This document shows positions 1-64,000 of a stretch of 64,000 nt of DNA, piece after piece. A model generated the notes under the pieces. The model was not told the DNA's origin and searched no databases. It saw only the letters and a list, made by a program, of their open reading frames with translations. The stretch is from Pagrus major (Eukaryota > Chordata > Actinopteri > Spariformes > Sparidae), in contig NC_133225.1 of assembly GCF_040436345.1 (NCBI RefSeq), positions 20,874,040 to 20,938,039 of the forward strand. The letters are read 5' to 3'. Numbering within the stretch: the first letter of the stretch is position 1; every line of letters starts with the position of its first letter. The position numbers and the translations under genes are program-made.

Positions 1-364
1 CAAGGTAGCAACATGACAAAATAACTTACAGTACTGTACAGTTTGTGTAGCAAAATACACACTGTACACAAAGGGTAAAAAAAGATGAATCATTTGAATT
101 ATATTTTTTAGATTTAAAATACAATTTGAAATGGTTCAACTTACTTGATACCCATTATTTTTATGTTTCAAGAGGTTTATTTAGTAAGTTGAGTACAAAC
201 AAAATGCATTTTATATTAAAAGTGGTGTCTACAGTTACAAAACGTCTTTTCTCCAATTAATGAGAAATGTTGCTTTCAAGTCTCATTACTGTTGAAAAAG
301 TCATATATCTGACTATTACTGTCTGTGTGGTGTTTCATCCCACTCTTTCTCCACTCCTTTGTGA

Positions 365-532
<168 letters not shown>

Positions 533-839
533 GCTTCTCACCAGAGAAGAGAGAACCACTGGGAAGCACAAGAGCACAGTGTCTGCATATATCCCAGCAT
601 GGGGTCACTGCTGTGGGGTGTGTATGTGTGCGAGCATACATACAGTGAGCTTCAAGCTGTTGATGTGCCGCTCAGTTTAGAGTTAACTCTGTGTGTGTGT
701 GTAATGTGTGTGTATATACATTGTGTGACAGATGAGTTTTTGAGGTGGAAAATCCAGTCACTTTAAAGAAGATCTTGGTCGTACGTGTGTGTTTGTGTTT
801 GCGTGCAGCTTTCTACAAAAGGACTAACAGATAAAGTGA

Positions 840-1235
840 ATAACAATAATCATCTCGTTGCAATGCAATGTTCTGCTGGGAATCTGGGTCCTGGGTCATG
901 TGGATGCCACTTGACACACACAGTCACACAAACACCTTTGTAGATCATGTCCATGGAGGCCCCACCAGGGTGTTGGTGGCAGATCCTTTGAGTCCTGTGG
1001 ATTGCGTGTGGAGCCTCCATGGATCTAACTTGTTCCAGCCTGTCCCATGGATGCTTGATAAGATTGGGATCTGGGGAGTTTTAAGGGCCGGGTCTACATC
1101 TTGAGTTCTTTGTCAAGTCCCTCAGGGCCAATCACTGAGCAGAACTGCTGTTGCAGAGTGTACTTGGGTGGGTGGTGTGTGTCAAATCACGTCCACATGA
1201 GTCCAGGACCCATGGCTTCCTAGCAGAACAATGTA
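840..1235. mobile_element. Degraded Tc1/mariner-like fragment
   Basis: The left part (about 850-930: CATCTCGTTGCAATGC, GTTCTGCTG, then GGATGCCACTTGACAC) matches in order the left part of the Tc1-like remnant at 59749-60295. The end (about 1192-1230) is an inverted version of the same stretch (GTCCACATGAG, CAGGACCCA, AGCAGAACAATG). On the minus strand the middle still resembles the transposase motif SPD-N-I-HPWD, with stops. It is a dead, rearranged copy. The exact ends are uncertain. Confidence 0.5.
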
Positions 1236-1493
1236 TTATCAGAAATTTTCAATGTAATTCACTTCACCTGTTCATTTGATCAATCTAAATGTTTGTGAGT
1301 GTGTCGGTGTGTGTGCAAGCAAACGCAAGACTCTGACAATATGTGTGGGCTTCCCACTTTGGGTGTGATTAAAGTAAAACAAATTAAAGACGACCGATCT
1401 GAACATTTTTAAAATGCCATAAAACGACGAAACTTGGAATTTTAGTGTTAATGTTTCTATTCAGAGTTCATGTGAGGTTCAGTATCTATTTAG

Positions 1494-1528
1494 GGGTGTG
1501 TGTGTGTGTTTGTTTGTGTGTGTGTGTG
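1494..1528. repeat. GT microsatellite
   Basis: Interrupted (GT)n tract, seen directly. Confidence 0.9.
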
Positions 1529-2936
1529 CTCGCTTAATACCTTTCTGCTTTTGGCTTTTGTAAGTAAGCATAAAGGATAGCCCTAAAAAGATATGGTTAG
1601 ACTATAGAGATGACTGATAATGCCTGTACTGAAGGGCATGGGTGAACTCACTGCAAGCACACCTTCACTTTAGTTTTTTCTCACGATGCCAAACTACATT
1701 TTAGTCAGCTATAGTCAGAACTTGGTACAAAACACGAAGGTCACTTACAGTAAGGAGGGATGTTGGTGCAACATAAAGCACTGCTGTTCTGTAGTTTCTA
1801 TAGCACTTTATGTTGAGGAGAGAAGCCACATGTGGTTATGCATATCATAATGTGCCTTTTTGTAACATTTGTAGAGATTTTTTTGGATGAGTGAATTTAT
1901 GAGAGATTTATTTATTTGCAGCTTTATTTTGGTATTTTCTCATATGCCTCATCATCTGTGAAATTCTTGTTAAAGTCACTGTAATGCAGAAAATGATCAC
2001 ATATTGTTATTCGTGCACACCTGTATAAGTTCTCCAAGTGTTTTTCCCTATGTCAGTTACTGTGGGTAAAGTGAGAGTAAATAGCGCTTTACACAAATGT
2101 TGAAAATACAGTATGTTCAGGTTTTGGAATTTAAGTAATTTGTATATGTGTCTCAGACAAATTTGGTCATTTAACTGTTGTGTTCTTGACAAACTTAATA
2201 AATAAATTGCAACATGGGAATAGGTAAATGTTGGGTCTGAGGTTTTAGAACCTGTGTTTGTGGATTCAGGCATAAGCACATTTGAAAGGATTCTTGACTT
2301 TAAAATTAAATATATTGCCAGACAGTCTCAGAATTATATCATCCAAGTCTGATACAAAATGACCAAAGAAGTGACAGAAGATGATGTCAGGCAAAAGTCA
2401 AGACAATGGTAATGAGGCACTTTAAAGACAGGAGTACTGCTGGACTGCACAAATTACAAATGTGGTTACATCTTTAACTTTTATAAAAACGGATCTGATT
2501 TTATCTTCACTTTATCTATCACCTATGCGGTAACTTGATGGATGTTAGAGAGAAACTGCTGTGGGAGAGAATGTATGTAATCGGTTAATATTATGCGTCA
2601 TGTTTTACATTACCTGTCCCACAATGTGGCATATTTGATGTCATTTTGAAACCTGTGTGGTTTTAAACAAAGTTTGTGCACACAAATGTGTAATGATGGA
2701 ACTGCCAAGGGGTCAATGGTGTTCAAACTGTTAAATTAATTAAAATTAAAAATAGTGGCTGTCTAAGATCACATGTTGTTATTGCTTTTGAATAAAGAAA
2801 AGTTATTTTTAAGTTACACTTTAGAGCTGTAAGTTAACCGATGGAATAAATATACAAAGTACCATCACACTGCTCTATAATGCGTTGGGTCATTGTGTGT
2901 GTTGTTGTTTTTTTGCCCAATAGCATGCACAAATTA

Positions 2937-3477
2937 AAGGATTAGTGCACCCAAAAATAAGAAGTCAGTCATTATATACTCAGCTTCATGCCGATGGAAA
3001 GTCAGGTGAAGTTTCTTAGTCCATAAAGCAGCTCTGGAGCTTCACAGTGTTGCAGCGTTCTCCTAAACAACTGCAGTAGATGGGGACTTATTTTAAAACC
3101 TAAAAAAAAAAGAAACCTAAAAAACCAAAATGGCTCCATACAGCTTGGTTTGTGTAATCCAAATCTCCGGCAGTCCTAAAATACCACGTTATTTACAACC
3201 CCGATACATAGTCGAGTAACGCGTTTAGCTTAACGGCTATAGCGAAGATTTCGGCTTAAAAAAGGGTGTAAATAATGTCTTTTCAACTTAATTTTGGATC
3301 TCAGGGCTTCCAGACACTCAGATTATGCCAGACAAACTGTATGGAGACCCCATCTACGGAGAATGCTGCAAAGCTCCAGATATGTTTTGTGGACTAGGAA
3401 ACTCCACCTGACTTTCCATCAGCATGAGAACGAGTGGATAATGACTGAATTTAATTTTGGGGGGAACTTATCCTTGT
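2937..3477. mobile_element. Foldback/MITE-like element with about 125-bp inverted arms
   Basis: The left arm (2937-3063) and the reverse complement of the right arm (about 3348-3477) match closely over more than 100 bases. Shared blocks include GTCAGTCATTAT, GATGGAAAGTCAGGTG and the order AGTCCA-AAA-CTGGAGCTT-GCAG-TTCTCC. The middle (about 3065-3345) is unrelated spacer with an A-rich run and a CpG-bearing segment. No transposase is present, so this is a non-autonomous element. The 68-codon open frame over its right arm is not a gene. Confidence 0.8.
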
Positions 3478-5010
3478 TCCATGCTTTTCAAGCAACATGA
3501 ATAGGGTTTGCTTGAGGAGCATGTTGGGGCCACTCTCACATGCTTCTGCATGTGCACAGATAGGTGCAAGATGCACACAACTTTATCAATGGCATAAAGG
3601 TAAGCCAGGTGCAGGGCGCACAAACCCGCAGTTACCTAAGCTGTATTTTTATAGGAAGGCTGCTAATGCCCGTCCTGCATGCTCCCATCACGTCATCATG
3701 TGTGGCTTAACTGTAGGGGGCTGGCTGTTGCTCGTGGCCTTTGGCAGGAAACAATCCCGTGATGCACTTTAACCTGTAGGTGCCAGGTATGATCAGCTAC
3801 AGTACTTTGATGAAAACATGGAGAATGAGAGGAAGATTTTTTTCAAGTCATGAAGGACACCCAAAGATAGACAAAGTGCAGGAGGTGACAGAGACAGAGG
3901 GGCTATAGAGGGACGGAGGTAACTGCAGAGAAGCGAGCAAGGGGGGATTTACCATAACTCACATGCTGCACTCGATCATTCCCTCTTTTGTGAGGTGGAC
4001 AATGAGAGCCAGGGGTACAGGGCTTAAAAAGGATAGGCACACTGTTACAGCCAGCAACCCTGGAGAGACACCAGCCAAACCAGAGGTATCAGAAAAAAAA
4101 CTTGGACTTACACAGAATCTGTTTTACTGCACTTCCTGGAGGATATTACTTTTGATATTACTTACTTTAAGGGTGTAAAAGGAAAATTAACAACTGAGAA
4201 CCTGCCTTTGGAGAACAAGCGGTACTACAAAGACAAGAAGAGATTGTTCTGAAGTTTGGAGACTTCCGTCTAGGGAAAAGATCTTTACAGCTGGGCCTGT
4301 GATCTCAATGTTTTTGCATGGTTTTTGAACAAAGTTAAAAGTATCTTCGGACCCATGTTGGAGTCGGATGCAAAGGGTCTAATTTGGATGTGATTTGGGA
4401 AATTGGGGGTTTTAAAAGCTGCGGTAAAGAGTTGAAATCGGCATACGAAATCACTGGTTTGCTGGCTGTGTGACAGAGAGCAACACTGCTGACAGTTCAG
4501 TTGCTCGGCGTAGAAAGATTTGTTTGTGGTGCAAAGAGGGGAATTAGTGATGAACAATGGCTCTGAACTGCCTGATAGGCAAGCTTATTGTCAGACAGCG
4601 GTTTGGCTCAAGTGCTTTACTGGCTGTGACCACGGTGTGGGCACATGTGGGTTTTTTTTATTTATCCAAAATGCTTAATAAGGATCATCAGATAGGTTTT
4701 TAAAAGCAGAAAAATGACTATTTCTATTGTTTTTAAACTGCTTCAAAGGGTAAGAGTTGGTTTCCTCTTGGACATTTAGTTTTTGTTTGTAGCTGGTCAG
4801 TGAAGCTATCATGGTAATCACCCTTCAGAAGGAAGGATGGAAGAAAATTATTTTTGGCTAAAGTGTCTGTTGAAGACTGCTGAGGCATCCATTCGGGGCA
4901 TGAATGAGCAAGTATGAGGTCTAATGCTGCACCTTTCTCCACCCTGTCCTCTCTCCCCTGAACAGTTGCTGAATGTTTAGGAGGACAGCGCTTCCCCCAG
5001 CTTCTCCAAG
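3478..5010 (+). other. lim2-like upstream region, possible noncoding first exon
   Basis: Non-coding by inspection. A weak TATA-like TTAAAAA (4024-4030) lies about 55 bases before a possible splice donor (GAG|GTATCA at 4085/4086). A possible acceptor (CCCCTGAACAG) ends near 4965, before the ATG at 5011. A short noncoding exon 1 is therefore possible, but this is inference. Short open frames here show no family resemblance. Confidence 0.25.
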
Positions 5011-6796
5011 ATGCTGAATACTTTGGCGGGAGGAGGCACGCTCTGCGGTGTGGCTGCCCTCGTGCTTCTCATCGTTTCGACGGCAACAGACTTCTGGATG
5101 CAGTATCGATACTCGGGCAGCTCCGCCAATCAGGGGCTTTGGAGGTTTTGCATCAACCACAAATGCCATGCGCACACCATAACTGTGGGTGAGTACTTCA
5201 GGAGTGGCATCTGGCAACCCAATTGTGAAAAAAAATGTCGGCTATGTAAATTTCTGCAAACCACAGATATGTTGAAACTATAATTATCTTTATGTTGAAG
5301 CTTTATGTTTCTTTAGGTTAAATTTTATGTTGTGACAATGACAATGACTGTTTTGGTCACCACAAACATTGGTGCACAGGAGTTCTCCTAAAAAAGTATC
5401 CAGTGGTTTCACACTTGCAAATGTTGAAACAGAGTCTCAAACTGCAGTCACTGGTTTGGCAGTGATATAAACATAAAAATGTCAGCATGCAACCTACAAT
5501 CTTAGTATTTCTGGTAAATCCAGGAGTAATCCTGTTGTATCTGTTGATGTGTATGTGGTTCTGACCTTTCTGTCTCCAGCCTTCTGGGATGCCACACGAG
5601 CCTTTATGTTGCTGGCGGTGCTGAGCTGCTTCGCCGGCGTGGTGCTCGGTCTGAGCGCCTTCACTAATGGCACCAAGAACAGGAGAGTCCGTACAGGCGG
5701 CATCGCCCTGGTCCTGTCAGGTAACATACACACTTACTGACAGGGTGACCTGGTGGTTGGAGAGACAGCCCTGTCAGCTCAAGGTTATGTACTAAATTCA
5801 TCTTCAACCTCAATTCAAATTCATCCTGATTGTATGTCTGTGGTTGAAGATTATAGAGCAATTCGAGTTACAAAAACATGCTGCTATGGTTGCCTTTTTC
5901 CCTGCATTAGAGTAATTTGTCTCAGGTCAGTGGATACCCAGGGGTTAGTTCAAAAATCTGTATCATGCTATGATGGATAATTGTTGTGAAGTGCAAAATG
6001 GTGCACTTTAAATATATGTTGACCAGTTATATAGGTTGGAGCTTCTTGCATGTATCTGGACTTCTTGCTGAGTGGATTTTTAAAGTTTCCTTTCACCCTC
6101 TGTTCTCAGGTTTTCTTGCTCTGCTGGCTTTGGCAATTTACACCGGAGTGACTGTCACCTTCTTTGGCAAACGCTTCTTGGACTGGCGTTTTTCCTGGTC
6201 CTACATCATCGGCTGGGTGGCCATCATTTTGGCTTTTGCAGCAGGTATTCACTGTTTTTATTTATTTACAGTAGTTTCTTCATATTGGAAAGATGTTCAT
6301 TTATACAGTATGTAAATTGTGAAGCAATTAGATGTGTGAAGCAGCCCAGAGGCATAATAGAACTACACCAGTGCTTCAGGCTCTGCCCAAAACCAGTAAA
6401 CTGTCCAATAAGAAAAAGTTTTAAATGTCTTTTGATTTTTCTTCTCTTGTTTTATAGAAAGGTAAGTATTTAAAGCCTCTATTTGTAGGATTTGAACATT
6501 TCAGTCTTCAGTAAAATACTACTTAACTAACAATAATCCACAACTTCCACAGTAAAAAAAAAACAATGCTTTCCCTTTCTTTGAAAACAATTATTGGTCA
6601 TAGTGAGCTGGATTTCTTTTTGAAATGATGAACATATCTTGAAGAATAACCTTTATCAGTTATATTTGAAGATTCCTGTTTTACTTTACACTCTCGCAAA
6701 ATAAAGACTTTTTTCTGTATTTCAGGTGTGTTTCAGCTCTGTGCTTACCAGCGGACCACTGCAGAACCTGCTCCTTCAAATAACCCGGACAGCTGA
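5011..6796 (+). CDS. lim2: Lens fiber membrane intrinsic protein (LIM2/MP20-like), 4 coding exons
   Basis: Coding exons are 5011-5188, 5580-5720, 6110-6244 and 6726-6796. The sum is 525 nt, or 174 aa, close to mammalian LIM2 (about 173 aa). It belongs to the PMP22/claudin tetraspan family: TM1 about residues 4-25, an extracellular loop with W29, G42-L43-W44, C47 and C52 (the family W-GLW-C-C signature), then TM2 about 66-88, TM3 about 101-123 and TM4 about 137-159. The segments WMQYR, GLWRFC, ATRAFM, LALAIYTGVTV and DWRFSWSYI are strongly LIM2-like. All internal junctions have the same phase (one base before the junction). LIM2 is a junctional protein of lens fibre cells, linked to cataract in mammals. 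Teleosts carry several lim2 paralogues and I cannot say which this is. An AATAAA at 6871-6876 lies just after the stop. Confidence 0.92.
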
Positions 6797-6870
6797 ACAC
6801 GATGATCACACTGATCAGCTCGAAGACTGTTGCAATGAACGCCACTGCTGCTTTTGAGTACCTAGAATGG

Positions 6871-6876
6871 AATAAA
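6871..6876 (+). terminator. Candidate polyadenylation signal of the lim2-like gene
   Basis: AATAAA lies 75 bases after the TGA. It is a sequence match only. Confidence 0.5.
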
Positions 6877-8210
6877 TAGAAATCATAAGACTCCTGTGTG
6901 GTTTCACTGCAACACTAATCATCTGACAACACTCAGTTTTTATCTTGACCCCAACACTTAGAAAACACCTTACCTTTCTGCAGGACCTCATACATTACCT
7001 AGAAGAAACCATCTCACACCTCATCATATCTGGGAGCAACAGACCCTGGAACTGTTAAAGTTTTTAAACAGTTTTTATTTTCTTCAGGTATGGATGAAAC
7101 AAAGTGGAGTGAGAAACATTTCGTCTCACTACTTTTGTTTTTACCAGATTAAATAACACATGAAAGGACTTCCTGTACAATTCCTTGAGCGATGTGTGTG
7201 CCACTGAGCAGAATTAAAATGTCCATTGCAAACGCAGTCTTCTTTTCTACTACAATGTCTCTATACAAGACATCCTCCACTAGATGGTGGTTGTGTGCCA
7301 CATCAAGGTGTCACAAAACACCCCTACTGGAAGGTAAGGCCTGTGTCACAGAGTGAAGTTAAACTATAGACTCTTTTGGGGAATCTAGGTCATTGATAGA
7401 ATCTGCGTTAATCTACAGAAAAAAAGCAATGAGTAAAAATACCATGTCTACAAGTGCTAAGTCAAGTGGACTTGCTGCAGATTGATTGAAGACGTAGAAT
7501 TATTTGGCTTGGAGCTGAAGAATATTTTTGAATTAGAGGAGAAATGTTTAGCAAAAACATCACTTTTTAATATCCTATGACCTGAGTAACATACTTTTTG
7601 CAGTTGTAATTGTACAATGAAATATTAAAGACAAGAGTATAAATTACTATGAAAGTATTCACTTAAAGTTTTGCATGTAGTCAGCAGTGGTGGAATGTAA
7701 TTTCTATTTCATGCCACTTTCTACTTCTAATCCAGCACATCTCAGAGAAAAATGTACTTCTTACTCCATTAAATGTATCTGACAGCTTTAACATTTACAA
7801 ATTAAGATTTGTAATTGTGACATTTCTCCCTACTTTCCGTATTTTTGCAAACAAAACAAGCAAATTGTTTAATGGAAAAGTAATTTACAGACTAAGCAAT
7901 AAGGAAAATAACCATGTGTGTTAGAGGGAACATTTCTCTATGTACTTCAAGTATGTTTTCCTGCTTATACTTTTACTTAAGTAACATTTTCAATGCAGGA
8001 CTTCAATTCAGTCTGATTCATGGTGGAGGTTTAATGGCCCTTTAAAACCATCAAATTAGACACTGAACAGTCCAACAGGTTTGTTTCCAGTTTATCTGTG
8101 CCACTCCCAAACTTTAGCTGATCAAGTTCATTCTCCATCCGTTTGATCAATTCATGTATGGGAAGAGTAAATGACAGCAAGTACACAAAACATTATTTAC
8201 TTCGCAACAT
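6877..8210. other. Intergenic, convergent gene ends
   Basis: The 3' end of the lim2-like gene (+) faces the 3' end of the gramd2b-like gene (-). AT-rich, with no coding exon seen. Confidence 0.5.
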
Positions 8211-10306
8211 TTGATTTATTTTTAACAATAGGAAAGCCATCTCACAGAGACAACTTTGAATTACACAGAATGCAAATAAATATATATAGGACCATAGTAG
8301 AATTAAGGACATTAACAATTGATACAAAATTATTTACAACACTTTGAATAGTGCAAAACCACACAAATACTGCCCTCACAATTGAGATTCGTGCATCAAG
8401 TCCATTCAGGACAGTGGATGTGTGTGTGTGCTGCCCCCTGGTGGGGGGGGTCATAAGAACTGACAGTATGGCAGGTTGACAAAAACCTTAACTTGACATG
8501 AGAATGACCATATTTAAACAGGATGTAGCAAAAGTAAACCCACTTGGTTCATCTCGTCAAGAAGAGATCCACAACAAGGGGGATGTTAAATCATTGAGAT
8601 GTGGATATGCATTGTCAGGTTAGTTTGAAAAGGGACATTTGAGAAATCACCAAAGCCAAGATGTACAGAATGTGAACCCCATCACGTGCACTTTGAAATG
8701 ACAAAAGAAAAGATGGCGACCTAAAACCACGTGGCAGGTAGTGCCCACCACCCCTGAGTGAAAACAATTTTGAATAAAAAAGGTCTTAGCACCATCAGAT
8801 ACCACAAAACGCCAACTTTGCCATTTCTTCTCAATCCAAAACACGGTGTCTTGGATTGTGACAGGCACCACACATTCTTTAAAGTGCGCTCGCTCGCTTG
8901 AGCCATTACTTATTTTTTTCCCCTCACATTTTTTTTTGTTTTGTTGCTTAAGCAATTTCTCCCCACAAACATCAAGCTCCATTTAAAAACAGCACAAAAA
9001 GATAAATTACATTTTGCCATGCATAATAATTTGTTGCATATTGAAATTTCTTGTTGGGACCACTTGTTTTGGCTGTTGAAACCTTGGACCTGACACTCTC
9101 CTCTTCGGGTGACAAGAGTGAGAATGTGTATACAGTATCAGCCAAGTGTCGGTATTGCAGACACATGCATGAACGTTAGAAATACATTATTGATGCTACT
9201 TGAAATAACCTGAAAATGCTAGAAATGCCACTTGGTCCTCAAGAGGCCTGGCAAAGAGAGGTTTGTTAACACTATGTGACCCGGCAGACGGTACATCAGA
9301 CATCTAAACCAGACAGGTTTTAAATCTACTCTTGGAGACCAAAGTTGTAGAAAAGTACACAAAAACACATTGATGCCTATGAGATAACCTCCTCGTGTCC
9401 TATTGTACTAAATAATTGTGCATTGATGATGCATTTATCCAGTTGAGACTGCAGGGAACAATAACCTCTGAGCATTGATCATTAAACTGATTTAAATCAT
9501 GCCAAAGACGAGGAAAGTAATACTGCAATCATTGCTGGTTGGAGAAAGAGAGAAAGGATAAGACCATCTGGAGAGTCTCAAGCCTCCATGGGCTGATCTG
9601 ATTTTGAGATTTCAGCTATCATCATGTCGACCCACAGCTGATTGGAACCAGTCGAAGAGAAGTACCCGGCAGTTGCTCAGTTTAAGGACAAAGACTGATT
9701 TGTACATACCACCAGAGATGGAAGGGTAAATAAGAAGAGTTAGAAAACCATGTAAAAGTCATCTCCGTGCACTCATGCAAAAGATGTGCACAGTGTGCAT
9801 CTTTGGCTATGCATAGCACTACGTCTCAGGTGTTGAGGTGCAATAATAAGCACTACAGCAGGCTAATGCTGATTGGTGTAGCCCTATTCAGACTGCATGC
9901 TCAGGGGGAGGAGTACGTATATGAAAGGACAATGAACAACGTAAGTTCACAAGTTCTGTCGGGAAAGTGCCCGTCGACTTGGCTAGTGTGGCACACATAC
10001 ATTAGAGCCGTTTGGCTTTGGTTTCATTGACAGACACGCTGCAACCAGGCAGTGTGTGTATGCATTTTGGCTCGGCTCTGTGTGACTACGTCGTGGCATG
10101 TCCATTTGTCTTACTGCACTAAGAGAGAGTATAGCCCTTCAAGTTAACAAGTTGTCTTTGAAATTGCACAGGTTGGCCATTTTTCCTCTAGCCAACAGCA
10201 GAGGCCGTGTCGGGAGCACAGTCCGAGTACATGAAGCTTCTCCTGGAAGAGGCCGAAGTAATCCTCCAGTCATGAGTCAGCCATTCTCTCCTTCAGTCAC
10301 CGAGTG
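8211..10306 (-). other. Probable 3' UTR of the gramd2b-like gene
   Basis: About 2.1 kb follows the stop codon on the minus strand. TTTATT at 8217-8222 reads AATAAA on the minus strand and could end the transcript. Several short open frames on both strands look random. The UTR extent is inference. Confidence 0.35.
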
Positions 10307-13300
10307 TTATGTGTCTTGGGTGTACCTATGGAGAGACAGGAGGGAACCAGTTGAGAGCTGCATATAAAGAGGAAAATAAATACACAAGTATTTAGTTACT
10401 TGGCAGCGAGGCAACATCTATTACAGGATTTAATCTGCCACGTTTCCTTGAAAGAGAACCAAGCCAGTTGTACAACAGAGTAAACACCAGATTAAATAAC
10501 TAAGTAAGAAAGATAAGTATACTCTGCAAACAAACAACAGTTATGTATACTTTTAGTGTGTCTCTAGCATGTGTCGGGGTGATTGATCTGGAACTAATAA
10601 AACCAAAACAACACAACACATTTATTTTTTTAGACCCTTGTGAATCAAAGGATTAGTTTGTCACAGGGAACAAAGAACTACTGGAGAAACAGGTCTGTCC
10701 TCTATCTTTTCTCTTCCTTAAGGTGTGGTCAGCGATTCTGGAAAAACGTAGGCTGATTGTTGATTCCATTCCAACTTCGTCTAATACCAACACTATAGTT
10801 TGCTGGCGAGGTACCAACTCAAGGCGTCAGTACATGACAATTTGAGAATGAAACTCAACTATCAACTATCTTCCTCCACAGTTGCTCACATGAACTAACA
10901 TGCATGCATGCATGGCTGGCCCAGCTATGAAAACAGATAACAGAGAAGCTCAGATTACACGACACGGAGGGAGTCTGACTTCATTCTCTGCTGAGGATAC
11001 CATTACTCCCCTATATTTGCTATATCTACATAGCAAATAAGGCTGACTTTACTAAATTTGTCTTTATTGGTACAGAAAGATGTGAACTAGAGTCTCAAAG
11101 TTTACCATCTCAATTGCAACAAGCCTGTAAGGTGCTTTTATGTGCTTAAATTCAGAGACAGATGGCCATGAAGAATAAAAGAGTGAAATTGAAAGAGACT
11201 TCTTACCCACTCTGTAAGGTGAACTCAGGCAGCGCCCCTAGGGATGTCAGCTGTTCTTCCAGCGCCACGATACGTAAACCAATGTAGCCGGAAGACAGCA
11301 GCAGCAGCACAACCCTGTAACATACAAATAATACGACAAGTCAAATTTACTGCCCATTTATCCACTGTCATAAATATTAATGATTTCAGAACCAATAATA
11401 GCCAAATACTTAAGACATTTTTATAGTCAGTTCACAGCTGATTAAATGGGTTAAAATACAGTTTAAGTGAATGCTGTATGTGTCCTTTTCTTAGCATTCA
11501 AAAACTAGTTTGTAAAAACAAAAAGTTTGTAAGTTTTAATTTTCCATTATGTAATGACATCCTATAAGATCGCCTAGTTTGTTACTCTTACTGGACAGGT
11601 TTCTGAAGTTCTTAAGCCGTTTTAAAAAGAAGTGCAACTTTGACAGGGCGATTTAGATTGCCACAACGGAAGATGAGGCAATCTATTAAAAGAGAGAAGA
11701 GAGAAGAGAGGAGGAGACAGAAGATACTATAGAGAAGAAATGGTACTCACAAAATCAAGTAAATGAAGAGTAGAGTGTTGAGGGTGCTGGCCTCTCTCTG
11801 AACCAGCAGGGACTTGGCCTTTTCTGTCACATTCCAAACCCACGATCCACCAGAATCTGGAAAAGGAAATGCAAACAAAGCATGAATACCAAGGCTCTCA
11901 TGTTGAACAAGTGAATATTTATTTTATAGCAAGTTTTTACTTGTAATCATCTACTAGATGATTACAGAGTGAGATGCTAAATGAAGCTTTGAGCAAACTT
12001 CACCCGAATATCATGAAAACCATTATGATCAAAGAGGAAATGATTGGTTTCTCTGCAACTGTGCAAGACATCTTCTAACTAACACTTTCTAAATTGATAT
12101 TTGCTAGCATCTGTCTATCTGGGTATCAAACACAAAGCCACGTTGTATTTCAAGCCGCCAAAGTGCCAAGAATGATGACCAGTTGTCTAGACTAGTAGTC
12201 ACTTTGATAACTAAACAGCCACCCACAGCCAAGAGTTTTCCAGGCCTGAGCTGGTAACCAAACGTTGTCTTACCTGATACTGACAGCGCCTCTGAGGACG
12301 AGCTATCGCTCTGCTGCATGTGCAGGCTCCTGAAAGCTGAACCATTCACATTAGGCACTGCCTCTGAAAAAGGAAAAAGAAATCAATGTTAGCCTGCTAT
12401 TCTACCTTGGATGTTGCGTGTCAACTGGTTAGAACAGAAACAAGAACAAAAACAAACTCAACAGTTGTTGTCAGCTGAGGATTAGCATTACTCTCAACTC
12501 TCCAACATCATGTGAAGGATTAAACAATAGGTGTAGACCTCTTACCTCTGTGTGGTCTGTGCAGAGGCTGTTCCTGTAAAGATTGTGACTCGGAGCAATC
12601 GAATTGGTCGAAGCTGTCATCCAAACTGGACTGGCTGGTGTTCTGTCAAGATAAGAGAGCAATGAAAAACCATCACAAACTTGTCTATCCTATAATTACA
12701 AAAATCCAATAATATTATAGGGATATAATGCGCTCAATGACATTTTAAACAAAAGGCTCTTACCACAAGTTTACTCTTATTGAAGCTGTTCTCAGCTGAG
12801 GACAAGACAGGGCTGCTGTTTGTGCTGCCATCCTGTAACAGGGGAAAATGTTCAGATTTTACACATTAAAAATGTACTTTTGCCAAGTAACTTTCACCTT
12901 GACCATCTCATCATGGCCCTAGTTCAGATGAATTGATTTGATAGGTTGCACGCTCCAACCACGTACTTAGTCAACAAGATTACAATAGCAAGGTTGCTGC
13001 CTTAGACTGTAAAATTCAATAGATTTCAAGATCTTACTAAAATTGGATATACTGTAGTGAGAATTGTACACTGTTAAAATATGTCAAAGTTAAGAACATG
13101 AAAATGTAATTTTTTGTTTTTGTAATGCAAAACAATTGTATCATATAAGATCAATGTATTTTACAGCCTGATAACAATGCATTATAAAGTGTTAATTTGA
13201 TGTACTGTTTTCCAAACGATTGAACTGAATAAAAAAACATTTGAACTTGACCTGAGGAACTCACCTCTATCTGAGGACATACTGAACGCAGCAGCTGAAA

Positions 13301-16300
13301 ACAGGATTCTCTGTTCCGCAGCGACACAAACAGGTACTAAACAATGAGAGGGAATAAAAAAAAAATATTAGTCATCTGCCCTGCTGGCAAACTTGGAACA
13401 ATAAAACTGACTCAGTCTTTGATTAGATTACATCTCACGCAAAGTGATTGAGTAAAGCTTACATTTGACCATCTGTACTTATTGAATAGATTGTATGGCC
13501 TAATTAAGTTTCGTTAGATAGCTGTGTGGGGCTTAAGGTAAGAAACTAACCTTGTCTCCTTCTGTGGTGCGTATTGACAAGGCGTTGGGAACCAGCAAAG
13601 CTGTGTTCTGCTTCTTCACTATGTGGATGCAGGAAACTGGAACTACTAACTGCAAGAGAGCACAGACACAAACAGAGAATGTCAAGAAAAGTCTGCTTCA
13701 GATTCAATTCACAATCATTACAAGAGAGCGATCATATGGAATAAACATTTTAGATTTGATTAAAATTATAATGTCATTATCAGTGTAATAAGTAAAGAGA
13801 AGCTAGGGCAGAGCTGTAGCCTACCTTAGTGTCCTTAAGCAGAACTGAGGAGTAGAAACAGGCATTGGAGTCAGTGATGTACAGCCGACCATGGTAGGGC
13901 ACTTCCTTTTGCAGGGCACAGATGTATGCTGGGAGAGGAGAGGAGCACGAACAATTCAACTTTTGTGGGGTTTTTTTCATTATGTCTTTCATTCTCTCTT
14001 TCAATATTGTTAACCTACCATGTATCAAGTCTTCACTCTTGGGAATGTCTGGAAACAACTGGTGGAATGTCTTGTTGTGCTTCATAAAACTCTAAAAGAG
14101 AGAAGATTAAAGCAAACAAATCAGGGACACATGAAGAAACGAGCTGACAATGAGCTGTCAAGAGCAGCTTTCAACAAATACACCCATTCGCAGAGACAAC
14201 AGGACTTACACTTCGTGTGCCAGTGCTCTCCATCCTCTCAAAGCCTCTGCTGTCAACATCAAACGTCTCCGACCTGCTGAGACAAAAAGCACAGCTGTCA
14301 ATTTAAAGGAAACTGCATTTTAATTACAACTTTCTCTAATCCCCTGTGAGTTGCCTAAGAAACCTGCTATAGTTGGTAAGTAGGATCAAGTTTCAACAGC
14401 ATGAAGGCAATCAGAATTGAAAACGTTATCTACAACTAATGATCAGCAGTCTGAAATTGTACAGAAATTATTTGTACTTGATGTTTACATCAGAAGTGAC
14501 TAAAGCGTCACAGAACTTTCAGCGGCAATCATGATGAAGTGACTGCGTAGTGAATCAAATGAATCTAAGGTATTATTTTAACTGAGAACATAACCACAAG
14601 AAAAGTATATCACATTCAAGTTATGGCACTACAATTCACAGTGTTGAGTTGCAGTGATCGATTTGCTTCTTTTCTCAGTCTAAAAACCTAATGGCTCATT
14701 TTTTACTGAATATATTTGCACAGTTGGTTTTATAACAGTGCTTCATTTTATTAGTGTTGTTCTTTTGACATTGATGTCAGGTTTCTAGCAGTAACACTCC
14801 TACAAAAGTAATGTAGGAGAGCGTTCACTATACCCACTCTGTAATTCCAATCTTTTAATAGGCCAGTGTTGAAGTTTTTCAATCCAAAAATGATATATGC
14901 TAAAAATGGCTGGGTTATCACGCTGTCACGTAGGCAGCACCAGGGATGACGAGTGTTCTTTAAACCAACAAATATCACCAATCTACCTCACATATTTGAA
15001 TCATGTGAGAACACAGCCAGTATGCAACGGCTGTGCAGTCATGTGTGTGTCACGACTGAACAGCAGCTGAGAGCTAGGTCAGGTCTTGTGATACATGTTC
15101 AGAAAAGCTGTGAGTCTCCACTACATCAATGTGTTATTTTCATGCCTTTCAAGACTAAGAAATACAATTTTCGTCACGTATAGATTAAGAGTAAAGGGTT
15201 ATATTTAACAATCTTTCAAATCTTTAAGGATTAAGGGGAATTTTAGACATTTGGAGTATTTTCCTCCAGGTGCTGCAGACATCTTATGGCATTTTGTGCA
15301 ATTCCCATGCTCTCCCACTCAGTCTTACCTGATAGCTACTTGTCTGGTGAGGGTTTTGTGCTGTTGCTGGATCTCGAGCTGGGCCGCCTCCAAGCTCAAT
15401 GCTTTCCTCGTCTCCACCTTCTTGATGCTGCCATTGCTTAAGCTACTCCTGCTTTTCTTCACTTTGGCTGGCAGCCCGCCACCACTGCCCTCTACTGGGT
15501 AGCTGCTGGATATGAGAGGAAAAAAAAAAAGATTTAGCAACGTGCAAAATATTGGTTTACAAATGATAGTCATGTACACATACAATGGGCATGTGGAGTT
15601 TCAGCACGATTTGCAATTTCAATACATTGTGAATATTAGAAGCACAAAAATGTGCACCCACTTATTAAACTCTTAACCTCTGTAAAAACATACATTTTCA
15701 GAAAAGAGGCCTGACTCCTGGATTCTCCACAGTGTAATCATCTAGCCTCAAAGAACATTCTGCATTTTAACTGCACATCTCAGGTTTTACACTGACTTGG
15801 GTTTGGGATTTGTCGAGTTGTCAATGATTGTTTAAAAAAGGTACTATAAAACTAAATCACTCCATTTCTACTTGAAATAAAAAACTATGACGAATGGACT
15901 GACATTTGGCAGACAATGAGCTTATCTTTATGAGTTGCTGGAAATGTAACTGCTTTCCAGACAGTTTGATTGATATGAGTTACGTCAGCGCTGTGGCTGC
16001 TTTACAAGTATTTCAACGCAGGCCGATGTTATAAAACTGACAACTCACTCCAAATATACCATTACAATAAAACAGCAATAACACAAACTGTTTTAGAAGG
16101 AAGGTTGCAGGATTTACTACAGCCAATGTGCTCCATCAAGGCCATGGCCAGTCCCTGACCAGGAACAAACAAGCCATTAAAATTCATTGAAAGACTCAAC
16201 GATGCCAGTGACATGACTCTAAACTGTAAATGAAACAATGACGATACAGGACAAATATGAAACTATGCCAGACAAGCTGACTGAATAAAACTTCTGTCTC

Positions 16301-19300
16301 AGATGAAAAAACAACAACAACAACTCTGCTTAAACAAAACTGCTCAAGACCATCAACAAAGATCACCTTACCTGGTGAATTTAAATCGCTTTGATGAACG
16401 AAAACTGATATACCTACTGACGGTAGGCATTTCTTTTGTTATAGGGAAAAAAAAAAAAAACTCAAAACGCTCTATTATCTGTAAGCTATATCAACTGGCC
16501 TCAAGCCATCAAAGCTGAGGGGTTAGAAAATAAAAGACTCCAAGATATTAAAAAAGCCCGACAAAAGATTAAATCCTCTTAATGTTAGGTTATAGTCCTT
16601 CACCACATCCTGCCAGAAAAGCTGTTGCTGTGTTCAAGTACGAATGTGCTCGTGAGAGGAAGCCACTTGTAGAGAATGGTGTGACACTCTGTAGGGAGTG
16701 ACGTCAAACTCAACCACTCCCCCAGAGCCGAACTAGCATGAAAGAGACCAACATACACACATGCAGAATCAACAGAGCGCAACACAGGCACTGACATGTT
16801 TAAGAAAACAAGGCCCATCCCATAAAATCTTCCACTGGCAAACACTATCCGGTATCAAAATCCTGTCCTGTTGAGATTTGATCTAGTAGGGTAAATCAGG
16901 ATAATAGCGTTTTTAACAACAGCTCAGTATGCAATGAGAAAGTAAAATACTTGTGAGGTGCTAAGACTGGCCCACCCATGTTTGCCCTCAGGCAATCATA
17001 CCAAGGAAATAGAAAAAAATAGCACAGCCTCAACTTACTGTGCAAGTTTAAGGAACACTTTTAAGGACATTTGAAAAAAGGACACTCAACAACTTACAGC
17101 ACAATGTCAAAATAAATACTCATTACAGTACATAAACTGTTGCACTACTAACTTTGTGATCAGATTATTTTTTTCAGGCTGCATTCTTTGAGAAGTTTGT
17201 GCAACTTTTTACCCTGCCTGTAACCTATGTCTCATAGCAATTTCTCTACCTCTTCACCTGAGTAATTGGGATAAAGGTCAGCATGCCTACCCTGTAAGTA
17301 CTGCTGACAATTAAATGGTGACCAGCAACACATAACCTCCTATCAGCACAAGAGCTTTAACAACCAATCCAGACATGTTTCCCAGTTGAGTAGTGGAAGT
17401 GAAGTGTGAAACGTAGGCCCGTTTTTGAATGTTCAATAATTACCCTGTTGAGTTAAACATGATTTTGGTATCTTAAATGTAGATGCTGCTTGCATGTTCT
17501 CTTCTGCAGTAATTATAGAAACAATTACAAACTTTTAAATATAATATGCAAAGCAGCTGGTACACTTTGGGGGAAGTACGCTACTGTGGGTGGTGTTTAA
17601 ACAAAGGCAACAAACAGTGAGCACAATTTCCTCATCGGTTCTGAACGGTTGACCAGGTTTTTGTCTGTTTTCAAATATGCTCACCTGACCCATTTCCACG
17701 AGGCAGGAGGGGGGTTAAAGTGGCAGGGCAATATAGGCAGTATTCAAAGGCTATAAACTGTTTGAATTTCTCAACAACTTCCTCTATTTACTCAGGACTA
17801 ACCATAACCATTAACAGGGTCATGGTGAAGGTGCTTCCTGTTAAAACGCAGGAAGCCACTAGCGCTTATCAGCTGTTTCAGAATGACTTATTTATCTGTA
17901 GAGCAGTCAAACTACATTTCAAGCCTGTCTAAATAGACTCAGCCTGACAGCTTTCAAAAGAGTTCAAGGCCAAAGTCATAAAGGGTGAATAGGTGCGTGA
18001 CAATAACCAGTGTAAAAAATTTATTACTTAAAAAGGTTACAATGTGGAAAAAACCTCATCATATAAATGAACTGCTTACTTTATAAAACTGGTGTTTCCA
18101 AATGACCACTTTGTGTTTACGAAGCAGGCGGTGGCCTACCTGTAATGGCCAATGGGAGGTTTTGACCTCTGACCTACTTCAATGTTGGTGCACAATATCA
18201 AAAACAAGCCGACAAAACCAATGTTAGGCTGATCATGCCTTACATTTCAAACCAAGTATAGGCATATATAATTCTCTGCAGCAGTGGATTAAAACGGGCA
18301 CGCACAAGGCTGTGGAGGCATATTTATCTGGACATGCTCCAGAGTACAATTTGTCTAAGTGGGATAGAAAAAGAAAAAAACTACAGCACAAACCGCCACC
18401 TCACATGACGACATGTTCCATGTTATAGACATTACTGACAAATACATTAGTTTGATCAATATCTTTAGCTGAATTTGTTCAAGTACTATCTTAAGACACC
18501 AGAGAAATCACTTCATCACAGTCTCAATGATCATCAGCTCAGATCAGCGACCACTACTATGCAAACACGTTTTCCTGGATTAACAGAGGCTCTATTGAAA
18601 ATAGGCTGCCGATTTTAAGAGACTACTCATTTGAAGCAGAGATATGAGACAGGTGACCGCATGATAGAAGCACGGCTATAAAGTTTAACAAACTTAATAC
18701 CCTCTCTCACAGGTTGGCGGGAGAGGAAAAAAACATGTAGCCTGGTTTAGTTTTGCAAAAAAAAAGGGAGAAAACACAGCCCAACATTTTGCCTATATTT
18801 ACTACAATGTTGCTTAAGTTAAGCCTGCCACATTTGAGACAGTTGGATGCTAGCTGGGATCAGAAACTAGATACAGTCGCTTGCCTTACCTTCCCCATTC
18901 CTTTGAGCACTGAGAATTTGCCATAGCATCCTGTTGGTTAGACAAGCCGTTCCCTCTCACCATGTTCCAAAACAGTTCTCTCTACACGCTTTCCATAATC
19001 TGCTAAAGCTTGTAGCCACTGCTGGTCGAGGCAGCCAAATGAGCGACTATGGCAGTTGTACCGTTTGCACTTGGACCCAGAGCTTCTACAGTCAAATCAA
19101 AAGGGTGTAAAGGTCTGCTTTAATGCAACGTCGTAAACCACCCAACAGCTTAACATGAAGATAGTGCCAGAAAGTCAAAGCAGGAAAGAGTAACAAAAAA
19201 GACTGGTTAGGGGGGGGTTTCAAGCCCTCCTGAGCTTTGTCCTTTCCGAGTATGTCTCAGCCTGTGTTGCCATGGATAAACAGCTGTAACAGTGGGGGGT

Positions 19301-22300
19301 AAACGGTGGAAATGTGGGGCGTGAGAGAAACATTGCCAGGTTATTCTCAGTTTAGAGGGCCTAACAACAACATTCAATGGCCTATTCTCAATAACAACAA
19401 GGTGATGGCTTGAAAAGTAGCCACAGCAATGTGCATGACAATAGTTAGCTCACACTCTGTTTGGATGGTGTAAATGGGGCCGTCACACACGAGAATATTT
19501 GTGCTTGACTGGAGGGAAAATAGAAATGCTCAGAATATATAATGAAATAATAGTCAATAAGTTAATGTAGTGTGCTCGTGCTTGATTCATTCACAAACCT
19601 CAGCTGAGAGCCGCTGCTCATCAATAGTCTATTTCTAACCCTATGACATCACCATCCGGGAAACTCAATCAGACAAAGTCCAAGCGCACTTGCAACATCA
19701 GTCCTAATTTAGCCACCATATATCACTCCCTACTTCTCCAGTCTAAACACCACCTGCCCTGTTTTTACTGTAAACCTCTTGCCGTTGAGCTACAGGATGC
19801 ACGCCAAGATAAGGCTGTTTAATAAAAAGATTTCGCCATAATCAGAATGGCACAGGTTTGATCCCATCTACAGCCATGTGGCCTCTTGGAGCTCTTGGGC
19901 CAGAAAGTGAAACCTCCTGCTTGCTCGCCATATTGTACACCTGTGTACCAACAATATAAACGGTCAATGTCAGGCCATTCATTGATGTCAAAGTCTCAAC
20001 AGGCTGCCGTTTTATCCTTTAGCCTTGATCATCTTAATCAAGCAAATTAAATGCTGCAGAATGCTGACACATATACCACAGGAGATCTCCCACGACATTT
20101 AAGCAGGAGAGGGATGGCAAGAGGTTCCTTTTTTTTTTATTGAATTCACTGGAACAGAGGGCATATATGAATCATAGCCCTGACAAGCGGCCAAAAGGTG
20201 ATAATTATTCATTCACCAAGTTACACAATAAACTCAATATACCCTGCCTGTGTATAAGCTTTTCCATGAGCAATTCTACCTTGTGTTCGCCACTCTACGT
20301 TATATCTACAGATAAGACTCGCGTAATCATTTTGAGGAGGTGCAGTGCAGTTAGGTAGCAGTTTAAAAATAGTCTTCCTATCATCAAATTGGACAACTAA
20401 CTCTACAAAGAGTATAGATACACAAAAAATGTTATTAGCAGTTTGATGGGATACTTTTGTTGTGCTCCAAACTTTAACTGAACTGTAGTGGTATGTTGGA
20501 CTGACAAATACTAAACTGCACAAAATAAAATGTGTACAAGGGCTGACACTGGCCTTTAATGATTAAAAAACTAATCTCACCATTCAATTATTTTACTTCT
20601 TTAAATCACCATCAACAAGCTAAAGTCAAAATGGGGGCTAATTACTCCAGCACAGGACATTCCAGCCACCAGAAGAGCTCCTCTGAGTACAGAGTTGTGA
20701 TGTTTTCATTTGCTGTCCCGAGATGAGACAGATGATCCCAGGAGTCGCGCTGTGGACGTCAGCAGAACGTCACCCAGTCTTCAGTCCAATTGCCCTCAAG
20801 ACAAAATTGCTTCTGTATAGAATGCTTGTGTAAAGCTTTCCCACAGGCAACATTGCTGCCGTAACAAAATGAGCCCTGGAGTCACATGCGAGGCTGACTC
20901 AAGTTACATACGTGAAATCTCTGAGATCATCTGAGAATTTGCAGAACCATACAGTGTGACAGCACCATCTTCCGGAGAGCCGTGTGCTGATTTACAACAA
21001 TTCAATCCAAACCAGTTTAGTCCAAAGCAAACAGACAGATTGTTGCAGCTGTGCTTTATTGAGCCAAATGGGACATTTAAAAAATGCATGATAACTGCTT
21101 TTGATTAATAACCAGAAGTTTAAAAAAAAAAAATTGCCAAAAATGTTCACATTAAAGACAACCCAAAATATCTGTGGATTGAAAGGCATTATGTGTGCGC
21201 GTGCATGTATGTGTGTGAGTTTCAATAGAGCAGTCAGGAAGGGCAGGGACGTGAGCCAGTGGTCATGGCAAAATAACATGCAGTCTGTGGAGCTGTGCCA
21301 GGGCTCAGTCTGCAGTCTGCAACTGAATGTGTGTGTGTTTGCCAAGTGGAACAGAGAGTGTGTCTGTGTGCATGCGTTACAGAATAAGTGTGCATGTGTT
21401 TGAGTGGGAAGTCATGCGGCCTTGTGCACGCAGCAGCTCCCTCCACTTCCCCTGTGCTAGGCTCAGAGACAGAGGGGGTCTTTCTTCAAGGCGCCTCAGA
21501 GTACTTTCAGCGACTGGGCATGTGAGCAGGGGGGAAGGTGGCGAGGTGTGGTGGTGGCTGGAAATCTCACCTGACTTAAAAAAATCGTTAAAAAGTAGGC
21601 CACTCGACTGTATACAAGGAGCGCTTGAATTTAATCTGCAATAGAATGTTGTTGAGTCAGCAGGTTATGACGAACAGTCATATCCAAAATTATAGTGAAC
21701 AGCTGAAATACAATGAGCAGGAGGGTTCATCCTTGTATCAAGGAGAAGTCGACAGCAGGTGATTTCTCCAATACGTAACTCCCTGCTGAGTACCTTCTGC
21801 CCATGAGTTTACTTCCGAGTCCATAAATAGATCATTTGTTTATGTCAATTCAATTAATTTGTAATTAAAAGTCATTTAGCCACAACAAGTCTGGATAAAG
21901 GAGTTTCAATCTTTAAATGTGTATCCACCCTGAGTTTGTACTGTGTTAGAAAAGTGCAGAAAGTCCATGGTATCTTTCACATGATAAAAAATAAATATAA
22001 AAATAAATAAATTTGCTGATGCATTGTATGGAATGGCAGGAACAAAGTGCAGTGCGGTGGTAGAGAAAGACTCTCCTGAGGGTGAAACCTTTTCTGAGAA
22101 GAGTGCACTATACAGAGTACACTTTTCTTTCTTTTTTTGGGGGGGGGGGGGGGGGGTACCTTGACACAGTGAAGCCAAGGCACTGTTCCCACTTTCCAAA
22201 GGACTAGGATTATCTTGAAATCAAGATACTATTAAAATACATACATACACAATCTTTCATCCACAAAGAAAGGACATTCTGTCAGCAAGGTACCATATCG

Positions 22301-24798
22301 AATGTTATCCTGCTATTCAAAGCTGAACAGCACACTGACAAGTGTTCAGATAAGCTTCCATAAAGCCTTGTGTGTCTGAAATTAGACTGACCTATGGCAA
22401 CTACTTTTTAGGTGGAATTCATCAGGCTACTGTGAGTACCAAAAGGTGAAACAGTGAAGAAGAGTAGAGCCTTTTTCTTGGCTCTGTGACGAGGGCAGAG
22501 AGGTGGTCATTAGCACCAGACTGAGAGAGGCAACACATAACTTCAACCGTGACCAGCTGGTTAGTAGAAACCTTCCATTAAGCGATGAACAGTCCTGCAG
22601 ATGTGGTTTTCATCCTCTAACTTGAGCTTTTCCTCTACGCCTGGACCACATCTCATAATTTAGACCTACACGTCTTCACTGCCCACAGCTCTGTCCTGGG
22701 AACATCTTCCTGGAGCCAGCAGAACGCCTGCAAAGCTGCCCCACCCAGCCTATTCCAGGCTCCTCCATCTTAACAAGCTGTACAGCTATACCAGGTTCTT
22801 CCCCATTGAAACAAGGCTATTCATATTTTGCCACTGCATGCATTGCAAACCTGTGTGCAAAGAGACTAACAATGAGCTAGAGAGTAGGTTTTCAGTGTTA
22901 AGGGTGTATGTGCTACCTTCAACTGTTTGCCTACTTTGCAACACTTCTTATATAGGTATACAAAGAGGAAAGAGACGAGTTCGAGAGCAGGTTAAATGAC
23001 TACGGTTAGATGCTCACTGAGGCCCAACACTGTCACAGCGTTCTCACATATACACAGTATGTGTGTGTTGTGGAAACAGATAATCCCCCCCACATACCGT
23101 ACTACAGACACATCATAGCTATACTGATAACCAGAAGGCCAAGTCTGATTGGCAGGGCTTGTGTACCCCTCAAATGGCTATCTATGGGGAGGAGAGTGAA
23201 AGGCAAACCTCAGAGGACGATGCGTACTGACAGTGAGAAACAGGGAGCATTTATATAACACCACGTACCACCTGTGGTCGACTCATGGGAGCTAAAAATA
23301 GACTTTTCTGAGAAAACATACACTTGCTCATCCCATGTGTGACAAGCGTGTGCGTGTTTCCCTTGGGATATAGGGGAACACAATATGTGTGTACATGTTT
23401 AAAAGAGTGCGAGTGCATTAAAGCGCTTCTGCCAGGCTGGTCCGCTCTAGATCCCAACAAGGCTGGATCATCCATGATCACAACATTAGGACAAAAAGTG
23501 ATGTCAATCTGACCCACATAGGCCAGTGGATGAAGTCATGGTTTCTGAGCAGGAGGCCCAGGCAAGATTAAGAACCAACCAGATCTGGACTAGCTTTCCT
23601 TTATGCCACTGTACCACATGTAATGCCTTTTTATTTACGCTGCCTGGAATAGCTATGTGACACAAACAACACACACACACAGTGTAACACCACACTTTAT
23701 GGAGCCAATGTGGGTCAATCATTGTGTACTTGGAAATGGCTCGATGGGAAAATAAACAAAAGACTAGATATCAGATCTCCTGCAATATATCTGTACAAAC
23801 ATTTCACAGAACAGCCTAATATTGAACTAGATTTAAGAATTAAAACCCATGAAAATACACTACTCAAATTTAGTTAGGGATATTGGGATATGAGTGCGTG
23901 TATGCGTGTGCATGGAAATGCAATACAAGACAAGTGTAATGTGTCCCATTATTTTTGGGGACCACAAATATTCACAAAATAAGCAATTAAGTGAAAAACT
24001 TGAATATCCCAATATCCCTTACTATTTTGAGTATTGCATTTCCAGGAAGCATTTCCCATATGATTGGCAACCATTCTGCTTACAAGTAAACACATTTTAC
24101 TGGATAGCATTTTAGTCAGGATTATCTAAACATACTATATCACTGATGTCAGGTGTTTAAGTCATCAACAGCTTAATTGATGACTGATTAACGTCAGCTA
24201 AGCCAACAACGTAGACTCAAATACGAGAACAGTGTAGAGTCTTCAGTGTTGGTTGTGCTAATACAGTAATATGGCAAAAATGCTCCTAACAGCCAGTCTA
24301 AAAATGTTTTTCTTTATCAATTCCGAGACCAACAATGACTGTTTAGACTGTTTCATTCCAGTATAATTAAGTGTCACTGAATGTATCACTGTAATGTTAG
24401 CTTAAGTACATTTAAATGCCAGCATATCTTCAGCTAGGCGGATAGCTAGCATGTTAGCATTATCTAGCTACCCACTGGCTGATGGACCTATGCTTCCCTT
24501 GAATAACGTTATTTCAGTCAGAATACATTCCTGAAAAACATCTCTTCTTTCTGTTTTAAGAAGTACATTAACATGATATAAACAAATCAAGTAGTATCGG
24601 ACACGTCGGTGTCATCAAAGAAATGCTATCTAACCGTTAGCATCCACCCTGTTGATGCTGCTCGCCGGCAGATAGCGGTTCAGCTAGCCACATCCATTCT
24701 GCTCACCTCTCTTTCATGAAGTGCTTGATTCTCACGATGGCCTTCTCGTCGATCTTCCTGAGGAAGGTTTTCAATCTCTCCCTCTTGTTTTCAAGCAT
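10307..24798 (-). CDS. gramd2b: GRAM domain-containing protein 2B-like, 13 coding exons
   Basis: Exons in transcript order (minus strand): 24798-24707, 15505-15329, 14273-14210, 14091-14019, 13928-13825, 13649-13551, 13336-13265, 12832-12764, 12642-12546, 12363-12274, 11856-11751, 11314-11207, 10325-10307. They sum to 1170 nt (389 aa) with phases matching at every junction. Residues 32-112 are basic and Ser-rich. The GRAM domain is about 116-225: NKTFHQLFPDIP, CALQKEVPYHGRLYI, KKQNTALLVPNALSIRT, LFVSL. A Ser/Asp-rich linker follows (SSAENSF, LDDSFDQFD). One C-terminal TM lies about 340-363 (LLFIYLILVVLLLL) and is followed by a short helix ending YTQDT. GRAMD2 proteins are tail-anchored ER proteins whose GRAM domain binds lipid at ER-plasma membrane contacts. 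SSAENSF and the acidic linker favour GRAMD2B over GRAMD2A, but paralogue assignment is only moderately sure. An alternative first exon lies at 18924-18890. Confidence 0.87.
15506..18889. other. gramd2b-like intron between the alternative first exon and the second coding exon
   Basis: No convincing exon or mobile element was recognised. It contains short A-runs (for example 16447-16460) and small random open frames. Confidence 0.5.
18890..18924 (-). CDS. gramd2b: Alternative first coding exon of the gramd2b-like gene
   Basis: The ATG at 18924 opens MANSQCSKEWG and ends in a strong donor (GGGGAAG|GTAAGG). It leaves two bases, exactly the phase that the exon starting at 15505 needs. Used as a first exon it gives a 370-aa protein instead of 389 aa, replacing the 30-residue basic N-terminus with 11 residues. 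It sits in the 9.2-kb first intron. Expression is not shown by the sequence. Confidence 0.5.
22139..22156 (+). repeat. Homopolymer G tract next to a T-rich run
   Basis: Eighteen G directly follow a CTTTCTTTTTTT stretch. It is a purine/pyrimidine asymmetric tract and assembly length may be unreliable. Confidence 0.85.
23858..24036 (+). mobile_element. MITE, family with CACTACTCAAA ends, copy 1
   Basis: The left end CACTACTCAAATTTAGTTAG then GGATATTGGGATAT is mirrored by the right end (reverse complement CAATACTCAAAATAGTAAG then GGATATTGGGATAT). The interior GTGTCCCATTATTTTTGGGG and ACCACAAATATTCACAAAAT match, in reverse orientation, the element at 52075-52281. It is non-coding and non-autonomous. 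Confidence 0.8.
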
Positions 24799-25070
24799 TC
24801 TTCCCTCCGCCAGTGGTCGTCGGTTCGTGTAGAAACGACGGTCCACGCCAAACTCCACCGTTCTTGTTTGGCTTCTGCTTTTTTTTTCTCTCCCTCTCTC
24901 CTCACTTCATCTACGGCTGATTAAGATAATGAGCTTAAATCGGACCAAGTCAGCCGACCAATCAGCGCCGGCGACGACTGGGGAAAAAACGGTCATGTCA
25001 GACCGATTGTCCAATCAGAACGAGGTAGTTGGCTTTCACCGACCGCCCATTACCTTATGTGGTATCTGGA
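24799..25070 (-). promoter_or_regulatory. CCAAT-box, CpG-bearing promoter of the gramd2b-like gene
   Basis: Immediately upstream of the ATG at 24798 the sequence becomes GC- and CpG-richer. It carries CCAATCA at 24958-24964 and 25011-25017 (plus-strand orientation). CCAAT boxes are NF-Y sites typical of TATA-less promoters. A pyrimidine-rich TTTTTTTCTCTCCC stretch lies at about 24880-24900. Assignment rests on position and motif only. Confidence 0.55.
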
Positions 25071-27951
25071 CACGCCCCTTCTTGAGACTTGTGAAAGGTT
25101 GGGCCTGGGTTATTATTGTGCTAGTGTGGGCCTTTTTTCTTTTTTTAAAATCAATAATTAACATGTGGATTTAGCATTTCACGTGTAAACAACATGGGAA
25201 AAACACGAGGTGGTTTAACAATTAACAGTTTTTCTTGTGTCATATCACACTATTCTTAATCTTGTGGAGAAAATGACTGTCCTGATACACAGGGTGGGGC
25301 AGTAGCTAATACTGTTTACATACTGCTTTACACCCACAACCAGAAAGCTAAATTTTATTGTATGAAAGGAAAACTATATGTTTTAGGCCTAATCTAATAT
25401 GAATAACAGTAACCAAAAATGCTCATGTAGCTTTGATAAATAAATCTTACATCTAGGCCTTTATATTATATTATATAAAAGTTCAATAACTTTAATCTCA
25501 TGAATCATAATGAGCAAGGAAACCAGTTGGCATTTATTCACATTCTTATGAAAGGAATCTGAGGCCAGTGACACAGAGGGCCAGTCAACTGCTCAGTTGG
25601 TGGCTTTTATTCTAATGTCACAGCATGAAAGAGATCATTTTAACCCAGCATTGTGCATGCAGCTAATGAAGGGCCGAGTCTCTCACCTCCCCCCTCACCA
25701 GCAGGCGACAACTGCGGCAACAAATGGCACGCACACATATTACTGTACGGTCATCTGACCAAAGCCATAAGGCCAAAGTTCAAATTGCCTTAAGTCACAT
25801 TGTAGTCATACTGGATGACTGAATTACCTCATGACTACCTGGCGTGTTTTCAAATTGGATTATGCTCCAGAAAGGTTGTGATTTTAGACAATATGTTTAT
25901 GTCAAAAGCTTGGTTTGAGCTAGGGTACCTGTTATAGCAAATATATGAAGTGAGCTGAGCTTTGTGTGTCTAAAAAGTAAAGGTACATAACCTAGATCTT
26001 AACAATGTTGGACGAGAAAAATGTCCTGTTTTGGGCATTTTTAAGACTGAAATTCAGATGATTTATAAATTGTTCCTATATTGGTTGAATACAATTATAT
26101 GACCAACCTTATATGAAAAACAGCTGAACTTAAAAATGCATGGCTATTATGCTAAAAATCTGCCTCTCCTTCTTTAGGAATGACATTCTTTGGGAGAGTG
26201 ACTGCAATAGTCAATTACAGTAATTGGCAGAGAATTTCACTTAATGTCATTCATACGTCACATCATGACAAATCAGTGGGAGTCAATTCAGTCTTACTAC
26301 ATCACAGTTTTCTCAAGAGTATTTCACCACTCTACTGGCAGAGACCTTGAACACACACATAAAAAGGAAAATCAACCATTATCAGATAGCGGCTGCTCAC
26401 AAATCGTAGCACTAAAAGCCTGTTTTTTTTTCACCAGGCAGCTGAGGCGGCACACCACGCCACCACGAACAGAAGAGGCAGTGTACTGCCACATGACACA
26501 GCAAACACACCACCACCCTCACACAATCTGGCCTACACAGCCAACCCCACGGTCTTCCCTTCCTACTCCTCTGCCAGGAAACAAAGCAGATAGAGAGGAG
26601 GAAATCACGCCTCATACGGAAGTGTGTAATGCAATGAGGGGGTGCTGATGCAGCGTAGGCAATAACAGGCTTTTCTGTGTTGATTCATCAGTGTGACAGC
26701 TCGATTGGTAATTGGGCAACTTGGGGAACCACGCAAGGACCACACACAAGAGCCCCACTTTCACGTTGTGAGGCAATTTGAACAATCCTAAGTTTCATTT
26801 GTGTGTCAGTGAGATGCGAAATTGATGTGAAATTTACATTCAGCACAGTAGACCATCACTGCTGAAGGAAAAGTGTATTTTCAAATGTAAAAATAAAAAA
26901 CTAAAAAGAAGACAAAATAAAATAAACAGGTTTATTGGCCACAGAAAATGTTTTTTAAAACCACACATCTCGTCAGTTTTAAAGTCTTAGTCATGAAGCC
27001 TGAATTACTCACTCTTGATCAAGTCAATATTTGTAAACGACGTCAACACTATTGAGAAAATCAAACAAAAAAGAATCACACCACCTGCTGAGAGCCAATC
27101 AACTGAGAGTCACATCAGAAGGGCACAAATAAAATATTCTTTTGCAAACAGTAGAAACCCTTTTTTAGCTTTCATTTACTGGCTCTTCTTACTTTCTTTT
27201 GCAATGCTCTATTGCACATAATCACCACAGAATCAGGGAAACTGTCGCTGAATCTTACATGGGTCATTATTGTTCCCATTTAAAGTTGCTGAGCTGTTTA
27301 TGTAAAATTTTGATTTTACGCACATCAATCCATTAAGATTTTATCTTGCAGATGTTTGAAAACAAAGCCTTTGTCATTAATCTATACATAATCAGTAACT
27401 GCAAAGTGTGTGTAAACAAATCAAATTTCAAGTATTTCATAAAATGCAGAATAGGGCTTTCACATATCCAGAGATAACTGTGAGCTGAATCAACATTTGT
27501 TCCTTTTTGAGCCAGTGAACCAAAAATACCTTTATACTGAGATCTTGGTGGGTGGAGAGCCTCCTGAGGTGGGCAACAGCCCGTTTGGAAGTGAACAACA
27601 TTAAATAAAGATTCTCTCCTGTTCATCCGGTCGGTTATCTCAGGTGTTGTCAGACCTCTGTTTGCCTTCATTATAGAGGTTATCGCGAATGTCTCTTTGT
27701 TTGTACGTTTGCTTTGAAGACTGCCTATTATCTGTTGCAAGAGGAATGTTTTGCCAGAGAGATCATCACTATCAGCAGCAGGAGAAAACACTGACCTTGG
27801 AAGGGTGGCAATACCTTGGCCTGGAAAAATGAGGCGATGACGCACAGACATCTGCAGCCCTGCACGTTACAGCACAGGTGTGTAGGAATGCTTATGCAGC
27901 ACTATAAAATAGTACATCACAAGGTGTACTCGTAATGTACAAAGGAATGGA

Positions 27952-27954
<3 letters not shown>

Positions 27955-28027
<73 letters not shown>
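27955..28027. repeat. (TA)n microsatellite, about 73 bp
   Basis: Uninterrupted alternating TA. It is read on the minus strand as an artificial Tyr-Ile repeat in a short open frame, which is not a gene. Confidence 0.97.
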
Positions 28028-28029
<2 letters not shown>

Positions 28030-29410
28030 GTTTTATTTTTCAACAAAGCCCAGTATATGGCTATATTACTCAGTGCTATATATGTCAGAAATAAATGTCT
28101 GAGAGAGATGAGCAGATGCATGAACATTTAGTAAACACAGTAAAGCATTATGTTGTGGCAGCACACAATGGCAATGTCATTGCCAATCAAACAGCAAGGA
28201 GCTTTAACTTCAGGAATTCACTTCAACTATTTGAGCGTCTTAAACCCTCCTCTACCAAACATACCTGTGCTGGAAAGAAACCTTTATTTGAAGGGAATTA
28301 CCATGGAATCACAATGCTGCTGACACATTCCCAGCTGGCAAAATGTGATTTCTGTGGAATTTCCAGATCCAGATCCAGAGAGAGAGAAATAGATTGCCTC
28401 TTGTGTCCTGACACGCAAGCTTCCCTGATTTGCACATGAGTAGCGCATCACATGGAATAAAGTGCGACAAATGAAATTGTAACGGCCAACAGATTATCAG
28501 GGCAGAACTAAATGGTAAAGTTGATCAAATCATGGCTTTTCAGTGTTTTGTTGTTTATTCCAAAGAAAAACAGACTGGTAGCAAAACAGCTTTGTTTCTT
28601 TGTGCAGTTTGTCGAGGCACCCGTTCAAGCTTTGGTTTGGCTGATGGGTGGAAATCCCCTTCCCAAGATATCTAGGTTAGTTGTCTGTTTCAATCTTTCT
28701 GTCTCAGATATATGATGTGCAGAAAATGTGTCTCACAGTTCCTTTGCACTATTTTCATTATTTGTCACCATTTCACAAGAGGGATGTTTCATTTTTGTTT
28801 ATTTAAGGCACAGTTGTGTCCAGTTAAATTGAGGATACTGAGTGATTTATGTTCTTGGATCACAAAATAGGATTTGAAGTTTGTAAAATTGCATCTTTTT
28901 AAAAGAGCAGGGCCAGGAAAGGAGGATGACTGCAGTTCATTTATAAGATTTTATTTATTATTATTTTTAGGGTTTTCCTGCCATGTGTACACACATTTTG
29001 GTGCACTCGAGGAAACTGACACTTAAAAGCCTTGCCAGTAAAAAAAAAGCACTAAATAAATACATATATTAAACATCTCTTTATTGGCTTTGAGCGTCAT
29101 CTTCTGTATCTGTGGGCTGTCAGTGGGGTCATAAAGGTCAGTGCATCACCAAGGATTCACCTCAGCAACAGTTAATTTCCCTCAATGAGGAGAGCCAAAG
29201 GGGGTGGGGGGACCCACTCCTACCCATCGATATCATCTTACCTGTAACACTGGGACATTGTCCGTGGCCATCTCCGAGCGGCCCTGTTTGGAATTCATTT
29301 TGCAAATATGGCGGTGTTTTCACACCTCAGAGAGATGTTCACACATTCAGGGTCATGTGTGTGAAACATGTCTCACAGCCAGACTGATATGAGGGATTAG
29401 AGTCGTAGCC

Positions 29411-29430
29411 GTGTGTGTGTGTGTGTGTAT
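29411..29430. repeat. GT microsatellite
   Basis: (GT)n of about 20 bases about 320 bases upstream of the gipc3 start. Confidence 0.85.
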
Positions 29431-29746
29431 TAAGAAACCGTTACCTGATGTGTTTTGTTTGTGTACTCTATGCGTGAGCTGCCCGAGGCTCAGGTGTAAC
29501 ACATACAATCCCCAAGCCAAAGGGTGTTGGGTTTCTACCCAGCAGGGTCTGGCTGGCCTCTTCCAGCTACAGTTACCAGGCTACTCTCATCACTAATTCA
29601 TCTGGACTCCTCACCACAAAGCTCTGGGTGGTTGGTTGGTTGGGCGGCTGGTCGGGTAAGCTGGGGGAAGGACAGGGTTTCTCTCTTGGCCAGAGCAGTG
29701 CACCACCTGGGCTCCCAGTAGAGGACTATACCTGAGCTGGGGCCCG

Positions 29747-44290
<14,544 letters not shown>

Positions 44291-47200
44291 ACATTTAAGA
44301 CATTAAGAATGTGTATAAGCTTTTAATGTTGCCTTCGCAGTCCTCACATTCATTTGTAATCACGTACTTTCAAACCATGACAGGGACTGCAATTAATTCA
44401 GCCACTTCCCTTTGAACAGTCAAATGAGAATAAAGTGCTCCTAAGCAGATCATCACTCCTAATGTCAAATACTTACAAAACAAATCACAGAAAATTGCAG
44501 TGTAGTTTTGAAAACATTTTGTACTGATATTAAAGATTGAAATTAATCTAGGTATTTAGCTAATGATTTTGTTCTGGGTGGAAAACAGTGACAGTAAAGT
44601 TAGTTGGTTAACCAAAATACAGGCTTATTCCAATTTTTATTTAGGATAAAAGTTTACAATTTGTTTAGAGAGCTCCCTCCACATACATATAGACCATTAT
44701 GTGAAGGATATGTTAACACTGTGTCAGGAACTGCAAAACAGTGGACAATCATCCAGCCATCTAGGAATCAAGAAAGTTAGATAAGATCCAGTAAATCCTT
44801 TTCTTCTGATGAAGTACCACTGGGAAAAACAGGAGAGGATCAAGGAAACAGTTTTGGGTCATCCAAAAGTCAGAATGTATTAGCCTACATCTGCATTACT
44901 AATAACCTATATAAGCTTAACATTGACATGCATGTTTTATGTAATAAAATATTTGTCACTGTATTTGTGTAACATTTATTTTCTGAATATAAGTGGCTCC
45001 AGTGCAATTAAGTACTTATAACTTCAATATTCTGAGTCCTCCAAATAAGGACTGATCTGAGCTTGGATATAATATTTGTTTTAAGTCATTAATCAAAATT
45101 GTCATCTGAAAATGGAATAATCTGTGTCAAGGAGGACAATCTCCAGCTGTGATCCATTTTCCCACATGATCATCAAACAGAAACTAATCTCATAGCTTCC
45201 CACAGTATAAACATAAATCGAAAAAAGCTAGCTTGTGTGCATGCAAACATTTTTCTGAGGAGTCTCCTGAGGCGATTTTTGCCTGAAAACCAAATGAAGG
45301 TATCCATGCTCATGCATTGATATTGATTAACACTGCATCACACACTCACTTTTTCCCCTTCTTTTGTCACAGGAAACTTTTCTTGTTTGTTTCAAAAAGA
45401 GAATGTAAATATACTACTATCACTAATCTTAGTTTCTCTTTCTGTCTGTCAAAAGAAAGGAAGCCGCAAACTACATGTTGGAGTTTGACAGTTATATGTT
45501 TTCTGGCACACCAAACAATTTCAACAATGTATAGAGCCACTTTCCCCCCTGACACAAAGGCAAGTAAACACTGACCCGCCAAATTTCAAAATGTAGTTTG
45601 ACTCGATGTCACTTATTCTGGCTACGCTGTTCCAGCTACATCATTATTTGTCTGAAAGTGACTTTGTTTTAAGACTTTGTATATGATTGCATCTCGTTAT
45701 GAAGACCTGCATATGTATGGCACGTTCCACTTGTTTAAATTGTAAGTAAAGAGGTTGAAATCATAGTTGTAAAGCCTGTTTATTTTTATGTAATACTTTA
45801 TTTTTATGTACACTCACATGCCATTTCTGTCAAGCACATTCAACATTTACACTTCATTTTCACTGGAATCATACTGCAAAGGTGTTAAAACGAGACACAT
45901 CTCAAACATTATCAGTGATCATTTGAGTGATTTCTTTGGTAATTAAGTGACAGTCTGACTGATATGAGACATGACAAATTATGTGCAAGATCAGCTGGGT
46001 GACTGAGTAATTAAGAGCAAGACATAAATGTTTCAGTTTCATATGTTATATAATAGTTATAATAGTACAATTATCTATTACAATCTAGCTTCAATGTGTG
46101 TCTTCACATTACCCATTCTATCAGACTGAACTCGAGCTATCCAGTGATTAAATCACCTCCCAATCCCTTTCATGAACAATGTCAGTTGACAGCAACTTAC
46201 AGTTTTAAACATCTCTGAGAGACAGAGAAGGTCGATGAAGCGAACTGAGGTCCATGAAAGGCAAGAGAGGAGAGAGGGGAGGGATTGATATTATGAACGC
46301 ATATTTGAGTTCAGTATCGGTTTGAGCTGGTTAGCTAAACTTCTTATTCCAATTCTGCCCTGAAAATCATCAATTATTTTGAGCAATTAAATGAGAAAAC
46401 TGTACTTTTCCCAGATGGAAATATTGGACTTTTTCAGATCACTCAAATTACATTATATATATTTTCCTAATTACTCTCACTTGCACATGCTTTTAACCTT
46501 CTGCACATACTTTTTTTCCATCCCTTAAAGACATATTTCTGTTGAAATTTTTGCTTTGATCAGCACACATGAACTACATCTCAAAACCTGGGCAATTAAA
46601 ACCAAAACTATCTTCATAGTTAAACACCAGTATATGTAGGAGAGAAAAAAATTGGGTGATCTGATGGGAGCGTTTGAAATTAAGAGAGCCGAACCACACC
46701 AGTGATACAGAGAGTAATTAGTAAAGTGGTAAAATTACTTATCGAGTAATCTACTAGTGCAATAATATATTTATTTAATACTGTCAAAGATAGTAGGCAA
46801 CTTCAATCTTCATATGACAGAAATTACACTTAATAAGATCTTTATATCAGTAATAATCAATAGATAATGTGGATATTAAGCAATGTAAATAGTATGACCT
46901 TTAATGCAGTGTAATACATCTCAAATAAATACTGTCAGCATTAAATTTTTTGGTCACATTTCTGAAGTTGACAGTGGAAAATAATGTTCTACTATTGACA
47001 ACTCAAGCTCATTTTCAGGGTATGTGCCTTTTCCAATAATCACAATCTCATTATGTACCTTTTATTTCCCAACAAACCATGATGTCTCCAATACTGACAA
47101 ACACAGGACCAGAGGACCCCATAGAGGGATACTAATTCTGTAATTATATGAATTCTCTGATTTTATGATCATTTCAAGGTTTGGGGAGTTTGATTTGCTT

Positions 47201-47975
47201 CACATGCATCACCAGAACAATAAACACATGCATTGTAATGTGCTGTATAAACTTGGAGGCCTCTGGCAGGCTGAGCTATGTTTCATTTTAGTCAAAGCAT
47301 TTTCACTTTCAAGCACCTCTACGAGATTAGGATCAGCTAGTTTTCAGTGTTTGATGTTCTGGGGATCAACTGCTCGAACATTACCGTATGAAGAACCTTC
47401 ATCAACACATTACTGTACGAACATTCATTGTATATAAAAAACTTCAGAAAGGAAATGATACATGAACAGTAGTGGGTCTCAAAAGCATCTAAGCAGTCCT
47501 AAGTGTCCATGTGCTTAAAAGGCATAATGCTCAACCAGAATGAAGTATCCCATTAAAACAATTGCCTGAATGACCACAGAGTGCCTCGATAGCTGGACTG
47601 AAACGCGATGTTTGAAACTCATATATCATAAAAGCACTTGATGTAGCAGTACATCTATAGAGCAGTGCATGTATATAGCTCAAATCTGTTTCCCTAGAGA
47701 TATGTATGTGGTTAAGAGTGTATTTTATCAATACATCACAGGTTTGAAGTGTTCAATCAGCCCCAGCACTCTCTTTATACTTTCCTCTAAATCAAAGTGT
47801 CATTGCTAATACTGCTGAACATTTCAATGCAATAAAATAACAATCAGACAATCAGCAATCCTGCATCTTATCCTGGTCACAGTTAACATGAAAACTCATC
47901 AGAGCTTGAAAACACATCCAACAACCCCCGATGATATCACTCAGTCTGCTGCAACAACAGCTCAAATCCAACCAG
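44291..47975. other. Intergenic, tail-to-tail gipc3 and tbxa2r
   Basis: 3.7 kb separating convergent genes and including both 3' UTRs. AATAAA motifs occur on the plus strand near 44429 and 44943. No coding exon recognised. AT-rich. Confidence 0.55.
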
Positions 47976-50900
47976 TCACGGAGAAAGAGAGGGCGCCTTC
48001 TGTGTTGATGTGGCATTTGATTTCTCCGGCTCTCCTGATTCATCCGAGCCCAGAGTGCTCCTGAGTGAGGGGCGAGTGAACCTGCGGACGGTGTCTCTGA
48101 AAGACGGGTACAAGCTCATGATGGAGTCCCGATGCATGTCGAAACGGGGGTAGATTCTCTTAAGAACTGCCCTGCGAAACAGGATGTATACCCACGGGTC
48201 CAGGATCTGGTTCCAGGTGGCGAAGCGTAGCCACAGCAGTAGGTATCTGACTTGGAGCCGACTTTTGGATAGCACAGTTTGTGCAATAAAGACCTGGTAG
48301 TCAGGGAGGATGGAGGAAAGGAGTGGGGGAAGGGTGAGGTGAGATGGGATGGGAAGAGAGGAAGTCAAACAGTTGCAGGGAAGAAAAGAGGTGAATTAAA
48401 AATTATAGTTGAAAAGAGTGGGAAGGCAAGGATTGAAAATAAGGAATGAGAGAGAAAGAACAAAACTGGTTAATTTAAACAGACACACATGTGCAAAGTC
48501 CACTAAGGCTAAATTTGCCATGGCCCTCCTGAGGGCTTAGAGTTGTCTCAGTTTCAACAGTTCTCCAGTGGCATACAAACAGTGCAAGAAAGAACAGTTA
48601 AATAAATTCACTTCATAGTGTTTCAAAACTGTCGCATGCAAGTGTTGAGACGATCAAGTGCAAACCACAGTTTTAGTTCGGCAAACTTTTCTCAGAGGCA
48701 GAGGTGCTGCAGACACTGGTACAACCAAAGATTTCCAATGTATAAGTTAGCATAGCGTCTAACTTCCACTATGGTCTTACTTACTGGCACTAAGACTGTT
48801 TCAAGATCTGAGTGTAAAATAGGCTAGATAAGTAGATAAGCTACTATACCGTATAATTACTGAGCCTGAACAACTTTCTCAATGTTTGGCTCTTATTTGT
48901 GAGGATTTCTTTAGCTCTGCTTCAAAGAAATGTTTGAGCAACTAAATACAGCTACAATCTGCAGATCATTAAGCTATCAGTGTTTAGCAGAAAAACACCC
49001 ATCTGTGTTAGTTTCGGGAAATGAAAGCAATAAACAAACATGACAAAGGGCTTGAAACTATTTAGTGAATTGTTTATGATCTCTCTGGGAATGGAATGAG
49101 TGTACAAAGTAGCAAAATGGGCCACTGGCTGCACTATGAAGCATGCTCCTTCCATGATACCTGGGTGATGGAAGTTGAAAGTCATGGATTAAACTGTGAT
49201 GTTCTTCCACAAATTTTATTGGCAGATGTTTAGCACATGCTGAGGCATAGACATAGCTCAAAGTTATGATGGTTGTGAGAAATGACAATGGGAAAGATGT
49301 GTTATTATTAAAAAATTTAATTACGTTTTTGCTTTACATTTTACTCGCCTTAGCCAGGAAGCTCTACACATGATGTATATCCAGGGGTCAAATATCTGAT
49401 TGCAGGTGGCCATTCGTATGCAGAACAAAACAGTATCACTTCCTACACGATCACCAGTCACCACGCACATCAGTGTATATATCTGTGCAGGGGGTCACAC
49501 AACTGGGGTTAGAAAGGAATGCGGATAAATATGAGGTCCAATCAAATGGCTTTGACCCTCCTGTTCCTTACTCTGCATGTTGGGCTGAAAGCAACACAGT
49601 GACTGCACCAGTTTTCATCAGGATTTTCTCACTTTATATTAATTAAAACAAGAGAAATTTTAACAGTATTATTTTAACCACAGAGTCATATATCATGATC
49701 TCTTGACATAATGATGAGCTGTTTTTTGTTATTTATAAAAGGGCTCTCCTGCCCCAGTGAACCAACAGTTCTGACGGATAAGCTACCACCATAATGTTGC
49801 TGATAATCCCTTATAGCACAGAAAGGGATGAATGCACACAACTACGGCAGGTGCTCTAAGTCAAAATGTTATCAGGAAGCTGGAGTGTAGAGAATATTTA
49901 CAATTGACAGTAAGGTAATAATTTAACCTTGACTTAATTTTCTTTCCAGATAAATTTGGCTAATCAAGGGATTAGTTGTCACCATTTACGATTGTTCATT
50001 TTGACATTGCCATGTTATCTTTGAGTGCAATGTTATAACCGACAGAACCAATAGTTGGAGCCACAAAAGTAAAACCTGAGTTGTAAACCAGAGTTTTCCT
50101 TTAAAGGCAGTGATTGCATGGATGACATGTTCTAAAGCTGTGTGTCATCTCAACTCAGGCATTAAGGGGCACTTTGATCCTGGGTAAGACCAGAGGGCCT
50201 TCAGATCAACTGTTTAGGAAGTTGCATTGCTAAGGGGAAATGAAGCATAGAGAGGGGAAGCGGAGAAAAGGAGCTTAGGACCTTGTGATTAAATGTAGTT
50301 GTTGGGTAGAAAGGTTAATTGACTGAGTAAAAGAGATATTAAATCAAAAGACTAGCAATATAAGCAACAACAAGGATGTGTGTTGTCAAGAGAGAGCTTG
50401 AATCAGCAAAAATGGTGTCAGCACTTCCTCCACGACCTTCTAAGCAGAAGTTCAAACTTCAATGAAGTAATAAATCTTGCTGCGACTTCCTGGAAAGGTT
50501 TTCTGTGACTTTAGCTAAAGCAACTCACCAAGCCAGGATTTCAGATTTCTACTGCTTAAACAGGAGTTTGATATTCAAATATTGATATTTACTTATTTCA
50601 AATGTACAAACTCACCAGTAGGGGGCACCAGCAGATAGAAGCGATGACCATGATGAGGATGAGCTGAATCATCATCTCTACTTCGTGATCTCGGCGGCGC
50701 TGTGACCTGTCCTGTCCGCAGCACACCTTGATCAGGGTCACCACGCTCACCGTGTTCAGCAAAAACGACACGGCGATGCTGAACAACCCGACCAGGGAGA
50801 AGAGCAGGGAGAAGGCCAGGTCGTTTCCCTCAGAGCTTATGTTGAAAAAACACCAGGAGCCGGGTATCTGCATGTGGTAGCTCCCAACGCCGGTTAGGGG

Positions 50901-51413
50901 CAGCAAAGATATGCAGCCAGCGATCAACCACACCATCAGCACCATGGAGACTGTCCGGCCCTTGGGCATGCTGGTGGTGCGTGCAAATGGACGGTTGATG
51001 CCCATGAAGCGCTCCACGGCCATGGTGGCACCAAGCAGCAGCGGGCACAGTCCATAGAAGACCATGGACATTCCCATGAAGTTGCAGAAGTGGCAGTTCG
51101 GATCTAACTTACGCCAGTCAAAATCTGTGAGACGGAAGGAGATCACGATGGAGCCGGTGACCAGAAGACCCATGAAGTCAGTAACCACCAGGCCGCACAG
51201 GAAAATCAGAAAGAAGGAGCGGGAGCGGTTGTGCGTCCGCCGGAAGGAGTTGAGGAGAGCAATGAAGGCGATGAGATTGGAGATGAGACCCAGAGCGGTA
51301 AAGGTGGATGAGAAGTATTTTGAGGCGACTGGGGAAGTATAATTGAATGGAGGGTTGTTGATGGAGTAGCAGACTGGGGTGTAGTTGGCGAGATGCTGGG
51401 TTGAGGAAATCAT
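47976..51413 (-). CDS. tbxa2r: Thromboxane A2 (TP) receptor, 2 coding exons
   Basis: Coding exons are 51413-50616 (266 codons) and 48293-47976 (105 codons plus stop), joined in phase 0 (CTACTG|GTGAGT, CTGACTACCAG|GTCTTT), giving 371 aa. This is a class A prostanoid GPCR of the plasma membrane that couples to Gq and G12/13 and drives platelet and smooth-muscle responses. N-glycosylation sequons lie at N10 and N24. TM1 is about 36-57. The E134-R135-F136 triplet replaces DRY, close to the ERY of other prostanoid receptors. The loop-2 signature [15 protein letters not shown] is at 175-189, with a likely C110-C188 disulfide. [20 protein letters not shown] leads into TM6. R289 and NQILDPWVY (294-302) in TM7 form the ligand-anchor and NPxxY-equivalent region. 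The intron after TM6 is the classical prostanoid receptor position. Kozak ACCACCATGA is good. The tail is Ser/Thr-rich. An alternative TM7 exon lies in the intron. Confidence 0.95.
49215..49220 (-). terminator. Candidate poly(A) signal for the alternative tbxa2r last exon
   Basis: TTTATT on the plus strand reads AATAAA on the minus strand, 101 bases beyond the alternative stop codon. Confidence 0.4.
49321..49482 (-). CDS. tbxa2r: Alternative TM7/C-tail exon inside the tbxa2r intron
   Basis: On the minus strand, acceptor CCCCCTGCACAG is followed by 53 open codons and TAA at 49323-49321. It is in phase 0 with the only upstream donor (50616). From the exon start to the DPW motif it aligns without a gap to the canonical TM7 exon: 15 of 40 positions are identical, including R289, A291-T292, N294-Q295-I296, D298-P299-W300, Y302-I303 and R306. 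The [10 protein letters not shown] block becomes [10 protein letters not shown]. The tail is short and basic, ending KCKAKT. Joined to exon 1 it gives 319 aa. A minus-strand AATAAA at 49220-49215 would end such a transcript about 100 bases after the stop. It may be a used alternative last exon or a decaying exon duplicate; open frame, phase and poly(A) signal favour the former. Confidence 0.6.
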   Translation of the reverse strand: MYTLMCVVTGDRVGSDTVLFCIRMATCNQIFDPWIYIMCRASWLRRVKCKAKT

Positions 51414-52074
51414 GGTGGTTGGCTGTTGTGGGTTGTTGATTTCAGATGAATCAAAGATGGGAAGACAATACCGGTGAGTGGAATTTCATTTCTCTCTCCA
51501 TCCTTAAAAGAAGAAGACAAAAGTTGAATTTCAGGACATGCTCTATAATGGGAAGTTTGGCTTGCAGCAAGACAGATATTAAAAGTGCATTGAAACATAC
51601 AATATAAATGAAACAAGCAACAGAATGAAATGGAAAGAGTTGGACAGGTTTTGATGCACTTCACATGTGTCAGTCTTCATGTCCAAGCCACTGTGAACAA
51701 TACATTTTTGTTTACTCTTGTGGATACAATGCTAAATGATGCTTATCCAACTTAGCCTGAATACGCTGCAAAATTTCAGGTCCTAAAAATTGGTTTCTTT
51801 TCACCTGTCTATTTTCTTTACATGCAGTGTAGCCAGATTATCTAACTCAGCGAGCGCCAACCGGGATTTCTACATTGATTTCTGATCGAAAACCCAGTGA
51901 TCTTCAGTCTGAACATCTAAGACATCTTTACGTCCTCTTTTCAACCAGCTAAAATGTGGTTTCAACATCAACGATAGACCAGTGTTAAGGTTTTTCTCCA
52001 AAGTCATATTGCACTGGTAGGTGAAATGTGGTCTACAAGATGACGTAATTTCAGCGCAGTTAATGTTTCATCTA

Positions 52075-52281
52075 CACTACTCAAAATGAGTCAGGGATAT
52101 TGGGCTATTTTAGTGTTTCACCTGATTGTTTATTCTTTGACATGAATTTTTATTTTGTGTTTTGTGAACATTTTTGGTCCCCCCAGAAAATGCGACACAT
52201 TTCATTTGACTTTTATTGCATATCTATTTAGATGCATATATGCAGCCATATCCCCAAATCCCTAACTCATTTTGAGTAGTG
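52075..52281 (-). mobile_element. MITE, family with CACTACTCAAA ends, copy 2
   Basis: Inverted ends CACTACTCAAAATGAGTCAG and (reverse complement) CACTACTCAAAATGAGTTAG each lead into GGGAT. The interior, read on the minus strand, matches copy 1 at 23858-24036 (ATGTGTCGCATTTTCTGGGG, ATGTTCACAAAA). The two copies are therefore in opposite orientation. Confidence 0.85.
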
Positions 52282-53637
52282 ATTAATATAGAACTATATG
52301 GGCTCTGAGCAGCCAACAGGAAGCTTGCAGGACATCCTAATGGGAGACATTTTATACATTAATGTTAAATTGCACTTACTGCTGTAAAGGACATGTGGAA
52401 GTACTTAGAGCATTACAGTATTGACTACTCTGAACCGTGACTTGTGGAGCAAATTGCACAAGCTGAAGAAAACTACAAGGCTTCACCCACTAAACCTATA
52501 TGTGGCTAAACAAGTGAACCAACCATTCATCATTGACAAAATTGGCAGATTGATCCCTGACTTTGTTATTGCTTCAAAAACACCTTTTAGAATCTACAAG
52601 TGCAAATGTGCAAATAAGCACATACTGTCATTTTGGAGCCTGACAAAGCACCACATCTAAACGTTTTAGTTGAAAAGCAGTACTGCAATTCCAGTTGAAA
52701 TATGGTCTACATGTGAGTATCTAACCAATGTCTTAAAATAACTGGTGAGAAAACTTTCACTTTTAAAAGTAAAAGTGAACCAGTTCTGAATGTCTTTTCA
52801 CCAGTGACCATAGATGGTTTTTAAACAGGGAAACCACTTTTTTTTTAGGTAAAACTGAAAATGAATGTATCCAAAATGTCCGTCATTGTACAGGAAACTG
52901 AACCTGGCAATTTTCCCTCATTTTCACTTGTCTGGTTATCTTGACGGCTCTTATTTCTTTGTTTGCTTTATCTGACATCTTCTTAAGTGATGTAACAATG
53001 TTCCCAGATCTCAGCAATGTACTTGTCAGGTATAGTATTATATATCAATACAAATTACTGGTACAACTACAAAATAATAGTTCAAATAAATGAGGATGAT
53101 CATTTAAAAAAACAAACAGTTTAATCCAAAGCATCTTGAAGTACAGTGAGTGCATTTTTAGGATGGCCAATGTAAAGTCAATGTAACAGCTCAGACACAG
53201 CACGTACATAACACCCACACAAACGCATAAATACAGTGACAGCATGGGACAGAGATGGAGAGAGTGACACGGAGACTGAAATAGACAGAGAGTAGGAGAG
53301 CTGGCACATCCTGGCAGGAAACGCAGTTCTGTGAACAGTACTGACAGAAACACCAACAGGAAATGAACACATAATCTATGATGTTGTCCCTAGTGGTCTG
53401 TCCCCAATACACTGCCCGTCATAGTCAGATTGTATGAGAATGAGTTCAAGCGAAGTGGAGGTGCACGTTAGGCTGGATAGTGAGGTGAAATCAAATACGA
53501 GAGATAAATAATTTAGGTTTCTTTTTCTTGAACAAATATTTGTTTGATGGCATATCAGATGGATATCATTATGAAACAGTGAATATAAAAATTCCATGAT
53601 GCTATATGGAAAAAAATAACCTTATTCAAACAATACA

Positions 53638-53658
53638 AACCCTAACCCTAACCCTAAC
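53638..53658 (+). repeat. Short interstitial telomere-like repeat (CCCTAA)3
   Basis: Three consecutive CCCTAA units followed by a CAATAA degenerate unit. Too short to indicate a chromosome end. Confidence 0.9.
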
Positions 53659-55769
53659 AATAACATATGATATACACTCATACCGAAACTAACAAGATAC
53701 TTTTTTTTTTTTTTTTTACCACTTAGTAAGCTATCAACATAACTACTCACTCTGATCTTATCAACTTCCTGTGAGCATCCTAAAAATGTGTAAAATATGT
53801 TTACTGTAGGCGTTGAGATAAGAAATAATAAAGTAGAGAAAGAGAAAAAGAAAAAGAAAGAAAATGGAAGGCAATTCATAGATGGTGAATAAACAATTAA
53901 AAGTACTGGCTATTAATTTTGTACCCAGAAATTGTGTTATAAAAATAGTTATACAGGATTTTCCTGCATATGGAAATTTTTGTCACTCATCCAGATATTT
54001 TGCTGTAGTCCATTGTTTAACTAAGTAAACTTTAACCTAGAGGAAAGCACACTGGACTGTGCAGGAGATTAAACAATGAGGGTAACAAGTTTAGTAACTT
54101 GATCGAAAAAGCAGGAGCAATTTTAAAAGGATGCAAATGCAGCACAAACTTTATTTATTTCGTTGACTTTCCAGCACCACCATCTGCCATTTTACTGTGG
54201 TCCTGCTTTTTGCATCACATTTCACACAAAACACAATGAGGTGCATTGCTGCATTGCACTTTACCATTCCTTATGTCACACACTCTCGTAGTTTGTCAGG
54301 GAAAACAAAACGTCTTGATGGTTTAACTGCACCACAGCAAACGCAAGAAACAGGTGTCTTTTTTTAGCCAGTCCCACCCTTGAATTTACGTCTTCAAAGT
54401 AAGAAGCAACAAAACTACAAACAGTGGGGGACAGTGTTTTAAATCCTATTTATAATTTCCAGCTTGTTAAAAAAAAAAATGCCCTTATATTAACTTAAAT
54501 TGAAAAAGTTTGATACACCATTTACTTTTGCATTTAGCATGTCAGAACAAAACAAGAAGGAACTTGCATGCAACTCACACATTACAGCTGACAATAAAGT
54601 TCAAAAGACTTTGTTTTTACCTTCTAAATAGAATTGGCTGTTGTTTTATGTGTTGTGGCTGATTCACATCGGGGTTGAAATACTTAACAAGAAATTTTTC
54701 AAACCACTTGACATCCCCAGATGGCACAACACCTCTGCAAAACAAACCTACATCCTTTAAGATCACATATTTGTAGTTTTTTTTACTATACCTTTCTGGA
54801 GAAACTGATATCATCTTTGAATCTGCTTTTCGTCTGATTGTACAATGTGATACATGACTCACGATGCCCAATAGCAATGACAGCAGGTTTTGTCTAACTG
54901 TCACATTTTCCCAAAAGGCAGAAACCATTAAGATACATAACTTGAGAGAAACCTCTGGCTGTCCCACTAAAAGCTAACTACACAATAATCAGGTCGTTCC
55001 ATCCCTCAGAGAATACCAGGATGAGACAGATGGGGCTTGGCGCCAGCTCTTGTGTGACCATGAAAACCTTTTGAGAGTCCCATTAGCCAAAAGAGCCTTT
55101 TAGCGTCTCAGATCAATAAGTCATATTCAAAATGGTTTCCTATTTAAACTAATGGGGGACCACAAAAACTTAATCATGAGGTGTATGTACTGTATGGAGA
55201 ATGCTGAGTGTGTGCGAAAACATTTTTTTTTTTCAAATGCTATACAGATTGGCTCCTAAATACTCTTGTGGTTGCTCGAAATGAAAACATTTTGAAACCT
55301 CTGGAATAGTTTTGCTGTCCACTCAATATCCTGCTCAATCCATTAGTACTGTTGGCTTATATGATTATTTGTTTTCCATGTTCTCATTGCACCATCTTAA
55401 TCAAATTTATTTATAATGTCCCTTAATAAAAAAGGTTGTTACAAATTGCTTGATCGAGGCAAAAGACACAAATGCACATGAAAGAGAGCAATAAAGAGAG
55501 AAGATAATAAAAACAAGAAGAACACGATTAGCGCAAAGGAATCCAGCTATGTGCACTAATGTCGCCAAGCCAAACTCTTTTGCATTTAGTCTGCTTGGCT
55601 GTTAAAGTAGTTTTGGCATTGTGCTCTCAGTGAAGTAAAGAAATAAAACCTCAGCCTGCTGGTTTTACTAGGTTATCTTATAATAAATTATTTCAAATAA
55701 AAGACTCAGAATAAAACAGGATTTAAAAGTCTTGACCCTGTATGATTCTCACACATAGACCCATAAGAG

Positions 55770-55965
55770 AGGTCACTGTTGACACATGAAATCAGAGATC
55801 TGTCTCCACCACAACACCTTGGAAGAAGCTGTTGCACGCGATGGACAGACCGTGTTCTGAGCCGACAGAGTGCAGGACTACAGCTGAACAAGGAGAGGTG
55901 GACTAACATCAATGCTTGGTGCTCACACACTGTCAAAGTTGATGTCAAACTTTTGGTATGAAGAT
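55770..55965 (+). other. Unidentified exon-like fossil
   Basis: A GC-richer block in AT-rich DNA with two overlapping open plus-strand frames: one reads HHNTLEEAVARDGQTVF then stop, the other LQLNKERWTNINAWCSHTVK. It looks like the 3' part of a retroelement or retrocopy, but I do not recognise it. Confidence 0.2.
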
Positions 55966-56339
55966 GCCGACCACATTATCATCCCCATCTTGTTGTTGCC
56001 ATTTCACCCTGACGCAGATTCAAATAATGCACTACGTACCTATGTATATTACTATATTAATAACTGTATATATGTTCTGTAATTTGTGTACCATGAAGGT
56101 GTTTACAAACTCTAATTTTGTTACAGTATGCAACCCTGTGTTGTATAATAATGAATAAATGACCATGTACCTTGGTGAATGTTATCTAGAGCTGAAGTGA
56201 TTAGCTTGTTGATTTGAGATGATTGTCTCTTTTACTGTGTGTGTGGACTGTGAGGATGATTGTCTTATTACACCAAAAGATAATTTCTCAAATACTATCT
56301 TTTGAATGTATCCAATACCACAGGGAAAGGACCATTGTT

Positions 56340-57134
56340 TCACTAAAGAGACATGTTGATAAAGGTTCTCAGTCATCCAGGTCATGGTAATTCTAAGCGC
56401 TGTATCACAGGCAACTGGACTTGTTTCAGTTTGTTGAAGACGTTTCACCTCTCATCCAAGAGGCTTCTTCAGTTCTAACTAACTGGAGAGGAGTTGGCTG
56501 GCTTTTAAACTCTGTGTGGGAGTGTCCTTACAGAGTCATTAAGGACACGTGTGAGCTCTGAGTTTCAGAGTCGATAGGGCCACTTCTTTCACACCATCTG
56601 TCTGCTCTGGCCAAGAGGTTTACATTGTTGTCCTCAAAGGAATGATTTTTCTCCTTCAGATGTAAGTGGACAGCAGAGTCTTGACCTGAGGAGTTGGCTC
56701 TCCTGTGCTGTGCCATGTGTTTATGGAGAGGTTGTTTTGTTTCCCCAATGTACAAATTTATGAGTTTTTCAGATGTTCCTGCGACATAAGGAATGACGAT
56801 GTTGTTACATTTTCTCGTCTCCTCCTCTCTGTCTGCTCTGGATCTTTTAGAGGTTTTGACAGAGGTCCAGTTTGGGTAGCCACAGGCTTTAAGTGCTCCC
56901 TGATGCGCCTCTGACTTTGTGGTCACGGTCTCAGCCCTATGGTTTAGGGTTCTGATGAACCCCAACTTGTGCTCTAGTGGGTGGTGAGAGTCGAACAGCA
57001 AATATTGATCTCTGTGTATAGGTTTTCTGTACACCTCAATGTTGAGGCTTCTGTCTTCTTCAATGTGTACTGCACAGTCCAAGAAGGGCAGACTGTTTCC
57101 TCTGACATCTTCCCGTGTGAACTTGATGTAATTG
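56340..57134 (-). mobile_element. Penelope-like retroelement fragment (RT end plus partial GIY-YIG)
   Basis: From 57134 down to 56528 the minus strand is one open frame: KFTREDVRGNSLPFLDCAVH, then NIEVYRKP and DSHHPLEHKLGFIRTLNHRAE (the C-terminal part of the Penelope-type reverse transcriptase), then NNIVIPYVAGTSEK, and LYIGETKQPLHKHMAQHRR with SAVHLHLKEKNHSFEDN (the second half of the GIY-YIG endonuclease). AGTSEKL runs straight into INLYIGET, so the linker and the GIY half of the nuclease are missing. The 5' two-thirds of the RT is absent. The 3' flank (56390-56480) carries the GTTGAAGACGTTTCACCTCT sequence I associate with the untranslated ends of this fish element. The copy is inactive by truncation. 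Confidence 0.8.
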
Positions 57135-58073
57135 TATATATTACATATTTATATACTAAATGAACAGGTGGAATAGGCATTACATGTTCATTTTTTACAA
57201 GCTTGGTAGAAAGAAACACCACTACTCTATGCATTAAATTTAGGAAAAGTAGGAAGGTAAGTAGATAAGCATCTTCTGCAATGGGTCAAAAAAAGGGTCC
57301 AGCATCACTTCCGAAAAATCTGGGGCCAAAGGTTTTGGTTTCTGGCAAACCTTCCTCCCTAAAGGGTCAGGCTGTTGTTTATTTTACAAAGTGCACTAGT
57401 GGGATTTGACTCATGAATGCTGGCCAATTTTGGTGTCATGTAATTCCCACTGACCTAGATAAGAACCACAGCTACAATACCAGGGGTAGTGCCCAAGATA
57501 GTTACCCATTAAAGGGTCAATTAAATGCTTAGTTGTGCCTCAGCTCTACTTCACAAGACTGGAGTTTATTTTGGATTACTCTTGAACAATATTCTATCAT
57601 TAAATTATAATACTCCCAGGTCTATGTTGGTTCAACTGACATAATGACAAATGATGAAGATGAGAAGTTAAACTATACCTAATACTTCTAAACTAGGGTA
57701 AATGTGCAAAATGAAACCAATCTAGTCAACTCTTTGATCGCAACAAACTAAAACGATATCATCAAAGTTGAATATATACAACTTCCACTAGGTGCCTTAC
57801 CAAATAAGAACCATATAATAAAACTATTTATCCTGATATACTGCAACAACATCTATAATCAGGTATGTCCAAAGGAAAGGTGAGCTGACAGACAAATATC
57901 GAAACCAAAGTCCCTAATATGTAAACAATTCCTCATTCCATATTTCGGGGTTCCACTACAGCGTTGATATGTTAAATTATATATTTTAAGTCAAATGTAA
58001 TATTTTGTGTTTCCAAATGAAGATATGAAGTATCACAAATGTGGCTGTACTAAGTAAATCAAACTTGTCTTAC

Positions 58074-58420
58074 CACCGCTGAAGTTTTTTCAAGCACCAA
58101 GTTGACTCTCAGCTGGGAAGTTTTCACTGCTGCAGCCAAACCATCTTCCTGCACTTGTAAGATTAATGATAGTAGTACAAACAACAATCACAAGAAGAGG
58201 TGGGACACACGTCACATTTAGCAAGTCCCATCTGATGAAGTCAAACAGAAATTCCTGCAGTGGGCTGGTAGCAGTAAGCCCCGCTCATCTCAACTCCCTT
58301 CCCCCAGTCTGTGCTGCTGCAGCTCTGATACTCATCTCTGTCCCTGCTGCTGCTCTTTCCCTTTTGCTCGATTCACCCCTCCCCGGAAGATAAAGGGGAG
58401 GGGCTCTGCAAGAGCACCAC
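58074..58420 (-). promoter_or_regulatory. Possible noncoding first exon and promoter of tbxa2r
   Basis: On the minus strand a strong donor (CAGCGGTG|GTAAGAC, exon end 58074) follows a GC-richer block. Upstream of it are Sp1-like CCCCTCCCC at about 58393-58401 and GGGGAGGGG at about 58377-58385, in minus-strand reading. This is a typical arrangement for a 5' UTR exon spliced to the coding exon near 51.4 kb, and GPCR genes often have one. Assignment to tbxa2r is inference. Confidence 0.35.
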
Positions 58421-59631
58421 ATTGTATTTTAGGCAGAACAATGAGAAACAGAGAAAAGTCGTAAAGCATCAAACTGAGCTCAGTAAGTGGTGCACAGTGG
58501 GGAGAAAGGGCATTTGTCTCATGTTCAGCTTTAAATTAATTTAGTACATGTGTGAGTGTGTGTGATGGGGAGGTGAAAGTGGACAACATGTTAATGATGT
58601 TGCTGTCCCTAAAAGCTGCAGAAAAGGATCAATGAAAGATTGGCCAATACATCACAAGATTAGATTTGTTTTTAGCACACAGCACTTGGAGGTCTGAACA
58701 ACTACAGCACTTTCATTGGCATTTTAGCCAATGAAAGTAACTTTTATAGGACCTACAGTACATCTGAGGCTTTCCTCAAAACTGTAAAAAGGCTAAGATG
58801 TTATTTGCATCACATCAGGGAAAAATTCTCTATGACAATATTTCTAATGCAAATTATTACTCCAGAACTTTTGTTGACTTGAGACTACAGAAAACGGAAT
58901 AATAATCAACTTATTACCAACCAGGACACTGACATTAGATTTAAAGGGTAACTCCAACAATTTTAAAAATTCAAATGTGTTTATAGGTCTCAATCCCAGG
59001 GGAGCACTACTGCATTTGTGAATAAAAATAGTATAAAGCCTTTTGTGGTTCCAGAGGAAGCTGCATGTTATTTGATAAATTGCCTTCAGTGATGTCACTG
59101 AGAGGTCAAGTGGCATTGTGGGTAATGTAGGCACCAGGCTTTGAAAAGGAACAAGAATGCATGGAATTAAAAAGGCGATATCTCTGGTTCTGCTGTATCG
59201 ATTCTGATCATTTGATTCAAACTGTCCATAAGTGTTAAAGGAGTGCAATGTTAGACCGGTAGATTGCTGTTTGACTACATTACCCACAATGCAACTCAGC
59301 CACTGAGTGAAATAACTGGAGGCAAACACAGCCCCTCCTCATCAGACGACTCCCTCATGAGTGATTGGACCCTACACTCTTCCATAAGTAGTTAAAAAAT
59401 GACCCGTATTAGAAACAATGCGTTTTTGTGCCATTTTTGTCATTTTTGCTAAGAATAATCATTTATGTTATGTTTTGTATTGTACACACAAGAATGATTT
59501 CATGTTTGAGTTATTTTTATTTTTCACTTTTTAACATTTGGAACATGTTCAAACATTTTGAACAATAATAATTGAAAACAAAGAAAATTGATTGCACAGA
59601 ACATAGCAATAGAAAAATGTCAACATTCATT

Positions 59632-59673
59632 TTGTGTGTGTGTGTGTGTCTGTGTGTGTGTGCTTGTGTGTGT
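59632..59673. repeat. GT microsatellite
   Basis: Interrupted (GT)n, seen directly. Confidence 0.9.
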
Positions 59674-59748
59674 AACTGTCCAGTCATTGACAATTCATCT
59701 ATATTTGTAGAGCTTTTGATGTCATAGTCCTTCACTGCATGGCCTTAT

Positions 59749-60295
59749 ATACACCAATCAGTCACAACATTAAAACCACTGACAGGTGACATGATTAACA
59801 TTGATCATCTCATCACAATGCGATGTTCTGCTGAGAAACCTTGGGTGCTGGCATTCATGTGAATGCCACTTGACACGCACCACCCATCCAAACACTGTTG
59901 TGGACCAAGTACACCCCTCATCACAACAACACTACCCGATGGCAGTGGCCCCCCAGCAGGACAATGTGCCCTGACACACCGCAAACACTGCTCAGGAACA
60001 GCTCCAGGAACACAATAAAGGGCCCAAGGTGTTGACCGGGCCTCCAAATTCCCCAGATCCCAATCTGATCGAGCATCTGTAAGACATGCTGGAGCAGGTC
60101 TGAACCATGGAGGCCCCACTCCCCAACATACAGGACCCGGAGGATCCACTATAAAACTCCCTGGTGCCAGACACCACAGGACACCCTCGGAGGTCTTAAG
60201 TCCATGTCTTGACAGGTCAGAGTTGTTTTGGCTGCACAAGGGGAACCTTCACAATATTAGGCAGGTGGTCATAATGTTATGCCTGATCGGTGTAT
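59749..60295 (+). mobile_element. Internally deleted Tc1/mariner-like transposon
   Basis: The ends are inverted: 26 of 31 bases match between the left end (ATACACCAATCAGTCACAAC...) and the reverse complement of the right end (ATACACCGATCAGGCATAAC...). The plus strand retains decayed transposase phrases QQDNVP and PPNSPDPNLIEHL, recognisable as the Tc1 catalytic-region motifs (DN, SPDLNPIEHLW), broken by stops. At about 547 bp it lacks most of the transposase gene and cannot be autonomous. Confidence 0.85.
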
Positions 60296-63094
60296 GTGTT
60301 TATGTGCATGCATGTATGTATGTGTGTGTGTGTATATATATGTATATATGTATTTTATTTTCTCTTTTTCTCCCTCTCTCCCCCCTCTTGCTATCTCTCT
60401 GTTTGTCTCTCACCCCTTTTCTCCTTTACTCTTCCCACCGCTCAGAAGCCATATTCCCGACTGCGCACACTAAGACAGAACACTGCCACTCATACAAATA
60501 CCCAAACATACTTAAACACATACTGCATACTCTACCTAATGACTATAATCACTCTGCTTTTGTTGTTCTGTCTGCACTGGTTTGTTTTGTAAACTTAATC
60601 ACCAATAATAAAAAATTAATAAATAACTGGAGGCATTTTATCAGATTCCATGCAGCTTCCTCTGGTGCCACAAAAGGCTTTATACTACTTTTTCACATAT
60701 ACAGTAGTACTCCCCAAGTCAACACACTTTATTGTGTAAAATTGGTGGAGTTACTCTTTAAGACAAGTCTGGCGTGTCTTCAGCAGATGTTTTTATATAC
60801 AATCTGACTTTTACACAAACCAAATAACTTGTTCAGACTGACAGATGCAGTGCAGATGTGGCCCATGACTGCCAAATAGTTTCAGCTAAGCACAGGTCTG
60901 TAAATCAGTTACAAAGCTAAAGTCTAGAGGACAGCATGAAGGGGAAAAAAGAGAAATCGCAAAAAAACAAAATTATAAGGCACGGCTACAGTTTTCTTGG
61001 CGGATGAATATAGTCCACAAATGTGTATTGAGGAAATTGTCTGCCAACTGCAACTTGTTGGCAAAATCAGTGCATCAGTGAACAAATAGTCATGAAAGGA
61101 TTGTTCAACATTTTGAGAAATATGGCCTTCTTGCAGTAGAGTTAGTTGATGTTACCACTGTTTGTTTGTTGGATACGGAGCTGATGCAGAAGGGTGACTA
61201 GCTTAGCTTAATGTGCGTTCATGTGCTGTCGGCATTATGGGAATAACGTCACCACCCTCTCAAGTAGGAACAACATCTTGGGGTGTCTGAGAAAATGTTT
61301 GTACACAAGTTGCCGAGTTGGCATCATAGGATGCTAAAACATGGCGTACGAAAGTACACATTCGGTTAATGATAAGAAACTTTTACCAAAGTCATGTATT
61401 GCATAGTCATTGTGTATTTCCTTTGCTCTTCTTTGTCAGTCGAGGTGTTTTTTAAACGCTCTGAGAGATAACATGCAAAACAATTTCTTTTTGGTATCCA
61501 TGCTGCGCCCACATTCCAACATGATGCACATGAACACACTGAAGTCAGAAGAACTTCTTCCCCACTGAAGACATGGGACCATTGGAAATGGGACCATGTG
61601 AGGAGCATGTGAATGCAGCATTAGCATACAGACTGGAAGGTAACAGGTTTACTGGAAACAGCAAGTCTGGCTCTGTCAAAAGTAGAGAAACAGCAACTCT
61701 TCATCTGACAGACACGCACACTCACTAATGCACACTGAAAGAAAGCAAATGACTATTAATGTAAGTATCTCCAATTTATCATTGGTGGTGAAAGAAGTAT
61801 GGGAAGCCACAGGCTGCAATACATTTGCATCACAATATAACAAAGTTACAAGGACTCATTTATCAGCCAGTCTGTCTACTGGACAGTCTAAACAGTTGTC
61901 TCTGATATGAGCCTGGGATTGAGGCAGGCACTGGATCAACAGTGACCATTAAATCACAATCTGGGCCTTATCTCATAGGGACAACATGTGAGACAAGCAG
62001 TAAAAACAAGAATGACAGTGATGGAGTACGGCATCATACCCAGTCAGATATTGTTCCAATATCTCACACAACCACAACCATCATCGGCACATGAGTGATC
62101 TTCTAGTTTGGGCAGGCTTTCACCAATTTAAAGTCAGAGGTCTGTAATGGAGACCTGTCTTTTAATGCTCAAGTAGCAAAACAAGTGCAATCGTCTTCAC
62201 ATGAGGCACATTACTGTTTCTTTTAAACGCTGACCTGGAGTCATGTCATGCTTTTATTTGTTCCAGGCTCAATTTTTATAAATTCTTTTATTCCAGACTC
62301 AGCAGCAGATAGACATAAACTGCAGCTCTGTCTGTAACACACAGTGAAAGCAAAAAAACATGTTAAATCTGGAAATGCTGCCCTTTTTTAAATTGTTGTT
62401 AGGTTTTGTTCCTTCGCAATGGCAGGCACCCACTTACATCACTGATTTCTTAATGCCCTTGATATTTATTCCTCACATGTACAAATTAGATAGATTTATG
62501 AACATAACATCAACATTTTATGATTAAAAATGAGAAATAATACACTTGAAAACACAGGATACATAATCTGAATCACTGATGTGCAACACAGTGGATGCAC
62601 TGACTGAACCAAGCTACGGCATAGCTTTAGGGCAGTGTGGATGTTTTCCTCCTACAAGAGTACGACTGATATTCCCTCATCTATTACCCATGTGGCAGAT
62701 GAAAGGGTTTGAGATAAGGAATGCAATGGTGGGTGTCCGAATAACCACAATTTATTCCACTTAAGCAATCCTTTGGGCTTTATACACTGGGTGTGTGAGT
62801 GAAGACATTCTGGAGAAAACAAATGTAGCGCAGAGTAAAGCCAAGATTAGAGACATACAAAACACTTGCTATCATATAAATGGATCTGATGCATTGGAGA
62901 ACATTTCAAGCTTATAGTTCTTGGGCAACAGATGATGTTTTTGTTTGTGTTTTGTGAATGTTATCACCTTTGAGGCCATGTTAGCACAGTAACCTGGATG
63001 TTCTAGTGTATGAGAACACTGGTTGTGACCAAAGATAGACATAAATACAAACTGGATGCTGGAGACTAGAAAGCCCAGTCATGTTAAAAATAAA

Positions 63095-63122
63095 AGAAGA
63101 AGAAGAAGAAGAAGAAGAAGAA
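63095..63122 (+). repeat. (GAA)n microsatellite
   Basis: Nine GAA units, seen directly. Confidence 0.95.
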
Positions 63123-63460
63123 CGATGTCAGCATTGCTGACCAACCAGGACACTGACATTAGTGCCTTGCTGTTCCCCCCTGCTTCTAAAATGAGCTGTC
63201 CAGCTGTTGGGAACAATCAGACAGGTTCTGCTTAGTTGAACTCCAAATTGGTCCATTTGGCAGCTAATTGCATTAAGGGTCAGCTGCTAATGTCCTCAGG
63301 TTGCCACAACTCCGAGCTAGTTGGCAAGATAGATGTGGTTCCTGAAGCACACACTGCTGGAGGTCAAAGGTTACAGACCCACTTGTGATTGTGTGTTCAT
63401 TTCAAGATTGTCCTCTATGAGACTTTGAATTAGTTATATACATTTTATCATGCAAATAGC

Positions 63461-63560
63461 AGCACAGTGGCGCAGTGGTTAGCATTGTTGCCTCACAGCA
63501 AGAGGTCCTGGGTTTGGACTTTGTGCGGAGTTTGCATGTTCTCCCTTTGCTTACATCAGG
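63461..63560 (+). repeat. tRNA-derived SINE-like repeat fragment
   Basis: AGCAGCACAGTGGCGCAGTG, then GTTAGCATTGTTGCCTCACA and a decayed GGTTTGGACT, followed by GCGGAGTTTGCATGTTCTCC. The TGGCGCAGTGG block fits a Pol III A box and GGGTTTGGACT resembles a mutated B box. This phrase is, from memory, very common in fish genomes. It is not a functional tRNA: no closing acceptor stem. Confidence 0.6.
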
Positions 63561-64000
63561 GCATCTACTTGAAAAAATGTATGATGTACAGCAAATGCAA
63601 TAGCTTAAATATATACTGTACTGAGACTGACGTTTCCCTTCCCAAGGAGAGAGGAAGACATGGACCAATCAACAGCTTGAAATAGAAATACCTGATGACA
63701 TCATACTTTCTAATACAACTAACACCAACCACAAACTAAGCCTGTATACATCCAAAACATACACTATTGTCACAATAAGAATCCACTTATGCCAGTAGAA
63801 AAACTTCAGTGAGCTTTAGGCATCAATTTTTGCAAACTTGGACTGTTTGTCTGAGACCACTGTTGTAGAGATTCTCCTCAAAGGTCTGTTAAAGCAGAAT
63901 ATCCAACTGGCCTCAAGCTACCACAGTTGCCAGACACTAAGCTGTAACTCGATGATGACAGAAGATCTTCCCTGAAACAGCGCCCCAGCAAAATCCTTTC

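Follow-up and report, generated by a model that had tools for sequence, protein, structure and literature searches.

A second TM7 exon in an intron of the Pagrus major thromboxane receptor gene tbxa2r, a candidate alternative last exon

The thromboxane receptor gene tbxa2r of Pagrus major contains a second, homologous exon for transmembrane helix 7 (TM7), located within the intron between the TM1-TM6 exon and the canonical TM7 exon. The best explanation, which we hold with moderate confidence, is that this intronic duplicate serves as an alternative last exon or did so until recently. The second exon was probably functional in the past and perhaps still is, and this one gene may encode two receptors whose cores differ. 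If the exon is used, one vertebrate gene would swap a whole ligand-facing helix by alternative splicing, reaching beyond the tail, and a prostanoid receptor would diversify without gene duplication. Such use would also offer a natural test of which TM7 residues control lipid entry from the membrane and which control binding and switching, in a family of receptors that are drug targets and important for clotting.

Gene layout and homology of the second TM7 exon

The window, i.e. the whole stretch of 64,000 nucleotides analysed, carries tbxa2r on its minus strand. The gene is identified by its TM1-TM6 exon, which matches the human thromboxane receptor (TP) with an E-value of 1.4e-78 (phmmer). 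Its features are, in the direction of transcription:

50616..51413, minus strand: common coding exon from the start codon to the end of TM6, 266 amino acids (translation; phmmer to human TP)
49483..49520, minus strand: putative acceptor region of the second TM7 exon, with TTCTAAC, a rival AG and ctgcacag (sequence; AG scores)
49321..49482, minus strand: second TM7 exon, comprising the end of TM6, extracellular loop 3 (ECL3), TM7, helix 8 and a TAA stop; 53 amino acids, phase 0
49215..49220, minus strand: AATAAA, candidate poly(A) signal of the second TM7 exon (sequence)
47976..48293, minus strand: canonical TM7 exon, 105 amino acids, phase 0, TGA stop; 66 residues past position 7.56 (translation; tblastn)

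The first-pass annotation of this DNA had proposed an open second TM7 exon in the intron after TM6, and its reading holds: positions 49482..49321 comprise 53 codons and a TAA, in phase 0 with the donor at 50616. Two homologous TM7 exons of equal phase are arranged in tandem within one gene. In a tblastn search of the whole window, the canonical exon aligns with the second exon ungapped and from residue 1 of both, with 17 of 47 residues identical (E 9e-8) and 15 of 31 in the core; these values replace the 15/40 identity given previously. A third TM7 copy is absent from the window, where the next best place for the canonical exon reaches E 0.67. Prostanoid receptors constitute 18 of the 20 PDB matches of the second exon up to E 10, including the best 16 (phmmer), with human FP (4.5e-7) and human TP (4.1e-6) as the best. 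At the DNA level, 51 bases match the canonical exon at 78%, at an equal offset from both acceptors, and the 300-base flanks of the two exons show no nucleotide match between the copies. Pfam returned no family for the second exon and likewise none for the canonical TM7 exon alone, where 7tm_1 was sought. No repeats of at least 20 bases that include the second exon were found, and positions 45000-54000 contain no match to an RNA family. Because the match is ungapped, shares exon start and phase, reaches E 9e-8 and extends to prostanoid receptors in the PDB, the second exon is, judged by its sequence, a duplicated TM7 exon and not a chance resemblance.

The age of the duplication can be approached through a tree and through the length of ECL3. 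A four-sequence tree of 31 residues is star-like with an internal branch near zero, and the second copy has a branch 2.5 times as long as the canonical exon does (0.55 vs 0.22). The copy may have arisen at roughly the time when the fish and human receptors separated. From the exon start to Arg 7.40, both TM7 exons span 23 residues, compared to 33 in human TP and 25 in human FP. This equal spacing implies a short third extracellular loop common to both copies, which would fit a duplication postdating the shortening of the loop.

Searches of contig collections (prokaryotic, viral and plasmid) with the TM1-6 protein gave 23 pattern matches in genome_contigs and five in viral_contigs, none of them a relative. 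Four viral_contigs loci matched by the second exon were rejected as chance, as all four contain 10-12 gap columns and none keeps NQI or DPW; two of the four carry stop codons inside the match.

Splice signals and the predicted receptor

We postulate that the donor at 50616 would be joined to 49482 and that the coding sequence, ending at 49321, would give a prostanoid receptor of 319 amino acids; cleavage after the AATAAA at 49220 would end the second-exon transcript. Splice sites were scored with weight matrices built from general splice-site frequencies. The donor after 50616 (CTG/gtgagt) is in the top 0.3% of GTs on the minus strand. Among the 148 AGs of the region, the second-exon acceptor (ctgcacag/ATA) ranks 10 and the canonical TM7 acceptor ranks 4; among the 3900 on the strand, the second-exon acceptor falls in the top 3.5%; by these scores, the acceptor of the second exon is mediocre. 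A rival AG 20 bases upstream, with exon start at 49502, scores 3.43 vs 3.41 for the proposed acceptor, and its use would lead out of frame to a stop after 10 codons. By eye and against the general consensus, TTCTAAC resembles a branch point; its A lies 27 bases upstream of the junction. The rival AG may be too close for use, since it lies about 6 bases past TTCTAAC. The AATAAA noted in the first-pass annotation is present 100 bases after the second-exon stop (49220-49215), and it is weak evidence, because the chance of such a hexamer within 101 bases is about 10% (70 occur on this strand of the window).

These signals bear on a possible, if doubtful, alternative, namely that the exon was retired recently, having worked for most of its history and lost its use too lately for a stop or frameshift to appear. 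The mediocre acceptor with its equal rival AG is in line with this account, as are the long branch of the copy and a third-position GC of 0.43, which is intron-like (intron, 0.38; canonical exon, 0.63; TM1-6 exon, 0.76). These features also weigh against the main reading of an alternative last exon. In addition, the constraint signal described below is an average over time. A retired exon is, however, less readily reconciled with a frame, a phase and residues known to matter that are all intact.

As the first-pass annotation had it, the predicted joined product (266 + 53 = 319 amino acids) places the Arg at 289 and the Trp of DPW at 300; translation bears out both coordinates and reading. Positions were mapped by ungapped alignment to the human TP numbering of PMC13039517. 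Among 12 pocket, switch and helix-8 residues, nine equal the canonical exon (7.36, 7.40, 7.43, 7.45, 7.46, 7.49, 7.50, 7.53 and 8.47) and ten equal human TP. The other three are 8.52, which agrees with human TP, 7.39 (Ile) and 7.56 (Cys). All seven of Arg 7.40, Thr 7.43, Asn 7.45, Gln 7.46, Asp 7.49, Pro 7.50 and Tyr 7.53 are present in the second exon.

Mutants of human TP described in PMC13039517 indicate the weight of these positions: potency falls about 200-fold in R295F, activity is lost in T298V and N300A, the response is reduced in D304N, and of four Q301 mutants three fail. The same paper lists 7.36, 7.39, 7.40 and 7.43 as the hydrophobic or carboxylate contacts in TM7. A change in ligand contacts had been anticipated for the isoform; three of these four positions are identical between the two exons, and the anticipated change comes down to Leu to Ile at 7.39, together with an altered gap face. 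The substitution at 7.39 may matter, since the human TP mutants L294F and M112L/L294M showed little activity (PMC13039517).

The gap face comprises 7.37, 7.41, 7.44 and 7.48, which, according to PMC13039517, line a cholesterol-filled cavity formed on closure of the TM1/TM7 gap, and simulated ligand entry is described there as proceeding mainly via TM1/TM7. At none of these four gap-lining positions does the second exon equal the canonical exon. It shares Phe 7.37 and Met 7.41 with human FP and has Cys at 7.44 and Phe at 7.48. The Trp-to-Cys change previously pointed out just before NQI is found at 7.44, where human TP, human FP and the canonical exon all have Trp. To our knowledge, Trp 7.44 does not occur throughout the whole prostanoid family, so that Cys 7.44 is no bar to membership among prostanoid TM7 segments. 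Mutagenesis of TP Trp299 and Arg295 was reportedly performed by Funk in 1993.

Past position 7.56, the second exon encodes 14 residues, two of them Ser, Thr or Tyr, vs 66 with 18 such residues in the canonical exon. The isoform would keep the carboxylate-binding Arg 7.40, Thr 7.43, the Asn 7.45/Gln 7.46 switch, DPxxY and Arg 8.47, and would gain another ECL3, another face of the TM1/TM7 gap and the shortened tail. With pocket and switch kept and gap face and tail changed, the prediction is a receptor that binds and switches and differs in membrane entry and regulation. The likeliest effect would be altered ligand entry or selectivity combined with weaker tail-dependent regulation. Only tentatively do we go further and suggest that choice between the TM7 exons provides two working thromboxane-type receptors, with splicing retuning membrane entry or prostanoid preference and weakening desensitisation.

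Human TP alpha and beta are isoforms generated by alternative 3' coding sequence, with identical helices and different tails, and we know of no mammalian TP isoforms that differ outside the tail. EP3 isoforms are similarly described as identical over the seven helices and different in the tail (PMC7509579); the tbxa2r exon shares with them an alternative 3' coding sequence in a prostanoid receptor, and would change TM7 as well. The first-pass view that a TM7 swap would be unusual has to be qualified in light of the rat EP1 variant (Okuda-Ashitaka 1996). According to the review PMC7509579, this variant has a TM7-like segment, lacks an intracellular tail and is inhibitory to signalling by EP1 and EP4. 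The predicted tbxa2r isoform would likewise be a prostanoid receptor splice form with a replaced TM7 segment. Unlike the segment of the rat variant, which belongs to a different gene and is described only as TM7-like, the fish tbxa2r exon is a clear homolog of the canonical exon and keeps Arg 7.40, NQ and DPW. The human FPs variant is also altered at TM7; as summarised in PMC3477067, it is a 6TM truncated, functionally inactive form that loses TM7, whereas the tbxa2r exon would replace it. Alternative last exons also alter the C-terminal part of a class A receptor in Drosophila OAMB-K3 and OAMB-AS, where, according to PMC2650798, both isoforms work and differ in second messengers. OAMB is an insect amine receptor whose isoforms differ from the third cytoplasmic loop onward, whereas the difference in tbxa2r would start after TM6. 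A literature search confined to one open-access library listed no paper on an alternative TM7 exon of tbxa2r and no vertebrate prostanoid receptor with a duplicated, homologous TM7 exon.

By analogy with what is reported for the rat EP1 variant, the next likeliest effect of the isoform would be a brake on the full receptor. An off-switch of this kind, in which the product is retained in the cell or dominant negative, or in which the rival AG (49502) leads to a six-helix truncated product, is in our judgement unlikely as the explanation of the exon. It would accord with the inhibition of EP1 and EP4 signalling by the rat variant (PMC7509579), with the inactivity of the human six-helix FP form (PMC3477067) and with the equal score of the rival AG. 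Against this reading, nine of the 12 pocket, switch and helix-8 residues are kept, which an off-switch would not need.

Residue pattern and neutral decay

The residues of the second exon were compared with those expected from neutral decay. In this test, the canonical exon was decayed under three settings until 14-16 of 31 residues were identical, as observed, with no stop, and the accepted copies were compared with human FP and TP. The observed identity to human FP is 17, vs 11.0 +- 1.6 expected in decayed copies, a contrast somewhat inflated because FP was picked as the best PDB match. Identity to FP as high as observed occurred in 4/4262, 0/3998 and 1/5977 accepted simulations, and the BLOSUM score to FP was reached by none in all three settings. 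For human TP, the BLOSUM score was reached in 17/4262, 13/3998 and 15/5977 simulations, and identity is less extreme (89/4262, 96/3998 and 120/5977). The BLOSUM score to the canonical exon is not extreme, being reached in 528/4262, 543/3998 and 637/5977 simulations (11-14%).

In a second set of simulations, the starting sequences were FP, TP or canonical residues back-translated with random codons. The BLOSUM score to TP was reached in 4/939 runs from an FP start and 2/642 from a canonical start, and that to FP in 0/716 from a TP start and 0/642 from a canonical start. Similarity to the canonical exon was obtained more often: from a TP-like start, its identity was reached in 142/716 and its BLOSUM score in 23/716, and from an FP-like start in 110/939 and 12/939, respectively.

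Of 21 sites at which the canonical fish exon and the human TP and FP receptors all agree, the second exon keeps 14, compared to one of 10 variable sites (p 0.004). Matches between the two exons at the first, second and third codon positions number 20/32/18 over 47 codons and 16/26/14 over the 31 core codons. The excess of second over third positions (Fisher p 0.0034 and 0.0015, respectively) is not proof of constraint, because selection on the canonical copy alone contributes to it. Estimates of dN and dS (0.39 and 2.2 for the core by NG86; 0.76 and 1.2 for the whole by YN00) do not provide a usable ratio, because pairwise dS is saturated or undefined. The 141 aligned bases contain neither an indel nor a stop. 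At 0.4 substitutions per site, the chance of no indel would be about 0.011, assuming 0.08 indels per substitution, and that of no stop 0.14.

These results make it very unlikely that the second exon is a never-used duplicate, i.e. a neutral copy of TM7 that arose recently enough to be still recognisable. Taken alone, identity to the canonical exon fits about 0.4 substitutions per site (mean t 0.42 in accepted simulations), and the unexceptional BLOSUM score to that exon is equally compatible with a neutral copy. The similarity to human FP and TP is nevertheless too high, conserved sites are preferentially kept, and indels and stops are missing. The residue pattern apparently misfits neutral decay from a canonical, FP-like or TP-like exon, and long-term constraint at the protein level is its best account, one that is compatible with recent loss. 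Of the earlier suggestion of an old duplication kept under constraint, the duplicate itself, its apparent age and a non-neutral pattern stand, with the reservation that some simulated measures are not extreme. Although open frames of 50-60 codons are common and the stretch holds at least 84 frames of at least 35 amino acids, a chance open frame in the intron is excluded by the match scores in the window and in the PDB (9e-8 and 4.5e-7), the ungapped alignment and the shared exon start and phase.

Neighbourhood of tbxa2r

Further open frames and repeats were observed elsewhere in the window. On the plus strand, an open frame at 29660-30079 contains a GIPC1-3 GH1 domain (E 1.9e-17) and is probably an exon of gipc3; GIPC3 adjoins TBXA2R in human. 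Another plus-strand frame, at 5974-6315, matches the final part of the PMP-22/claudin family (E 6.8e-10). On visual inspection, two minus-strand frames look like the final parts of mobile elements: one of 206 amino acids at 56528-57148 like that of a Penelope-like retroelement, with a GIY-YIG-like stretch and an insignificant Pfam match, and one of 164 amino acids at 58844-59338 like that of a LINE ORF2, with no Pfam match. Upstream of the tbxa2r start, two 34-base segments (52075-52108 and 52248-52281), 139 bases apart and 88% complementary, form an inverted repeat that resembles a small inverted-repeat transposon.
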